Source of the DNA: Sandaracinaceae bacterium
Lineage (GTDB): Bacteria > Myxococcota_A > Polyangia > Polyangiales > Sandaracinaceae
Length of the DNA: 64,000 nt
Direction of reading: 5' to 3'
Assembly: GCA_040218145.1 (NCBI GenBank)
Contig: JAVJQK010000143.1
Coordinates: 1-64,000, forward strand
Part shown: one piece after another, positions 1-64,000 of the stretch
Position numbering within the stretch: the stretch's first letter is position 1
Layout of the letters: each line of letters starts with the position of its first letter
Translations under genes and position numbers: made by a program
Notes under the pieces: generated by a model
Database searches by the model: none
What the model was told of the DNA's origin: nothing
Seen by the model: the letters and a program-made list of their open reading frames with translations, nothing else

Positions 1-132
1 CTCGGCGCTCGTGCCGAGCAGCGCCCTCGCGACCGTCTCGCGAGCGTGGCGCGCGCCGAGATCCGTCCGCAGTGCCACCGGTGGTCTCATGGAGACCGGT
101 GATATCGGTGGAGGTGGTGCGCTTCGTCGCCG

Positions 133-735
133 GTGGCGACATTCGACGAGCGCTGGGGCGCCGTCTACACGCAGCTCGGAGGCTGGGCGCGGCTCGAGAA
201 CGACCCGCGTGGCGAGCAGGCGCGGAGGCTGCTCGCGAGCCTCTTCCCCGACGGCCTCATGTTCCTGACCCGCTCGTACGGCGACGAGTGGGTGCAGTCG
301 CAGGAGCGGCTGCAGCGCATCGAGGAGGAGGGGCTCGAGGAGTCGCTCGTGTCCCTGGTCCACCCCGATCTCCTCCGCGAGGTGCGCAAGGCGCACGACG
401 CGCTCGGCGAGGGTCTCGGCGTGGGCGACGAGCCGCTGCCGCCGCTCGAGAGCCGCGCCATGCTCGACGCGCTCCGCACGCTCTCGCTCGCCATCAGCGA
501 CTACGCGCGCGTGCTCGCCGGCCGGGTCGAGCGCGGCGACGCCGACAGTGAGCGTCGCTACCTCCAGGCGATGGCGCCGCTCGAGCTCTTCCGCGCCACC
601 CGCGGCCGCGGCAGCGGAGAAGACGAGGTCGACCCGTCCGCGCCGGTGCCGCCCGCCGACGACGGTCCCGTGGTCGACGACGACCCCGACGTGGACCCGC
701 CCGTGCTCGACGAGCCGGTGCCGCCGGTCGGCTGA
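133..735 (+). CDS. Hypothetical protein with acidic, proline-rich tail
   Basis: About 200 residues from a GTG start. The frame has the G/C-rich third positions of the neighbouring real genes and is largely helical through residue 150, then ends in a low-complexity Pro/Asp/Val tail (residues about 160-200) of the kind seen in exported or surface-anchored linkers. No signal peptide or known motif is visible. The start is uncertain: a purine-rich GGAGG lies at 110-114, about 18 bases before this GTG, which is too far to be convincing. The frame has a stop just upstream, so the gene either starts here or has a frameshift near the left edge. Function not recognised. Confidence 0.5.
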   Translation: MATFDERWGAVYTQLGGWARLENDPRGEQARRLLASLFPDGLMFLTRSYGDEWVQSQERLQRIEEEGLEESLVSLVHPDLLREVRKAHDALGEGLGVGDEPLPPLESRAMLDALRTLSLAISDYARVLAGRVERGDADSERRYLQAMAPLELFRATRGRGSGEDEVDPSAPVPPADDGPVVDDDPDVDPPVLDEPVPPVG

Positions 736-1237
736 TCCTCCGCGGGCCCTTCGGGGCTGGCGAAACGACAGTAGATGCGATCCCCGCAGTCTCGGGGTCT
801 CGCAGATCGCAGATTCGAGCGATCTTCGAGGCCTCGAGGCTGCCCTCGTTCATCGGGAAGAGCGGTTCGCGCGACCTCGACGTCGGCCCGAACGAGAATC
901 GGGGAGCGTGGCGTGGACCTCGACGTCGACCTGGTCGGGCTTCGGGGAGGGCGCCGGGAACCCGGAGGTCGAGGGCCGACGCCCCGAGGATGTTTCGAGG
1001 GGACGTCGAGGCGCGCGAATCGCACCCATCTGCGTTTGGCACCTGGGAGGCCGTTAGAAGACGGGCATGACGAGTGGGCTGAGACAAGACACGCCGGTGC
1101 GGCGCTCGAGCGAGAAGCGCGATCGAGCCCCACGAGGCCTTCTGCTGCGACGACGGTCCCCGAGCTCGCGCACTGAATGGCGAGGCCGGGGACGAAGACG
1201 CGAGCCTATCAAGAGCGCACGCGTGGTCGAGCGGGCC
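736..1237. other. Intergenic, about 500 bp, nothing recognised
   Basis: The region lies between the end of the hypothetical gene and the stop of druE. Short open frames on both strands lack ribosome-binding sites and the third-position bias of the real genes. No repeat array, terminator with a T-run, or tRNA-like cloverleaf was seen. Confidence 0.5.
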
Positions 1238-4200
1238 TCAGTTCCCCGACTCGGAGCTCAGGTACAGCGGCATCTTCACCGCTGCGTATCGGTCGCCTGC
1301 GCGCACGTTGAACTCTTCTCGCCGCACGGCCTCGGCTTGCTGAGCCCCCGACACGCCGTGAAAGCTGATGGGAACCTGAGACGTGGTGAAGAAGAAGCCC
1401 AGCCCAGCATCGAGCCGGAGACGAATCTTGTGCTCGTCGAGCCAGGTGAGGGTGAGCTCACGGTGGTGAGGCAGCTTGTTCCTGCCCACGACATCGACGG
1501 TGTCGGTCTGGGCACCCAATGCGTCAAGAAGAGCGCGCAGGGCATCGCGCTGCTGTTCCAGCTCCTGCCAGTCGTCGTGGATGAGGCCCGGGTACCCCGT
1601 CGCGTACCGGTTGCGACTCGTCCGTAGGACGAGACGGCTGTAGTCGGCGAGGCCGCCCGGTTCATCCCGAAGCGCGGCGAGGACTTCGTAGAGCACGCGG
1701 CCGGTCAACGGTCTGCACACGTAACAGTCGACGTAGCTAACCATCGCGAGGCGCTCGCGGCCGTCGAGCCGTGACCTCAGGTCCGGATACCTCTTCTTCA
1801 GCAGGCCCCAGAACTTGGCCCCCACGTCCGCGATGCTGCCGTCAAACTCGGTTGAAACGCGCAGCTCGGTGAACTGATTCGGGGCGGGCTTGCGCAGCAC
1901 GCTGGGGTCTATGGGCTCCGCATCGAGCGCGGGCAGCGGCCCGTCGAAGCGGTGCACGACGTAGCGCACCGTCTCGTCTTCGGCGCCCGGGCCCGCCCAG
2001 GCTTCGTCCGGCACGAGGCCGGCGGGATGGGATGCAGCCCAGCGTGTGCTCGCCTGCGGGCCCTCAATCTCGAGGATCATCCAGCCGTCTCCCGCCCGAA
2101 TCCCGTCGCCCTTGGCCCGCGCGACGCGGAAGCCGTCGGCCTCCAACCGGCCGGCGAGCTGGTTGGCCTCGTCAAACTCCATCGCCTTGTGACTGGCCTC
2201 CGGCACCACGACGGTCACGACGACCGTCGGCTCCCTGTTGAGATCGAAGAGGGTGTGCCGGAGCTTCCAGGCATCGTAGTCCCAGTCCTCCACCGGGCCG
2301 CCTAGGTGCACCCGGATGTGTTGCAGTCCGGCCTTCTGGATACCGAGGTGCAGAGCGCTCTTCAGCGAAAGGGTCTCCAGCGTAGTCGCGGGGCCGAAGT
2401 ACTTGAGCTCGTCGGGGAGCTCGAGCGCCTCGATAACCTGGCTGGTGAGCGCTTCGAGCGCGGCGTGGCGGTCGAGGTCGTCGACGGCGAACTGGGTGTC
2501 GTACGAGAGCAAGCACCCGTGGCAGGCGGCATCGCATTCTTCCGGGCACTCGAGGATGGTCCGGGCGCTCTTCAGCAGAGCGCTCAGCTTGCTCGCGACC
2601 GATGCGACGTAGCCCGCACCGCCGTGCGCGGCGTCGTAGAGCAAGATCGAGCCGCGAGCCTTCGGGCCGAGACCCTTCGAGCGAGACAGGGCCCAGCCGA
2701 TCTCGCGCGTGTCCACGCCAAGCTCGAGGGCTAGCGCTTGACGCAGCGCGACCGCGATGGAGGTGGCGACCTTGGCGTCCTCGAGCGGTTCCGAGGTCTC
2801 CGGGTCCGCGAGCTGAAGCTCCACGACATCGGTGCGCGCCGAGGCGCCCAGGCGCAGGCCGGACACCGTGCCCCAGCTCCCGTCGGCGCCGGTGCAAAGC
2901 TCGCCCCTCTCGCCGCCACCGCGAAGGCGACGATGCTTGAGGTAGGCACCGCTCAGGCCTCGGTTCGCGTCGGTATGCGATTCTGCGTAGCCGCAGTGTA
3001 GGCAGATCGCATAGCCGTGACCCGCCTCGCCGGCGGAGCTGTGGTGCAGGTAGCCGTCGGGGTCGTAGCGGAACCAGCCGGAGCGCGGATTCGGGAGCAG
3101 CTGCCAAGGAGCGCCACCGGCGCTGATCCACGGGGGAGTGCGCGGCACGTAGCGCTCGCGCGACAGGTCGTTCGTGGGTGAGTGCCGAATATCGACCGCA
3201 AACCCGGCGGGTTCGAGGTAGCGGTGCGGCCTGACACGCACGCTCCCGCACTGTTCGCACGACTTCGGGGGACGAATGGCGTCACCTGCCGCGCCACAGT
3301 CGCCGCACTTCCACGCGTGGCGCAGGGACTGAACCTCTCGGTAGTCGCCCCCCGTGGTCCGGAGCTGCCAACTGAGAGTCACACCGCGCGACTCGTACAC
3401 AGTGCCGTCGACGATGACGCCGCTGCCGGGCGCGTAGTCGATGATGCCGCGATCGACTTGCCGCGACGGGAAGCCACGGGCGCGCTGGTAGCCCTCGTCT
3501 CGGCTGGCGCCCTGGTCCTTCTCGGCCTTCATCTGCTCGGCCGTGGTCGTGACAAAGGGCACGACGTGAAGCGGGAACCCGTAGGACGGCAGGTAGCCCT
3601 CGCTCGCCAGCGTCTTCAGCAGGTACTCCTCTCGAAGACGTCGCACTTGCGCGAACACGGCGCGCTGCGCTGGCTCCCCGGGCTTCTCCTTCGTGGGCTC
3701 GCCTCCGAGCGCCTCGAGGTCGCGCATCAGCGCCTCATGCTCCGCCGTCCACCGGTCTGCCGCCCGCTGCAGCAACTGGCGTGCAAGGTTGAGCCGCGGG
3801 CCGATGGGCCCGTGCAACGGCGTGCCGTAGGTGACGAGCTCGATTCCCCTGGCGACCCGTGAATCATCGGACGCCTCATCGAACAGCCAACGCTGGTAGT
3901 CCTGATAAAGCGCGGGGGTGTCGTCGGCGGCGCTTCGGAAGAAGCCGTCACACCGGAGTTTGTGCGTGTCGCTCGCGCCGACATGCACGAAGTAGGCGCC
4001 GAGCAGCACTGAGTGCACGTGGCGCTGCACGATTCTCTCGGAGCCGAGGGACACCTGCGGGACATGCACAGGGTGGGTGAACGGCCACTCGGGGCGCCCG
4101 AACACCGCGGCACCGTGGGGGCTGCCCTGGCAAAGCGTGAGGACGAGCGCCCGGTTCTCCCCTCGTCGGCCCGCGCGCCCGGCGCGCTGCTGGTAGTTCG

Positions 4201-7200
4201 CGGGTCCGGGAGGCGCGTTGTTCATGCCCACGGCGGCGAGTCCGCCGATGTCGACGCCCATCTCCATCGTGGTGGAGCAGCTGAGCAGGTTCGTGCGCCC
4301 CGACTTGAAGGACGTCTCGAGGTGTTGCAGGCGGGTCTTGGAGACCTGTGCGGAGTGCTCTGCCGACTCGTAGTAGAGCGTGCTCGGGAAGCTCGCGATT
4401 CGGTCCGAGAACTCCGTCCAGATGCCCTTCTCACGAAGCGCGCTCACCGCTGGATCGCTCTCGAGCCAGGCGCGGATCTCCTCGGGGCGCGCTCGCTCTT
4501 GCGTCTGGACGTCGTTACCGAAGACATAGCGGGGCCGGGGCATGTCCAGCGGCTCGCAGACCTGGTCGCTCGTCCACCGATCCGTCTGGAACGGGGAGTG
4601 ACCGAGCAGCGTGCGGCCAAGTACGCGCCGCGTGACAGGGCAGAGGTACCCACGGTCGATCGTCTCGAGCCGCGTGGCCGCCAGATCGAGCTGAAAGCCG
4701 TGCTCGGTCGCTACCAGGGCGTTGACCCTGAGGAGCGCCTTGAATGCCTCCCCGAGCACGGCATGGACGAGCTCGCGATCGGATACGTCATCCGGGTTCA
4801 ACTTCAGCGCAACTCCCAGTAGCCTCGGCATCCGTGACCAGCGTCCCTTTGCAGGCGCGCCCGGCCAGGGATACTGCTTGTTGCGCACCGTGGGTTCGTC
4901 CTGGCGTACGATGAGCGGCTGGTTGATGCGCGCGCCGAGCCAGCGTCGGAGATCGGTATCGGAGATCTGCACCGCGGACATGGACCGTACGAAGAAGTCG
5001 AGCAGGACCTCCAGTAGCTCACGCCATGCGGCGAGAGGCTCGCCCTTGATGCGTCCCGCCAGCTGCTTCCACTCAGTCGGCACAGAGCTGACGTTGTCGA
5101 GCTGCGGATACGCGAGTCGGGCCAGACCGAGCGTCTCCAGCGAAGTCTGACGCTTCGGTCGCCGGACCAACTCACGAAGCAGGCACACCTGCGCCATCTT
5201 CTGCGCGCTGAGATCTGCGGCGGCATACCTGGCATGAAGCCCGCTCCTCATCCAGTCGCGGACCGGCACCTCATGCGCGAGCCGCGTCTCCGCTTCGCGC
5301 CAGTCGAGCGAGCCGCGAGACCCACTAGCCTCGACCGTGGCCAGCTCGGCCGCCTTCTCCTTCGCCATCTCCTCGAGCCCTGCACCGCTGAGCTTCGCGA
5401 TGTCACCGCGGAGCTTGGCCAGGCGCTCCGGGTCTGGCGCCCTCGCTCGGTCCCAGAGGGAGTGATAGACACTCGCCCGCACGTAGTTGCGCTCCGCCTC
5501 GAGCTGCGATCGCAGGGCAAACCGCGCTGTCCCTTGGCGTGAGTCGGTGAAGGTGATGAGGCGACGACCACCTGCCGGCAGCCGGTTCGCGGCCTTCTCC
5601 TTCTCGGGGCGGTTCGGCTCGGGGAGCTGCTCGAGGACCGCGGGGATACCGAGCCCGAGGAAGAACTGCGCACCGAGGCGCACGGTTCGCAGGTTCCTGC
5701 CGTCGCGATGGTCGAGCGCACCGCAGCGACCGCATCGATACCGGTCATGGTGCGCGGCAACAAGCCACACCATCGCCGGACCTTTGCCGATCAGGCCTTG
5801 CTCCGGGTCGTACGGAACGGGCGCCGTCACCGCACCTGTGCGCTCGTCCTTGCCGGCACCTTGGGCACCGGTGAGCAACGTCGGAAAGACCTTCGAATCG
5901 TCATCGGCTTCGTCGGAATCTTCGCTATCGTCGTCAGCCTCGTCGTCGTCGAGACTCGCGGCGACCTCCCAGGCAGTGGGGTGGATCACACCGTTCTCGT
6001 TCCGGCCCACCAGGTACGACTCCCCGCAGCCGTGGCACCCAAGCAGCTCGAGCACCACGCTCTTGCACGCTGAGCATTGGGTTCGACGCTCACGGAACAC
6101 GAGTCCGAACGGCCAGTCCGAAGCGGCCAGGTCTGTGCCTTCGACTCCGGAGCAAGCGGGGTTGGTGCACGCCCACAGCCCCGTCAGCGTACGCAGGAAG
6201 AAGTGCCCCCGGAGCGGCAGAAGGTTGTTTCCGTCGGCTCGCGTCGCGCGGCTGGCGTGATCGAGAAACTCGAGGGCCTCCTCGGCGTCCTCTACGTCCA
6301 GGGCCTTCTGAACGGCGGGCAAGGTCACGTGGCCGGTCTCCAGCTGGCTACGGAGCTCGCGCACGGCCCGTGAGCTGGCGAGGGCCTCGAAGCACTCAGA
6401 CTCGTTGGATTTCCGGAGTGATGCGAGCTCCGGAACCCGGCCGTCCTTCTCGTGCATCTCGCGCTCGAGCTCGGGCATCACGCGACGCCCGTCGACAACC
6501 GTTACCTTGTCCGCGGGCAGTCCCGCCAGGTCGGCGAGGAAGCGCTGAAGCTGTTCCTTGGCGCCGTCTCCGCCGATTGTCGCAGAGGTGGCGACGAAGC
6601 GGACCTCCTGGGGGTCCACCTCAAAGGCGTGCATGACGCGCCGGAGCAGGAGAGAGAGCTCCGCCGCGCTTGAACCGAGGTATGTGTGCGCCTCGTCGAG
6701 CACGATCCAGCGGAGGTGCTTCTTGGACTGTTGCACGATGGGAGCGTCGATGGCGCGGACCATCATGAACTCGAGCATCGTGGCGTTGGTCACGAGGATC
6801 GGAGGCGGCGTTCGGCGAAGGTCCTTGCGCGACAGTACCTCGCTCGGGAACTTGCGGCGGATCGACTCCTTGGGCGGGCTCTCAGGGGTGTTGCCGTTGT
6901 AGAGGCTGAATCGAACCTTGTCGCCAAAGCCGCTCGTCCACGCGAGCAGGCGGTCGCGCTGGCTGTTGATCAGCGCGTTGAGCGGATAGAGGAAGAGCGC
7001 ACGGACACCGACGAGTGGGCTCTGCGCCTGAGACGCTGCGTGCTCCACCGCCAGGTCGTTCAAGATGGGTACGAGAAAGCACTCCGTTTTGCCACTCGCG
7101 GTCCCCGTGGTGACGACGACCGACTGGCCCTCGACTTCGATCAGCTCGCGCCACGCCTTGTGTTGGTGAAGGTATGGATGGCGATCGAGCGGAAAGCGCT

Positions 7201-7480
7201 CGCCCTCGTAGCCCGCCGCGGGATTGGCGAGCGCGAGCTTGGTGCTCTGGTGAAGGAACGGGATCGCAGAAAGCGGCTCCGGGTGCGGTTCCCAGTCGAA
7301 GAGAGCCTCCATGACCGGAGGCGCGAGGAAGCTGTTCGGCGCGCCCGAAGGCGAGTCGAGGGTGGAGAGCAGATGGCGTCGAAGACCATCACTCGCGGGT
7401 CCGATCTGGCTGACCGATGCGCGGGCGGCGCGACGGCGAAGCTCGGTAGCGAGACGACGAAAGTACGTGGAATCAGACAT
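1238..7480 (-). CDS. druE: DruE, large DEAD/DEAH-type helicase with DUF1998 of a Druantia type III system
   Basis: This 2080-residue protein is the helicase component of the Druantia anti-phage system and is expected to act in the cytoplasm on nucleic acid. Seen in order: Walker A GTASGKTE (K131), Walker B DEAH (D262-H265), a SAT motif, several Cys pairs of zinc-ribbon type (about 438-494, 580-590 and 1389-1414), a helicase C-terminal domain ending in QQRAGRAGRRG (about 1097-1106), then a DUF1998-like Cys cluster CPEECDAACHGC (about 1642-1657) and a 400-residue C-terminal region. The ATG at 7480 overlaps the druH stop by 8 bases (ATGTCTGA), implying translational coupling. An in-frame extension upstream to 7690 only reads through druH in another frame, so it is rejected. 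DISARM DrmA/DrmB also carry DUF1998, but the size and the large upstream partner fit Druantia III better. Confidence 0.85.
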   Translation of the reverse strand: MSDSTYFRRLATELRRRAARASVSQIGPASDGLRRHLLSTLDSPSGAPNSFLAPPVMEALFDWEPHPEPLSAIPFLHQSTKLALANPAAGYEGERFPLDRHPYLHQHKAWRELIEVEGQSVVVTTGTASGKTECFLVPILNDLAVEHAASQAQSPLVGVRALFLYPLNALINSQRDRLLAWTSGFGDKVRFSLYNGNTPESPPKESIRRKFPSEVLSRKDLRRTPPPILVTNATMLEFMMVRAIDAPIVQQSKKHLRWIVLDEAHTYLGSSAAELSLLLRRVMHAFEVDPQEVRFVATSATIGGDGAKEQLQRFLADLAGLPADKVTVVDGRRVMPELEREMHEKDGRVPELASLRKSNESECFEALASSRAVRELRSQLETGHVTLPAVQKALDVEDAEEALEFLDHASRATRADGNNLLPLRGHFFLRTLTGLWACTNPACSGVEGTDLAASDWPFGLVFRERRTQCSACKSVVLELLGCHGCGESYLVGRNENGVIHPTAWEVAASLDDDEADDDSEDSDEADDDSKVFPTLLTGAQGAGKDERTGAVTAPVPYDPEQGLIGKGPAMVWLVAAHHDRYRCGRCGALDHRDGRNLRTVRLGAQFFLGLGIPAVLEQLPEPNRPEKEKAANRLPAGGRRLITFTDSRQGTARFALRSQLEAERNYVRASVYHSLWDRARAPDPERLAKLRGDIAKLSGAGLEEMAKEKAAELATVEASGSRGSLDWREAETRLAHEVPVRDWMRSGLHARYAAADLSAQKMAQVCLLRELVRRPKRQTSLETLGLARLAYPQLDNVSSVPTEWKQLAGRIKGEPLAAWRELLEVLLDFFVRSMSAVQISDTDLRRWLGARINQPLIVRQDEPTVRNKQYPWPGAPAKGRWSRMPRLLGVALKLNPDDVSDRELVHAVLGEAFKALLRVNALVATEHGFQLDLAATRLETIDRGYLCPVTRRVLGRTLLGHSPFQTDRWTSDQVCEPLDMPRPRYVFGNDVQTQERARPEEIRAWLESDPAVSALREKGIWTEFSDRIASFPSTLYYESAEHSAQVSKTRLQHLETSFKSGRTNLLSCSTTMEMGVDIGGLAAVGMNNAPPGPANYQQRAGRAGRRGENRALVLTLCQGSPHGAAVFGRPEWPFTHPVHVPQVSLGSERIVQRHVHSVLLGAYFVHVGASDTHKLRCDGFFRSAADDTPALYQDYQRWLFDEASDDSRVARGIELVTYGTPLHGPIGPRLNLARQLLQRAADRWTAEHEALMRDLEALGGEPTKEKPGEPAQRAVFAQVRRLREEYLLKTLASEGYLPSYGFPLHVVPFVTTTAEQMKAEKDQGASRDEGYQRARGFPSRQVDRGIIDYAPGSGVIVDGTVYESRGVTLSWQLRTTGGDYREVQSLRHAWKCGDCGAAGDAIRPPKSCEQCGSVRVRPHRYLEPAGFAVDIRHSPTNDLSRERYVPRTPPWISAGGAPWQLLPNPRSGWFRYDPDGYLHHSSAGEAGHGYAICLHCGYAESHTDANRGLSGAYLKHRRLRGGGERGELCTGADGSWGTVSGLRLGASARTDVVELQLADPETSEPLEDAKVATSIAVALRQALALELGVDTREIGWALSRSKGLGPKARGSILLYDAAHGGAGYVASVASKLSALLKSARTILECPEECDAACHGCLLSYDTQFAVDDLDRHAALEALTSQVIEALELPDELKYFGPATTLETLSLKSALHLGIQKAGLQHIRVHLGGPVEDWDYDAWKLRHTLFDLNREPTVVVTVVVPEASHKAMEFDEANQLAGRLEADGFRVARAKGDGIRAGDGWMILEIEGPQASTRWAASHPAGLVPDEAWAGPGAEDETVRYVVHRFDGPLPALDAEPIDPSVLRKPAPNQFTELRVSTEFDGSIADVGAKFWGLLKKRYPDLRSRLDGRERLAMVSYVDCYVCRPLTGRVLYEVLAALRDEPGGLADYSRLVLRTSRNRYATGYPGLIHDDWQELEQQRDALRALLDALGAQTDTVDVVGRNKLPHHRELTLTWLDEHKIRLRLDAGLGFFFTTSQVPISFHGVSGAQQAEAVRREEFNVRAGDRYAAVKMPLYLSSESGN

Positions 7481-10400
7481 CGAAGGCCTCCGGGTTCGCC
7501 TCGATCGCCTCGTTGGCCATGAGTGCGAGGAACAGGGCGTGCGCCGAGCGGAACCACTCGGGGTCGAAGTCGCGCAGAAGCCGAAGCTGGAACAGCGCCG
7601 TCGGGCTGACCTTCTCGCCCGTGATCGCGAGGGCAGCGGCGAGAGCGGGCGCTTCGCGCACCGCGTCGCGGTGGCTGAGCGTGGGGTCATGGCTCAGGAC
7701 GCGGAGGGCGCGGTTGGCAACTGCTTGGGTGCGCGGGTCGACGATCTCGTCGAGCTTCGGCTCGGGCCAGCGACGCGAAGAGTTTCGCTGCAGCAGCTCA
7801 TTCCGGAAGTACTCAAGCCCCGGTCGCGCCTGGGCGATCATTGCGAGGTAGGGAACCGGCGCTGCAGGCACGCCGGGTAGAGAGCGCGCGAAGACCTCGA
7901 GGACCACATTGATGAAGGGATCGAGGTTTGGGGCCGCGCCGACGAGGCCCCCCAGGAGCTCACGAAGCGCCTCTTGGCTTCCCCCGAAAGTCTCCGCGAT
8001 CTCGGGCTGCTCGGCGAACTCCAGGAGCCGACGAGCGGCGCGCATCCAGTCGCGGAGCGGCACCGTCGCCCAGAGGAACGGAAGCTCCTCGAGCCCGCCC
8101 CAGACGACGCTCCTAAGCTCCGCGGGAAGCCTTGGATGGAGCATGAGAAGCGCCGCCGCCGTCGGCCGCTCAGTCAACAACCGAACCGCATCAAAAGTGG
8201 CCGGCGTCAGGTCCTTCAACCAGCGCGTCATGGAGAAGAGCCGTGGCCATGCTTCGTGCGAAACCGAACTCTCCATTTCCTCCAGGAGCGCGAGCATCGC
8301 CGCAGTTCGTTCGTCCGGATTTCCGATCCAGACCGCACGCTGAAGCACATCGAGATCGCCAGGAGGGTCGCCGGCTACGTTGAAGAGGAGCGGTCGAAGG
8401 CGTGCCCATTCGCCTTGCCAGCCAAGGACGAGCCACGGCCCGGCCGTGAGGTCCGCTGGGACACGCCATGTGTCGGGCGCCGAACGCTCCCCGAACAGCA
8501 CGGGCTCGGCATCGGGCGCGTCCAGCCGCACGGCTTCGATCTTCAATCGATCCAGGCCGTCGGCGCCGAGGCTCGCGACCGAGCCTGGAGGGACACGCAC
8601 TTCCAGCGTACTGCCTTCGTGCTTGATGGGAACCAGCTCGGTGTCGTAGCGACGCACCTCGATCTCGGGCGGCCGGTCGATCATTCCACCGCGGGGGACG
8701 AGCCGGAGTTCGACCGTGCCGTCCAGCGAATCGGTCCCCGCCAGCAGGGAGGCTACGCCTGCTTCGACGCGATCGAGCGACAGCTCCAGCACGCCATCAT
8801 CGCGCCAGTCGAGGTCGCCGAGCGCTTGCCAGCCCCCTGTGCCGGCGCGCCGTCCCTCGAGCACAAGCGCATTGCCGCGAGGCTCGAACGCGCGCGCTCG
8901 TACGGTCCCCAGGCGATCAAGCGCACGGAAGCTCCCGGCAGGAAGCGGCTTTCCGTCGAACCCGACAAAGCACCGCACCTGAAGGGGGGACGGCACCTCC
9001 AGCGTCGCTTCGAGGCCATCCTCGAACAACACCTGAGAGCGCAGGACAGTTGGCGCCGTCGCGCCCTTCGCGCGCAGATGCAACACCGATCGGCCGGGCT
9101 CGTTCACGACTTCGAGCTCAAGGTCTTTGTCGACGATCTGGGCTCCCTTTACCGCGGGGTGCGTGATCGTGATCGTGCCCCGCCCCGAGCTGGGGTTCCT
9201 CACGCTTACCTCGAGGCCCTTCGGGACCACCGTGATGGTGGTTCGAAAGACTGTGTCGCCCTCTTCGTTCCGAGCACGCAGGCTCAAGTCGCCGCACGGT
9301 CTATCGGACCAGGGCCGCCAAGCGCCGGAGGAGGGACCCCGTCGGGGACGCCACTCGACGCGCTCCGCCGCGACCTCACGTTCGCGTCCGTTCGGCTCTA
9401 CCCGGTGCACCTGAGGCGCGTCCAGCCAAACCTCCGACCCAGCAAACGCGTGCCGGCGATACTGACCCCGAAGGACGTGGGGCACGTCCTCCTCGATCGC
9501 GTTGGTCGCGAACGAACAGACATCGCCGTCGGCATTCGTCCAGCGGGCACTGCCGCGCAGTTCAACAAGACGTCGACCCGGAGGTGCGGACGCGTCGAGC
9601 CAGCCGGCCTTGCCGTCCACCGTGAGTTCGCCGTCCTCGGGCAGGAGGATAAGCATTCGGTCGCCGGCCGCGCGCCCAGATCCAAACGCCCGAACCGGAA
9701 CAACGTCGAGTACGCGCCCGCCTCGCAGCACCCAAGGAAGCTCCTCGGGGACGGCCTGGCCGCCCAGCATGTCCCCCGTACCGATGTCGCTTGTCCCGAT
9801 GCTGGCCACAACGCGAACGGTCCCAAGGAGCCCTTCGCCACGGCGAAAGCGTCGCTGAGGTGAGATCGCCGAGATGCGGTATCGGGGCTCTCCCGCGAGT
9901 CGATGCGCGTTCGCGACGGGAAGCCGCGTGCCTTCCGGGGCGACCATCGACAGCTGGAAGTAGGGGGGAAGCTCCTCCTCCTTGCGTAGCCGGAGCAGAC
10001 TCTTGAAGTCGTCCTCACTCGCCACCGGCTCGAAGCGCGCCGCTCGAGCGAGCCAGGCAGATCCGTTTTGGCGGAGTTGAAGCTCGAGCTCGAGGAACGA
10101 CGCGCCGGAACCAGTCGTAGTCGGCGTCGGCTCTCGAAGCAGTCCATGCAGGAGCTGCTCTGCCACACCTTCTTCGAGGCGTAGCGGAACTTGATCTCGC
10201 CAACGGGGCGCCACTCGGTCGAGCTCTCCCAGGGGGTCTTCGCTCGCTCCGGGAAGCCGCTTGCGCAGCTCGAGAATGGAGCTCACGAGCGCGGACGCGA
10301 CCTCGTAGACGACGTCGTTCCGAAGAGTGCGTGGGAGGTCCTGCGCCAGCGTTAGAGCGAGCTCGGCGGGAGGTTGGTTGTAGGCTTCCGACGTCCGTAG

Positions 10401-10847
10401 CAGGCGCGCGAAGTACGCACGAAGGCTGTTGTTGCCGTCGCTGGTCAGAAGGCGAAGAGGCAGGCCGCCCTGGCAAGCCAGCGTCCGCTGGTAGTAGCTG
10501 CGGTGCTGCGTCGAGATCACGCGACCGCAGTTCCAGTAGCGGAGGCCCGCCTCGACCAGATCGTAGAGCATAGAGCCATGCCCCCAGGACCAGCCGATGG
10601 GCTCAAGGATCGGCTGCCACTTCCAGGCGCCGCCGCTGTGCTCGCGGCAGAACTTGTCCGCCGCGAACAGGCAGAACGCTCCCGACGCGGCCGGAGACGG
10701 AGCAACCGGATTGAGCCCGACCCTCAACGCCCGCTCGAGCGCGTCGAGCTCGGAGGCGGTCACCTTGTAGGCCCATAAAGGATGCCCTTCGTGTCGACTC
10801 AAACCCGAGCGCTCGGTGATCGACTGAAGTACTGCTTCGACGCTCAT
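7473..10847 (-). CDS. druH: DruH-like large partner protein of Druantia type III
   Basis: This 1124-residue protein is encoded immediately upstream of the helicase and overlaps it by 8 bases. The start is the ATG at 10847, preceded by GGAGGAG at good spacing. The N-terminus is Trp/Tyr-rich (AWKWQPILEPIGWSWGHGS around residues 85-103). The centre, about 350-850, is beta-rich with many short Gly/Asp turns, as in stacked sandwich domains, and the last 250 residues are helical. No catalytic motif was recognised, which matches the lack of known enzymatic domains in DruH. Size, position and pairing with a DUF1998 helicase are the basis for the call: type III is defined by druH plus druE. The assignment is by context and general resemblance, not by alignment. 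Confidence 0.75.
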   Translation of the reverse strand: MSVEAVLQSITERSGLSRHEGHPLWAYKVTASELDALERALRVGLNPVAPSPAASGAFCLFAADKFCREHSGGAWKWQPILEPIGWSWGHGSMLYDLVEAGLRYWNCGRVISTQHRSYYQRTLACQGGLPLRLLTSDGNNSLRAYFARLLRTSEAYNQPPAELALTLAQDLPRTLRNDVVYEVASALVSSILELRKRLPGASEDPLGELDRVAPRWRDQVPLRLEEGVAEQLLHGLLREPTPTTTGSGASFLELELQLRQNGSAWLARAARFEPVASEDDFKSLLRLRKEEELPPYFQLSMVAPEGTRLPVANAHRLAGEPRYRISAISPQRRFRRGEGLLGTVRVVASIGTSDIGTGDMLGGQAVPEELPWVLRGGRVLDVVPVRAFGSGRAAGDRMLILLPEDGELTVDGKAGWLDASAPPGRRLVELRGSARWTNADGDVCSFATNAIEEDVPHVLRGQYRRHAFAGSEVWLDAPQVHRVEPNGREREVAAERVEWRPRRGPSSGAWRPWSDRPCGDLSLRARNEEGDTVFRTTITVVPKGLEVSVRNPSSGRGTITITHPAVKGAQIVDKDLELEVVNEPGRSVLHLRAKGATAPTVLRSQVLFEDGLEATLEVPSPLQVRCFVGFDGKPLPAGSFRALDRLGTVRARAFEPRGNALVLEGRRAGTGGWQALGDLDWRDDGVLELSLDRVEAGVASLLAGTDSLDGTVELRLVPRGGMIDRPPEIEVRRYDTELVPIKHEGSTLEVRVPPGSVASLGADGLDRLKIEAVRLDAPDAEPVLFGERSAPDTWRVPADLTAGPWLVLGWQGEWARLRPLLFNVAGDPPGDLDVLQRAVWIGNPDERTAAMLALLEEMESSVSHEAWPRLFSMTRWLKDLTPATFDAVRLLTERPTAAALLMLHPRLPAELRSVVWGGLEELPFLWATVPLRDWMRAARRLLEFAEQPEIAETFGGSQEALRELLGGLVGAAPNLDPFINVVLEVFARSLPGVPAAPVPYLAMIAQARPGLEYFRNELLQRNSSRRWPEPKLDEIVDPRTQAVANRALRVLSHDPTLSHRDAVREAPALAAALAITGEKVSPTALFQLRLLRDFDPEWFRSAHALFLALMANEAIEANPEAFDV

Positions 10848-10962
10848 TCGGGTCTCCTCCCAATAGCGCTCGGCGCTGTGTAGCAGACGCCCTTCGACGG
10901 ATGGTCTGACATCCATTCCGTACCCTGGTGTCAACTGCGTTGTGCCGTTGGCGACAACTGCT

Positions 10963-11273
10963 TTACCGTAGCAGGTCGTGGTTGTGCTCGGCGAGCCTGT
11001 GGCCGGACCGTGTCTGACCATCGCTGGCGTTCTTGTGAGTATGACCACCGATGGAAACGACTCGACCAGCGAGCTCGGAGGTGAGCCCGCCGAGCTTGGT
11101 TGCGACATGGAGCGGCCGGTCGGTCAGGGACCATGGCGCTTCCGAGCGAAGCTGCTCGAGAGAGATCGCCCGGTTCCCGAGCACGTAGCTGAGGTTGGCC
11201 CCCGCCTCCTGAGCCCGAGCAAGGTCGGGTGCTGGACCACGGAGTTGGTGTCGGCGGCGTCGGTCGTCGTCAT
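10963..11273 (-). pseudogene. Frameshifted remnant of a small gene upstream of druH
   Basis: Read on the minus strand from an ATG at 11273, one frame gives MTTTDAADTNSVVQHPTLLGL. The good coding pattern then passes to the next frame (EAGANLSYVLGNRAISLEQL and onward) and runs to a TAA at 10963. Both halves have G/C-biased third positions and natural amino-acid use, while the alternative reading of each half does not. A single base gain or loss near 11210 would restore about 100 codons. It has the same orientation as druH and could once have headed that operon. Product not recognised. Confidence 0.35.
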
Positions 11274-11700
11274 GTTTCCGTTCTCGCACGAGCACGTTGC
11301 CTGCTTTCCCCATCCCTTGTCGAGAGCAAGACGCAGGTCGGGGAGCGCATCTGACACCTTTCTTTCGGCGCTCTTTCCTGGCCCGGCTACCGTCGCCGCA
11401 GCTCGCGCCCCGGGAGCGCTTCCAAGAGGGTTGGAGCTGTGCCCGGCATCGTCTGGAAGCTGCCCCTGTGGTCGTCGTGGTGAACGTGCGCGTCGACAAG
11501 TGGGGGCGGCGAAGCGCGACACTGCTCCACGAGTCCGAGAGCACCGAGCATGCCGTGGTCGAGCAGGACCTGAGGGTCGGTCGGTCCTACTTCCTCTGGA
11601 GGGAGCCACATCGCGAGCCCTTCCCCGTCCTGCTCCCCGTGCGCCCGGAATGAGGTCGAGCATGGGGACGGGCGCCTCGCGAGCTGAGTATGCTCCAGGC
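11274..11700. other. Intergenic, about 430 bp, no firm gene
   Basis: Overlapping open frames occur on both strands (for example minus 11387-11611), but none has a ribosome-binding site or a convincing protein. The upstream part of the remnant at 10963-11273 may extend into this region. Confidence 0.4.
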
Positions 11701-12078
11701 GTGCACGCGCGGGTCAGACGACGGATCGCTGAGGGCAGCTTGTCCGCGCTCGTGGCCTTGGCGCTTGGGACGGGGGCTTGCCACCGCGCCAATCCCACTG
11801 ACGGGTGGTCGGCCGAGCAAGAACGGAACGTGGAGCAGAGCGCCCACAGCGTCGCGGTCATCGCCCACGCGGTTCGGAACGAGACGGGGCGCTGCCCCGA
11901 GCTCGACGAGCTGGTCGCGGACGAGTGGTTCACGGTTGACTCGACCAGCGATATCGCCGGCCGCCGCTTCCGGCTGGAGTGTGGCGATGGGTATGCGCTC
12001 GTGACGAGCGCCGGCTTCGACGGCGAGTTCGGGACCGCCGACGACCTCACGGGCAAGGCCGATGACGGCAGACACTGA
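11701..12078 (+). CDS. Small lipoprotein resembling the soluble part of a type II pseudopilin (GspG-like)
   Basis: This is a 125-residue protein from a GTG start with a basic N-terminus, a short hydrophobic stretch and a lipobox LGTGAC (Cys about residue 25), so it is probably an inner- or outer-membrane lipoprotein. The C-terminal half has the pattern CPELDELV...ECGDGYALVTSAGFDGEFGTADDL, closely resembling the calcium-binding C-terminal loop of GspG-type major pseudopilins (GxDGxxGTxDDI). The hydrophobic methylated helix of a true pseudopilin is missing. Such isolated lipoproteins are common in Polyangia-like genomes (general knowledge). It converges on the caspase-like gene with a 7-base gap. 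Confidence 0.65.
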   Translation: MHARVRRRIAEGSLSALVALALGTGACHRANPTDGWSAEQERNVEQSAHSVAVIAHAVRNETGRCPELDELVADEWFTVDSTSDIAGRRFRLECGDGYALVTSAGFDGEFGTADDLTGKADDGRH

Positions 12079-12085
12079 CCCTGAG

Positions 12086-12859
12086 TCAGCGCCGCGGAAG
12101 CTGGCCCGGGACCGTCTGTGCAGGCACGAAGGCGCGGAACACCTGGATTCGGTCCCACACGCGATGGAGCGCGGTGAACGACGGAGAGCCGCGGAGCGTT
12201 CCCTCGAGCTCCGCTGTCTCCCGGAGCACGGTGGTTGCGTGACGCCGCGCCTCCCCGCGCCCGAGCGCCCGCCTGGCGTCGCGCCGAAGCGCAGCGAGCG
12301 CGCGAGACGCGCTCTCGACGTTCAGGTAGCGCTCTCCTTCGAGCCTGACGTAGCCGCCGGGTGTCACTCGCGCTCGCACTTCCTGGCCCAGGTGCCAGGG
12401 AACCGTTCCGAAGGTGTCTCCGAACGCGGGGTGAGTTGCCAGGCTTACTGCGGTCCATCCCTTGGCCACACCTCCGCGTGCGCGGAGCATGAGCCACGCG
12501 CACCTCGCCATGAACAGCTCTCCCCGTGGAGTGTCGGCGACCGCGCAGCCGTGGAACTCGATCCTCGCGCCACCGCCCATCAGCCCCGAGTACTGCGCCA
12601 GCTCTTCCCACTCCGTGAGATGGTACTCGCCGAGGTCCAGCCGCCCCGGTCCCCCGTGAGAGTGGAAGTCCAGGTACCGAAGCTGTGTGCCGTCTCGGAG
12701 ATGGCGGCTCAGGATCTCGTGAAGCTGGGCGCGGCCGTTGACCTCCTCGGCGCGCCCACCGCTCGATTCCGCAGCGTGGGTGCGGGCCTCCTCGATCAGC
12801 GCTTCGTCGAACACGACAGAGGTGGCCCGGCCGGCGGCGAGGTGAAGGTGAGTAGTCAT
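12086..12859 (-). CDS. Caspase-like (CHAT/DUF4347-type) His-Cys protein
   Basis: 257 residues from the ATG at 12859. The core reads LDFHSHGGPG (H66, H68) followed 37 residues later by IEFHGCAVA (C105). A His in an HG loop and a Cys at the end of the next hydrophobic strand are the catalytic dyad arrangement of caspase-fold peptidases, including DUF4347 and CHAT families. The first 50 residues contain an alpha/beta unit; after residue 170 the chain is basic and helical. There is no signal peptide. It is transcribed away from vgrG, so the two may share the roughly 740-bp control region. It could be a secreted effector, a self-activating protease of a defence module, or simply a DUF4347-like enzyme. 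Activity is inferred from the dyad only. Confidence 0.6.
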   Translation of the reverse strand: MTTHLHLAAGRATSVVFDEALIEEARTHAAESSGGRAEEVNGRAQLHEILSRHLRDGTQLRYLDFHSHGGPGRLDLGEYHLTEWEELAQYSGLMGGGARIEFHGCAVADTPRGELFMARCAWLMLRARGGVAKGWTAVSLATHPAFGDTFGTVPWHLGQEVRARVTPGGYVRLEGERYLNVESASRALAALRRDARRALGRGEARRHATTVLRETAELEGTLRGSPSFTALHRVWDRIQVFRAFVPAQTVPGQLPRR

Positions 12860-13051
12860 CCGCGTCGGGGTCCGTATATCGCGATTTCGCTTCGAGGGAG
12901 CAAGCGCGCCGGATATCTCTCGTATCTCGGGCGGGTTTCGAGGCTCCGTCCGGCCGTCGCAACCCCGCCAACGCATCTCCGATGAGGAGTGTCGATGGTT
13001 CGAAGGAGATCACGCTGATGGTGATGACCCTCTTCGCCAACCTTCGCGTCG

Positions 13052-13384
13052 ATGGCAGTCGACATGGCCTCGGGGGCCGAGCGACGCCTCGGCCCGCCGA
13101 TGCGTCAGCCCTGGCTCTGCGTGCACACCGGGAGGCTCTTGCAGATCGGGCACAGCGTCGTCGATCTCCTGGAGGGCGAGCGTTCCGAGGCGACCGTGCA
13201 CACGGAGCCGCTCGGCCTCGACGGTACCGGACGCCTGCTCGTGCCGCTGCGCGGATGGGATGCGGGAGTCGCGTGCGGTCCTCTCGCGTGGCTCGATCCC
13301 CGGGACCTCGAGCATCAACCGCGCAGCCTCGGACGATGCCGCTCCACGCCGGATCTCGATCTGCTTGGACCATTCGCGCCCTGA
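13052..13384 (+). CDS. Possible small hypothetical protein in the vgrG upstream region
   Basis: A 110-codon frame with about 85 percent G/C at third positions and a natural-looking sequence (for example LLQIGHSVVDLLEGERSEA). No good ribosome-binding site precedes the ATG, and an internal ATG at 13096 is an alternative. The rest of the 740-bp gap between the caspase-like gene and vgrG (12860-13599) shows nothing else that can be supported. It could be a real small gene or chance. Confidence 0.3.
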   Translation: MAVDMASGAERRLGPPMRQPWLCVHTGRLLQIGHSVVDLLEGERSEATVHTEPLGLDGTGRLLVPLRGWDAGVACGPLAWLDPRDLEHQPRSLGRCRSTPDLDLLGPFAP

Positions 13385-13599
13385 CCTTTTCCAGGCTGGC
13401 CCCGCCGAAATCGGGTGGTCCCAGCCGCGCCAAGACGACGTGCGAGGCATTCGAGGAAACTCGCCGACGCGACGCACACATCCTGTATCCTCCGCGCCGG
13501 CGATCTTTCTTTGCACGGCAGGAAACTCGCCGACCGGCTCGCCGATGGGGGGAGCGGCAGAGAGACACGATGGCCTCGCACCGAGGCGCGAGGAGCTCC

Positions 13600-16359
13600 A
13601 TGAGCAACGACAACGAGCGCGACGAGTCTGGCAGTGACGGCGAAGTCGTGGAGACCGTCGGTGAAGTCGCCAAAGGCGCGGCTGAGCTCGGCGAGACCAT
13701 CTCCAAGGCCGCCGAGGGTGATGTCGCTGGCGCCCTGGGGAGCGGGCTGGGAGCCCTCGGCAGTGCGGGCGAGCTCGCGGGCGGGGCCCTCGGAGACACG
13801 GAGTCGGACGCGCGGGACGCGGTGAACACGGCCTCGACCGTCGCGAACACCGCTTCCTCCGTCGTGAACGCCGGCAGGAGCCTCGCAGGTGCCGCTCAGT
13901 CCGGGGACGTCGGCAGGGCGGCGGGGGCCCTAGGATCGGCCGGGGATGCGGCGCGCTACATCGTGCCCGCGGGCGAAGCTCGGGAAGCGCTGGAGGGGGT
14001 CGGATCCGCCGCCGGAGCCGTCCAGCAGGGCGCCGAAGCTCTCGACCGGGCTGGGGGAACGAGCGGGGGCGGGGCGGGGCGTAACCCCGTCACGTTCCTC
14101 CTCGAGGTCGCCGGCCTCGACGGGCAGTGGGGCGTCATCTCCGTATCGTTGCAGGAGTCGCTCAACTCCATCCCCAGCGCCCAGATCCGCGCTCGCTATG
14201 ATGGGCATCCCGAGCGTAGTGACCTGCTGTTGGCAGAAGCCAAGCTGACCGTCGAGCGCGGCGAGCAGCTCCGCGAGTTCAAGGGGCTCGTCTTCCACGC
14301 CCGGATTCAGGAGGGGGACGAGGACTCCGAGGTCACGTTTCAGCTGGCGCCAGCGGCGACCTACCTCGCGCACAAGGTGAACAACCGCATCCACCAGAAC
14401 CTGACCGTGGTGGAGGCGATCATCGAGACCTACAAGGGGATGCTCGGGCCGCTCCAGCGCTCGGTCGACGAGTCGAACCTGCAGCGGACCTACGAAAAGC
14501 GCGAGTACAATGTCCAGTACCAGGAGAGCAATCTATCGTTCCTGTCGCGGCTGGCAGAGGAAGAGGGGATCTTCTGGTTCTTCGACTACGAAGGCGACAA
14601 GGAAGTCCTCGTGCTCGCCGACGCCGTCGCCGGCCTCGCCCAGGCGCGGGCCAACGATGGCGGTGAGGCCCCATACCATCCCGATTCCCGCCAGGCCCCG
14701 GACGGCGAGAGCGTCACGCAGGTCAACCGTGACGAGGTCATCGGCGCCACCGACGTCGTAGTGCGCGGATGGGATTGGACCAACCCGGCCCTCGATGTCG
14801 TGGCAGAGCAGACCGGGCGCGGTGACGCCGAGCCCGCCACGGAGATCTACGACCACACCGACGCGCTCATCGTCCACGACTACCGCGACGAGCAGTACAA
14901 GGGGAACACCGCTCGAATCCAGGCGCAGCTGCGTGCCGAGCGTTTGGACCTCGACCGCAAGCACTGGTCGATGAACGCCAACGTCGTGTCGGCCCATCCC
15001 GGCCGCACGCTCGGCGTAGTCGGCAGCCCGGGCGACTTCGACGCACGGTACTTGATCGTGTCGATGACCTCACACGGGAGCGCCACGGAGGGCGTCTCGG
15101 GCACGTGGACCAGCTCGATGGATGTCGTCCCGACCGCGGTCCCCTACCGCCCGCCGCACCGAACCCCGAGGCCCATCGCTCATGGCCCCGAGACGGCCAT
15201 CGTGGTGGGCCCGGGAGGCTCCGAGATCCACACCGACGAGCACGGCCGGGTGAAGGTCCGCTTCCACTGGGACCGTGACCACGCTCCGCGGGAGAACGAC
15301 TCGAGCTGCTGGATCCGCGTGTCCCACAACTGGGCCGGCCCGGGGTTCGGCACCTTCTTCCTGCCGCGGGTCGACATGGAGGTGGTCGTCAGCTTCCTCG
15401 GCGGCAACCCCGACCGGCCGATCGTGACGGGCTGCGTATATCACGGCACCAACCGCGTGGGCGTAGAGCTGGACGCCAAGAAGACGCAGAGCCTGATCCG
15501 GACGAAGTCATCGCCCAACAGCGAAGGCTTCAACGAGATGCGCTTCGAGGACGAGGCGGGCAACGAGTTCATCTACGTCCACGCCGAGAAGGACTACACG
15601 GAGGAGGTCGAGCACGACCACTCGACGCACGTCAAGAACTGCCAGACCAACACGGTGGACGTCGATCAGACCGAGACCGTTGGGCACGACCAGACGATGC
15701 ACGTCAAGAACGACCGCAAGAAGACGGTCGACAAGTTCGAGACGACGACGATCGGGGAGGATCGCGACGAGACGGTTCACGGCGCCGAGACGGTCACCAT
15801 CGACAAGACGCGGGACCACACGGTCAAGAAGGACGAGTCCCTCCTGGTGACCGAGGGGCATCGCAGCGTCACGGTCATGACCGGAGAGGATAAGGAGACC
15901 TACAAGGGAGGTCGCGCCACGACCGTCGACAAGCATGACAACCTACACGTCATCGGCGGAAACAACCGAAACGAGACCATCACCGGACAGCGAAACCAGT
16001 GGGTCACCAAGAAGTACACGCTGGTTCAGGCAGACACCGAGAAGTTCATCCTGGATGGCAACGGCTATTGGGAGTCGGCGCAGATGATCCGCGTGATCAC
16101 GGGCTCGTCCACGCTTCAGATGAAGGCGGGGGGCGACATCGCGATCAACGCGAGCTCGTCGGTCTCGGTCGAAGTCGGCAGCTCCAAGTTCGAGATCAAG
16201 CCCGGCAAGATCTCCATCGAGGCGGATGAGATTCAGCTCAAGGCGGGCGAGTCGGCGCTGAAGCTCGAGGCGTCCAAGGCGACGCTGAAGGGCGCGATGG
16301 TCGATCTCTTGGCCGACATGTTTGCGACCATCAAGGGCACCCTCGTGAGGCTCAACTGA
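13600..16359 (+). CDS. vgrG: VgrG, type VI secretion spike protein with N-terminal extension
   Basis: A 919-residue trimeric spike tip protein that carries effectors on the T6SS Hcp tube. Residues 1-160 are an unusual Gly/Ala-rich extension with repeated GALGSAG-like units. The gp27-like part starts near residue 162 (NPVTFLLEVAGLDGQWG) and includes the conserved RLAEEEGIFWFFDYEG. The gp5-like OB fold (GRVKVRFHWDRD, SCWIRVSHNWAGPGFGTFFLPR, GNPDRPIVTGCVYHG) lies about 535-615. Then comes a long needle of short Thr/His/Val repeats (about 650-860), ending LRLN. AGGAG lies 4 bases before the chosen ATG; an ATG at 13570 would add 10 residues. It starts a tight run of four plus-strand genes. Confidence 0.92.
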   Translation: MSNDNERDESGSDGEVVETVGEVAKGAAELGETISKAAEGDVAGALGSGLGALGSAGELAGGALGDTESDARDAVNTASTVANTASSVVNAGRSLAGAAQSGDVGRAAGALGSAGDAARYIVPAGEAREALEGVGSAAGAVQQGAEALDRAGGTSGGGAGRNPVTFLLEVAGLDGQWGVISVSLQESLNSIPSAQIRARYDGHPERSDLLLAEAKLTVERGEQLREFKGLVFHARIQEGDEDSEVTFQLAPAATYLAHKVNNRIHQNLTVVEAIIETYKGMLGPLQRSVDESNLQRTYEKREYNVQYQESNLSFLSRLAEEEGIFWFFDYEGDKEVLVLADAVAGLAQARANDGGEAPYHPDSRQAPDGESVTQVNRDEVIGATDVVVRGWDWTNPALDVVAEQTGRGDAEPATEIYDHTDALIVHDYRDEQYKGNTARIQAQLRAERLDLDRKHWSMNANVVSAHPGRTLGVVGSPGDFDARYLIVSMTSHGSATEGVSGTWTSSMDVVPTAVPYRPPHRTPRPIAHGPETAIVVGPGGSEIHTDEHGRVKVRFHWDRDHAPRENDSSCWIRVSHNWAGPGFGTFFLPRVDMEVVVSFLGGNPDRPIVTGCVYHGTNRVGVELDAKKTQSLIRTKSSPNSEGFNEMRFEDEAGNEFIYVHAEKDYTEEVEHDHSTHVKNCQTNTVDVDQTETVGHDQTMHVKNDRKKTVDKFETTTIGEDRDETVHGAETVTIDKTRDHTVKKDESLLVTEGHRSVTVMTGEDKETYKGGRATTVDKHDNLHVIGGNNRNETITGQRNQWVTKKYTLVQADTEKFILDGNGYWESAQMIRVITGSSTLQMKAGGDIAINASSSVSVEVGSSKFEIKPGKISIEADEIQLKAGESALKLEASKATLKGAMVDLLADMFATIKGTLVRLN

Positions 16360-16366
16360 GGTCGTC

Positions 16367-17674
16367 ATGCAGCAGATGGTCGAACGTCTCCGCACCGATC
16401 TCGCCGCGTTCATCGAGCAGCGCGAGTCGCTGGCCCTCGTCCTTTGGGCCAAGCAACCACTCGATTCCTCCTACGCGCTCAAGCTGCTCGGGTCCCTCGA
16501 CGAGGTCTCCGACCGCGACGTCTTCATCCTCTTTGCAGAGGACTGCTACGACCCATCGCGGTACCTCGACTCGCTGATGGCGGCGTGCGACATGGACATC
16601 GACACGGGCAACCGTGCCATCGCCGCGGGAGCGGGCAGCGATGACGCCCAGCCTTGGGAGTCGGTACCGCCGAGCTGCTTCGAGGAGGGACGCGGGGTGC
16701 AAGGGCGTCTCCGGGCGCTGGTGGAACACCTCCGACGCTACTACCCCGATGCAACGCACCGGCTCGTCTTCGGCTTCTTGCCCGCTCAGCTCACCAGCCC
16801 AGGCGCCTACGCGGAGTTCGTGCGCGCGCTGCTGCCGGTGCAGGGGTACGAGCCCTGGATGGCGGGCGTTCGACTCATCGTACAGGACTCGCAGCTCGCT
16901 CCCACGCTCGTCCCCGAGCTCGTCCACAGAGAGGGGAACGACGTGCTCGTCCGGCCCATCGACTTCTCCACGGATGCGCTCACGCAAGGGCTGGTCGATC
17001 AGCTCACCAACCCTGGCACTCCCGAGAGCGAGAAAATGTCGGCGCTCGTGCAGGTGGCCGCGCTCGATCACGCCTGGAAGCGGTACGACGACGCCCTCCG
17101 GAAGTACGGGACCGCGTACACGTACTACCTGACTCAGCGGAACGACGGAATGCAGGGCGTCTGTCTTCTCTTCGCTGGCTACACGCTCGAACAGATGGCT
17201 CGGCTCGAGGAGGCGAAGGAGAAGTACCGGCAGGCTCTGGAGCTGGCGATCGCGAGCGACCTCCGTCAGCTGATTCTCAACGCCACCATGGCGTTGGGGG
17301 CGGCCCATCAGCAGCAGGGAGACTGGGCCGGGGCCTCCGATTACTGGATGGCCGCCGCGGCGACGGCCAAGGTGATCAGCAGCTTCTGGGTGCTCGCCGA
17401 CTGCGCCGAGAAGGCCGGGTTGTGCCAACTCGCGCTCAACCAAACAGGCAAGGCGCTGGAGTTCTGGGATGCCGCCAAGAAGGTAGGCACCCAGGTTCAC
17501 TACTGGGACCGCGTCATCGCCGTGCTCGAGCACTCCATCGAAGTCGAACGGCGCGCCAACATGAGCGAAGAGGCAGCGAACCACGAGAAGGAGCTCATGG
17601 TCGCCCGCCACGAGCGAGAACGAGCGCTCGCCGAGACAAGAGAGGCTCAACAACAAGCGAAGGTGCAGGCATGA
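16367..17674 (+). CDS. TPR protein between vgrG and PAAR, candidate effector-loading adaptor
   Basis: 435 residues starting 7 bases after the vgrG stop and overlapping the next gene by ATGA, so clearly co-translated with the spike genes. Residues 1-210 form an alpha/beta domain with no recognised motif (conserved-looking AEDCYDPSRYLD). Residues about 225-370 are helical repeats of TPR type (KRYDDALRKYGTAYTYY, AKEKYRQALELAIAS, GDWAGASDYWMAAAAT). The last 50 residues are a charged coiled coil. Known T6SS loading chaperones (DUF4123, DUF1795/EagR, DUF2169) are absent from this island, so its position suggests it may do that job. That role is inference. Confidence 0.75.
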   Translation: MQQMVERLRTDLAAFIEQRESLALVLWAKQPLDSSYALKLLGSLDEVSDRDVFILFAEDCYDPSRYLDSLMAACDMDIDTGNRAIAAGAGSDDAQPWESVPPSCFEEGRGVQGRLRALVEHLRRYYPDATHRLVFGFLPAQLTSPGAYAEFVRALLPVQGYEPWMAGVRLIVQDSQLAPTLVPELVHREGNDVLVRPIDFSTDALTQGLVDQLTNPGTPESEKMSALVQVAALDHAWKRYDDALRKYGTAYTYYLTQRNDGMQGVCLLFAGYTLEQMARLEEAKEKYRQALELAIASDLRQLILNATMALGAAHQQQGDWAGASDYWMAAAATAKVISSFWVLADCAEKAGLCQLALNQTGKALEFWDAAKKVGTQVHYWDRVIAVLEHSIEVERRANMSEEAANHEKELMVARHERERALAETREAQQQAKVQA

Positions 17675-18789
17675 GCGGAGGACGCCGAGCGCGAGGCGTG
17701 CCCTCGACCGCGAGTCGGGGAGGCCACCACAGCCGCCGGTCGCCCAGCGCGAGTCAGATGCTGGGAAGCTACGCGCACGCGGCCGACGCCGACATTGTCG
17801 CGCCGCCGAGCGCCTATGCCGACATGGCGAGCCAGATCGCGTCGGAGGATGCGGCCCACATCACGCAGGTCGTCTCTCATCCGATCGACACGGCAGGCTC
17901 GACCATCGCCCGTGCAGCGCAGATGGAAGCGCAGATCGTGCAGGAGACGTTCGCGCCATTCACGGAGGCGCCCCCGTCCGCCGCCGCCGTTCCTGGCCAC
18001 TACCTCTCCGCCATTCTCGGCGTCATTGGTCTGGTCGACCAGATTCAGTACGTCGGCATCGCTGCTCTGACAGCACCGATTGCCGCCATCGCCCCTCCGC
18101 TTCCGTGCGCGACGCTCACTATGCCCATGCTGGGCATCCCGCACACGCATCCGCATCCTCCGAGCACCATCCCACCTGCCCCCCCCATCCCTCTCCCCAG
18201 CTTTGGCATGATGACCATGCCGGGCGCGATAAGCGTGCTGGTCGGCGGTATCCCGGCAGCTCGCTGCGGAGACGTCGGACTGATGCTCACCTGCGGGACC
18301 ATCGGTGTGCCCTGCGAAGTCATGCTCGGCTCGAGCAATACGTTCGTCGGCGGCGGGCGAGCGGCTCGGATGGGTACCGACCTCTTCTTTCACGACAACC
18401 CCGGTGAGATGGGGCCATTCGCCATGGCGATGGCGGTCGCAGGCGCCGTCGCGGCCTACGCGACCGCCGCCGGGCAAGCCATCGACGGGAACTTCGCGGG
18501 GGCCGCCGTGACGATGGCGCAGCAAGCGGCAGACGGCGCCGCGATGGCGCTCAAGATGATGCGAAAGGTCGACCCGGGTATGCCGCCTGACGCCGGCATG
18601 ATCATGATGGGCAACGCGACGGTGCTCGTCGGCGGAACCCCCTTCCCGGCGGCGATGGATATCTCCGCGATTCTCGGCAAGCTCGACGGTATCGCCAAGC
18701 GGACCGCTCGGCGGAGCAACGCCGCATCGGGTGATGGCGTCGACCCCCAGCGTCGCAACTGCGGCACTCAGAACTGCGCGGGCCACTGA
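17671..18789 (+). CDS. PAAR-domain spike-tip protein with hydrophobic regions
   Basis: 372 residues. PAAR proteins cap the VgrG spike and carry or recruit toxins. Two PAAR-like blocks are visible: LVGGIPAARCGD...TCGTIGVPCEVMLGSSNTFVGGGRAARMGTD (about 190-245) and MIMMGNATVLVGGTPFPAAMD (about 310-330). Between them lies a Gly/Ala-rich hydrophobic stretch (about 250-285) able to enter a membrane, and an earlier one near 110-145. The N-terminus is basic and Ser-rich. The gene overlaps the TPR gene (ATGA) and the rhs gene (TGATG), so all three should be made together. The PAAR protein, separate from its Rhs partner here, probably docks the Rhs shell on VgrG. Confidence 0.85.
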   Translation: MSGGRRARGVPSTASRGGHHSRRSPSASQMLGSYAHAADADIVAPPSAYADMASQIASEDAAHITQVVSHPIDTAGSTIARAAQMEAQIVQETFAPFTEAPPSAAAVPGHYLSAILGVIGLVDQIQYVGIAALTAPIAAIAPPLPCATLTMPMLGIPHTHPHPPSTIPPAPPIPLPSFGMMTMPGAISVLVGGIPAARCGDVGLMLTCGTIGVPCEVMLGSSNTFVGGGRAARMGTDLFFHDNPGEMGPFAMAMAVAGAVAAYATAAGQAIDGNFAGAAVTMAQQAADGAAMALKMMRKVDPGMPPDAGMIMMGNATVLVGGTPFPAAMDISAILGKLDGIAKRTARRSNAASGDGVDPQRRNCGTQNCAGH

Positions 18790-21700
18790 TGCCTTCACAA
18801 CGCTGCCCGAGCGCTGGTAGCCGTCACCTGGTCGGCGACCCCGTGGACGTCGTCACCGGCGCCAACACGTTTCGCGAGGTCGACTTCGAAGTCGCTGCTC
18901 CCTTCGAGCTCTTCTTCTACCGGCACTACGACAGCCGGTGGTGTCGCGACAACCGGGGCCTTGGACCGGGCTTCCGGCATGGGTTCGACCACTGGCTCAT
19001 CTTCGATCTCGACGGCGTCACGTACCGAGACTCGGACGGCTCGGACAAGCACTTCCCCCATCTGGTGGCCGACGGCCAGCGCTTCGCGAGCGGAGGATGC
19101 TGGCTCGAGCGCGTGACCGAGGAACGCTATGTCCTCACCCGTCACGCCCGGCCGACGATGGTCTTCCGCCGTCCACCGGGGGACATCGAGGCCGAGCTCG
19201 TCGAGCTCCGACAACTCGTCGATGGCGTGGAGCGACGTGTCCCGGTCACCTACGACGCCCAGGGAAAGCTCTCGCAGATTCTCGTCGCCCACGACGACAC
19301 CCTCCGTCTGGACTGGGACGAGCAAGGGTATCTGCACGGAGTCCGCCGCCTGAGCGAGGGCGACAAGCGAGAGTGGCTCGTCCGGTACCACTACGAGAAC
19401 GGGTACCTCGTCGCGGCGACGGACATGTACGGCCACTCGTTCCGGCTCGAATACGACCAGGCCGGACGAGTCCGCCGCCGCGTCGACAGGCGGGGCTTCG
19501 GCTTCCAGTTCGAGTACGACGAGGCCGGGCGGTGCATCTCGAGTGTCGGAGACGATGGCACGCTCGCCGTCTCGCTCACCTACAAGCCCCTGGAGTACGA
19601 GACCCGCGTCCTCGACGCGAACGCCGCCGAGTGGGTCTACCAGTACGACAAGTCGGGCGCCGTCGTCCTCATCACCGACCCGTACGGCGGGGTCCGCTAC
19701 TTCAAGACCGGCGATGACGGTCGGGTGCTCAGGGAGTACGACGCCAACGGCGGCTGCACGACCTACCTGCACGACGAGGCCGGGGCGCCGGTCGCGAAAA
19801 TCGATCCGCAGGGTCACGTCACCCAGCTGCCGGAGCCATTCCCGCCCAAGAAGCCCGGTGCGCACCGGGTGCCGAAGCTGCCGATCGAGTGGGAGCTCGG
19901 GGACCTGTGGGAGCGCGACTTCAAGCTCCCGGACCCTCACGAGCTGCCCTTCGACTTGCCGGCCGAGGTCCGCGACGCGTTGACCGTCAGCGACAGCCCC
20001 CAGCGCGGCACCGTCCAAACGGTCTGCGACTTCCAGGGGCACCGTGTTCGCGAGGAGGTCGAGAGCGGCGCTGCGCGAGCCTACGGTTACAACGCCAACG
20101 GCGGGCTCGAGACCGTAGTCGACATGCAGGGCGGCGCCTGGCGCATCGACGTCGACGGCTTCAATGACATCGTCGCCGAGACCGACCCGCTCGGCGGCAC
20201 GCTGCGCTACCGCTACTCGCAAACCCGCGCGATGGTCGCAGCGCTCGATCAGGCCGGCACCGAGACCGAGTACGACCGGGACCTGAAGGACCGCATCACC
20301 GCGGTGCGCCGGGACGGCGAGCTGCGAGAGACCTACGCCTGGGACCCGGCCGATCACCTCATCGAGAAGCGGGACGCGCTGGGGGAGGTGATGCTCGAGA
20401 TCGAGCGGGACACAGCCGGCCGTCCCGTGGTGAAGAAGCTCGCGAGCGGCGAGCAGCACGAGCTCGTCTACGACGAAGCCGGTCGGCTCACGGAGGCGCG
20501 CACCAGCCGTGGCCGCTGCACCTTCGCCTACGACTGGGCCGGCCGCCGGACCGAGGACAAGCGCGACGGCAAGGGCGTGGAGCACCGGTTCGCCCTCGAC
20601 CGTGTCCGCAGCACGACCGTCCTCGGCCGCTTCCGCACCGAGTACCGCGACACGCCGGGCGGCGGAGTCAGCATCACCGATCCGACCGGCCGGGAGCACG
20701 TGATCCGGTCCCACGGCCGCGGCCTCTTCACGCGGGACTTCGCCAACGGCGTCAGCGAGACGGTCCAGTACCACCCGCGCGCCGGGCGAGTGCTCGCGAA
20801 GGTGCTCTTCCGGCGGGACGCGCACGGCCACGCCTGGGCGCGTCGCTACCAGTACAGCGACGAGGGGGAGCTCCGGCTCGTCATCGATAGCGACGCCGGC
20901 CCGTCGCGCTACGAGCACGACGCCGCCCTCCGTCTGGCCAAGGCTACGCAGCCCGACGGACGCACGGCCGAGTTTCGCTACAACGCGGCCGGCACCCTCT
21001 TCCAGTCGTCGACGCTGCAGGGCGGCACCGTCGGCAAACAGAACCAGCTGCGCCAGGCCAATGGCGAGCGCTACGCCTACAACCACCGCGGGCACCTCAG
21101 CGAGCGGGTCAGCAGTCGTGGCAAGATCTCCTACGATTACGACAGCCTGGACCAGCTGAGCGTCGTCTTCTGGGAGGGCCCGAACGGCGAACGCTGGGGG
21201 TGGGACGCCGACTACGATCCGCTCGGTCGGCGGACGCGGAAGGCTCCTGGCTACACGAACGAGACGCACTTCTACTGGGACACGGACCGGCTGGCCGCCG
21301 AGGTCTTCTCCGACGGCCGGGTGCGCGTTTACGTCTACCCCGACGCCTTCTCGGTCGTCCCGCTGCTCTTCGCCGAATACGAGAGCGAGGACGCCGACCC
21401 GAGCTCGGGCCAGGTCTACTACTGCTTCACCGATCAGCGCGGCGCGGTTCAGCGGGTGCTCGACGACGACGGGGCCGTGGTCTGGTCCGCCAAGCTCGAG
21501 CCCTACGGGTACGTCCACGTCGAGCAGGGCGCCGATTTCCACCAGCCCCTCCGCTTCCCTGGCCACTACTTCGACTCGGAGACGGGGCTCCATCAGAACC
21601 GCTTCCGGTACTACGATCCACTGCTCGGTCGCTATCTGCAGGTCGATCCCACCGGGCTACGGGGAGGCGGGAATCTATACGCGCACACCGCGAACCCGCT

Positions 21701-22442
21701 CGTTCAGGTCGACCTGCGCGGGCTCACGCACCAGCCAAGTCCGACGCGTAGAGATGACGGGGGTGAGATTCCGGACGGTACTGAGCACGAGGCTCAACCT
21801 GGAACGACCCCTCCTGCGGAAAGCGTCCGAGTGGTGCCGCCCCCGAGGACGATCCTTGGCGGCCTCACGCCGGAGCTTGCCGCGCTCTCTTCGCGCTCGG
21901 AACAGTTGAGGACGCAGATAGCCGCCCATGAGGCCCGAGGCGGTAGGGTTGAGATGGCGGCGCCAGGAGTCGGCACGCACTATGATCCGACCACAAGGAC
22001 TGTTCGCGTACGTCCGGACGTCCCCTTAGAACAGCAGGCTGCAGGTCTCGCCCACGAACTCGGACACGCAAATGATACTAGCTCGTGGGTCCCGCCGACG
22101 GGGCTGTCGGAACAGGAGTATGTCAGCGCCAACGTTGATAGAGAGATGAGGGGAGAAGGGTTAGCCCAGTTGAACAATCTTGAGGTCCGAGATCAGATTA
22201 TGAGGACTGGTGGTCCAGATATCGGAATAAGTGGCACGCAGGATGCGGGCTATCAGTCCGCCTACGACCGACACAAGTCAGGCGACTTGACTCGAGATGA
22301 GGTCGTAGGAGAGCTTGGTCGGCTGATGGGTAGCGAAACGACGGGAACCACGGGGCAACCGTATCATGACTACTATGGCGACCATTATAGGACCCACTAC
22401 AACAGTACCGGAGGCTCGGTTGTTCACAAGGGCACTCCGTAG
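18789..22442 (+). CDS. Rhs effector with C-terminal zinc-metallopeptidase-like toxin
   Basis: 1217 residues. It opens with a DUF6531-like block (GDPVDVVTGANTFREVDFEV, about 15-35), followed by many YD repeats (YDAQGKL, YDEAGR, YDPLGRR) that build the Rhs cocoon, and the Rhs core end RYYDPLLGRYLQVDPTGL (about 938-955). Beyond a Pro-rich linker, the variable tip (about 1020-1217) contains GLAHELGHAND with H1089, E1090 and H1093, a zincin motif, and a Tyr/His-rich end (YHDYYGDHYRTHY). The tip has lower G/C and freer codon use than the core, as expected for an exchanged toxin cassette. No dedicated EagR chaperone is seen. The toxin class is inferred from the HExxH motif. Confidence 0.9.
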   Translation: MPSQRCPSAGSRHLVGDPVDVVTGANTFREVDFEVAAPFELFFYRHYDSRWCRDNRGLGPGFRHGFDHWLIFDLDGVTYRDSDGSDKHFPHLVADGQRFASGGCWLERVTEERYVLTRHARPTMVFRRPPGDIEAELVELRQLVDGVERRVPVTYDAQGKLSQILVAHDDTLRLDWDEQGYLHGVRRLSEGDKREWLVRYHYENGYLVAATDMYGHSFRLEYDQAGRVRRRVDRRGFGFQFEYDEAGRCISSVGDDGTLAVSLTYKPLEYETRVLDANAAEWVYQYDKSGAVVLITDPYGGVRYFKTGDDGRVLREYDANGGCTTYLHDEAGAPVAKIDPQGHVTQLPEPFPPKKPGAHRVPKLPIEWELGDLWERDFKLPDPHELPFDLPAEVRDALTVSDSPQRGTVQTVCDFQGHRVREEVESGAARAYGYNANGGLETVVDMQGGAWRIDVDGFNDIVAETDPLGGTLRYRYSQTRAMVAALDQAGTETEYDRDLKDRITAVRRDGELRETYAWDPADHLIEKRDALGEVMLEIERDTAGRPVVKKLASGEQHELVYDEAGRLTEARTSRGRCTFAYDWAGRRTEDKRDGKGVEHRFALDRVRSTTVLGRFRTEYRDTPGGGVSITDPTGREHVIRSHGRGLFTRDFANGVSETVQYHPRAGRVLAKVLFRRDAHGHAWARRYQYSDEGELRLVIDSDAGPSRYEHDAALRLAKATQPDGRTAEFRYNAAGTLFQSSTLQGGTVGKQNQLRQANGERYAYNHRGHLSERVSSRGKISYDYDSLDQLSVVFWEGPNGERWGWDADYDPLGRRTRKAPGYTNETHFYWDTDRLAAEVFSDGRVRVYVYPDAFSVVPLLFAEYESEDADPSSGQVYYCFTDQRGAVQRVLDDDGAVVWSAKLEPYGYVHVEQGADFHQPLRFPGHYFDSETGLHQNRFRYYDPLLGRYLQVDPTGLRGGGNLYAHTANPLVQVDLRGLTHQPSPTRRDDGGEIPDGTEHEAQPGTTPPAESVRVVPPPRTILGGLTPELAALSSRSEQLRTQIAAHEARGGRVEMAAPGVGTHYDPTTRTVRVRPDVPLEQQAAGLAHELGHANDTSSWVPPTGLSEQEYVSANVDREMRGEGLAQLNNLEVRDQIMRTGGPDIGISGTQDAGYQSAYDRHKSGDLTRDEVVGELGRLMGSETTGTTGQPYHDYYGDHYRTHYNSTGGSVVHKGTP

Positions 22443-22456
22443 AGAGAGGGAGTCGC

Positions 22457-22888
22457 ATGGGCGCCAGTGAGAAGTTCCGTGAGCTGCTAGTGTGGGCGTG
22501 TCAGTCTCGAGACATGCTGCGGACAGAGCTCGAGAAACGTCTCGAAGCGGACCTGCCTGTCTCGGGTGCGTCCTCCGCTTTTCGTTTCTTCGAACGCGAT
22601 GTTCCGGGGCATGGATGTCATGTGGAATGGCGCGAAGCCATCGACGGTGACCATCGCATCTTGATTCTCCAAGCCGCGCCGCCCTTCGAGGAGTCTGAAG
22701 CTGGAGTCGAAGCGTATGGCGTTGTGCAAGATCGTCAGATGTTCCCGCGGGTCCCGCCGAGCGGCGTCGTTGCGTACTCCATTCGAACGGCGGCAGGGAG
22801 GCCGGGAGGCATTCAGTACGACTCGACGGGTTCGAAGCTCATCGCGGCGCGCGTAGAGTTCGGTGAAGGATCCGCAGCGATGTCTTGA
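22457..22888 (+). CDS. Candidate immunity protein to the Rhs toxin
   Basis: 143 residues, starting 14 bases after rhs with GAGGGAG in front. It is a small cytoplasmic alpha/beta protein, without signal peptide or membrane helix, in the position that Rhs immunity genes always occupy. Composition is relatively A/T-rich like the toxin tip, consistent with the two moving together. No family recognised. A zinc peptidase toxin acting in the cytoplasm would need a cytoplasmic inhibitor, which this could be. Assignment is by position only. Confidence 0.6.
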   Translation: MGASEKFRELLVWACQSRDMLRTELEKRLEADLPVSGASSAFRFFERDVPGHGCHVEWREAIDGDHRILILQAAPPFEESEAGVEAYGVVQDRQMFPRVPPSGVVAYSIRTAAGRPGGIQYDSTGSKLIAARVEFGEGSAAMS

Positions 22889-22961
22889 CTCGACCCCCGG
22901 TGGTACCCCGCCTTCTCTGGTTCTAATGCCAGAACGACGAGTCCCGGAACGAGGAGGACAG

Positions 22962-23267
22962 ATGGTGGATCGCAGACCCAGCTTGGACAGGCACTTGTCG
23001 ATACTGCTCTGCTATCCATCTTCCCTCTCCAAACCGCGTCCCCTGGAGGCAGTCGTGGAGAAGGAGTACAAGTTGCTTCGTCGTAGTGAGTCGTGGGACG
23101 ACCGTGCTCCATCCATGTTCCGAGCGGCTGCTGAAGCTCTACAGATCGAGGGTTATCCGTTCGAGCTGTTGCATGACTCGCGTTGCCTCACGAGACAGCA
23201 ACTTCGTGAGTTTCTCGAGTTGCTGACGAGGAGGTACGAGGCGGAGTCGACGAGCGCTGGTAGCTGA
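22962..23267 (+). CDS. Small hypothetical, possible second immunity or accessory gene
   Basis: 101 residues from an ATG preceded by GAGGAGG. An in-frame extension to 22863 exists, but the ribosome-binding site favours this start. The protein is helical and basic/acidic mixed (SLDRHLSILLCYPSSL near the start, LTRQQLREFLELLTRRYEAE near the end). It sits 73 bases after the presumed immunity gene and shares its lower G/C. Displaced old immunity genes commonly trail Rhs genes, which is one reading. No homology recognised. Confidence 0.5.
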   Translation: MVDRRPSLDRHLSILLCYPSSLSKPRPLEAVVEKEYKLLRRSESWDDRAPSMFRAAAEALQIEGYPFELLHDSRCLTRQQLREFLELLTRRYEAESTSAGS

Positions 23268-23494
23268 GTGCCGATGTCTCGCGTCGATGGCAGGTGCCGA
23301 GTGGGCTCGTAGCCCTCCTCGGATGGGCAGCGCAAGGGCTCGGCTCCGAGGCGTCAATCGCCCAATTTGGGCAGGAACGGGGTGTTCCCGCTCGCGACCC
23401 TCCCCCTCACACTCCGTCTCGGAGACCGTACCTGCAAGCCTGGCCTCGCGCCCTTCATGCCCTCGGCCAGGCGGCGAAGATGTCATCTCGTGAT

Positions 23495-23854
23495 CTAAAA
23501 GGGAGACAAGATGCCGTCTCCGTCGTCGTCGACGGGCTCCGGCACGTCACCTGTCGGTATGAGAGTTAGACAGGGTGCAGGCCGCGCGGGCCCTTGGGAC
23601 GGCGAGCGCTCCTCGCCGCGTGGACCCCGCTCCTCACCTGGAGCCTTGCCTGGCCGGTCGGGCGAGTCGGAGGCTGGGACGGTCGGCGTGCGCTCCAGCG
23701 CGGGAGCCGCGGCGGGTGCGACCGGCTCGGGCTTCGCAGCGGCCAGCTTCGCGGCCTCCTCGCCGACTCCGGGCGATTCACACCCCAACGCTGCAGCGAG
23801 GGCCGCCGCGATCACGCGGTCGCGGCGCCCGCGAATGATCTCCGAGTCACTCAT
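23495..23854 (-). CDS. Putative small lipoprotein with proline/alanine-rich chain
   Basis: 119 residues from the ATG at 23854. A polar start (MSDSEIIRGRRDR) is followed by a hydrophobic stretch ending in a lipobox-like ALGC near residue 26. The rest is disordered (Pro, Ala, Glu, Ser) and ends in an Asp-rich DDDGDGILSPF. The GC-biased third positions support coding. It lies antisense to the flanking T6SS-island genes. Role unknown; similar short Pro-rich lipoproteins are common in Polyangia-type genomes. Confidence 0.5.
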   Translation of the reverse strand: MSDSEIIRGRRDRVIAAALAAALGCESPGVGEEAAKLAAAKPEPVAPAAAPALERTPTVPASDSPDRPGKAPGEERGPRGEERSPSQGPARPAPCLTLIPTGDVPEPVDDDGDGILSPF

Positions 23855-24113
23855 GTCGTTCGTGGACCCACTGGGGCCGAGATTCCCGAACTGGCTGGCG
23901 GCACGCCAGCGGACGGGCTGCGCGCGGTACGCTCCCGGTCCGTGCGAGCGCAAGACCTACATCTGCAACCTCCGACACTTCGTCGATGTGGGATACGCGT
24001 CGCCCGACGTGTACGACGAGGCAGGCGACCCCATCGGGCGATCGGCCGGAGGTCCTGGTGAATAGGTTTGCCAGTGTGGTCGACTGCTATCGAGCGATGG
24101 AGGGCAGGGGCAC

Positions 24114-25214
24114 GTGCTGAGCCCTCCCAGCGACGCCCAGGCGCTGGTCGATAGAGCGCGGCAGCTCTTCGCTCGGACCCAGGACCAGGCGGCAGATGTG
24201 GTCTCGGCCGCCCGGTCTCGCTGTGACCGGTGGGAGCTGGCGACCGACGAGTACTTCTCGTTCGATCCTCTCGATGTAGAGCTGCGCGCACACGCCGGGG
24301 CATCACGCGGGAAGCCGTTGACGAGCGAGCCCACGCGGGGTGGGTTTTACCGATTCGGCTTCGACGCCGATGGCGAGCTGATTGTCACGGAGAGGGTCTC
24401 TCGTTTCGCGCTGGTCGAGTGCCTCTTCCCGGAGTGCGATGACTCCGTCGCCGTAGAGATCGCGCCGAACGGAAGGCACCGCCTGCGCTCGGTCCGCGTG
24501 CGAGAGAGCGGCCCGAGCTTTCATTGGGTCGTGGCATTTGGCGGAAGGGAAGACTGGTCGGTGCGTCGCTACGACCTCGACGCGACCGGACACGCGGTCC
24601 GAGTCGTGGAGAGCACACCACTCGCCACGGTTGGAGCTGAGGTCGAGTACGACGCACTGGGGAGGCCGATTGCGATCGTAGACCAGCCATCCGCTGCCGT
24701 TCGTTGGAGCCGACCCACGGCGGGCCTGCGCGAGCTGCTCGCTTGGTACGAGAACGCGCTCGTCGACGCTCTCGAGGCGCCGATCGCCCATGCCGTCCGA
24801 GACCACGATGCCGTAGTCGTCGCGCTAGCCTACGGCGGGGGCGGTGGTGACACGCTTCCCCCAGAGCTGGCCGTGGCGACCCACGACATGATCGCAGCCG
24901 CGCCCCCCGAGATGGCCCTCGACCCGCACAACATGATCGGCGACCGCCACGGAGATGATGTGCCCGAGCTCAGAATCGACGCGCCGAGACTGGCCGAGGT
25001 GGGCAGCCAGATCACCTTCGAGCTCGGCTCGAATGCGGCAGAGCTCAGGAGGCTGCTGCGCAGAGTCGCCAAGGCGCTGTCAGCACGGGAGTGGGCAGGT
25101 GGGAAACGGATCGTTGTGTACGCCGCCGACCTGGACGCCGCGAACTGGGGTGCGGACCTCCGCGCTGTTGTCGGGTCCACTCGCCTCCGCGCGCTGGGCA
25201 TCGGCCGACGATAG
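24114..25214 (+). CDS. Hypothetical protein of the Rhs island
   Basis: 366 residues from a GTG; GGAGGG and CAGGGG lie just upstream. There is no signal peptide. The middle contains single YD-like units (YDLDATGHAVRVV and VEYDALGRPIAIVD, about 155-200), which resemble Rhs repeats and suggest descent from or binding to an Rhs shell. Residues 240-280 include a glycine run (YGGGGGD). The C-terminal 90 residues are mixed alpha/beta. It could be an immunity-type or accessory protein for an Rhs effector; no named family recognised. Confidence 0.6.
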   Translation: MLSPPSDAQALVDRARQLFARTQDQAADVVSAARSRCDRWELATDEYFSFDPLDVELRAHAGASRGKPLTSEPTRGGFYRFGFDADGELIVTERVSRFALVECLFPECDDSVAVEIAPNGRHRLRSVRVRESGPSFHWVVAFGGREDWSVRRYDLDATGHAVRVVESTPLATVGAEVEYDALGRPIAIVDQPSAAVRWSRPTAGLRELLAWYENALVDALEAPIAHAVRDHDAVVVALAYGGGGGDTLPPELAVATHDMIAAAPPEMALDPHNMIGDRHGDDVPELRIDAPRLAEVGSQITFELGSNAAELRRLLRRVAKALSAREWAGGKRIVVYAADLDAANWGADLRAVVGSTRLRALGIGRR

Positions 25215-25549
25215 CTGGGCGCCGGGTCGCACTGTCGGGACAGGGCGCTGGCGAGAGCTAGATACGTGGACGTGCCGGACGGCGACTCTCCACGTCGGCA
25301 CAATGGCTTGCTTTGCTGTTGTGGGCGCGCGACCATCGGGTTCGGGCCACGCATGCAAGACGACGTCTACGTTCCCGACACGATCCTCCTCGAAGAGGGC
25401 TGCCGCCCGGGAGGGCACGACCGGGAAGGAAGCTCGACCGCCTCGGGCTGGACGCTTCGTCTGTGCCGCCAGATACCCGAGCTCACTCGCCGGATGTCGC
25501 GCATTACGTTCTATTGACAGGCGGTGCGCCGCGATAGGAGGTCGGGGGC
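25215..25549. other. Intergenic, 335 bp, nothing firm
   Basis: It contains a TTGACA at 25514-25519, but no matching -10 element at normal spacing before the ribosome-binding site of the next gene. Short frames here lack start signals. Confidence 0.4.
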
Positions 25550-27562
25550 GTGTTCGGAGAGGAATCGGGGTACTGGGAGTCGCTGCCGCCACCGCCCGAC
25601 TCGGTCGGTTGGCGTGAGGTCGTCGTGGCGGGGGACCTGTCGCGTTTCGCTCGGTTCGCGGCGGAACGGCCCTGGCAGGTGGAGGTGCGGGCGACGGGGA
25701 CGGAGACGCGCGGCTCGCGAGATGTGCTGAGCCTGCTCACCGCGGAGCTCGCGGCACACCAGGGCGCCCGGTCCGTGCTGGGCTTTCGCGTCGGTGAGAC
25801 GGTGCGCCTGATCTCGTACGCCCGCAGCGTCGACCGGGTCGGCGAGATCGTGCGCGAGGTCTCGGCCGCGCGGCCCTCATGTCTCCTCGAAGCGTCGGCC
25901 GAGCTGGATCCGGGCTGGGCCTCGCTGTTCGGGCTGCTGAGCGAGCTGCAGGAGCGGTGGAGCGGCGCTCCCAGCGCCGGAGTACTCTCGTTCGACCTGC
26001 CGCGGTCCGGAGCGCGGATCGGCGATCGGTTCATCGTCGAGAAGGTGGTCCGGCTCGACTGGCGTGGGGCTGTCTATCTCGCCGTCGACGAACGCGCGGG
26101 GCGCCGAGTGGAGCTGGAGGCTTTCGCCCACGCGGCGGGGAACGTCTCCCTCGCCGGCCGGATCGGCGCTCGGGTCGAGGCGGTGGAGCAGCTGAGCGTC
26201 GAGCACGTGCCTCGGGTGATCAGCTTTGGCGAGCTGCCGGGCGGAGTCCCGTTCGTGTGTCGGGAGCACCTCGGCGGGCGAACTCTCGCTGAGCTGATGC
26301 GCGAAGGGGGGATCGACGCCGGTGAAGCGGTCGCTCTCTTCCTGGACTTGGCGGAGGCGCTTCGGGCGCTTCATCGCGCCGGTCTGTCTCACGAGGCATT
26401 GTCGCCGGAGACCGTGCTGGTGCGAAGCGCGCGGCCGAGAGTCGCGCTCCTCGGTGTCGATACGCCCTCCCTGCGCTGGCTCGACCTCCTGGCGGCGCGT
26501 CATGTCCCGCCCGACGCCGCCCACCATCTCGGGGCGTACAGGGCTCCCGAGCAAGGGCTCGGACAGGCCGGTGACGCGCGGAGCGACCAGTACACCGCAG
26601 CGGTGCTCTTCTACGAGCTGCTCACGGGAGCGGAGCCATATGGCGACGCCGGCAGCACGGTCGAGGCGTTTCGACGCAAGATCCGAGGGATGCATACGCC
26701 GCTCTCGTTCCACCTGGGACACGGGGTCTCGAGGTTGGAGCCCGTGTTCGAGTGTGCGCTCCATCCCCAGCCCGATCGCAGGTTCCCCGACATCGACCGG
26801 CTCGCGCGCGCCGTCCGGGCGTGCCTGGGCCAGACCGCCTTGGATCCGTCGTCGGACACCGCTCCCGGGCGGCCCAGCATGCTGCCCGACCCGTCGACGA
26901 CCTCCGAGACCCTGCGCACGCGCGCGCCGAGGACGCTCCTCGTGCGCGATCGAGCCGCCTCGTGGCGTATCGGGGATCCGCTCTTGCGGGAGCAGGTTCA
27001 CAAGGCGCTGCGTGAGCTGGTCGTGGCGGAGAGCGAGTCTTCGGAGGAGGACCGCGCGAGCGCATTGGAGAGGGCCGCGTGGCTCTTCCTGGAAGCGCTG
27101 GAGACGCTGCTGAGGAAGCGGTTGGCGATGTGGGTGGCCGACCTGCGTTCGAACGCGTCCGAGCTGGCGAGGTTTCGTCGACTCATGGCCGGGCCCTGGC
27201 CGCGAGCCAAGCAGCACTATGCCCTGCGGCTGATCGCGCTGGTCGCGAGCGGCGGCGAGGCTTCCGTTCACATCATGGGGCGCTGGGCGAATCTCGAGGC
27301 GACGGATGGGGCCGGAGAGCCGGCCAGGACGGTCCGGGGCGCGCTGTGCGTCCCGCGTGAGCGGGTGGACGATCTCATCGCCGCGGGGCAGCTGCGGAAT
27401 GTGCTCGCACACCGCTCCGACTACCGCGATGGACGACGAAGGGGGCTCGGCCGTGTCCGAAGCTACTTCCGCGTGACCCACCGCGCGGACGGAATACACG
27501 ACCTCGTGCTCCTCCCGAGCGCCCCGGAGATGCTCGAGCGTCTGCTCAGGTCGCTCACGTGA
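25550..27562 (+). CDS. Pseudokinase with C-terminal HEPN-like domain
   Basis: 670 residues from a GTG with AGGAGG 8 bases upstream. Residues 1-150 are an alpha/beta domain of unknown type. Residues about 158-440 follow a Hanks-type Ser/Thr kinase: the APE motif is kept (GAYRAPEQ) and so is the later SDQYTAAVLFYELLTG. The catalytic HRD is H281-E-A (LSHEALSPETV), the DFG position reads GVDTP, and the usual beta-3 lysine is not seen, so it should be catalytically dead. The C-terminal region (about 490-660) is helical and holds LRNVLAH (R616, H621), the RNxxxH signature of HEPN ribonucleases. It closes the T6SS-linked plus-strand region and converges on sbcC. It could be a sensor-triggered RNase, or a scaffold if the HEPN-like motif is fortuitous. 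Confidence 0.7.
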   Translation: MFGEESGYWESLPPPPDSVGWREVVVAGDLSRFARFAAERPWQVEVRATGTETRGSRDVLSLLTAELAAHQGARSVLGFRVGETVRLISYARSVDRVGEIVREVSAARPSCLLEASAELDPGWASLFGLLSELQERWSGAPSAGVLSFDLPRSGARIGDRFIVEKVVRLDWRGAVYLAVDERAGRRVELEAFAHAAGNVSLAGRIGARVEAVEQLSVEHVPRVISFGELPGGVPFVCREHLGGRTLAELMREGGIDAGEAVALFLDLAEALRALHRAGLSHEALSPETVLVRSARPRVALLGVDTPSLRWLDLLAARHVPPDAAHHLGAYRAPEQGLGQAGDARSDQYTAAVLFYELLTGAEPYGDAGSTVEAFRRKIRGMHTPLSFHLGHGVSRLEPVFECALHPQPDRRFPDIDRLARAVRACLGQTALDPSSDTAPGRPSMLPDPSTTSETLRTRAPRTLLVRDRAASWRIGDPLLREQVHKALRELVVAESESSEEDRASALERAAWLFLEALETLLRKRLAMWVADLRSNASELARFRRLMAGPWPRAKQHYALRLIALVASGGEASVHIMGRWANLEATDGAGEPARTVRGALCVPRERVDDLIAAGQLRNVLAHRSDYRDGRRRGLGRVRSYFRVTHRADGIHDLVLLPSAPEMLERLLRSLT

Positions 27563-27565
27563 GGC

Positions 27566-30500
27566 TCAGGCCGCCATCGTCGCGACGCCGACGACGACCT
27601 GGCTGCGGCCCCCTCCCTGGTCGACGACGTTGACCTGCGCGGCGAGGCGCTCGGCCACGGCTTCGACGTGCGAGATGACGCCGATCTGACGGCCGCTCGC
27701 GTGGAGGTGGTCGAGGACCTCCAGGACGAGCTCGAGGCTCTCGGGGTCCAGGGTGCCGAAGCCCTCGTCGATGAAGAGCGACTCGATCGGGGTCTTCTCC
27801 GAGGAGAGCGCAGACAGGCCGAGGGCGAGGGCGAGCGAGGCGAGGAAGGTCTCGCCGCCGCTCAGGCTGTGGAGGCTCCGGATCTCGTCGCCCATCTCGC
27901 GGTCGATGACCTGGAGCTCGAGGTCTTCGCCCGGGACGCGCTGCAGCTGGTAGCGCGGGTGCAGGGCCGAGAGCTGCTGGTTCGCGTAGCCGAGCAGGAT
28001 GTCGAGGGTCAGGCCCTGGGCGAACAGGCGGAAGCGCTTGCCGTCGCTCGAGCCGATGAGCGCCGAGAGCTGGGCCCAGCGCTCCGCCTCGGCGCGCGCT
28101 GCGGTGAGCTCCGTGGCGATCGCGGCAGTCCTGGCGCGGTTCTGGTCGTCGGCGTGCAGCTGCCCCCTCACCTCGATCAGCGCCTCTCGGGCTTCGGCTG
28201 CGCGGGCTCGCGCCTGGTCGAGGTGCTCGGACAACGCCGCCTCTTCGTGCTGAGGCGGCTTCGCCTCGTGCGCGTCGAGTCGCGCTTGGCGGTCGCCCCG
28301 CTTGACGCGGGCGTCGGCGAGCGCGCGCTCCAACGCCCCGAGCTGTCGGCCCTTCTCTTCGAGCCAGGCCGGCGGGCGGTCGAGCAGCGCTTCGAGCTCG
28401 TCGCGCGTGAAGCCGGCGTCGGCGAGCCAGGCGTCGAGCTCTTCGCGCGCGCGCTGGAGGGCGCCAACGGTCTCGGTCACCCGCCGGTCTGCGACCTGGG
28501 CGGCGCTCTCGGCGCGTCCGGCGGTCTCCGCCGCCTCGGCGGCACGCGCGGTGAGCCGCACGGCCTCCCCATTCGCCTCTTCCGCGGCGCGGCGGAGGGC
28601 GGCCTCGTATTCGTTCGCGTCGCGACCTCCGAGCAGCGCGCCTCGCGCAGCCTCGACCTCGGCGTGCCGAGCGGTCGCGTTCGCGACTTCGCTGGCCCGG
28701 GCGTCGTGCTCGCGCTCCGCGACCGAGAGCCGGCGGTGGGCGTCGTCCAGGCTCTGTCGCAGGTGGGCCTGCCGCGCCTCCGCGTCGCGGCGACGCTCGT
28801 GAGCGCCCGCCCACTCCGCGGCCCGGGCGCGCCACCGCTCGACGAACGCCATCGCGTCGGGCGCGAGCTCCGCGCGCCACTCGACGGAGCCGAAGGCGTC
28901 GTCCAGCTCGGCCAGGAGGCCGGCCCGCCGGACCGCGAGGGTCTCCTCCCGTGCGTCGAGCCCGGACCGCTCGCTGGCGAGCTTCGCGAGCTCGGTCCGG
29001 AGCAGGTTGGCGTGCGTGCTCGCGCGCTGCCGCTCGTTCACGGCGTCGGCGTGCGCTCTCGAGGCACGGTCGAGCTCGTCGTCCAGGCTCCGGCGGAACG
29101 CCTGGGCGAACTCGAGCCCGCGACGCGAGCCCTCCAGTCGCGCGTGGACGGCGACGGGATCTTCTCCCAACCTCGCCCGGAGGCTCGCGGCGGCGCGACG
29201 GTGGTCCTCCAGCTCGCGCTCGTGCTGCGCGATTCTCTGGAGGTGGGCTTCGAGCGCTCCGCGCTTCGACTCCAGCGTGCCTTCGGCGGTCGCCCGCTCG
29301 GTCTGATGCGAACGGTGCGCGTCACGCGCCTCCCGCAGCTGCGCCTCGCTCTCGGTGAGGAGCGTCGCGGGGGCGTCGCCGCTGGCGAACGGGTGCTCGA
29401 CGGCGCCGCAGAGCGGGCAAGGCTCGCCCTCCTCCAATCGCGCGCGCTGATCTTCGAGGCCCAACGCGGCGCGAGCGAGCCCATGCATGCGCTCGGCGTC
29501 GTCGAGACGGCGCGCCAGCCCCGGCTGCTCGTCTTCCAGGCGTGCGAGCGCCTCCTCGAGCGCTCCGATCTCTGCGTCGAGCGTCGTGGTCGCGCCACGA
29601 AGGCCGTCGAGCTCTTCGCTCGCGCGCAGGATCGCGCGATCGGTCCGCTCGAGCTCCCCGAGGTCGCGCTCGAGGTCGACGATGCGCGCGCGGACCGCCT
29701 CGGTGTCGACCCGCCGCGCCAGGCGGGCGCCGTCCCGCGCGTCGGCGAGCGTCGTTTCGCGTCGGCGGAAGGTCTCCTCCGCGCGACGCTCGGCCTCGCT
29801 CGCGTGCGCTCGGTCTTCGTCCAGTCGAAGCTGGCGTTGGTCGAGCGCGCGTCGAGCTCGGTGCGAGCTGGCGAGCTCGGTCTCCGTGCCCGCGAGCGTC
29901 TTCAGCGCGCGCTCGTGCTGCGGCCAGTCGCTCAGGACGCGGGCATGTTCGCGGAGCGCGTCGAGCTTCGCGACGGCGGCATCGAGCGTGTCCTCGTTTC
30001 CCTCGAGAGCTGCCGCGTGAGCGCTGGCCTCGTTCGCGGTCTCCTCCACCCGGCGTCGCGCGTGGGCGAGCTGCTCGGTGGCGGCGTCGAGCGCCTCCCG
30101 CACCCGGGCCTGCCGCAGGTCGAGCTCTCGCGCAGCTTCGATGTCGGGCTGGGCGCGTCGCAGTGCGTCGCCTCGCGCTTCGGCCTCCTCCTTCGCGGTG
30201 GCCTCCGCGGCGCGGGCGCCGTCGCGGGCGGCGCCGGTCTCCGCCGCCTCGGCCTGAGCGGCGGTCCGATCGCTGTGCGCCGTCGACTCCGCGTCTCGCG
30301 CCGCACCGACGGCCCGGAGCCGTGCCCCGCCCGGCTGCGCGGCGGTCACGCGGGCGTGCTCGGCGCGCAAGGACGCTGCGTCCTCCCAGGCCTCGCTCGC
30401 CCGACGCGCCAGCGCGTCTGCCTCGGCGACCAGGGCTCGGAGCTGCTGGCGGTCCGCGTACCAGCGCAGCGATGCCGCGAGGGCGTCGGCGGAGGCTTGG

Positions 30501-31249
30501 GCATCCGCGTCGTCGCGCTGAAGGGCGTCACGGCGCGCTTCGAGTCCGGTCCGTGCGTCCAGGCTCAGCGGCGCGAAGGCGCCCACGTCGGACTCGAGCT
30601 TGGCCTGCGCGTCCTCTGCGGCCTTCTTGCGCGCGTGCGCGGCCATGGAGAGGCGCGCGTAGATCTCGGTGCCCGTCATGAGCTCGAGCAGGGCTGCGCG
30701 CTCTTCGGGCTTCGCCTGGAGGAAGCGCGCGAAGTCACCCTGCGCGAGGAGCACGGCCCGGCGGAACTGGTCGAAGTCGAGGCCGAGCTTCTCCGGGATC
30801 GCGGCGTCGCAGTCGCGCTTGCCGTTCGCGAGGAGCTCGTCGGTCGCGGTGAGCCGGAGCTCTCGCTGCACCTCTTGGAGTCGCTTGTCGACGCGGCGGC
30901 GCGCCCGCCGCACCGACCAGCGCGCGGTGTAGGTGCGCCCGTCGACGCCTTCGAAGTCGACCTCGGCGTAGCCCTCGGCGGTGCCTTTGCGCAGCAGCCC
31001 CCGGACGTCGAAGCTCGCGAGCTGGTCGCCGTCGGGATGGCCGACCTTGGCCCCGCCACTCGAGGCGAGGCGCGGGGTCTTGTTGAAGAGGGCGAGGCAG
31101 AGCGCGTCGAGCAGGGTGCTCTTGCCCGAGCCGGTGCGGCCGACGATCGCGAAGACGCCTGCGTCCGCGAGCGGGCCCGCGTCGAGGCGCACCTCGAACT
31201 CGCCCTGGAGGCTGGCGAGGTCTTTTCCGCGAATGGAGAGGATGCGCAT
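27566..31249 (-). CDS. sbcC: SbcC, ATPase subunit of the SbcCD nuclease
   Basis: 1227 residues of the SMC-like Rad50 family, which with SbcD cleaves hairpins and blocked DNA ends. Walker A GRTGSGKST sits at 37-45. Long Ala/Arg/Glu-rich coiled coils flank a zinc hook with CPLC at 611-614. Near the C-terminus are the ABC signature LSGGETFLASLALALGL and Walker B SLFIDEGFGTLDPESL. The start ATG is 2 bases after the sbcD stop, a two-gene operon. It converges with the pseudokinase gene, with only 3 bases between the stops. Confidence 0.95.
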   Translation of the reverse strand: MRILSIRGKDLASLQGEFEVRLDAGPLADAGVFAIVGRTGSGKSTLLDALCLALFNKTPRLASSGGAKVGHPDGDQLASFDVRGLLRKGTAEGYAEVDFEGVDGRTYTARWSVRRARRRVDKRLQEVQRELRLTATDELLANGKRDCDAAIPEKLGLDFDQFRRAVLLAQGDFARFLQAKPEERAALLELMTGTEIYARLSMAAHARKKAAEDAQAKLESDVGAFAPLSLDARTGLEARRDALQRDDADAQASADALAASLRWYADRQQLRALVAEADALARRASEAWEDAASLRAEHARVTAAQPGGARLRAVGAARDAESTAHSDRTAAQAEAAETGAARDGARAAEATAKEEAEARGDALRRAQPDIEAARELDLRQARVREALDAATEQLAHARRRVEETANEASAHAAALEGNEDTLDAAVAKLDALREHARVLSDWPQHERALKTLAGTETELASSHRARRALDQRQLRLDEDRAHASEAERRAEETFRRRETTLADARDGARLARRVDTEAVRARIVDLERDLGELERTDRAILRASEELDGLRGATTTLDAEIGALEEALARLEDEQPGLARRLDDAERMHGLARAALGLEDQRARLEEGEPCPLCGAVEHPFASGDAPATLLTESEAQLREARDAHRSHQTERATAEGTLESKRGALEAHLQRIAQHERELEDHRRAAASLRARLGEDPVAVHARLEGSRRGLEFAQAFRRSLDDELDRASRAHADAVNERQRASTHANLLRTELAKLASERSGLDAREETLAVRRAGLLAELDDAFGSVEWRAELAPDAMAFVERWRARAAEWAGAHERRRDAEARQAHLRQSLDDAHRRLSVAEREHDARASEVANATARHAEVEAARGALLGGRDANEYEAALRRAAEEANGEAVRLTARAAEAAETAGRAESAAQVADRRVTETVGALQRAREELDAWLADAGFTRDELEALLDRPPAWLEEKGRQLGALERALADARVKRGDRQARLDAHEAKPPQHEEAALSEHLDQARARAAEAREALIEVRGQLHADDQNRARTAAIATELTAARAEAERWAQLSALIGSSDGKRFRLFAQGLTLDILLGYANQQLSALHPRYQLQRVPGEDLELQVIDREMGDEIRSLHSLSGGETFLASLALALGLSALSSEKTPIESLFIDEGFGTLDPESLELVLEVLDHLHASGRQIGVISHVEAVAERLAAQVNVVDQGGGRSQVVVGVATMAA

Positions 31250-31251
31250 GG

Positions 31252-32478
31252 TCAGCTCGCGTGCAGCTCCGACTGGAGCTCTCGGAAGGTCTGGAGGAGG
31301 GGCTCGGCCGGAGGCGCGCCGTGCTTCTGCTCGTGCAGCATCTGGAAGACGTCGAGCGGCTCCAGGTCTGACAGCTCTCGCTCGACGACCCGGTCACCCA
31401 GGCACTGGCCGAGGCTCTCGCTGCGGTGCGACGTGATCTTGATGAGGCGAGCTTGCTTGTCCCCGAGCGCCTCGAGGACCTTGGCCCTGAGGTTCGGCTC
31501 CGGGCGATCGAGACGAACGGCGACCTCGAGGAAGGGGCGCTCCGCGAGCGGGCGCTCCATCACGTCGAGCGCGCGCAAGCTCGCGAGGGTCTGGTCGAGC
31601 GACAGCGGCGCCTTGGTGTGCAGGCGGATCATCGGCACGGTCCGCGGGATCCGAAGAGCGCGGACGTCCTCGAGGTTGGCGCCCTCGAAGTCCGCCACGA
31701 GGACCTGGTGCTCGTAGCTCTCTTCGCTCATCGACATCGGGATCGGCGAGCCCGAGTAGCGGACGTGGGGGGCGACGGCCTGAGCGAGGTGGAGGTGCCC
31801 GAGCGCGGCGTAGGCGATCGCGTCGCCGAACAGATCACACGGCAGCGACTCCTGGCCACCGCGCGTGGTGTCGCGCTCCGAGTCCGCCGAGAGCTGCGCG
31901 TCCATCATGGTCAGGTGACCCATGGCGACGATGGGTTGCTGCGCGCTGCGCCGCGCGTCCGCGAGGGAGACGACGCGATCGTATGCCGCGCGCACCGCCG
32001 CCGCGTGGCCGGCCTCTCGCTCGACCGCTCCGTCGAGGTCGGTGCGCCGCAGGAACGGGACGGCCGCGACCCAGCCCGCGAGCTCTCCTTCGCGGTGCAG
32101 CGGCACCAGGGCGCGGGCGGGATCGTCGCGGTGGGCGAGCCCGCCGATCACGCGGACCCCCTGCGACGCGAAGAGCGACTCGGGGGCGTCGAGGCGCGAG
32201 GCCGAGTCGTGGTTGCCGCCGATGACGACCACGTCGAGCGCGGGCAGCTTGCGACGCACGTCTCCGAGGAAGTCGTAGAACATGCGGAGCGCCTCGGCGC
32301 TGGGGTTCGAGGTGTGAAAGACGTCGCCCGCGACGAGCAGCGCGTCCACGCGCTCCTCCTCGAGCCGCTCGAGCAGCCACGCGAGGAAGCGCCGGTGCTC
32401 GTAGGCCCGCGACTGCCCTCGGAGAGTGTGCCCGAGATGCCAGTCGGAGGTGTGCAGGATGCGGAGAGAGTGAGTCAC
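31252..32478 (-). CDS. sbcD: SbcD, nuclease subunit of SbcCD
   Basis: 408-residue calcineurin-like phosphoesterase (Mre11 family). Metal-binding blocks are visible in order: ILHTSDWHLG, VAGDVFHTSNPS, IGGNHDSASR, MGHLTM and LGHLHLAQ. A DNA-binding cap region follows, and the C-terminus is of usual length. The GTG at 32478, with GAAGG about 8 bases upstream, is chosen because the conserved sequence begins 6 residues later; an upstream ATG at 32526 would add 16 poorly conserved-looking residues. It forms an operon with sbcC. Confidence 0.95.
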   Translation of the reverse strand: MTHSLRILHTSDWHLGHTLRGQSRAYEHRRFLAWLLERLEEERVDALLVAGDVFHTSNPSAEALRMFYDFLGDVRRKLPALDVVVIGGNHDSASRLDAPESLFASQGVRVIGGLAHRDDPARALVPLHREGELAGWVAAVPFLRRTDLDGAVEREAGHAAAVRAAYDRVVSLADARRSAQQPIVAMGHLTMMDAQLSADSERDTTRGGQESLPCDLFGDAIAYAALGHLHLAQAVAPHVRYSGSPIPMSMSEESYEHQVLVADFEGANLEDVRALRIPRTVPMIRLHTKAPLSLDQTLASLRALDVMERPLAERPFLEVAVRLDRPEPNLRAKVLEALGDKQARLIKITSHRSESLGQCLGDRVVERELSDLEPLDVFQMLHEQKHGAPPAEPLLQTFRELQSELHAS

Positions 32479-32578
32479 GGTGGCGCCTTCTGGAGAGGAG
32501 ACGCGGCGGCTCGCTGGTTCTGACACCGAGACTGCGAGAGGGGCGACGCGCGGTGTGCTCGTGAGGCATCATGGCGAG

Positions 32579-33484
32579 ATGCGTGAGCCCGTCAGGCGAG
32601 CGTGCGTGACTGCGATGCTCCTGTGCGCATCGTGCTCGGAGCCCGAGCAGGTCGAGCCTCCGCCGTGGGCCTCGCCCGTTGCCGAGCCCACCCGGCAAGA
32701 GCCCTGCGTGACCGCAACGGAGAATGCGTGGTTCGACGTCGCGCGCGAAGATGGCCCGCAGCCTCTGGTGATCTCCTGGGAGGAGGGACGCGCCTCGAGG
32801 CCGAGCTTCGTGCTCTTCGAGGACGCGTCCTTTCTCTGGGATCCGTTCACGTGGGGCGAGCCGCTGCGCCGCGGCGTGCTCGAGGCGGAGCAGCGGGACG
32901 CGGTGCATCGCGCGTTCCTCGAGGCTCGCCTCGAGGACGAGTCGCCGATCTACTCCCGGGTGACGGACAGCATCGACCAGAACGCGGCGACCCACTGCGT
33001 CCGGCGCGGAGAGCGCTGGGTCTGCGCGACGCTCGACGGAGCGGACGTCCGCCGCCAATCACTCAGTGCCAGTGGCGCGTACCGGGAGGGCCCCACCGAC
33101 AGCGACGCCCGGCCACCACCGGACGCCTTCGTCGTCGTGCAGGCGCAGATCGACGCGCTTGCGCGACACCCGTCGACGCCACTCGAGGTTTCTTCATGGC
33201 TGCTCGAGGTGACGCCCTGGGACAGCTCGGAGCCCATGAGGCATGCGCACCCGTGGCTTCGAGAGCTTCCGGCCCTGCAGGTTCCTGCGCTGCCGATGAT
33301 CGTCACCATCCCCGCGGAGCGGAGCGAGAAGGTCGGCACTTTCATTCGCAAGCGGAGCGGCTACCCGATCCGGCTCGATGGGAGGGTCGTCTACGCCGAG
33401 CTGATCGGCGTCGCATATCCTGGATGGCAGACCGCGCGGCGGGTGCGCAGCGCCTTCGTGGCGCTGCGCTGTTCGCGACACTGA
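32579..33484 (+). CDS. Lipoprotein paired with a metzincin (copy A)
   Basis: 301 residues with a short signal peptide and lipobox LCASC (Cys near residue 19). It is convergent with the metzincin gene, with 4 bases between the stops. Blocks shared with the lipoprotein at 42112-42804 are PLVI near the start of the mature part, a FLEARLEDE/FAALDLLS-like helix, and a paired-Cys stretch (HCVRRGERWVCATLD here, VCVSREHDWVCVDVG there). Both copies sit beside a metzincin gene, suggesting a functional pair such as periplasmic inhibitor and peptidase. Family not recognised; the inhibitor role is inference. Confidence 0.65.
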   Translation: MREPVRRACVTAMLLCASCSEPEQVEPPPWASPVAEPTRQEPCVTATENAWFDVAREDGPQPLVISWEEGRASRPSFVLFEDASFLWDPFTWGEPLRRGVLEAEQRDAVHRAFLEARLEDESPIYSRVTDSIDQNAATHCVRRGERWVCATLDGADVRRQSLSASGAYREGPTDSDARPPPDAFVVVQAQIDALARHPSTPLEVSSWLLEVTPWDSSEPMRHAHPWLRELPALQVPALPMIVTIPAERSEKVGTFIRKRSGYPIRLDGRVVYAELIGVAYPGWQTARRVRSAFVALRCSRH

Positions 33485-33488
33485 TCGG

Positions 33489-34262
33489 CTACCGCGACGC
33501 AGCCCACCACGAGCGTTGCCCAGGCGACGCGTTGGAATAGCGGTGCATGATCCCGGTGGCGAAGGCGTAGTCTGCGCGTGTCACGGTCATTCCCATTCCC
33601 ATGATCCGGTCTCGCGTCGCATCTCTCCCGTAGCATTCGTCACGATCGCTGCAGATTCCCCCCGGGTGAGCCATCCCCAGCATGTGGCCCAGCTCATGGT
33701 CGCTCGCCCGCTGTACGCGTGGGTCGTCCTGGCGAACGCTGGCGATTCTCACGCTCCGCTCATAGAGAAAGCAGACGCCGGCCCGGTGCAGCCGATCTTC
33801 TGGCCGGACGGGGCGGGGAAGGTCGTCCGGCCATCCCGTCCAGCGCGGCGCGCACCGGATGGGTTCGTCAGGCTCATCGAACCCGTCGGGCCGGTCGGGC
33901 ACTCTGCTGCCGGCGCGCTCGGGGTACACGATGACCTGCCACGTGTCGTTCGCTCGGTGCCACTTCTCCACGACCTCGACGCTGACGTCCACGCCGACTG
34001 AACCGCCATCGTCGGGGTCGCCGTTGCGCAGCACGAACTGCCCAGACCACGTGCGGCGAGCGTGGAACGCCAATGCAGCTCGGAAGGCAGCCTTGCGACC
34101 CTCGTCCCACTTGCCGGCGTACTCGAAGGCCCAGCGATACACGACGTTGACGCGAATCTCCAGGTTCCAGCGCCGTGGTCGCGTGCGACGCACGTGATAC
34201 TCGAGGAAGCGGCCTCGATAGGTACTCTCGCCACAGGTCTCCGACAGTTCGATGTAGGGCAT
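33489..34262 (-). CDS. Metzincin-type zinc metallopeptidase without signal peptide (copy A)
   Basis: 257 residues. The active-site helix HELGHMLGMAH (H189, E190, H193, H199) is the full HExxHxxGxxH metzincin motif, followed by a Cys-containing loop and MGMGM, a likely Met-turn. The N-terminal 130 residues are beta-rich (RWNLEIRVNVVYRW). No signal peptide is visible from this ATG, so it is either cytoplasmic or exported by another route. Its decayed relative at 42804 has the same DHExGHMLGM...CYG...RIMGxGM layout and also lies beside a lipoprotein gene. Target unknown; a toxin-like role is inferred from pairing and context. Confidence 0.75.
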   Translation of the reverse strand: MPYIELSETCGESTYRGRFLEYHVRRTRPRRWNLEIRVNVVYRWAFEYAGKWDEGRKAAFRAALAFHARRTWSGQFVLRNGDPDDGGSVGVDVSVEVVEKWHRANDTWQVIVYPERAGSRVPDRPDGFDEPDEPIRCAPRWTGWPDDLPRPVRPEDRLHRAGVCFLYERSVRIASVRQDDPRVQRASDHELGHMLGMAHPGGICSDRDECYGRDATRDRIMGMGMTVTRADYAFATGIMHRYSNASPGQRSWWAASR

Positions 34263-34313
34263 GATGGGTCACCCATCGGCGGGCTCGGCTCTCGGTTGCC
34301 TCGCCTTCCTCGG

Positions 34314-37274
34314 TCAGTAGACCTCTCCGTCGTCCACGGGCAGCCCCTCGGCCTCTTCGAGGATTCGGTCCGCTACCTCCATGCTGTCCGGCAGCTTCGC
34401 GCGCGCCGCTCGCGCGGCCTTCGTGTCGTCGTCGGCGGCCTGCGCCTCACCCAGCATGCGCAGCGCCCAGGCGCGCGTGCGGTAGAGCCCGAGCGCGGGC
34501 CAAGCCGCAGGACCGCAGTCCTCGATCGCACGGGTCGCCGGCTCGAGCGCCTCTTCGTAGCGCTCGAGCGCGACCAGGGTTCGCGCCAGCTCGTACTCGA
34601 TGAAGGGGCGACACGAGGCCTCGTACTCGCCGCTGTACGGGCGTGTGAGGGTCTCGAGCTCCCGCTGCGCGCGGCGCAGCTCGTCGAGCGCCTCCTCGGG
34701 CTCACCGCTCATGCGGAGCGCCATGGCGTAATACATCCGGGATCGGGGGACCTCGTGGGGCTCGCGCTCCCGGTGCGCCTCGATCGCCTCGTGCAGGAGC
34801 GGGAGCGCGCTGTCGGGCCGCCGCGAGTGCAGCTCGACGCGGCCGAGGGTGCCCAGCGCGCGACCGAGCAGCACGTCGCGCCGGCTCTCGCGGAGCTCGG
34901 CGACGTCCGCCTCGAGTCGGCCTCGAAGCGCTGTCCCATCGGGGGCGTCTTGCGCTCCCTTGTCGATGAGGGCGCCCAGGGCCACGACGTCGCAGAGAGT
35001 GCGCGTCGCCAGGTCGTCGCAGGCGTCGCGGTCGACGCCGCGGAGGAGGTCGATGGCGTCGTCGAAGGCGCCGCCGTGCGTGTACGCGAGCGCTCCGAAC
35101 GCGCGGGCGCGCGCGACGTCCACGCCCATCGCCGCGAGGGCATCCGTCAGCGCGCGGATACGGTCGGCGACGTCGAGCCAGCCCGCGTTCGGAACGCGAC
35201 CGAGCTCGTCGTTCTCGACCGCCTCCACGAGCTCCCGGAGCTCCCGCTCGAGGTCGCGGCGCGAGCGAGAGGCGAAGGTGACGTCCGAGAGCTCCAGTCC
35301 CGCGCGCCGTGCGGCGTCCGCGAGGCTGGCGGCCCGGACGGCGTCGTCGTCCTCGAGCGCGCTGGCCGTGGCGACCAGCGCCCGCACGCCCGGCGGCAGC
35401 GCGCGCGCCTTGGCTGCCTCCGCGCCGACCGGCGCGAGGCCCCGGGCGATCGTCGCGATGGGCGCGATCGTGCGGTCGATCCCCCGACCCGACCAAACGG
35501 AGAGGAACGCGAGCGCGGCCGACAGGCCGAGGGAGTTCCCGTCGACCGCGAGGCGTCCGTGATCCCCGTCGACCCTGAGCTCGAAACGGTGCATGCCGAA
35601 GGCCGGTGCCACGCCTCGGTGGGCGAGCGCGGCGGCAGCCCGGTGGGCGTGGCGCAAGGTCTCGCGCGCGATGCTGCGCAGCATCGGCGCGCGCTCCCAG
35701 GCTTCCGCGTCGCGCACCGTGTCGGCGACGCGGATGACCAGCTCCGCCAGCACGCCGCGATCGTTCTCCTCGTCGTAGAGCACGACGGGCACGTGGCCGG
35801 CGGAGGGCGCCCCGCTCTGGAACCACGCGCACACCCCCGCGGAGCCCTCCCGAGGCCGGGCCGACGCCGCCGCCATCCGGGTCACTTGCTCGGCCTGTCG
35901 GAGCCGCGCGGCATCCCGCTTCTGGCGAAAGGTCGCGAGGTCGGTGACGTTCGAGGGGGCCTCCTCGGCCGCCCCCGCCACGTCCGCCAGCAACGACTCG
36001 ATCGCGCCCTCGGGAACGAGGCCTTCGACGTGAGCGCGATGACCCCACCAGGCGCTCGCGTCGACGGGGAGGGAGCCCACGTGATCTTCGTAGACGTGGT
36101 CGGGGACGAGAAAGCCGGCCGAGCGATGCGCGCGGTGCTGCGCGTCGGAGCGGATGACCGTCTCCTGGACGGTCGCCACGTCGTGCTCGGCGCGCGCGAG
36201 GGTCGCGGTCGCGTCGGTCAGGTGCATGCGCGCCACGAAGGCGTGGCTCACGAGCCGTTCGTCCTCGTCGGCGAGATCTTCGCCGAGCTCGAACGCCTCG
36301 TGAGCCTTCGCGATCGCGTCGCTCATCGCGCCTTCGTTCAGCGCGTCTGCGACGGCCTGCGCGACCTCGGGGCCACGGCCGCCGCCTTCGCCCCGCGCCA
36401 CCTTCATCAGGCTCGCCACGCCGTGCCACGCGTCCTCGGCCGGGCTCGGGGTGTGCACCTCGAAGCGAGTCGTCAGCTCGCCGAGGAGCTCGTCCGCCCA
36501 GCGATGGGTCTCGCTCGCGTAGGAGACGAGCTCGGCCTCGCCCGTCGCCGGGCTCCACCACGCGCCGTCCGCGTGCTGGCTCACCTGGAGCACACCGCCC
36601 ACGTGGGGGAGGTGCACCTCGAGGAGCGTCGCGGCCTGCTCGAGCTCGCGCTCGTCGCGCGCGACGTCGAGGGACCACGCGGGGGTCCACGTCGTCACGT
36701 ACAGGGTGCGGGTCAGCGCCTCGACGCGGGCTCGATAGACGTCCCCGAGCGCCGTCGTGCGGGCCGCGTCCGCGAGCGCCTCGGCGTCCTCGGGAGCGAG
36801 TTGCCCCCGCACCGCGAGCTCGACGAGCTCCTCGTCGCGCTGCCCCAGCAGCTGCGAGAGCTCACCCCGGCGCAGCCAGCTCCACGGCGGGACATCCAGA
36901 TCGGACATCCCGGCATAGAGCGCGTGGTCGTCGCGGCGCTCGACGTCCTGGCGCAGTCGGCTCGAGGTCGCACGGAGGTCCGCCGCCTCGCCGCGCTCGA
37001 GCTGCTCGAGGGTGCGGAGCGCGAAGCCCAGCTGCTCGGTCTCGCGGAGCCAGGCCCGCATGGCCTGGGGCGAATCGGGAGGCGCGGGCCAAGCCGCGAG
37101 CCAGTGGCGGAGGTCGTCCCAGGCGACGGCGTCGTGGTCGAGCCGCTCGGCCAGCGCGAGCGGGTCGGCGTGCGCGGCCGCGAGGAGGGTCAACAGACCC
37201 TCGGCGCGCTCCTCGAGCGGGGGCGACTCTGCCAGCAATGCCGCGAGGTCGGGCGGGTCGGTTCGGTTCATCAC
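34314..37274 (-). CDS. Lon-protease-like domain fused to TPR repeats
   Basis: 986 residues from a GTG with GAGG 7 bases ahead; an ATG follows at once. The N-terminal half is helical. Residues about 555-640 match the proteolytic domain of S16/Lon: DGNSLGLSAALAF carries the likely nucleophile S581, and IAPIATIARGLAPVGAEAAKARAL places K622 41 residues later, close to the Ser-Lys spacing of Lon. No AAA module or Walker motif is seen, so it would be an ATP-independent or adaptor-dependent Lon-like protein. Residues about 740-970 are TPR-like repeats (SRMYYAMALRMSGEPEEALDELRRA). Last gene of the sigma-NYN-Lon unit, 64 bases after the NYN gene. Activity is inferred from two residues and local pattern. 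Confidence 0.65.
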   Translation of the reverse strand: MMNRTDPPDLAALLAESPPLEERAEGLLTLLAAAHADPLALAERLDHDAVAWDDLRHWLAAWPAPPDSPQAMRAWLRETEQLGFALRTLEQLERGEAADLRATSSRLRQDVERRDDHALYAGMSDLDVPPWSWLRRGELSQLLGQRDEELVELAVRGQLAPEDAEALADAARTTALGDVYRARVEALTRTLYVTTWTPAWSLDVARDERELEQAATLLEVHLPHVGGVLQVSQHADGAWWSPATGEAELVSYASETHRWADELLGELTTRFEVHTPSPAEDAWHGVASLMKVARGEGGGRGPEVAQAVADALNEGAMSDAIAKAHEAFELGEDLADEDERLVSHAFVARMHLTDATATLARAEHDVATVQETVIRSDAQHRAHRSAGFLVPDHVYEDHVGSLPVDASAWWGHRAHVEGLVPEGAIESLLADVAGAAEEAPSNVTDLATFRQKRDAARLRQAEQVTRMAAASARPREGSAGVCAWFQSGAPSAGHVPVVLYDEENDRGVLAELVIRVADTVRDAEAWERAPMLRSIARETLRHAHRAAAALAHRGVAPAFGMHRFELRVDGDHGRLAVDGNSLGLSAALAFLSVWSGRGIDRTIAPIATIARGLAPVGAEAAKARALPPGVRALVATASALEDDDAVRAASLADAARRAGLELSDVTFASRSRRDLERELRELVEAVENDELGRVPNAGWLDVADRIRALTDALAAMGVDVARARAFGALAYTHGGAFDDAIDLLRGVDRDACDDLATRTLCDVVALGALIDKGAQDAPDGTALRGRLEADVAELRESRRDVLLGRALGTLGRVELHSRRPDSALPLLHEAIEAHREREPHEVPRSRMYYAMALRMSGEPEEALDELRRAQRELETLTRPYSGEYEASCRPFIEYELARTLVALERYEEALEPATRAIEDCGPAAWPALGLYRTRAWALRMLGEAQAADDDTKAARAARAKLPDSMEVADRILEEAEGLPVDDGEVY

Positions 37275-37338
37275 GAGTGGTCCTCGCCCCCGAAACGCCG
37301 CCGAGGGCTCCGCTCTGACACGTGGGTCGGAGGTTTCT

Positions 37339-38763
37339 TCATGTCGGCACCACGATGGGCAAGTCCGTCAGCTCGTCCGGCGCGCGCGGAGAGAGGTGGA
37401 TGGGCTCCACCGCCACCTCGCACACGGGCACGTGACGCCACGCGAACAGGGCGACCGGGCGCGGCTTCCCGTGCTTGGGGATCGTGGTGGCCTGCCCGAT
37501 GGTCTGCGCGGCGATGGGGTTCTCGACCCGGACCCTGTCTCCCGCCTCCACCTCGGCACGAAGCGCGAGCCTGGAACGCGTGCGGCCATCCGGGCGATAG
37601 GCCACGCCGCGCGTCAGGACCTCGGCCGGCAGCCACTCCCCGGCCGCGGGCACGGTCCGCTCGCTGTCCGCCTTTCGGTCGCCCGTGATCCACCAGATGG
37701 CGGGTTGCGCGGTGCTGCTCACCTGGATCTTCGCGACGAGGGCCGGGCTTCTTCCACGCCGCGTCGCCCAGAGCCGTACGTTCACGGGGGAGCTCGAGAG
37801 AGCGCGTTCGAATTCGAGGCGCTGAAGGGTCGCGCCGACGGACACGCCGCGTCGCTCGAGCTGGACCTCGGCCGCGTGAGAGAGCACCTCCACGGGGATC
37901 CGACATGCCAGCGTCGCGCGCTCGTCGGGGAATCGCGCGGCGCCGATCCCGACGCTCGCCGCTTCGGCGCGAGATACGTGCGTAGGCCGCTCGGCTCGAC
38001 CCCGCAGCTCCACCCCGTCGTCGACGCAGATCGGGCCGAGCGCCTCTCCGCGTCGAAGCAGGCGCGCCACCCCACGGAGTGACTTCTTCGTCGACCCCAC
38101 CTGCGACAGGAGCCATGGCTCCTCGTCGATGAGCTGCGCCAGCACGCTCAGGTCCTCTGGGGGAGCGTCCACCGCGCGTGCCGCGGCCCAGCGCGCGTGC
38201 GCCCGCCCGACCGGCTGCGTGTAGAACTCCGGGAGACCGAGAGGGGTCTCGCCCTTCGCGCTCCCGGCGACCTCCGCGACTCGGGCGATGGACCGGCCCT
38301 CGCGATCCGCACGCCACGCGTTCATGGGCCAGCCCCGCGCGGCGCGCATCCACCGGCTCTTGGGTTTGACGAAACCCTCGTCGAGGGCTGCCACGAGATC
38401 ACGATCCTTCGACAGGAGGCCGGCGAACGTCACGGACCCGGCCCCGCCCGTATCGGGGGCTCTCCTCGCGAGGCGCGCGAGGAGCACGTCGGCCGTCTGC
38501 GGCATGGTCGGGGTCAGTCCGATCTCCACTCGATGCGAATCGGCGCCGATCGCCTCGGCGAAGCCTCGCGCGACCGCCTCGAGCGCCTCGTAGCTCAAGT
38601 CTGCCCCGATAGCCGTGTCCGTGTTGAACGCGAAGCTCGTGACGCACTTCCGGGCAATTCCTCGGTGGTCTGCGAGCACGCTGCGGCAATCATCGACCAG
38701 CTCGGTGACGCCTCCATCCGGGAGCACGTTGTCGAGGTCGACCAGGATCAGGGCCATCGTCAT
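37339..38763 (-). CDS. NYN-domain (PIN-like) ribonuclease-like protein
   Basis: 474 residues. The N-terminal domain (1-140) begins ILVDLDNVL (D9, D11, N12) and has TADVLL (D92) and LLSKDRDL (D120, D122): the acidic residues that bind metal in NYN/PIN-like nucleases, with DxDN at strand 1 typical of NYN. Residues 150-474 are unassigned, with a beta-rich, Arg-rich end. The ATG overlaps the sigma-factor stop as ATGA, so the two are translationally coupled. It probably cuts RNA, perhaps under control of the Lon-like partner; substrate unknown. Confidence 0.75.
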   Translation of the reverse strand: MTMALILVDLDNVLPDGGVTELVDDCRSVLADHRGIARKCVTSFAFNTDTAIGADLSYEALEAVARGFAEAIGADSHRVEIGLTPTMPQTADVLLARLARRAPDTGGAGSVTFAGLLSKDRDLVAALDEGFVKPKSRWMRAARGWPMNAWRADREGRSIARVAEVAGSAKGETPLGLPEFYTQPVGRAHARWAAARAVDAPPEDLSVLAQLIDEEPWLLSQVGSTKKSLRGVARLLRRGEALGPICVDDGVELRGRAERPTHVSRAEAASVGIGAARFPDERATLACRIPVEVLSHAAEVQLERRGVSVGATLQRLEFERALSSSPVNVRLWATRRGRSPALVAKIQVSSTAQPAIWWITGDRKADSERTVPAAGEWLPAEVLTRGVAYRPDGRTRSRLALRAEVEAGDRVRVENPIAAQTIGQATTIPKHGKPRPVALFAWRHVPVCEVAVEPIHLSPRAPDELTDLPIVVPT

Positions 38764-39428
38764 CGGAACCCGTCCTCGGTCATCAGGTCGGCCAACCGCT
38801 GCTTCAGCCAGCGCTTGCCCCGGGTGAGATGCTGGTCGGCCCGGTTCCGCGCCTTCTTGCGAGCCGCCGCCACGGCGGGGCCGTCGCTCGCGTCGACGTC
38901 TTCCGCGATCTCCGCGTAGTAACGCTCCGCGATGTCCTCGATGGGGATCTCGTTCAGGAAGTGGTCCTCGATCACCCGTCGATACGACTCGGGCGCCTTC
39001 GCGAGCGCGGCCTTCACGGTCTCGGCGAGCCGCTTCCGGTTCTCTTCCTCGAAATACAGGCGCTCCGGGCTCGAGGGCCCGTCCTCGAAGGCGGTGGGGT
39101 CGTGCAGCAGCCGCTCCGTCCCCTCGTCGCGCCGCTTCCGGCGCCGGTGGCCGTCCTTCGCCTTGTTCTCGGCGATCCTCCACAGCAGCGCGTCCGCATG
39201 GTCCACGCGCTTGTCGCGGCGATGCAGCTGCTTCACGAAGCGTTCGACCGCGTGCTGCGCGATGTCCTCGACCTCGCCATCGACGGCGCCGCTCGTAGCG
39301 GCTGCCCGCATGGCGAGGGGGCGCGCCATCGTCGCGATGGGTTCCTGGAGAGGCGCTGGGCGCTGCTCCGCGTACCACCGGTCCACGAGCTGCTGAAGGG
39401 CGCTCGACATGAGCGAGCGAGGATACAC
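38760..39428 (-). CDS. Sigma-70-like (ECF-type) RNA polymerase sigma factor
   Basis: About 222 residues. Region 2-like LLWRIAENKAKDGHRRRKRR matches the promoter-melting and -10-reading helix of ECF factors. Region 4-like LAKAPESYRRVIEDHFLNEIPIEDIAERYY is followed by a longer linker than usual before the basic LTRGKRWLKQRL. The GTG at 39428 has GGAAGG 8 bases ahead; the ATG at 39410 is an alternative start. First gene of an overlapping three-gene set with NYN and Lon-like proteins. No anti-sigma factor with a membrane helix is adjacent, so control may be through the Lon-like protein or the membrane HEPN-like protein at 39727. Confidence 0.75.
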   Translation of the reverse strand: MYPRSLMSSALQQLVDRWYAEQRPAPLQEPIATMARPLAMRAAATSGAVDGEVEDIAQHAVERFVKQLHRRDKRVDHADALLWRIAENKAKDGHRRRKRRDEGTERLLHDPTAFEDGPSSPERLYFEEENRKRLAETVKAALAKAPESYRRVIEDHFLNEIPIEDIAERYYAEIAEDVDASDGPAVAAARKKARNRADQHLTRGKRWLKQRLADLMTEDGFR

Positions 39429-39481
39429 GCATCCCACCTTCCGGTGGTGTCAGAGTCGCGCGCACCCGTCGTCCCTCCTCC

Positions 39482-39685
39482 GTGGACGACGCCATCACCG
39501 AGGCCCCATTCAGCGCGGGGGAGATCCTCGACCTCTTCCCCGAGATCGGCTGGAGCTTCGACGACGGCCTGGACGCCGTCGTACCTCTGGATCGCCTGAT
39601 GCCGCGGCAGCCCGCGCCGCGGTCCACCGACGCCGAGCTCCTGCGCGCAAGTGACGCGTGGCACGCTTCTCGAGGGCTCGGCTGA
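39482..39685 (+). CDS. Small acidic hypothetical protein
   Basis: 67 codons from a GTG, divergent from the sigma factor and 41 bases before the next plus-strand gene. Nearly every third position is G or C, and the sequence (GEILDLFPEIGWSFDDGLDA) looks natural. The ribosome-binding site is weak (CCTCC-rich lead). No family recognised; its acidity and position would suit a small regulator of the divergent sigma unit, which is speculation. Confidence 0.45.
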   Translation: MDDAITEAPFSAGEILDLFPEIGWSFDDGLDAVVPLDRLMPRQPAPRSTDAELLRASDAWHASRGLG

Positions 39686-39726
39686 GCTTGCCCTGACGTC
39701 GCCTCGCAAGCCACCATGCGCAAGTC

Positions 39727-41232
39727 GTGCGTGGGTCCGAACATACGCTCAACGCGTGGGACAGCCAGTTCTGGCTGCACCTCCCGCTCCCTCTGGCCGA
39801 GGTGGGGGCGCAGCTTCAGGCCGCGCGAGCGGACTACCTGACTTCGCTGCTGCGTTTGGCGGAGGACGCACTGGCCCTCGCGGGCGCGATGGGGTTGGCC
39901 AGGGCCGTTGCTCATGGCGCGCGCATCTCCCACGCCGACGTGGCTCCGTGCCTCGGGAACCCTTCGATCGGCAAACGGATCGAGCTGCTCCGTCGGCTCG
40001 AGGAGCACGCGCCCGGATGCACTGGATGGTCGTTGGCGGCAGAGGCCTCGGATCTTCGCGACTTCGTCGAAGCGGCTGGCTCGGGATCGGTTCCGCGGAC
40101 GATCCGCGTGAGCGACGTGCTGCAGACCCTGGCGAGCCTGCGCAATGATGTCGTTCATGGACGGTTCCACGGGCGCGTCGAGCCCGTCCTGGAGCAGGCG
40201 GTGCTCGGCTTGATCTCCCGCAACGTCGGGTTTCGCGAGCCTCTGCTCCACATCACCGATGTGCGCGTGAACGAGCGCGGTGACCGAGAGCTGAAGGCGC
40301 AGTCCCTCAGCGGGCCCGCGACCAGCTCCTACCGACGTGGGCACTGGCAACCGACATTCCCCCACGCCACGCCCGGAGGGATCGGCATCGGCGATCCCCG
40401 CGCCATGGTGTCCGCGCACCCATTTCTCGTCGTGGAGGAAGGGCGAGTGTTCGTCCTGGACGAGATCAAGAGAGGGGTGCCGGTCCTGCGACACTTCGGG
40501 ACGCGCGCGGAGCTGCGAGGTGCGGCCCTTCCCCTCGCGGAGGAGGCCCCAGCTCCGGTACGAGCCGTCGACCCGCCGCCGCCCTCCGCTCGCCTCCCGT
40601 GGGTCCCCGTCTCCCTCGCCGGCGGCTGCCTCTTCCTGACCACGCTGGGCTGCGTCGTCGGCCTCCTCGCCTGGCCCCGCGGAGGCTCGTCCGCGGACCC
40701 ACTGAACGCTCCCGCGAGCCTGACGGCCCCATGCCCGCCCCACCTCGGACCGGGGTGCGTCACGGCGAACGGGCTTCCCCATCAGCTGACCGGCCTCACG
40801 GTGCTCTGGGGGGAGTCGGTAGCGGAGGCCGAGAGAGCTCATGGCGCGCTGCCGTCGTATCCCCTCTCCGACTGCCCCGCGCGGTTCGCGGACATGCGCG
40901 AGGTCCGCACTCCGGCGCCGTGGCGAGTCCCGCGCGAGCGCGACACCACGGTCGCCTTCCATCACGACCGGGGGCTGTTCGAAGTCATGGTCTTCAGCGA
41001 CGCACCGTCGGCGGAGGTGCTCGAGTTCGTTCGGGCGCAGCTCGGTCCACCGCACGCGGTCGAGGACTCTCATCGAACCTGGGACTACCCTCTTCAGAAT
41101 GGAGACCTCGTGCGGCTCAAGGTTTCGGCGCTCCGCGCAAACCATCCCCTCGGACGCAGCGCCATCAAGCTCCACGTCCTGGGCGTGTCCCGCACGTACC
41201 GGGACGAGCGCCAGCGCGCCGGCTGCCAGTAG
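39727..41232 (+). CDS. Single-pass membrane protein with HEPN-like N-terminal domain
   Basis: 501 residues. The N-terminal 200 residues are helical and contain LASLRNDVVHGRF (R139 to H144), the RNxxxH pattern of HEPN/DUF4145-type domains. A hydrophobic segment WVPVSLAGGCLFLTTLG... at about 291-315 anchors the protein. The C-terminal 180 residues, rich in Cys and Pro at the start, would lie outside the cytoplasm if the N-terminus is inside. The topology (cytoplasmic HEPN-like, periplasmic sensor-like) is unusual. The start GTG has no strong ribosome-binding site. Divergent from the sigma-NYN-Lon genes. Confidence 0.6.
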   Translation: MRGSEHTLNAWDSQFWLHLPLPLAEVGAQLQAARADYLTSLLRLAEDALALAGAMGLARAVAHGARISHADVAPCLGNPSIGKRIELLRRLEEHAPGCTGWSLAAEASDLRDFVEAAGSGSVPRTIRVSDVLQTLASLRNDVVHGRFHGRVEPVLEQAVLGLISRNVGFREPLLHITDVRVNERGDRELKAQSLSGPATSSYRRGHWQPTFPHATPGGIGIGDPRAMVSAHPFLVVEEGRVFVLDEIKRGVPVLRHFGTRAELRGAALPLAEEAPAPVRAVDPPPPSARLPWVPVSLAGGCLFLTTLGCVVGLLAWPRGGSSADPLNAPASLTAPCPPHLGPGCVTANGLPHQLTGLTVLWGESVAEAERAHGALPSYPLSDCPARFADMREVRTPAPWRVPRERDTTVAFHHDRGLFEVMVFSDAPSAEVLEFVRAQLGPPHAVEDSHRTWDYPLQNGDLVRLKVSALRANHPLGRSAIKLHVLGVSRTYRDERQRAGCQ

Positions 41233-41278
41233 ACGCACAGCGTTGCCCGTTCATGAGCCGAGCAATCGCGGGGTCACC

Positions 41279-41575
41279 ATGGATATCGAATTGGTCTTGC
41301 ACGCGGCGGGGGCATGCCTCGGGACGGCTCTGAAGGACATTGGCGAGTACGGCGGTTCGACCTACGACCGAGACCTGGACGCGTGGGGCGCAGACCTCTA
41401 CGCGTGCTGGGCGGAGGTGGGTGAGCCCCCATGGCGGCCACGCGGTGCCACGAGCCGCCGAGCGTTCTGGACGTGGTACCTCGATGACGCGGTACCGGTC
41501 GCCGCCGACGCCTCCCGGCCCGAGCACCGGTTCGATACGGCCGCTCGCCGGGAGCGCGATGGGATTCTCCGATGA
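41279..41575 (+). CDS. Small hypothetical protein, coupled to next gene
   Basis: 98 residues, ATG start 46 bases after the HEPN-like membrane protein gene, ending in an ATGA overlap with the next gene. Trp-rich (WGADLYACWAEVGEPPW, RRAFWTWYLDDAV). No signal peptide. Small size, aromatic richness and coupling to another small protein recall immunity proteins, but no family is recognised. Confidence 0.5.
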   Translation: MDIELVLHAAGACLGTALKDIGEYGGSTYDRDLDAWGADLYACWAEVGEPPWRPRGATSRRAFWTWYLDDAVPVAADASRPEHRFDTAARRERDGILR

Positions 41576-42072
41576 ACGACGCGAGGCACGTCGCGAGCAT
41601 CGACCGCTTCATGCGCCGAGTCGCGAGCCCCGAGTCGTGGGGCGGTGAGCGGCCGCGCCAGGAACGAGATGAAGAGGAACCGTCGCCGTGCTTCATCGAC
41701 GCGGCGGGGCATTGGCGGCCCGTACGGAGAGAGGCGGAGCTCGTCCTCCCCGTGTCTGGCTGCCATGCGTCCGTGGGCCCCTGGCTCGGGCGCTGGTGGC
41801 GCCTCTGCATCGAGGGCTTCGTGGCCGACGACCCGATCGTGTTGTCGTCCGTGAGCAACGATCGGGAGTTGAGCGCTGTGGTACAGGACCTCGCCTTGCA
41901 TCGCGAGAACCACCCTGGCCCGGTCTCCTCGGCTCCCATCGGAAGCCTGCACGACGGACGCTGGCTGGCGATCGCGGACTCCGGTGAGGTCGTGATCGGA
42001 GGGCACGGGGAGGTCGCGCGAGTCGCCGCGCCGGACCTCCCCTCGTTTCTTCGGGAGCTCCGGCTCTTCTGA
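41572..42072 (+). CDS. Hypothetical, possibly SUKH/SMI1-like protein
   Basis: 166 residues, overlapping the previous gene by 4 bases. The C-terminal stretch (LAIADSGEVVIGGHGEVARVAAPDLPSFLREL) resembles the end of SUKH/SMI1-KNR4 immunity proteins, where a phrase on the state of the residue is followed by a helix reading SFxEFL. The N-terminal GxxLP core motif of that family is not clear. It is probably cytoplasmic. The match is weak. Confidence 0.4.
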   Translation: MNDARHVASIDRFMRRVASPESWGGERPRQERDEEEPSPCFIDAAGHWRPVRREAELVLPVSGCHASVGPWLGRWWRLCIEGFVADDPIVLSSVSNDRELSAVVQDLALHRENHPGPVSSAPIGSLHDGRWLAIADSGEVVIGGHGEVARVAAPDLPSFLRELRLF

Positions 42073-42111
42073 AGCGGGGAGGCGCGACGACCGGAGCCGC
42101 GGCTCGCGCGC

Positions 42112-42804
42112 TCACTTGATGACCAACCCCATCGCGCGAAGGTGGGCCGTGTCGACGTCGCGCAGGTAGTCGAGGTGCGGCGGGGGCGTGTCCGTCGGGG
42201 CCCACTCGACGTCGAGCGAGAGGAGGAGGTCGTTTGCCGCGAGCATCGGCTCGGGGGCAGGCGTCGTGTAGACGGTGAGCGGAGGGGGCGCGAGCTCACC
42301 CGGGGCGAACGGTGGCGGCGGGATGGGCGCGCCGCGGGCCGCCGCTTCGTGCTCCTCGCGAGGTCGGCCAGGCCACATGCTCCCGACGTCGACGCAGACC
42401 CAGTCGTGCTCACGGCTGACGCACACTCCCATCCCGGGGCTGTCTGCGTCGCTCGGGACGACGTCCGTCACGGGCGGCGCCGAGAGGAGGTCGAGCGCCG
42501 CGAAGCGGGCGTGCAGCGCTCGGGGGTCCTCGACCCGCCCGACCAGCCGCTGGACGCGGTGGCGGCAGCTGAACGCGAGGCCGTCTGCGAAGAGGAGTAA
42601 CAGCGGGCAGTCGTCGCGCCCCGAGGTCGCGATGACGAGCGGCCTCGGTGATGGCATCGGCGTCTGTACTACGAACGGGGCATTGCGTGAGGGTGGTTCC
42701 CAGTCGAGGTTGGGGACCGGGCGCTCTTTCATAGTGCGGAACGCCTCGGGCTGGCATGCGCTAGCCAAGATCAGAGCGAATCCGAAACTCCTGCGCCAGC
42801 CCAT
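42112..42804 (-). CDS. Lipoprotein paired with a metzincin (copy B)
   Basis: 230 residues with a typical lipoprotein signal (MGWRRSFGFALILASAC, lipobox ASAC). It shares short blocks with the 301-residue lipoprotein at 32579 (PLVI; a Cys-X-Cys-rich CVSREHDWVCVDV) but has a Pro-rich linker and a different C-terminus. Its ATG overlaps the stop of the decayed metzincin (TGATG on the minus strand), so both genes once formed an operon. In copy A the two genes instead converge. Confidence 0.65.
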   Translation of the reverse strand: MGWRRSFGFALILASACQPEAFRTMKERPVPNLDWEPPSRNAPFVVQTPMPSPRPLVIATSGRDDCPLLLLFADGLAFSCRHRVQRLVGRVEDPRALHARFAALDLLSAPPVTDVVPSDADSPGMGVCVSREHDWVCVDVGSMWPGRPREEHEAAARGAPIPPPPFAPGELAPPPLTVYTTPAPEPMLAANDLLLSLDVEWAPTDTPPPHLDYLRDVDTAHLRAMGLVIK

Positions 42805-43175
42805 CACGACCGCCCTGGCTCGAGTCGCCACGAGATTCGCGGCTCGGCGATGCGCATGAGGTTGAGGGCCCAGACGTAGTCGAGCGAGCTCATCGCCATC
42901 CCCGAGCCCATGATCCGGCGGCGCTCATCGAACGTCTCGCCATAGCATCGTCGATTCTCGGGATCGTTGCAGAGAGAACGCTGCATTCCGAGCATGTGTC
43001 CGACTTCGTGGTCGGCGGGTGGCTTCCTCGAGGTCGATTGCTGATGTCGTACAGGCTGATCGTCGCCACAGGTGTGCTCCCTTCGCTGGTCATCCATCGC
43101 GCCGGTCGGGCGCCGGTTGCGTCGCGACCGCGCTGGACCTCGGGGGCCAGGCGAGACAGGGTTCGCGCCGTGCAT
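42804..43175 (-). pseudogene. Decayed metzincin metallopeptidase (copy B)
   Basis: The last 75 codons read DHEVGHMLGM...CYGETF...RIMGSGMAM, closely parallel to the intact metzincin at 33489-34262. The third zinc His (HExxHxxGxxH) is an Arg here, and the 40 codons before the motif look non-coding in this frame. The neighbouring frame carries a plausible continuation (TPVATISLYDISNRP) up to about 43020, indicating a frameshift just before the active site. The N-terminal half of the family domain is missing; upstream DNA is taken by the HPP gene on the other strand. Confidence 0.6.
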
Positions 43176-43216
43176 CGTCGTCGCGATCCCGAGCGGTTGT
43201 CGGGGAGGGGTTGTCT

Positions 43217-43768
43217 GTGAGCTCTCGGTCCGGAGAGGACGGCGACCCGCGGGTGCCGGGGCGGACGCGGAGCCAGGAGGCCCTCTTCGCGTTCGTGTTC
43301 GGCTTCATCAGCATCGGGGTCATGGGCGCGGTGGCGTACGCGGCGGAGGCGCCGTTCATCTTTCCGTCGCTCGGCCCCACGGCGTTCCTCCTCTTTCATC
43401 GACCGACGGCGTCGGCGGCCTCGCCGCGGAATACGATCGAGGGGCACGTGATCGGAGCCCTCTCTGGGGTCGCCGCGCTCGCGGTGTGCGGCCTGCTCGA
43501 CGCGCCGAGCGCGCTGGAGGTCGGCGTGACGCCGCTCCGCGCGGTGGCGGCGGGCGCGTCGCTCGGGCTCACGTCAGGGCTGATGATCCTGACTCGACGA
43601 GGTCATCCGCCGGCGGGCGCGACCACGCTGATCGTCTCGCTCGGGCTGATGACGTCGGCCGCGCACCTCGGCGTGCTCTTCGCGGCGGTGGTGCTGCTCG
43701 TGCTCCAGGCCTCGCTGATCCACTGGATCGCGGGCACGTCGTATCCGCGGTGGGCCCCGGCGGAGTGA
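43217..43768 (+). CDS. HPP-family integral membrane protein
   Basis: 183 residues with four hydrophobic helices. The family signature GHPPAGATTL is present (about 134-143), along with FPSLGPTAFLLF after the first helix. Some HPP proteins transport nitrite into plastids or cyanobacterial cells; bacterial roles are little known. The GTG start follows GAGGGG at 6-base spacing. It is a stand-alone gene without the CBS domains fused to some relatives. Confidence 0.85.
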   Translation: MSSRSGEDGDPRVPGRTRSQEALFAFVFGFISIGVMGAVAYAAEAPFIFPSLGPTAFLLFHRPTASAASPRNTIEGHVIGALSGVAALAVCGLLDAPSALEVGVTPLRAVAAGASLGLTSGLMILTRRGHPPAGATTLIVSLGLMTSAAHLGVLFAAVVLLVLQASLIHWIAGTSYPRWAPAE

Positions 43769-43827
43769 GGGCCGTGGCGCGATCCGCAAACGGCCCAGCC
43801 TTCTTGGCCGAGAGCGGCGCGGACTTG

Positions 43828-44541
43828 TCAGGCTCCGACGAGCGCGGCCTCGATGTGGGCCAGCCACTCCTCGACGTCTCGCCCGGGCGTGGCCCCGGCT
43901 CGACTTCGGACGCCCCGGAGGAAGGCGTCGTCGAGCGCCGCGCTCCAGGTCGGATCGGGGCCGCTCGGGCGAGCGAGGTAGTCCGAGGCGCACCAGCGGG
44001 CGGCCAGCGCGCTCAGGGCGGCCGCGACCGCGGCGAGGAGCGCGAGCCTCGGGTCGCTCGAAGCGCCGAAGAGGAAGAGCGCCGTGGCGGTGGCGAGCGC
44101 GAAGCAGCCGGGAAGGCCCCAGCGGCTGACGAACGAGACGGCGTGGAGGGCGTGCTCGACCGCGCGCGGATCGCCAGCGAGCAGGTCACTCAGGAGAGCC
44201 CGGTTCGCGCGCCACCGCTTCAGGGCGCTCCGCGCGCGGTAGTAGTTCTCGCGCTCCAGCTCGGGGTGGTCCCACTCCCAGACCCGCAGCTCGTCGAGCC
44301 GGGACAGCAGGAGGCGCTGTTCGTGCAGCAGCGCGAGCTGACGGCCCATGGCGAAGCCGAAGCGTGACGCGCCCGCGGCGAGGCAGGGAGCGCGCGCGGT
44401 GCTGGCGCGGAGCGAGCGACGCAGCAGCGGCACCACCTCGGCGGCGGGCTGGTGTCGCTCGATCTCGGCCGCGAGCGCGCGTGCTCGCGCATGGCTCGCG
44501 CCGGTGGCTTCGATCTGGAGTGCGTGGTGATGAAGGCGCAT
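43828..44541 (-). CDS. Hypothetical membrane protein
   Basis: 237 residues. The N-terminal 130 residues are helical and His/Arg-rich (MRLHHHALQIEATG; VWEWDHPELERENYYRARSALKRW). Two adjacent hydrophobic helices (about 140-160 and 165-185) would form a hairpin, followed by a soluble tail. No family recognised. It stands alone, convergent with the HPP gene. Confidence 0.6.
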   Translation of the reverse strand: MRLHHHALQIEATGASHARARALAAEIERHQPAAEVVPLLRRSLRASTARAPCLAAGASRFGFAMGRQLALLHEQRLLLSRLDELRVWEWDHPELERENYYRARSALKRWRANRALLSDLLAGDPRAVEHALHAVSFVSRWGLPGCFALATATALFLFGASSDPRLALLAAVAAALSALAARWCASDYLARPSGPDPTWSAALDDAFLRGVRSRAGATPGRDVEEWLAHIEAALVGA

Positions 44542-44876
44542 GTCGGCGCTCCCTTCGTTCGTGGCCGCGCGTCATTCCGAGCCGTCGGGGTCACCCCGCG
44601 TTACGGCGTAGTCGGTGTTCTTCGCGCGCGTCGCGGAGAGGAGGGTGGCTTGACTTCCCGATCGGCGGCCCCACTGTCCATGGAGCCCGTGCTCCCCATG
44701 ACCCGTCACCTCCCGAGCCAGACCGCGGACCTCCACGTCGAGGTCGCCGCCGCGCCGGGGCGTGCCGCGATCGCCTCCTGAGCGGTCGCGGCGGAGTCGG
44801 TCTCGAACGCGCGGGCGTCGCCCGCAGCGGTTCTGCGTTCGCCCGCCGCGTCGTCGCGGGGGTCGAGGAGGTTTGC
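44542..44876. other. Upstream region of rnk, with a possible 33-codon ORF
   Basis: 335 bp between divergent genes. A plus-strand frame 44680-44781 (MEPVLPMTRHLPSQTADLHV and on) has almost only G/C third positions, but no ribosome-binding site. A TTGACT at about 44650 could be part of a promoter for rnk. Nothing else seen. Confidence 0.3.
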
Positions 44877-45287
44877 ATGGCATTGCCCGAGATCGTCGTC
44901 ACGGAAGACGACTACCGAGACTTGTGTGCGTTGCTCGAAGGCGCGCCGGCCGCGTCGCAGTTGGCCGTCGACCGGCTCGACCTGGAGATCGCCCGCGCCC
45001 GGATCGTGCCGACCGAGAGCGTGGCGGCGGACGTGGTCACGATGGGGGCGACGGTGCGGGTGGAGGAGCTGGTCACGGACACGCGACGCGTGGTGACGCT
45101 GGTCTATCCGGGCGACGCCGACGCGGACGCGGGCCGCATCTCGGTGCTGTCGCCACTCGGCTCGGCGCTGATCGGGTTGCGGGCTGGACAGATCATCGAG
45201 TGGGCGGTGCCGGGGCGGCCTCGCTCGCGCTATCGCGTCGCGGCGGTGCTCGCGCAGCCGGTCCGCGCGCGGAGGGACGCGGTATGA
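44877..45287 (+). CDS. rnk: Rnk-like nucleoside diphosphate kinase regulator (GreA/GreB family)
   Basis: 136 residues, the same length as E. coli Rnk. A short N-terminal helical part (VTEDDYRDLCALL) is followed by VVTMGATVRVEEL, RVVTLVYPGDAD and SVLSPLGSALIGLRAGQIIEW, the FKBP-like C-terminal domain of GreA/Rnk proteins. Rnk binds RNA polymerase near the secondary channel and lacks the long coiled coil of GreA. GAGGAGG precedes the ATG. It overlaps the aminotransferase gene by ATGA, an odd functional coupling. Confidence 0.85.
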   Translation: MALPEIVVTEDDYRDLCALLEGAPAASQLAVDRLDLEIARARIVPTESVAADVVTMGATVRVEELVTDTRRVVTLVYPGDADADAGRISVLSPLGSALIGLRAGQIIEWAVPGRPRSRYRVAAVLAQPVRARRDAV

Positions 45288-46600
45288 GCCAGCTCGCGAT
45301 CCTCGGTGGCGCGCCGACGCTGACGCAGGGAGACCATCGGCCCTGGCCGCAGCTCGGAGCGCGCGAGCGCGAGGCGGTGTCACGCGTGCTCGAGCGCGGG
45401 GTCCTCGGCGGCGAGGACGGGCCCGCGTCGCGTGCGCTCGAGGCGCGCTTCGCGGAGCTCGTCGGGGTGCGGCACGCGCTGCTGACGCACGCCGGGACGA
45501 GCGCGCTCCAGCTCGCCCTCGCGGCCGCGGAGATCGCGCCCGGTGAGGAGGTCATCCTGCCTGCCTACGGCTACGTGGCCGCCCCGCTCTGCGTGCTCGC
45601 GCGGGGAGGCATCCCGCGCTTCGTCGACGTCGACCGAGAGAACGGCAACCTGGATCCGCGCGCGGTGGAGGAGGTGCTGACGCCGCGCGCGCGCGCGATC
45701 GTGCCGATGCACATCCATGGCTGTCCCGCCGACATGGATCGGCTCGGCGCGCTCGCGGCGCGCTACGGGCTGGCGTTGATCGAGGACGCGGCGCAGGCGC
45801 TGGGCGCGACCCACCGCGGTCGTCCGGTCGGCGGGCTCGGCGCGTCGGCCGCGTTCTCGTTCCAGTCCACCAAGCACGTGCCGGCCGGGGAGGGCGGGGT
45901 GTTCGTCACCGACGACGACGCGGCGGCGGAGCGCGCGCGGAGCGCCCGGGGCTTCGGGCGGGACGTGAGGGCGCAGCGAGAGGCGGGCGGCCTCGTGGCG
46001 CACACGCTCGGAGGGGTGGGGCGGGGCAACGAGATGATGGCCGCCGTCGCCCTCGCGCAGCTCGAGCGGTTGCCGGAGCGGATGGCCACCATGCGATGGA
46101 ACGAGACGCTGCTGCGCGACGCGTTCGCCGATCTCGAGGGCCTCTCGCTCCAGACGGTCGAGGCGGATCGAACGGCCGTCTGGTACAAGCTGCGCCTCCA
46201 CTTCGACGCGCGCGTCGCCGGCCTCGGGCTGGCGCCACGCGCGCTGCGGAGCTTGCTGATGCGCGCCCTGGCCGCGGAGGGGGTCGGCGTGACGCTGTGG
46301 CAGGATCACCTGCTCCCGGAGCACCCGGCGTTCGCGCCGCACGAGGGCTTCGGGCGTCGCTGGCCCTACGCGCTCCACCCGGAGCCCGACACGCTGCGCG
46401 CGGAGTATCGCGCGGAGCGCTTCCCACGCGCCCGGGCGCTGCTCGACGCGTCGCTGGTGCTCTTCGACGAGCATCGACCGCTGATCGCCCAGACGCCCCG
46501 CACGGTCGAGCGGGTCGCGGCCGCGGTCCGCAAGGTCTGGGCGGGGCGTCATGCGCTCGCGCGCGCGTTCCCGGACGACGGGCTGACCGACCGGACGTGA
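45284..46600 (+). CDS. DegT/DnrJ/EryC1/StrS-type PLP aminotransferase
   Basis: 438 residues. Motifs in order: THAGTSALQLAL (cofactor phosphate binding), EVILPAYGYVA, VDVDRENGNLDP, IEDAAQALGA (the Asp that pairs with the pyridine nitrogen) and SFQSTKHVPAGEGG with the Schiff-base Lys. Members transaminate keto-sugars or make aminobenzoate-type starters in natural-product and surface-glycan pathways. No sugar or polyketide genes flank it here, so the substrate is unknown. Translationally coupled to rnk. Confidence 0.88.
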   Translation: MSQLAILGGAPTLTQGDHRPWPQLGAREREAVSRVLERGVLGGEDGPASRALEARFAELVGVRHALLTHAGTSALQLALAAAEIAPGEEVILPAYGYVAAPLCVLARGGIPRFVDVDRENGNLDPRAVEEVLTPRARAIVPMHIHGCPADMDRLGALAARYGLALIEDAAQALGATHRGRPVGGLGASAAFSFQSTKHVPAGEGGVFVTDDDAAAERARSARGFGRDVRAQREAGGLVAHTLGGVGRGNEMMAAVALAQLERLPERMATMRWNETLLRDAFADLEGLSLQTVEADRTAVWYKLRLHFDARVAGLGLAPRALRSLLMRALAAEGVGVTLWQDHLLPEHPAFAPHEGFGRRWPYALHPEPDTLRAEYRAERFPRARALLDASLVLFDEHRPLIAQTPRTVERVAAAVRKVWAGRHALARAFPDDGLTDRT

Positions 46601-46631
46601 CGCGCGGCCCGACCCTGCTTATCGTCAACCC

Positions 46632-47528
46632 ATGTCGTGGGAGCCGGTGGAGCGATGGCCGGGCGAGGCGGGCGGGGAGGGGGCCTTCCGCTCGGGCGCG
46701 GAGCCGGCGCTCGCCTCGCGCGACGCGCCTTCGGCCTGGGAGCGGGTGACGCTGTTCTGGTTCTCGACGCCGGAGCTGCCGCTCGAGCGGGTGGCGCGCC
46801 GCGCGGTGCTCACCTCGAGCTACGTCTACGTGCAGCGCTTCGACGGGCGGCGAGAGCGAGTGCGCCGCGATCAGCTGCGCGGATTCCGGCGCGAGGGCGG
46901 GCGCCTGATCGTCGGGGTGCGCGAGGGCGAAGACCTGGTGCTGCCGCTCCGCGCGAAGTGTGAGGTGCAAGCCAGGCTGCTGGCGCAGCTCGGGAGTCAG
47001 GCCGACGCGAAGTGGACGGGATGGCGGCGCGTGGAGGTGGCGGTCGCCGGGGCGGTGATCGCGGCGGCGGCGGCGGGCGTGATGTTGCGGCCGACGTCGC
47101 TCGCGGACGTGATGACCCACTGGGGCCTCGGGCTCTACACCTCCGAGGTCTGCCTGCGCGTCTACGTCGGCGTGGCCGCGTGCGTGGTCTTGCTGTTCTG
47201 TCTCCTCTGGCTCCCGATGCGCGCGCGGGTCGACGCGCTCGGAGTGGAGGTGCGCCGGGGGCTCATCCCGTGGCTGCCGTTCTTCCTCCCCGCCGAGCAG
47301 GTCGACGGCGTGCGCGTGGTCGAGGTCCGCGGCAACACCAAGCACCACCGCAACGTGCTCATGGGCTACGCGGTGGAGCTGGTGTTCGAGCCCGCCATCC
47401 GTCTCGTCTCGCTCCGGCGCGCGAGCTCGCTGCGGCTCCGGACGCACCGCAACGTGCACATGGCCATCGCGCCGCGCGCGGAAGCGGAGCTGCTCCGGAA
47501 GCTCCTGCGGATCCCGTCGAGCTCGTAG
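46632..47528 (+). CDS. Membrane protein with two PH-like halves
   Basis: 298 residues. The N-terminal 115 residues are beta-rich (VLTSSYVYVQRFDG...GRLIVGVREGEDLVLPL), resembling a bacterial pleckstrin-homology-like domain. Two hydrophobic helices lie at about 138-155 and 175-200. A second beta-rich unit follows (DALGVEVRRGLIPWLPFFLPAEQVDGVRVVEV). No family firmly recognised. It starts 31 bases after the aminotransferase and ends 25 bases before a terminator hairpin. Confidence 0.65.
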   Translation: MSWEPVERWPGEAGGEGAFRSGAEPALASRDAPSAWERVTLFWFSTPELPLERVARRAVLTSSYVYVQRFDGRRERVRRDQLRGFRREGGRLIVGVREGEDLVLPLRAKCEVQARLLAQLGSQADAKWTGWRRVEVAVAGAVIAAAAAGVMLRPTSLADVMTHWGLGLYTSEVCLRVYVGVAACVVLLFCLLWLPMRARVDALGVEVRRGLIPWLPFFLPAEQVDGVRVVEVRGNTKHHRNVLMGYAVELVFEPAIRLVSLRRASSLRLRTHRNVHMAIAPRAEAELLRKLLRIPSSS

Positions 47529-47553
47529 CCCGCGACCCGCACGAGAGTCAGCG

Positions 47554-47595
47554 GTCCCCGTTCCTGGATACCGGGGACGACGGCGCCGCTTTTTT
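47554..47595 (+). terminator. Intrinsic terminator after the rnk-aminotransferase-membrane protein genes
   Basis: The perfect inverted repeat GTCCCCG (47554-47560) and CGGGGAC (47572-47578) is followed by a second short palindrome CGGCGCCG and a run of six T (47590-47595). It lies just after the 47528 stop and before the acetyltransferase gene, separating the two transcription units. Confidence 0.5.
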
Positions 47596-47677
47596 GCGTT
47601 CTCGATCCGCGTGGGCATTCTCCCGACAACACGGCGCTGGGGGCGCTGGGGCGCCGTGGAGTGCGGGTGAGAAAGAA

Positions 47678-48382
47678 ATGCTGTCTAGCTTCGATGAGAG
47701 TCTCTCTTGGTCCGTCTGGCGCCTCGACTGGGCGTCGCTGTGGCCGCTTCAGCTGAGCGGAGGGCTGCGCGCGGGTCCGATCGACGCCGACGAGGCGCTG
47801 GCGTTCGTGGCCGCGCACTACGCGGAGGTCTTCCAGGCCGACGCGGCGGACCGTCGCTTCCTTCCCGACCCCATGACGGACGCCAAGCGGCGCTTCTTCG
47901 CGGCCTCGGATCGGATCGCGTTCTACGACGGAGACCGCGTGGTCGGGCTGCTCGTCGGCAACCCGGTCGACTGGAGCACCTACTACTGGCGCACCGTCGC
48001 GCTGCTTCCCGCGTACCAGGGGCGCGGGCTCCTCGCGCAGGTCCTGCGCCACACCGACGCGCTCATGCGGGCGCATGGCGTGGTGCGGGTCGAGGGGGAG
48101 TGCGCGCCGACGAACTACCGCCAGCTGCGGCTCTTGCTGCGGCTGGGCTACGTGGTGACCAGCACGGTCACGAGCGAGCGCTGGGGTGCGTTGCTGCGCC
48201 TGACGCGCTTCTTGAACGAAGAGGCGGAGGAGGCGTTCGCCGAGCGCTTCAGCAAGGACGTCGGTCTGCCTCGCAGCCCTTCCAGCCCATCCACATCGAG
48301 AGGAGAACGTCATGAAGAAGTTCGCGACCGGCACTTTCTGAACCCCACGCAGATGCGCTGCGCATCGAGGGGCGCGCAGTGA
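47678..48382 (+). CDS. GNAT-family N-acetyltransferase
   Basis: 234 residues. Residues about 85-170 give the GNAT core: DRVVGLLVGNP (strand 4), VALLPAYQGRGLLAQVLRHTDALMRAHG (acetyl-CoA pyrophosphate loop QGRGLL) and VEGECAPTNYRQLRLLLRLGYV. After residue 205 codon use worsens and the chain becomes low-complexity, and the 9-codon ORF lies within this end in another frame, so the true C-terminus may be earlier or altered. It leads the diiron/YcaO cassette and may acylate its product or its tRNA/amine substrate. Confidence 0.8.
   Translation: MLSSFDESLSWSVWRLDWASLWPLQLSGGLRAGPIDADEALAFVAAHYAEVFQADAADRRFLPDPMTDAKRRFFAASDRIAFYDGDRVVGLLVGNPVDWSTYYWRTVALLPAYQGRGLLAQVLRHTDALMRAHGVVRVEGECAPTNYRQLRLLLRLGYVVTSTVTSERWGALLRLTRFLNEEAEEAFAERFSKDVGLPRSPSSPSTSRGERHEEVRDRHFLNPTQMRCASRGAQ
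48312..48341 (+). CDS. 9-codon ORF with strong ribosome-binding site: short peptide or displaced start of the diiron gene
   Basis: AGGAG (48301-48305) is spaced 6 bases from the ATG, the best translation signal in this cassette. The frame encodes MKKFATGTF and stops with TGA. Two readings are possible. (a) It is a tiny precursor peptide, as the 7-residue microcin C precursor is, placed directly before a diiron enzyme and a YcaO protein, with Thr residues a YcaO enzyme could use. (b) It is the true start of the next gene: a +1 shift at TTC-TGA-A joins it in frame to EPHADALRIEGRAVIAAALKLD, either by a sequence error or by recoding. Low certainty for either. Confidence 0.35.
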   Translation: MKKFATGTF

Positions 48383-49095
48383 TCGCGGCCGCGCTGAAGC
48401 TCGACATCGAGCGCTACGCCGCCGGGATGCACCGCACGAACGCGCTGTACGTCGGCGCCGCGACCGGGCGCCTCACGCCCGAGATCGTCGGCTTCTACCT
48501 CTTCAACGTGCGGCACCTCGTGCAGCACACGCCGCTCCACCTCGAGCGGGCGCGTCGGCGCGCCCTCGCGCTCGGCCGGACGGACCTGGCCGAGCACTTC
48601 TCCCAGAAGCTCGTCGAGGAGCACGGGCACGATCGCTGGGCGGACGGGGATCTGTCCCTGCTCCGCGAGCGGTTCGGCAGCGACGCCGAAGGCGCGCTCG
48701 CGCCCGCGCTCCTGACACAGCTCCGCTGGATCGAGGCCCTCATCGACCGCGATCCGGCGCTCTACCTCGCGTACATCCTCTTCGCCGAGTACCTCATCGT
48801 GCTCATGGGGCCGTCTTGGCTCTCGATGGTCGAGGCGCGCTGCGGCATCCCGCGGCAGATGCTCTCCGTCATCGGGAACCACGCCGAGCTCGACAAGGAC
48901 CACACCGACGAGGGGCTCGACGCCATCGACGCCCTCGTGCGCGAGCCGCGACAGATCGGGCCCATGCGCGAGACGGTCGCGCGGGCGATCGCGCTCTTCG
49001 AGCGCTGGTCGGGTGAGGTGCTCGCCCATGGAGTGCTCTCCCAATCCCTCCGACCCGAGGAGCCGTCGTCGTGGACCCGCGCCTCCTTCGCCTGA
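48379..49095 (+). CDS. Haem-oxygenase-like diiron (HDO/CADD-type) redox protein
   Basis: 238 residues from a GTG preceded by GAGGGG at about 7 bases. All-helical, with the family's ligand-rich helices: YLFNVRHLVQHTPLHLERAR, EEHGHDRWADGDL, ILFAEYLIVLM and GNHAELDKDHTDEGLDAID, supplying Glu, His and Asp for a dinuclear iron site. Relatives make fatty terminal alkenes, cleave amino acids or sacrifice own residues for p-aminobenzoate. The end overlaps the YcaO gene by 25 bases, so they are co-translated. Substrate unknown; a role in peptide maturation is inferred from the YcaO partner. Confidence 0.8.
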   Translation: MIAAALKLDIERYAAGMHRTNALYVGAATGRLTPEIVGFYLFNVRHLVQHTPLHLERARRRALALGRTDLAEHFSQKLVEEHGHDRWADGDLSLLRERFGSDAEGALAPALLTQLRWIEALIDRDPALYLAYILFAEYLIVLMGPSWLSMVEARCGIPRQMLSVIGNHAELDKDHTDEGLDAIDALVREPRQIGPMRETVARAIALFERWSGEVLAHGVLSQSLRPEEPSSWTRASFA

Positions 49096-50042
49096 GCCGA
49101 GACCTCCCGCTGCCGGCGGGCTTCGCGGCGCCGGAGCGCTTCTCGGACGTCGTCTCGATCGACGGGGTCGAGGTGCACCGCGCGGGCCTGCAGGCCCGGG
49201 GGCCCGGCGGGGTCGAGGTCACCGGGAGCGCGGCCGAGGTGGGCGGGGACCCGCTGCCCCGCGCCTGGTACGAGCTGCTCGAGCGGGCGGCCATCGTGCG
49301 GGCGAGCGACCGCGCCCAGCCTTACGTCGACGCGTGTGGGCGGGTGACGGGGAGCGCGCGCCACCCGGTCTCGCCCGATGCCGGCGCGGAGCGCCGCGCC
49401 GCGCGCTCGAACGGCGTCGCCCTGCATCGGACCTTCGAGGCGGCGCGCGAGGCGGCGCTCCTGGAGCTGATCGAGCGCGACCGGGTGCTCGGCAGCTGGT
49501 ACGGCGAGCTGCCGCTCCGGCCGGCGGCGCTCCCGGAGCGCCTGCGCCCGTTCGTGTCGCACGAGTGGGTCGTGCGCCGGGTCGACGATCCGGCAGGGGT
49601 GGAGCCGGACATCACCGCGGTGGTCGTCGTGGGGTTCCCGCGGCGGAGCACCGCGCCGCTCGCGCGCGGCTTCGCGGCCGGGCGAAGCCTCGCGGAGGCC
49701 TCGGAGGCGGCGGCGCGCGAGGCGCTGCAGAACCTCGCCTTCCTCTGGGACGAGCCGGTCCCGATGCGAGCGCCCGAGGCGGCCCCGACGCCGCTCTTCC
49801 ACCTCGACTACTACCTCGTCCCCGCCCATCACGAGGCCCTGCGGGCGTGGCTCGACGGGGAGGCGGGAGCGCGCCGGCGAGCGCCCGCGCGGAGCGCCAC
49901 CCGCTACCTCGATCTGACGCCACCGTCGTTGTCCGGGCGGGCCAGGGTGGTCAGAGCACTGGCAACATCGACCCGGCCGCTCGTGTTCGGCGCCGCCCCG
50001 GCGCCCGTCGCGCCCTCACGTCGCGTTCATCCGGTCGCTTGA
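49071..50042 (+). CDS. Short stand-alone YcaO-family protein
   Basis: 323 residues from a GTG with GAGGAG 8 bases upstream. ATP/Mg-binding YcaO signatures are visible: AWYELLERAA (E68, E71, R72), ARSNGVALHRTFEAAREAALLELIERD (S113, N114, E132, E135, R136) and the later GFAAGRSLAEASEAAAREALQNL. YcaO enzymes activate peptide amide oxygens with ATP to form azolines, thioamides or amidines. It is shorter than most (about 400 or more) and has no E1-like or RiPP-recognition partner nearby, and the C-terminal Pro-rich tail of many azoline-forming YcaOs is not obvious. It is the last gene of the cassette, 43 bases before the giant kinase gene. Confidence 0.8.
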   Translation: MDPRLLRLSRDLPLPAGFAAPERFSDVVSIDGVEVHRAGLQARGPGGVEVTGSAAEVGGDPLPRAWYELLERAAIVRASDRAQPYVDACGRVTGSARHPVSPDAGAERRAARSNGVALHRTFEAAREAALLELIERDRVLGSWYGELPLRPAALPERLRPFVSHEWVVRRVDDPAGVEPDITAVVVVGFPRRSTAPLARGFAAGRSLAEASEAAAREALQNLAFLWDEPVPMRAPEAAPTPLFHLDYYLVPAHHEALRAWLDGEAGARRRAPARSATRYLDLTPPSLSGRARVVRALATSTRPLVFGAAPAPVAPSRRVHPVA

Positions 50043-50085
50043 GTCTCTTCAAGGGCGTCTCGATCTGGTAGCTTCGCGTGGCCTC

Positions 50086-53000
50086 ATGCAGGTCGGCGAG
50101 GCTCGAATCCAGATCGAAGGCGTCGAGCTCCACGAGGAGCTCGGCTGGGGCGCGACGTCCGTCGTGTACCGCGGGACGCGCGAAGGCAGCGCCGTCGCGG
50201 TGAAGATCGCACGGGGCGGGGCCCGGACGGCGCGCTGGTTCCGACGCGAGGCGGCGGCGCTGGCCCGGGTGGACGACCCGGGGCTCCCCACGATCTTGGA
50301 GCTGGGCGAGGTCGACGGCCTGCCCTACCTCTTGATGGAGCTGGTGCGAGGGCCGACCCTGGCCGAGCGTCTGCAGTCGACGGACACGTTCACGCTCGAC
50401 GAGACCGTCTCCCTCGGGATCTCGCTCGCGACGACCCTGGACGCGGTGCACCGACGCGGGCTCGTCCACTGCGACCTCAAGCCGCGCAACATCGTGCTCG
50501 AGACGGACGGCCGCGCGCGGCTCGTCGACTTCGGGTTCGCGACGCCGCTCCAGCTCGAGCCCGAGGGCGCGGGAACGCCCCCCTACGCAGCTCCCGAGCA
50601 GAAGCGCGGCGCCCGGCTCGCGGACGCGCGCACGGACCTGTACGCGCTCGGGCGGGTGCTGGCCGAGTGCGTGGCCGGCCCGGTCCTCGAGCCGACCCCG
50701 GAGGACGCCGTCCGTGCGCGCGCGCCCGCCCTCGCCCCCGTCGTCGAGGCGCTCCTGCAGGGCGCGCCGTCCGAGCGCTATCCGAGCGCCCTCGCGCTCG
50801 TGGAGGAGCTGGGCCGCGTGCGTGACGGCGAGCCGCCGCTCGGCGCGGCCGCGGCGCGATGGGAAGCGCCGGAGCCCAGCGCGCTGGTGGGGCGCGACGA
50901 GGAGCTGGGCAAGCTGAGAGAGCTCTGGCGCAGCACCAGCGCCGGCTGGGGCGAGGCGATCGTCGTCGAGGGTGAGCGCGGCGCGGGCAAGAGCCGCCTC
51001 CTCCGCGAGCTGACGCGCGAGATCGTGGGAGAGGGCGGTCGCGTCGTCGCGCACCCGTGCCGGGAGGGCGATCCCCGCCCGCTCGCCGCCCTGCGCTCGC
51101 TCCTGGAGGCCGCCGCGGCGGTCCTCGCGCGAGACGCCCTCGCGCGCGCCGTCTTCCAGGGGGCGGTCGGGGACGACCTCGCGGCGTTCGTCGGCGTGCT
51201 CTCGCCGGAGCTGGGCCAGTGGGTCGACGCCGAGCCCGCGTTCGACACGGGGATCGGCGCCCAGGCCTTCTCGGGCGCGGCCGCGGACGTGGTGCGCGCC
51301 GTCGCCTCGGCGCTCGGGCCCGTGTGCCTCCTGGTCGACGACGCGCAGTGGCTCGACCGCACGAGCCGCGAGGTGCTGGAGCGGGTCGCGGACGACGTGC
51401 GCGAGACGCGCGCCCTCCTCGTCCTCGCGACCCGGCCGGTCGGCGCCGGCGTGCCGGACGGGCGCGCGGCGTGGGAACTCCCGCGCCTCGAGCTCGAGGC
51501 GTTCGACGCGCGCCGCGCGGCCGCGCTCGTCGACGCGACCCTCGGCCGCGAGAGCGACGGAGCGCTCGCGGAGTGGGTCGTCCGCGTCTCGGATGGCACG
51601 CCGCTCGGGATCGTCGAGGTGCTCGACGCGATGCTGGACGCGGGGAGCCTGCGGCCGGTCGACGGGGTCTGGCGTTTCGACCGCGAGGCGGCCGAGCGCA
51701 TGCACCTGCCGCACGGGGCGCTGGCCCTGATGACACGTCGCCTCGGCACCCTGCCCGCGGCGACGCGCAGGGTCTTCGAGGCCGCCGCGGTCGTCGGGAG
51801 CGCGTTCGAGCCGGGGGTGCTCGCCGACGCCCTGGAGGTCGCGCGCGATGACCTGGACTTCGCGCTCGCCGACGCCCAGCGGGCCGGCCTCATCGAAGCG
51901 GACGCAGACGGGGGGCATCGTTTCCTGCACGACGCGGTGCGGGAGGCGCTGCTCGACGGGCTCGACGTCGAGGCACGCCGCGACCTCCACCACCGCGTCG
52001 CGCGCGCGCTCGATACCCGGGGCGGCGCGTCGCCCTTCGTGCTCGCGGCCCACTACGCGTCGGGGCGCCCGGGGGAAGACCGAGACCGGCTCGCCCACCT
52101 CGCCAGCGACGCGATACGGCAGCTCGTCGAGGACCACGACGACGAGGCCGCGCTGCGGCTCTACGACCTCGTCGCGTCGGCGCTGTCTTCCGACGAGCTC
52201 GGCCCTCTGGCGTCGGATGTCGCGGAGGCGGCCACCCGTCTGGGAGACAGCGAGCGCGCGCTGGAGCACTACGGCCGCGCGATCGCCTCGGCCGCCACCG
52301 CCGAAGCGCGCGCGCGGCTCCACGGGCGGTGCGCCTGGGTTCATCAGCAGGTCGGGCACGAGGAGGCGGCCTGGTCCGAGCTGTCTCGCGCCTTCGCGGC
52401 GCTCGGTGAGCGCCTCCCCGCAGAGAGCCCACGGGCGCTGGCGGGCTCCGCCTGGCGGTTGGTGCCGAGACGAACGACGCTCGCGGGCCCCCAGGAGGCG
52501 GGGCGGCTCGGCATCCTGTGCGACCTGCACTACCAGAACGCCCGGCTGGGTGAGGAGTACGAGCGGCCACTGCGACTGCTGCAGAGCACCGTGAGGGCGT
52601 ACCGGCTCTCGCGGCGGCTGGGGTCCACGCCCGCGCGCGCCCGCAGCGAGGCGATGGTGGCGACGGCCCTCGCGATCATGGGGCGCCGCGACGAGAGCCG
52701 ACGTCACGCGGACGAAGGCATGCGCATCGCGCGCGAGACCGGTCAGCTCGACGTGCTGGCCTTCTGCTCGCAGATGCGCGGCATGGCGAGCTGCTTCCTC
52801 GGAGACTTCGACCAAGGGCTCGCGAGGCTCTCCAAGACCGTGTTGCGTCATGGGCGCTGGATGGAGGTGGGCGAGCTCTGCTTGTGTGGCCAGACGACCC
52901 ACGCGATCGAATCCGTGCGCGGCGAGCCCACGCACGCGGTTCCGCTGCTGCGAGTTGCGACTGCGCGTGCCCGGCGCCTGAACGCCCCCCCGCCGGCGGC

Positions 53001-55326
53001 GCACGTGGCGGAGCTCTGTCTTCGGGCACACGAGGCAGTGGCCCAGGGCGCGGCGCCCGCGCTCCCCGCACGCGAGGACCTGCGGGGCTTCCCGCGGACC
53101 GCGGCCTGGGGACCCGTGACGCGCCGCTTTCTGGAGTCCGATGAGCTGGGCGCCGAGTTCGAGGCGCACGTCGCGCTCTTCGCGCAAGGAAAACAGTCGG
53201 CCCGGACCGCGCACCCGATCCTCTTCGAGCACTACGTCTCCGTCGCGTACGCCCGGCTGCGCCAGACGATCCTCGCCCCGGATCGCGGCGCTCCGCTCGC
53301 GCGGCTGAAGAAGGCGATGGCCGACGTGTTGGCGTCCGCGCGCTTCCCGCTCTACCGCGCGCACGCGCTCGTCCTGGAAGGCGCCGTGCGATGGTTGAGC
53401 GGCGACCTCGACAAGGCGCGCGCCCGGCTCGCGGAGGCCGACGTGCTCGCCGACCAGGAGAAGTGCGTCTGGGCGCGCTTCCAGGCGGAGCGCATCCGCG
53501 CCCACATGCTGCGCGACGAAGCCCACCGCGCGTCGGCCGAGCAGCGCGCGCGGATCGCCCTGACGATCGCGCGCGACGCCAAGGCGCTCAGCTGGGAGCG
53601 GCTCATCTGCGAGGAGCTGGAGATCTCCGCGTCCCGCTCCTCGAGCGCGCGTCGCTCGAGCGTCGTCACGTCGCAGGCCTCGCACCGCCGGCAGCTCCAG
53701 ACGCTCCTTCACCTGTTCGAGGTGGCGACGCGGCAGCCGGCGGTGGAGGAGCAGGGCCGGCTCTTCCTGGACGAGGTCGTGAGCTCGCTCGACGCGGCGC
53801 GCGGGCTGCTCGTATTCGACGCGGAGTCGGCGCGCGGGGCGGCGCTGATCTGCGCGCGGCAGCGTGGGGCCGCCTGGGACGAGCCACCGCAGGACGTGCG
53901 GGCGCTGGTCGATGGAGCGCGCGAGGCGGGCATGCTGCGCACGCGGGGCTCGGAGAAGGACGACGCGCCGCGCGCGGTCGCCGTGCCGCTCTGGCTCCGC
54001 GGAGAGGTCGTGGGCGGCCTCTACCTGGAGCGCGACGGCGACCAGCCGGCGTTCGAAGACGAAGACCTCGATGTGCTCTTCGCGCTGTCCTACCAGGTGT
54101 CGGTCGCGCTGCAGCTCGCGCGCGCGATGGGCGACCGGGAGCGCCTCGAGCAGTCGCTCCGACAGTCGCAGAAGATGGAGGCCATCGGGCGGCTCGCGGG
54201 CGGCATCGCGCACGACTTCAACAACATGCTGACGGTGATGGTCGGCACCATCCAGCTCCTCTCGTTGAAGGTCGACGAGGGCGAGGCGGGCCGCGAGATC
54301 GACATGCTCGCGCAGGTGACCGATCGCGCGAGCCGGCTGACCAACCAGCTGCTCGCCTTCTCGCGCCAGTCGAGCACGCAGCTCGAGGTCTTCGACGTCG
54401 ACGTCGCCCTCGACGCGCTCGCGCCGATGCTGCGGCGGCTGATCGGCGATCACGTCCGCGTCGAGCTGGTCCTCGACGCGCGGCCGGGCGTGGTTCACCT
54501 CGACCGCGGGCTGCTCGAGCAGGCGGTGGTGAACCTCGCCCTCAACGCGCGCGACGCGATGCCGGCGGGCGGTCACCTCGTCTTGCGAAGCGCGGTGCGG
54601 GAGGGGCGCGTCGTGGTGGAGGTGCGGGACGACGGCGCGGGCATGAGCCGTGAGGTCCGGGAGAACGCGCTCGAGCCCTTCTTCACCACCAAGGAGCGCG
54701 GCAAGGGGACCGGGCTCGGGCTCGCGATGGTGTACGGGTTCGTCGAGCAGTCGGGCGGCCAGCTCCACATCGACAGCGAGCTCGGCCGCGGGACGAGCGT
54801 CGAGCTCTCGTTCCCCCGCAGCGAGCGGCGGCCGGAGCTGGGCGCGATGGTCATCGGCGCCTCCCGGGACCGGAACGAGTCGCAAAGCGCCACCGCGTCC
54901 GGGGAGATGCTGCGTACGACGGTGCTCGTGGTCGACGACGACCCGCTGGTCCTTCAGACCCTCGCCCTCGGGCTGGAGCCGGAGGGCTACCGCGTCGTGG
55001 CGGCCGAGACGCCCGCCAAGGCCCTGCGTCTGGCGGCGGCGCTGGGCGGCGTCGACGTGGTCGTCAGCGACGTGATGATGCCGGAGATGAACGGGCCCGC
55101 GCTCGTGGAGGCGCTCCGCGAGATCGTCCCGGACGCGGCCGTGCTCTTCGTCTCCGGGTACGCGGACGCGGACCTGCGTGAGACGATCGAGTTGAAATCA
55201 CGGCACTTTCTTCGCAAGCCGTTCCACCCTGACGAGCTCTGTGCGGCCGTACGCGAAGCGCTTCGGCTCAAGTCCGAGGTCACTGAAATCCCTTCTCAGC
55301 GGATTCCAGCCGAAAACGGGACTTAA
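50086..55326 (+). CDS. Giant hybrid signalling protein: Ser/Thr kinase-AAA-TPR-GAF-histidine kinase-receiver
   Basis: 1746 residues. Kinase domain 1-270: AVKIA, HCDLKPRN (H128; HRD as HCD) and DFG at 148-150. A predictive-ATPase module follows, with P-loop GERGAGKSR (296-304) and LLVDDAQWLD (about 415), then TPR-like helices to about 1200. A GAF domain lies at about 1215-1365. The histidine kinase has IAHDFNNML with H1376, then the ATP-binding N, G1 and G2 boxes (NLALNARDAM, DDGAGM, GKGTGLGLAM). The receiver has D1662 (VVSDVMMPEMNG) and the KPF lysine. The architecture is typical of myxobacterial hybrid kinases. It is cytoplasmic (no membrane helix). Input unknown; the output may pass to the next gene. 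Confidence 0.93.
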   Translation: MQVGEARIQIEGVELHEELGWGATSVVYRGTREGSAVAVKIARGGARTARWFRREAAALARVDDPGLPTILELGEVDGLPYLLMELVRGPTLAERLQSTDTFTLDETVSLGISLATTLDAVHRRGLVHCDLKPRNIVLETDGRARLVDFGFATPLQLEPEGAGTPPYAAPEQKRGARLADARTDLYALGRVLAECVAGPVLEPTPEDAVRARAPALAPVVEALLQGAPSERYPSALALVEELGRVRDGEPPLGAAAARWEAPEPSALVGRDEELGKLRELWRSTSAGWGEAIVVEGERGAGKSRLLRELTREIVGEGGRVVAHPCREGDPRPLAALRSLLEAAAAVLARDALARAVFQGAVGDDLAAFVGVLSPELGQWVDAEPAFDTGIGAQAFSGAAADVVRAVASALGPVCLLVDDAQWLDRTSREVLERVADDVRETRALLVLATRPVGAGVPDGRAAWELPRLELEAFDARRAAALVDATLGRESDGALAEWVVRVSDGTPLGIVEVLDAMLDAGSLRPVDGVWRFDREAAERMHLPHGALALMTRRLGTLPAATRRVFEAAAVVGSAFEPGVLADALEVARDDLDFALADAQRAGLIEADADGGHRFLHDAVREALLDGLDVEARRDLHHRVARALDTRGGASPFVLAAHYASGRPGEDRDRLAHLASDAIRQLVEDHDDEAALRLYDLVASALSSDELGPLASDVAEAATRLGDSERALEHYGRAIASAATAEARARLHGRCAWVHQQVGHEEAAWSELSRAFAALGERLPAESPRALAGSAWRLVPRRTTLAGPQEAGRLGILCDLHYQNARLGEEYERPLRLLQSTVRAYRLSRRLGSTPARARSEAMVATALAIMGRRDESRRHADEGMRIARETGQLDVLAFCSQMRGMASCFLGDFDQGLARLSKTVLRHGRWMEVGELCLCGQTTHAIESVRGEPTHAVPLLRVATARARRLNAPPPAAHVAELCLRAHEAVAQGAAPALPAREDLRGFPRTAAWGPVTRRFLESDELGAEFEAHVALFAQGKQSARTAHPILFEHYVSVAYARLRQTILAPDRGAPLARLKKAMADVLASARFPLYRAHALVLEGAVRWLSGDLDKARARLAEADVLADQEKCVWARFQAERIRAHMLRDEAHRASAEQRARIALTIARDAKALSWERLICEELEISASRSSSARRSSVVTSQASHRRQLQTLLHLFEVATRQPAVEEQGRLFLDEVVSSLDAARGLLVFDAESARGAALICARQRGAAWDEPPQDVRALVDGAREAGMLRTRGSEKDDAPRAVAVPLWLRGEVVGGLYLERDGDQPAFEDEDLDVLFALSYQVSVALQLARAMGDRERLEQSLRQSQKMEAIGRLAGGIAHDFNNMLTVMVGTIQLLSLKVDEGEAGREIDMLAQVTDRASRLTNQLLAFSRQSSTQLEVFDVDVALDALAPMLRRLIGDHVRVELVLDARPGVVHLDRGLLEQAVVNLALNARDAMPAGGHLVLRSAVREGRVVVEVRDDGAGMSREVRENALEPFFTTKERGKGTGLGLAMVYGFVEQSGGQLHIDSELGRGTSVELSFPRSERRPELGAMVIGASRDRNESQSATASGEMLRTTVLVVDDDPLVLQTLALGLEPEGYRVVAAETPAKALRLAAALGGVDVVVSDVMMPEMNGPALVEALREIVPDAAVLFVSGYADADLRETIELKSRHFLRKPFHPDELCAAVREALRLKSEVTEIPSQRIPAENGT

Positions 55327-55350
55327 GTCGGGTACCGACCGGGAGCCCCT

Positions 55351-55367
55351 CTTGGCAGTCTGCCAGG
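55351..55367 (+). promoter_or_regulatory. Inverted repeat between the hybrid kinase and the next regulator
   Basis: TGGCA-GTC-TGCCA with one more wobble and one more pair outward (55351-55367). No T-run follows, so it is more likely an operator or RNA hairpin than a terminator. An AGGAGG overlaps its right arm but has no start codon at suitable spacing. Confidence 0.3.
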
Positions 55368-55390
55368 AGGAGACGAGTCCCGAGGCGGCC

Positions 55391-56002
55391 ATGACCATCG
55401 AAGTGCAGGGCGTGTTGTTGGTCCACGAGGACACCAGCTGGTGTCGCCGCGTCGCGCGCAAGCTCGCCGACCTGGATGTCGCCGTGCACGTCGCGACCTC
55501 GACCTCCGGTGCGCTCCGCGTCGTGGAGTGCAATCGCCCCGAGGTGGCGCTCGTGGATCTCGCCGCGCTGCCCACCCCCGACTGCTTCGGGCTCGTCCGG
55601 AGCGTCGTCAACGCGTCGCCCGCGCCCGCGGTGGGGGTCTGGAGCCACCGGCTCATGCCTCACGAGGCGTTCCTGCTCGGGCAGCTCGGCGTCCGGCGCC
55701 TCCTGGCCACGCGCCCGCAGCCGCAAGACGTGATGACGCATGCGCGCGCGATGGCCGACACGCGGCCGGACGTCGTGCCGCACCTGCGCGCGTTCGCGCC
55801 TCACGCGGGGCCGGTCCGCGAGACGCTGGCCGCGATCCGCGATCTCTTCCTCGACCAGGTGCTCGGCGCGGTCGACGAGAGCCAGTCGGCGGCGGCGGAG
55901 ATCCTCGGGATCACGCGCCAGGCGGTCGCCCAGTCGGAGCGCGCCAAGACGGGGTCGATCTCCCGCGCGCTCGACGTCGACGACGAAGCCGACGTCGGCT
56001 GA
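55391..56002 (+). CDS. Response-regulator-like protein with Fis-type HTH
   Basis: 203 residues. Residues 1-125 resemble a receiver: VLLVHED at strand 1, EVALVDLAALPTPDCFGL with an Asp at the phosphoacceptor place, but the double acidic pair of strand 1 is only ED and the Thr and Lys switch residues are not clear. Residues about 150-190 contain SAAAEILGITRQAVAQSERAK, a helix-turn-helix of Fis type. It lies 64 bases after the hybrid kinase, and may be its degenerate DNA-binding partner. It may bind DNA without phosphorylation. Confidence 0.7.
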   Translation: MTIEVQGVLLVHEDTSWCRRVARKLADLDVAVHVATSTSGALRVVECNRPEVALVDLAALPTPDCFGLVRSVVNASPAPAVGVWSHRLMPHEAFLLGQLGVRRLLATRPQPQDVMTHARAMADTRPDVVPHLRAFAPHAGPVRETLAAIRDLFLDQVLGAVDESQSAAAEILGITRQAVAQSERAKTGSISRALDVDDEADVG

Positions 56003-56022
56003 AGCTGCGCTACCCTCGGTGG

Positions 56023-57993
56023 ATGCGCTTCGCCTGCCTGCTGACGGTCCTGGTCTTCTCCGCGTGTGATGGCGCGCCCGCGCCGAGCGACGCGAGCCTA
56101 CCCGAAGACGCGGGGCAGGACGCGGGCCCGCGCATGCGCACGCGTGAGGTGCTGCCCGACCCGGGGCCGCTGCGCGCGGGCGTCGCGGAGGCGCGGCTCC
56201 CGGCGCCGCTCGGCATCGGCACGATGGGGTACGGCGCCATCGACGTGGAGCCCTCGGTCACGCCCTTCGCGGAGCGCTTCCCCGGGACGACTCGCATGCA
56301 CGGTGAGTTGACGTTTCGGGCCGTCGCGATCTCGCGCGGCGACGCGCACGAGGTCGTGTTCGTGCGCATGGACACCGTCGGCGTGTTCCAGCAGCTGCGG
56401 GAGGCGGTGCTCGACACGCTCGAGGCGCGCCTCGGTCGGCGCCTCGACGACGCGCTCATCCTCGCCGGCAACCACACCCACTCCGGGCCCGGCCGCATGT
56501 TGATGACCTCGGGCGCGCTCGTCGCGCTCGGCGACACGTTCTTCCCCGAGTTCTACGATGGCGTGGTCGAGGCGCTGGCCGACGTGATCGAGGCGGCGCT
56601 CGATGATCTACAGCCCGCGGAGCTGGCCACGGCGGTGGTCGGGACGAGCGACGCGCATCGGGATCGCCGCTGCGCCAACGACATGCTGCCGCTGCTGCAG
56701 GAGAGCCCGGACCTCCCCTTCATCGCCGTCCGCCGTGAGGGGCGCGTCGACGCGATCGTCGCGAGCTACGCCTACCACGGCACGGTGCTCGGGCTCGACG
56801 ACCACACGCTGTCCGGCGACATGGGCAGCGTGGTGGAGCACCGGGTCGAGGACCGGCTCGACTTCCCGACCCGGGTGCTCTTCTTCAACAGCTTCGGCGC
56901 CGACATGTCGCCCTCGAGCCCCGCCGCCGCGCCCGACGAGGTCGGCGCCGATCAGCCCGGCGGCTACGACCGCATGGACCGCCTCGGCGACGTGATCGCG
57001 GACGCGATCCTGCCGAGCCTCGCGGACCTGGAGTTCGGCGCCGAGCCGGACGTGCGGGTGCGGACCTACCGCGTGCCCATCTCGACCGCGGACATCGGCT
57101 ACGGGGCAGGGGAGTTCGACTACCGACACGGCGGCGCCTTCTGCGGCGTGGGCTCGGAGGGCAACTGCACCGACCTGACGCCCATCGAGGGGCTCGACGG
57201 ACGCTGCGTGCCCATCTCTCGCGCGGAGCGCCTCCCCAAGCAGACGATGATCAGCGTCGGCGCGGTGGGCGGGCTCGCGCTCGTGACCGGCGCGGGGGAG
57301 TGGTCGACCTCGCTCGCGGCCGGCGTGCTCGAGCGCGCGCGGGAGCTGTCGGGCCTCGACGCGATGTTCATCGGCTACGCCAACGACTACGTCGGCTACT
57401 CGCTCACGGAGGAGGACTGGTTCATGGGCGGCTACGAGGCGTCCGGCGCGCTCTGGGGACCGCGTCAGGGCGACTACCTCGCCGCCAGGACGCGCGAGGC
57501 GCTCGAGACCTTCGACGAGACCTGGAACGAGCCGCCGTGGATCGAGCCCGCGCGCGCCGCGCCGTTCACCGACTACACCTACGAGCCATACGTGCCCGAG
57601 GCGGCGCAGGAGCCCGGGCGGCTGCTCGCCGACGTGCCCGCGTCCGTCCCCCAGACCGAGCTGGTGACCTTCACCGTCGCGGGCGGGGACCCGTGGCTCG
57701 GCGCGCCGGTGGCCACGCTCGAGCGCGCGGACGGGACGCCGGTGACCCGCGCCAACGCGCGGCCCTTCGACTCGCGCAGCTACGACATCTGGGCCGACCT
57801 TCGACCCGAGCCGTCCTACGCCGAGGTGGAACGAGCCGACTCGCGCACCTTCGCCTGGACCTTCAACATGCCCGCGCGTCGCCGGGCCGGCTCGAGCGTC
57901 TCCCTCGCGGGCGACTACCGCTTTCGCGTCTCCATCCCGACCGCCGCGGGCGAGTCGATGGAGGTCACGACGGGGACCTTCACCGTCGAGTGA
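56023..57993 (+). CDS. Neutral/alkaline ceramidase-like lipoprotein
   Basis: 656 residues with a lipoprotein signal (MRFACLLTVLVFSACDG; Cys 15) and an Asp/Pro linker. The neutral ceramidase-like fold is indicated by AGNHTHSGPG (zinc His residues), SYAYHGTVLG, LSGDMGS with the likely nucleophile Ser near VVEHR, FFNSFGADMSP, and a C-terminal beta-sandwich (about 535-656). These enzymes hydrolyse the amide of ceramide; sphingolipids are made by several Myxococcota. A lipid-anchored extracytoplasmic location is expected. It is not clearly in an operon. Confidence 0.8.
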   Translation: MRFACLLTVLVFSACDGAPAPSDASLPEDAGQDAGPRMRTREVLPDPGPLRAGVAEARLPAPLGIGTMGYGAIDVEPSVTPFAERFPGTTRMHGELTFRAVAISRGDAHEVVFVRMDTVGVFQQLREAVLDTLEARLGRRLDDALILAGNHTHSGPGRMLMTSGALVALGDTFFPEFYDGVVEALADVIEAALDDLQPAELATAVVGTSDAHRDRRCANDMLPLLQESPDLPFIAVRREGRVDAIVASYAYHGTVLGLDDHTLSGDMGSVVEHRVEDRLDFPTRVLFFNSFGADMSPSSPAAAPDEVGADQPGGYDRMDRLGDVIADAILPSLADLEFGAEPDVRVRTYRVPISTADIGYGAGEFDYRHGGAFCGVGSEGNCTDLTPIEGLDGRCVPISRAERLPKQTMISVGAVGGLALVTGAGEWSTSLAAGVLERARELSGLDAMFIGYANDYVGYSLTEEDWFMGGYEASGALWGPRQGDYLAARTREALETFDETWNEPPWIEPARAAPFTDYTYEPYVPEAAQEPGRLLADVPASVPQTELVTFTVAGGDPWLGAPVATLERADGTPVTRANARPFDSRSYDIWADLRPEPSYAEVERADSRTFAWTFNMPARRRAGSSVSLAGDYRFRVSIPTAAGESMEVTTGTFTVE

Positions 57994-58542
57994 TCACATC
58001 CACGAGCACGCGGGCAGGGGCGCGTCGAGATCCACCCGGAAGCCCTCGGCGCACCGCCCGTCGCGACACGCTCCCTCGGCGCACTCGTCCAGGATCAGGG
58101 TGGCGTCCTCCGAGCAGGCGTCGCCCGGGCGCGCGGTCCGCACCACGGCTTCGTCCGGGACGGGAGTGGGCAGTGCACCACACTCCCGGTAGCGCGCGGC
58201 GTCCAGCGTGAGCACGTGCCGCTCGAGGGCCGCCTCGTCGAGCGAGAGCCGCGGGAGCTCGCGCTCCATGCGACGGAGCTCGGCGTAGATCCACCGGCAT
58301 CGATGAAGCAGATCTTCCAGACAGCTGTCGAGCGTGCGGTAGTCGCCGTGCGCCGCGCTGGCGAGGGGCTCCTCGCAGCAGCCCACCAGCGCCGGGCACG
58401 CGCGCTCGGACCACGTCGCGCACACGCGCGCTTCGACCGGCGTGGTCCCACCGTCCGAGCCCGTGGACGCGTCCCGGAGCCCCTCGTGGGTCTCCGCGCA
58501 GCCCATGGCGAGGATGGCGACGGTGAGGACGAGGCGACGCAC
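57994..58542 (-). CDS. Cys-rich putative lipoprotein
   Basis: 182 residues from a GTG with signal VRRLVLTVAILAMGC (lipobox AMGC). The mature chain has about a dozen Cys residues in pairs (CATWSERACPALVGCCEE; CAEGACRDGRCAEGF), the last resembling the short Cys repeats of myxobacterial lipoproteins (xCxxGxCxxGxC). Stop codons of this gene and the ceramidase abut directly. Role unknown. Confidence 0.75.
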   Translation of the reverse strand: MRRLVLTVAILAMGCAETHEGLRDASTGSDGGTTPVEARVCATWSERACPALVGCCEEPLASAAHGDYRTLDSCLEDLLHRCRWIYAELRRMERELPRLSLDEAALERHVLTLDAARYRECGALPTPVPDEAVVRTARPGDACSEDATLILDECAEGACRDGRCAEGFRVDLDAPLPACSWM

Positions 58543-58641
58543 GCCCCACGATAGCGCGGACGCCCGACGGGGGACTACCGCCCGGGTGCGGCGGCCGTAG
58601 ATGCGGAGCATGGGCGAGCTTGCGCCCGGAGGAGGTGCGTC

Positions 58642-59172
58642 ATGGAGACGCGATACACCCCGAAAGAACGCGGCTTCGAGATCGATCCGGACACCGCGCA
58701 TTGGCCCACTCGACGACGGGTCGGGTTCGGAATCCTCGCCCTGATGCCCACGACGCTCCTGATCGGCGCGCTCGGGCTGGGGGTGGCGAACTTCCTGGCG
58801 CCGCGGGCCGAGATCATCACGGACCTCGCGGCGGTGCTCGCCTACGTGCACGTGGTCTCGCAGGGCATCGTGGTGCTCATCTTCGGGCACCTGTTGTTCG
58901 ACCACGAGGACTTCGACCTCACCGACAAGGTCTGGTGGGGCGCCGCGTTCCTCCTCGCGGCCCCGGTGTCGATCCCCATCTTCTGGGTGCTTCACATCCT
59001 GGCCGAGGGGCAGACGAAGTCGGAGATGAAGGTGCACGTCTACGACACGAGCTACGTCGGCGACGACGGCGCGCCCGAGGTGGAGGACCGCGAGGACGGC
59101 ACGCGCATCCACCACAGCCGCAGCGAGCCGCCACACCCCGACGGCCCGCTCGGTCAGCTGTTGAAGGCCTGA
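58642..59172 (+). CDS. Hypothetical integral membrane protein
   Basis: 176 residues. Three hydrophobic helices are visible (about 28-50, 62-84, 95-118) followed by an acidic His-rich cytoplasmic tail (about 125-176). GGAGG precedes the ATG. No motif recognised. Convergent with the tubulin-like gene, 4 bases apart. Confidence 0.7.
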   Translation: METRYTPKERGFEIDPDTAHWPTRRRVGFGILALMPTTLLIGALGLGVANFLAPRAEIITDLAAVLAYVHVVSQGIVVLIFGHLLFDHEDFDLTDKVWWGAAFLLAAPVSIPIFWVLHILAEGQTKSEMKVHVYDTSYVGDDGAPEVEDREDGTRIHHSRSEPPHPDGPLGQLLKA

Positions 59173-59176
59173 GCGA

Positions 59177-60673
59177 TCACGCGAAGGCGCGCGTCGGGTG
59201 CCCGCCCGCGAGGGCGCGCTCGGCCGCGCCGCGCACGGCAGGGGAGTCGTCCTCGGTCGAGGCGACGAGCGAGGCGTCGAAGACGTGCGCGCCGATCTTG
59301 CCCATCGCGTCGACGGCGAGGAAGCGGATGTGCGGGTCTTCGGAGAGCCGGTCCTGCTCGAGGCGGCGCGCGATGGCCCGCTGCAGCTCGTCGTTGGTGG
59401 TGCTCTTGTAGCGCGTGACGAGCCTCGCGTAGACGGCGCGGTTCGCGGCCACGCGCCGGTCGTTGGCGAAGTCGGGCTCGGGCGTGTGCGGCGCGGGCTC
59501 GGCCGGCGCCTCCTCTGCGGTCGGCGTGGGGTCGGCGGCGCGCGCCTTCGGGGCGACGTCGGACACGCGGCGCACGCGCTCCGGCTTGGGGCGGCTCGCC
59601 GTCTCGAGGTCTTCGAGCTGGCCGAGGTCGAGCTCGGGCACCCGGCGCACCTTCTGCCTCAGGCTCAGCGCCTCGGTCGCCGTCTCGGTGACCAGGTCCT
59701 CGACGCGGCGCGGGATCGCGGCGGCCGAGGCGAGGACGCGCACGCGGGGGGAGGCGCCGTCGCTCGCGCGGTGCACGGCCACGTCGACGCACGCGCCGTT
59801 GGTCTCCGTCCGCCAGTGCTCGCGGAGGTGGTCGAGGAGCCGCACCGGCGTCGACTCGAGGGTGGGCTTGTCGGCCTCGATGACGATCGCGAGGTCGCTG
59901 AGATCCGCCGCGTCGACGCCGGAGGCGAGCACGGGGTTGTCGTCGAGCGCGTCGCGGATGGCGTCGCTGACCTCCTCGGGGCCGAGCGCGCGCAGCTCCG
60001 CGGCTCCGAAGCTGACGAGGCCCCCCGCGATGAGCACGTCGCGGATCCGCTCGGCCGAGAGCGGGCGCAGGGCGAGGTTGGGATCGTCCTGGGTGAGCAG
60101 CGCGTCGAGCGGCTCGAGGATGCGCTCGTTCGCGCGGTCGTGCAGATCGAAGATCGACACGTCGGAGACGCCCTCTGCCACGCGCGCCCCGTCGACGAGG
60201 ATCAGCCCGTCGGGCTCGGCGCGGGTCAGGGCGCGGACCGCGTGCAGCGCCTGGATCTTGCGCGCCACGGGCTCGCCGTCGGCGGGCAAGGTGGCCAGCA
60301 CGATCACGGGCACGCGCTTGTCGTCGAGGAGCTCGACCAGCTCGTCCACCGACGAGCCGGTGCGGCCGCCCAGGCACGCGGTCACGAGCAGGAGGTCCGC
60401 GTCGCGGCTCTCCATGCGCACGAGGTCGTCGATCCGGCGGGCGTTGTCCCGGAGCAGCCGCCTCGCCTGCTCGGCGCTCTCCACGCCGCCGCGCTCGTGC
60501 CCGATGGCGTGGCAGCGCTCCTTCGGCAGGTTGGCTTGTGAATCTGCCGCGTCGCGGCTGGAATGGAAAGCGATCGCGTGGTGTCCGCGGCGGCTCCACT
60601 CGGCGGCGAGGCGTCCGCCGCCCTTGCCCCAGCCCACCGCGACGACCTGCAGCACGTGGTCTTTGGATCCCAT
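59177..60673 (-). CDS. Divergent FtsZ/tubulin-like GTPase with extra C-terminal domain
   Basis: 498 residues. The N-terminal VVAVGWGKGGGRLAAEW (14-20 Gly-rich loop) and the T4-like loop LGGRTGSSVDELVEL (G102-S108; canonical GGGTGTG) in the right spacing suggest the tubulin/FtsZ superfamily, with VIVLATLP and a T7-region counterpart downstream. A Pro/Glu linker (about 385-430) leads to a C-terminal domain (430-498: DPHIRFLAVDAMGKIGAHVFDASL) like a HEAT repeat. It differs from the cell-division FtsZ (third Gly changed to Arg) and may polymerise poorly or serve another role. It is divergent from the M16 genes across a 167-bp gap. Confidence 0.65.
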   Translation of the reverse strand: MGSKDHVLQVVAVGWGKGGGRLAAEWSRRGHHAIAFHSSRDAADSQANLPKERCHAIGHERGGVESAEQARRLLRDNARRIDDLVRMESRDADLLLVTACLGGRTGSSVDELVELLDDKRVPVIVLATLPADGEPVARKIQALHAVRALTRAEPDGLILVDGARVAEGVSDVSIFDLHDRANERILEPLDALLTQDDPNLALRPLSAERIRDVLIAGGLVSFGAAELRALGPEEVSDAIRDALDDNPVLASGVDAADLSDLAIVIEADKPTLESTPVRLLDHLREHWRTETNGACVDVAVHRASDGASPRVRVLASAAAIPRRVEDLVTETATEALSLRQKVRRVPELDLGQLEDLETASRPKPERVRRVSDVAPKARAADPTPTAEEAPAEPAPHTPEPDFANDRRVAANRAVYARLVTRYKSTTNDELQRAIARRLEQDRLSEDPHIRFLAVDAMGKIGAHVFDASLVASTEDDSPAVRGAAERALAGGHPTRAFA

Positions 60674-60840
60674 GCCCCGGACACACAGCAATCGCCGATC
60701 CAGCCCCGATCGAGGGGCGCGAAGCGTCGCGGGCAGAGCGTGGCGCGCGCCCGGTTCCCGCCGCCGCACGCGATGCTCCATCCGGAGCGGCGTCACCCCT
60801 TCGACCCATGCCCGCGCAGGGGCCGTGCTAGATCCCGGGC

Positions 60841-62367
60841 GTGACGCACCGTCTGCTGCTCGCCGGACTCGCCCCGTGCCTCGCCTTGTTCCCGGCCGCC
60901 GCGGCTGCGCAAGCGGTGGTCGAGGAGGTCGAAGAGGGCGGCATCTTCGTCCCCGAGCTCCTGGAGTCGGAAGAGGAGGCGCCCGAGCTCGAGGAGGCGG
61001 AGACGGCCCCGAGGCGGCCGCTGGTCATCACCCTGCCCGAGCCGCGCGAGCTCGACGGTCCCATCGCGCCCGCGCCCATCCAGTTCACCCTCGAGAACGG
61101 GCTGCGCGTCATGCTGCAGCCCATCCCCGGGCGCCGCTTCAGCGCGGTGGCGATGACCTACCACGTGGGCTCGGTCGACCAGCCGAGCGGCTGGACGGGT
61201 CTCGCGCACCTCACCGAGCACCTCATGTTCGCGGGGACCGACGTGCTGAACGAGGTCGAGGTCTTCATGCGCCTCGAGGCGGCGGGCGCGGTCGAGCGCA
61301 ACGCGGAGACGAGCCCGGACCGCACCCTCTACTACGAGGTGCTCCCGAGCGCGCAGCTCGAGTGGGCGTTCTGGATCGAGTCGCAGCGCCTCGCGCGCAT
61401 GCTCGCGGGCCTGACGGAGGCGAGGCTCGACCGGCAGCGTCAGATCGTGCTCCACGAGGGCTTCGAGCGCGGGATCTACGGCTGGCGCGGCATGCTGGCG
61501 CAGAGCCTCTTCGTCGGCGTGTTCCCCGAGGGCCACCCCTACGCCCAGCCGGTCATCGAGCGCGAGTCCGACGTGCGGGCGGTGCGGCTGCGGCACGTGC
61601 AGAGCTTCTTCCAGCGGCACTACGCGCCCGACAACGCCACGCTGAGCGTGGTCGGCGGCTTCGACCCCGAGGTGATCCGCGCGTCGATCGAGCGGCACTT
61701 CGGGCCCATCCGACGCAGCGCCCCCGCCCCCGAGCCGCGCCGACCCGCGCCCGTGCAGCCGCTCGACCACGAGCGCCGGATCGTGATCGAGGTGCAGCAC
61801 GACCGCGACCAGGTCTACGTCGCGTGGCCGACCCCCGCGCTCTACGCGCCGGGCGACGCGGAGCTGGACGTGCTCTCCACCTTGATGGGGCGGCGCCGGA
61901 CCTCCCCCGTGCGCGCGGCGCTGGTGGAGAGCGGGCTCGCGCTCGAGGCCGCGGTGCAGCAGCGGAGCTACCGCGACGCGTCCCTCTTCACCGTGCAGGC
62001 GGTGCCCGCCCCGGGTCACACCCCGGACGAGCTGGTCCGCGCGATCGACAGCGCGCTGGCCCAGGTACACGAGGCGCCCTTCGACGAGGAGGCGGTGCGC
62101 GAAGCGCGGGACTACTGGGCGCGCCGAGAGCGCCTGCGGGTGGAGGACCTCGCGAGCCGCGCCATCCACCTCGGCACCGCGACCGCGGACCACGTGCCGA
62201 CGCTCGAGAACGAGCGGCAGCGTTACCTCGCGGTCGACGCGGACGCGGTGCGGCGCACGGTCGAGCGCTGGCTCCCGCGCGATCGGCGCCTGGTGCTGGT
62301 GGCGAACGCGAACCCGGCCGGGGCGCCGGACGGGCGCGTGCGCAGCGACCGGAGGATCGCGCGATGA
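60841..62367 (+). CDS. M16 zinc peptidase (catalytic subunit), periplasmic
   Basis: 508 residues from a GTG, with a signal peptide (LLLAGLAPCLALFPAAAAAQA) and an acidic linker. The inverted zinc motif HLTEHLMF (HxxEH), with the downstream Glu (NAETSPD), and the second-domain R/Y region (typical of insulinase/pitrilysin) are present. M16 enzymes of this size work as pairs with a non-catalytic partner, here the next gene, with which it overlaps by ATGA. Substrate unknown; likely periplasmic peptide or protein processing. Confidence 0.9.
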   Translation: MTHRLLLAGLAPCLALFPAAAAAQAVVEEVEEGGIFVPELLESEEEAPELEEAETAPRRPLVITLPEPRELDGPIAPAPIQFTLENGLRVMLQPIPGRRFSAVAMTYHVGSVDQPSGWTGLAHLTEHLMFAGTDVLNEVEVFMRLEAAGAVERNAETSPDRTLYYEVLPSAQLEWAFWIESQRLARMLAGLTEARLDRQRQIVLHEGFERGIYGWRGMLAQSLFVGVFPEGHPYAQPVIERESDVRAVRLRHVQSFFQRHYAPDNATLSVVGGFDPEVIRASIERHFGPIRRSAPAPEPRRPAPVQPLDHERRIVIEVQHDRDQVYVAWPTPALYAPGDAELDVLSTLMGRRRTSPVRAALVESGLALEAAVQQRSYRDASLFTVQAVPAPGHTPDELVRAIDSALAQVHEAPFDEEAVREARDYWARRERLRVEDLASRAIHLGTATADHVPTLENERQRYLAVDADAVRRTVERWLPRDRRLVLVANANPAGAPDGRVRSDRRIAR

Positions 62368-63851
62368 AGGCTCTCGCGATGAAGAGCGCCGCGCTGATCG
62401 CCCTCGGGCTGGCGCTTTCCGCCTGCACGCTGCGCGCGTCGCTGCCGCCGCCGCGCCATCCGCTCGCCGCCACGCCGCTCGAGGCGCTTCCGGACCCCCC
62501 GAGAGAGCCGCTCGAGGACCGGCCCTTCCGCATGCGGCTCGTGCGGCGCGAGCTCGGCAACGGCTTCCAGACGTTCATCTCGCGCGGCGAGCAGACGGGC
62601 GTGGTGAGCGTGGTCTTCGTGACCCGCGCGACGCCGCTCTGGGACCGGCGCGCGCCCCAGGACGTCACGAGCTCGATGGCCGGCCTGATGCTGCGGGCCA
62701 CGGTGGGCGAAGACGGAGAGGTCGTCGAAGACCTCCTGCAGTCGGAGGGCTTCAGCCCCGACGTGTCGGTCCTGCCCGGAGGGGTGCGCGTCTTCGATCG
62801 GGTCCTGATGGAGGACCTCGGCCGCTACCTCGTGGCGCTCGAGCGCACGCTCCGACACCCGGCCTACCGGGAGGAGGATCTTCGCCGCGCCCTCGACGCG
62901 CGGATCGAGCTGCTCGAGGGACACCTCGGCGGCGTCGACGGCTTCATCGACGACCGCATGCCCCAGCTGCTCTACGCCCCCGACGACCCGCGCGGCGCGG
63001 CGATGCAGGCCCGCCTCGAGGTGATGCGCGGCCTGACGACCGAGGCGCTGCGCGCGCGGCACGCCGAGATGCTCAGCCCCGCGCACGGCGCGCTGATCAT
63101 CGCGGGCGACGTCGAGCCGCTCGGCATCCTCCCCGTCGTGGGGCAGCTCTTCAGCGCCTGGCCCGCGAGCGAGCTGCAGCCCGAGCTCCACGGCCCGCGC
63201 TACCCGGACGCGGCGCCCTCGCGGGGGATCGCGGTGGTGGAGCCTCTGTTGCGATCGTACATCAAGGTCATCGAGCAGGCGCCGCCCCTGACCGATCCCG
63301 ATCACGCCGCCTTCCTCGTGCTGGAGCAGATGCTGGGCGCGATGTTCGCGTCGCGGCTGAACCTCGCCTTCCGCGAGGACGCGCGGGTCAGCTACGGCTT
63401 CCACGCCGAGTACGCGGCGAGCGGGACCGAGGGGGAGCTCGCGCTGGCCACCTCGGTGGATCCGGGCGCGTCTCGCCAGGTGGTCGAGGAGGTCCTGCGG
63501 GAGCTCCGCCGCGTGCGCGGCGATGAAGAGGGCATCCAGGAGCTCGAGCTGAGCCTCGCCCGCACGCGCGCCCGCGAGACCCTCATGGCGTCCCTCGACA
63601 CCTCGCAGGGCCTGGCGCTGTCGATCGCCCAGCGGGTGATGGCCGGGCTCGACCCGGGCTCGATCGGCACGACGCTGCGCGCCATCGATCGGCTGAGCGC
63701 GGACGACGTCGAGGCGGCGGCCCGCCGCTGGATCCGCCCGGACCGCGCGCCGCTCGTGGTGGTCGGCCGAGGCGACGTCGTCGCCGACGTGATGGCCTCC
63801 GACCAGGTGCAGCTGCAGGCCTTCCAGCCTCCTCCGCGCCGTCGTCGCTAG
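62364..63851 (+). CDS. M16-like lipoprotein, non-catalytic partner
   Basis: 495 residues with a lipoprotein signal (IALGLALSAC). It has the M16 fold pattern (ELGNGFQTFIS at strand 1, YPDAAPSRGIAVVEP, FREDARVSYGFHAEYAASG at the domain-2 end) but no HxxEH motif: the equivalent region reads TSSMAGLMLRAT. Such subunits complete the clamshell with a catalytic partner. Co-translated with the upstream M16 gene. Lipid anchoring would fix the pair to the envelope. Confidence 0.88.
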   Translation: MKALAMKSAALIALGLALSACTLRASLPPPRHPLAATPLEALPDPPREPLEDRPFRMRLVRRELGNGFQTFISRGEQTGVVSVVFVTRATPLWDRRAPQDVTSSMAGLMLRATVGEDGEVVEDLLQSEGFSPDVSVLPGGVRVFDRVLMEDLGRYLVALERTLRHPAYREEDLRRALDARIELLEGHLGGVDGFIDDRMPQLLYAPDDPRGAAMQARLEVMRGLTTEALRARHAEMLSPAHGALIIAGDVEPLGILPVVGQLFSAWPASELQPELHGPRYPDAAPSRGIAVVEPLLRSYIKVIEQAPPLTDPDHAAFLVLEQMLGAMFASRLNLAFREDARVSYGFHAEYAASGTEGELALATSVDPGASRQVVEEVLRELRRVRGDEEGIQELELSLARTRARETLMASLDTSQGLALSIAQRVMAGLDPGSIGTTLRAIDRLSADDVEAAARRWIRPDRAPLVVVGRGDVVADVMASDQVQLQAFQPPPRRRR

Positions 63852-63921
63852 GGTGAGATACATCGAGAGGCCCCCCCCTCGCACTCCTCTCGGCCACACG
63901 CGAGCCTGGCAGGGTCCCGGC

Positions 63922-64000
63922 GTGGAAGACGCCTTCCACCGCTCTGTTGACGAGCGCGACGCGCTGGAGACGGGCTTCGAGGCGTATGTCACGCGCTTCG
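63922..64000 (+). CDS. Start of a gene running off the right edge
   Basis: At least 26 codons from a GTG (VEDAFHRSVDERDALETGFE and on) with G/C-biased third positions. An in-frame GTG at 63853 is an alternative start. Too short to name. Confidence 0.4.
   Translation, partial: MEDAFHRSVDERDALETGFEAYVTRF

Follow-up and report, generated by a model that had tools for sequence, protein, structure and literature searches.

The window, a 64,000-nucleotide stretch of contig JAVJQK010000143.1 from a Sandaracinaceae bacterium, carries genes for a stand-alone YcaO and a haem-oxygenase-like diiron protein (HDO) beside a GNAT gene, and raises the question of what these enzymes act on. The original prediction was that a 9-codon open reading frame (ORF) close by could serve a very small RiPP-like pathway, with YcaO action on a non-peptide substrate as the alternative. 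The GNAT, HDO, and YcaO genes are all present on the same strand (Table 1), with an overlap of 4 bases between GNAT and HDO and the predicted 25 bases between HDO and YcaO. The 9-codon ORF, ATGAAGAAGTTCGCGACCGGCACTTTCTGA, and its AGGAG ribosome-binding site 7–11 bases upstream are also real, but the ORF does not follow the GNAT gene as had been proposed. It is nested out of frame within the last GNAT codons (GNAT stop at 48380-48382), and 37 bases separate its end from the HDO start. An Rfam scan of positions 45200-56500 gave no match, and PADLOC detected no defence family.

Table 1. Features of the cassette and its downstream neighbour; coordinates are positions in the window.
Feature	Coordinates	Strand	Evidence
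GNAT-fold protein, 234 aa	47678..48382	+	Pfam PF00583 Acetyltransf_1, E 5e-10; 20-member alignment A6
Shine-Dalgarno AGGAG of the tiny ORF	48301..48305	+	Sequence; AGGAG or similar in 21/21 loci
9-codon gene (MKKFATGTF, stop), proposed precursor peptide	48312..48341	+	Conservation in 21/21 cassette-GNAT loci; genome pattern search with control
Haem-oxygenase-like diiron protein (HDO), 238 aa, GTG start	48379..49095	+	Alignment A5; AlphaFold fold match
Stand-alone YcaO, 323 aa	49071..50042	+	Pfam PF02624, E 3e-11; TIGR03604; alignment A4; AlphaFold
Giant Ser/Thr kinase-AAA-GAF-HisKA-HATPase-receiver protein, 1746 aa	50086..55326	+	Pfam

Relatives of the cassette were sought by a YcaO protein search of whole genomes followed by a profile, covering 183 genomes of the order and a sample of 377 genomes of the phylum. 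The neighbourhoods were extracted, and genes were called with a codon model. Of the 183 order genomes, 20 carry this YcaO clade, and one of the 20 is a further genome from the window's own species; the clade also occurs in a single genome from a different class of the phylum. The genomes matched by the GNAT profile and by the YcaO profile are identical, 20/183 in the order, with unlinked cases included and kinship ignored, and 7/377 in the phylum sample. Their presence is scattered across several families. A single-protein scan of genome contigs matched only the near-identical locus of Sandaracinaceae MED-G138, and a search of plasmids found neither a YcaO nor a GNAT relative.

The usual gene order is GNAT, tiny ORF, HDO, YcaO, and giant kinase. 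The order in one genome (G307) is YcaO, GNAT, tiny ORF, HDO, and two others (G428 and G417) have no HDO and carry a B12-binding radical SAM gene upstream of GNAT. In three genomes (G433, G477, and G016) YcaO is found on another contig, apart from a block in which GNAT, the tiny ORF, and the kinase are still together; HDO stays with this block in G433 and G477 and not in G016. The cassette of G435 is probably split across two contig ends. The gene downstream of the tiny ORF varies, being HDO, YcaO (loci L035 and L036), or the kinase (L089), and the gene upstream is the cassette GNAT without exception. The cassette has no co-conserved RRE, exporter, protease, or TfuA. Its proteins were scanned against Pfam and NCBIfam without an RRE match, although a remote RRE could escape such scans.

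Conservation of the short ORF and its binding site was the check proposed for the original prediction, and both are present at every cassette GNAT locus (21/21). The ORF is kept in all 20 other genomes with a cassette GNAT, of which 19 represent other species and one is the further genome from the window's own. Every copy has 9–10 codons, lies directly behind GNAT, and has a ribosome-binding site. The ORF often begins inside the GNAT stop, as ATGA or GTGA, and at most loci lies outside the GNAT frame. A 29-base pattern for the 9-codon form matched 15 of the 183 order genomes, 13 within the cassette and two elsewhere, compared to one match for the reversed pattern used as a control. The two extra matches, in the sister genomes G468 and G469, were rejected; they are one homologous stretch antisense to a conserved gene, with no ribosome-binding site and no cassette. 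That the ORF is nested in the GNAT gene in the window could suggest mere coincidence at the 3′ end of GNAT, but its conservation at 21/21 loci, mostly outside the GNAT frame, and the controlled pattern search refute this reading, to which we give virtually no weight.

The encoded peptides follow the consensus M[KR]K([KR])FAxx[STC] with Phe or Leu, rarely Tyr, His, or Ala, as the last residue. The variants are MKKFATGTF, MKKFATGSF, MKKFARTSL, MKKRFALNCL, MKKFAQMSF, MRKKFALACY, MKKKFAHMSF, MKKFALVCF, MKKFALSSF, MKKFALGTL, MKKFARATF (twice), MKKRFALGTL, MKKFATGCF, MKKFATMTF, MKKFARATL, MKKFALGCF, MKKRFALASF, MKKRFALTTL, MKKRFALITH, and MKKKFAHITA. The penultimate residue across the 21 loci is Thr (10), Ser (6), or Cys (5) and nothing else, whereas the positions between FA and this residue are free to vary. 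At least nine changes of the penultimate residue map to the YcaO tree, all within Ser, Thr, and Cys, compared to two changes of length. The terminal Tyr, His, and Ala occur once each; the Ala and His peptides (L089:4430 and L088:8871) both belong to genomes with an unlinked YcaO, one of which (G016) is also without HDO. The FA pair is invariant as amino acids, but its Phe codons are TTC and TTT (14/7) and its Ala codons GCG, GCT, GCC, and GCA (6/5/5/5). This synonymous variation shows that selection acts on the amino acids of the ORF. Comparison of the window with the other genome from its species gives 1/30 differing bases in the ORF, a Thr-to-Ser change at the penultimate position, and 6/37 in the stretch behind it.

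An all-against-all comparison of the 478 small ORFs around the 21 loci identified no other small ORF common to more than three loci. A longer nearby precursor was rejected as a candidate; most of the matches among small ORFs either linked close relatives or lay on the strand opposite a cassette or kinase gene. Neither loss of the short ORF in related cassettes nor a longer conserved precursor around the 21 loci was found, an outcome that favours the original prediction. The YcaO of G016 (L010:3850-6283) has a different RiPP setting: it adjoins a BufA2-family bufferin-type metallophore precursor (NF050166, above cut-off) and an MbnB/TglH/ChrH (DUF692/MNIO) enzyme gene. This BufA2 and MNIO pair was rejected as a general substrate system because it is found beside YcaO in G016 alone.

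The YcaO of the window matches its Pfam family above cut-off. Its AlphaFold model (pLDDT 93) matches McbD best, with a Z of 20.8 over 284 residues, followed by archaeal YcaOs (Z 19-20) and LynD (Z 18). Residues E68, E71, E132, E135, R136, E217, and Q220 are invariant in 20/20 members of alignment A4, and the Glu motifs are the Mg-ATP-binding motifs of YcaOs. The C-terminus reads HP[IV]x in place of the PxPxP or proline-rich tail of partner-dependent cyclodehydratases. YcaO cyclodehydratases act on Ser, Thr, and Cys, the established TOMM chemistry of LynD and McbD. The restriction of the penultimate residue to Ser, Thr, and Cys therefore points to YcaO as the peptide-modifying enzyme. Thr8 is the proposed target in the window.

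HDO matches Pfam Haem_oxygenas_2 with an E of 4e-5, just below the cut-off of that family. Its AlphaFold model (pLDDT 93) has a TM of 0.80 to 3dde, with CADD next, and also matches HrmI and UndA. The ligands E81, H84, E137, H168, D172, and H175 form the motif ExxH...E...HxxxDxxH and are invariant in 16/16 full-length members of alignment A5, so the protein combines the haem-oxygenase fold with the three-His, three-carboxylate ligand set described previously (PMC13108848). HDO with all six iron ligands occurs in 16 species, and two others have the B12-radical-SAM gene instead. HDO is missing in G016, G417, and G428, and in G368 it is truncated and without ligands (L013:3034-3399, 121 codons without the iron-ligand motifs); this last locus still keeps GNAT, the tiny ORF, YcaO, and the kinase start. 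These absences show that HDO is not essential to the proposed pathway. The B12-binding radical SAM genes of the two HDO-less species (L036:8991-10721 and L035:9263-10936) have the RiPP enzyme ApyD as their best NCBIfam match, far below cut-off.

The GNAT protein is assigned to its fold superfamily by Pfam only, with a match above cut-off. The acyl-CoA pyrophosphate loop [QR]xxGx[GA] expected of a GNAT N-acetyltransferase is complete in 0/20 members of alignment A6, and the fourth-position Gly is found in 4/20. The family keeps DWSTYYxR and [ST][ED]RWG despite this erosion, which suggests, at the level of sequence, a changed function. The protein may have turned into a peptide-binding partner instead of, or besides, a transferase. 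A homologue of the kinase lies downstream of the cassette in 19/20 species. The 1746-residue protein has no clear transmembrane segment and is a possible sensor of the product.

For the 70 bases 3′ of the tiny ORF, folding is more stable than that of shuffled sequences (mean z -2.84), which sets them apart from 59 further same-direction gaps at these loci (mean z -0.40; p 6e-5). A stable hairpin is found in about 60% of loci; it is absent or non-significant in the window (z 0.4), L015, L035, L036, and L041. The layout resembles the terminator between mccA and mccB, which maintains an excess of the microcin C precursor (PMC6495379), and an attenuator would fit it too. The main rival reading takes the ORF for a regulatory leader: a ribosome stalling on or translating MKKFA... 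would switch a terminator-like hairpin and with it the expression of the genes downstream, and YcaO would have a different substrate. The hairpin, the attenuator-like position of the ORF in front of it, and the existence of leader peptides of similar size speak for this reading. The ORF is however intra-operonic and usually overlaps the GNAT stop, and it is the gene downstream that varies and never the GNAT upstream. Stalling would need neither free third codon positions nor a penultimate residue confined to Ser, Thr, and Cys over 9 codons, and the window and loci L015, L035, L036, and L041 have no significant hairpin. We regard a regulatory leader as unlikely.

A further reading accepts the peptide as a product but leaves it unmodified, as a signal or a GNAT subunit, with YcaO and HDO modifying another protein or a small molecule. 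The tightest tie of the peptide is indeed to GNAT and not to HDO, and some YcaOs act on proteins, as in uL16 thioamidation (PMC13063428). Three findings make an unmodified peptide very unlikely: the penultimate Ser, Thr, or Cys fits YcaO chemistry, the GNAT-tiny ORF pair is present in exactly the genomes that have YcaO, unlinked cases included, and the comparison of small ORFs around the loci gave no second co-conserved candidate for the substrate. The conservation of the ORF and the lack of a rival precursor also make YcaO action on a non-peptide substrate the less likely of the two possibilities originally raised. We consider it likely that the cassette is a minimal RiPP-like pathway with a precursor of 9–10 residues, in which a layout like that of microcin C is combined with YcaO chemistry. 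Points against it are the lack of a co-conserved RRE, exporter, protease, or TfuA, the loss or truncation of HDO in some genomes, the unlinked YcaO in three, the missing hairpin in the window, and the attenuator-like position of the ORF elsewhere. As in RiPP pathways, a predicted precursor gene with a ribosome-binding site is linked to genes for modifying enzymes, here at 21/21 GNAT loci. The presence of the ORF in every cassette supports the original proposal of a very small pathway, in which the modification itself would be the work of the linked enzymes.

A literature search found no description of this gene combination, of the family, or of an MKKFA-type precursor, and the tiny gene is very probably, judging from the comparative data, the substrate gene of a hitherto undescribed and extremely small peptide-modification pathway. 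The microcin C operon has a GNAT-related protein, MccE. It also resembles the cassette in its 7-codon precursor gene mccA, which is of similar size and has no classical leader, in the hairpin or terminator between precursor and enzyme genes, and in an ATP-using enzyme that acts at the C-terminus (PMC6495379). The differences are that microcin C uses the ThiF-like MccB, whereas the cassette has YcaO and no ThiF-like gene; that MRTGNAN ends in Asn, whereas the unrelated MKKFAxx[STC]F ends in [STC][FLYHA]; and that the cassette has HDO and no exporter, with GNAT preceding the precursor instead of following it. Biarylitides and myxarylin derive from 5-residue precursors encoded by 18-bp genes, in myxobacteria among others (PMC13417212, PMC12951456). 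They share with the cassette a tiny gene missed by annotation, which in their case encodes a two-residue leader, but there a P450 cross-links aromatic residues, whereas the cassette has no P450, a peptide of 9–10 residues, and a constant Ser, Thr, or Cys.

YcaO is paired with a haem-oxygenase-like protein in the thiovarsolin cluster (varA/Y/T/O; PMC6511847), as it is here, but the TfuA, amidinotransferase, ATP-grasp ligase, MFS exporter, and repeating precursor of that cluster have no counterpart in the conserved cassette. The streptamidine-type clusters likewise have a YcaO unfused to other domains, which maps to its own precursor family (PMC8442711); these are actinobacterial, with longer precursors, other co-enzymes, and ABC transporters. 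The conserved genes include no E1/Ocin-ThiF partner, FMN dehydrogenase, or PxPxP tail of the McbBCD or SagBCD kind, no MccB-type adenylyltransferase or MRTGNAN-like precursor, and no 5-residue precursor with a P450. The cassette falls outside the classical TOMM, microcin C, and biarylitide systems because the defining partners of each are absent.

A mechanism can be proposed for the minimal pathway. The tiny ORF behind GNAT would be translated to the peptide M-K-K-(K/R)-F-A-x-x-[S/T/C]-[F/L], in which the invariant KKFA half would be an integral tag for recognition and the final four positions the modified part. YcaO and ATP would activate the peptide bond before the penultimate Ser, Thr, or Cys and close an azoline ring. 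HDO might then oxidise the C-terminus, at the ring or at the final residue; other species would use the B12-radical-SAM enzyme for this step or have neither enzyme. As a guess, the peptide would be bound or acylated by the GNAT-like protein, with the lysines or the N-terminus as possible sites, and the soluble Ser/Thr-His kinase encoded next to the cassette would either sense the product or regulate how it is made. A more far-reaching version is tentative and, in our estimate, rather doubtful: the product would found a new class of YcaO-made peptides with the shortest known YcaO substrate (9–10 residues with no separate leader), serve as an intracellular signal or cofactor read by the hybrid kinase, and have the loop-less GNAT as a recognition subunit replacing the RRE.

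To our knowledge, YcaO chemistry has so far been reported on longer precursors or on proteins. If the minimal pathway is correct, this chemistry works on a nonapeptide without a separate leader, and the peptide would be a minimal, easily synthesised substrate for the enzymology of YcaO and HDO. YcaO would then join MccB and P450 among the enzyme classes that have recruited minigenes invisible to annotation, and stand-alone YcaO genes that appear to have no precursor would merit a search for ORFs of 5–12 codons. The near-constant kinase neighbour makes a role for such a peptide in signalling in myxobacteria testable.
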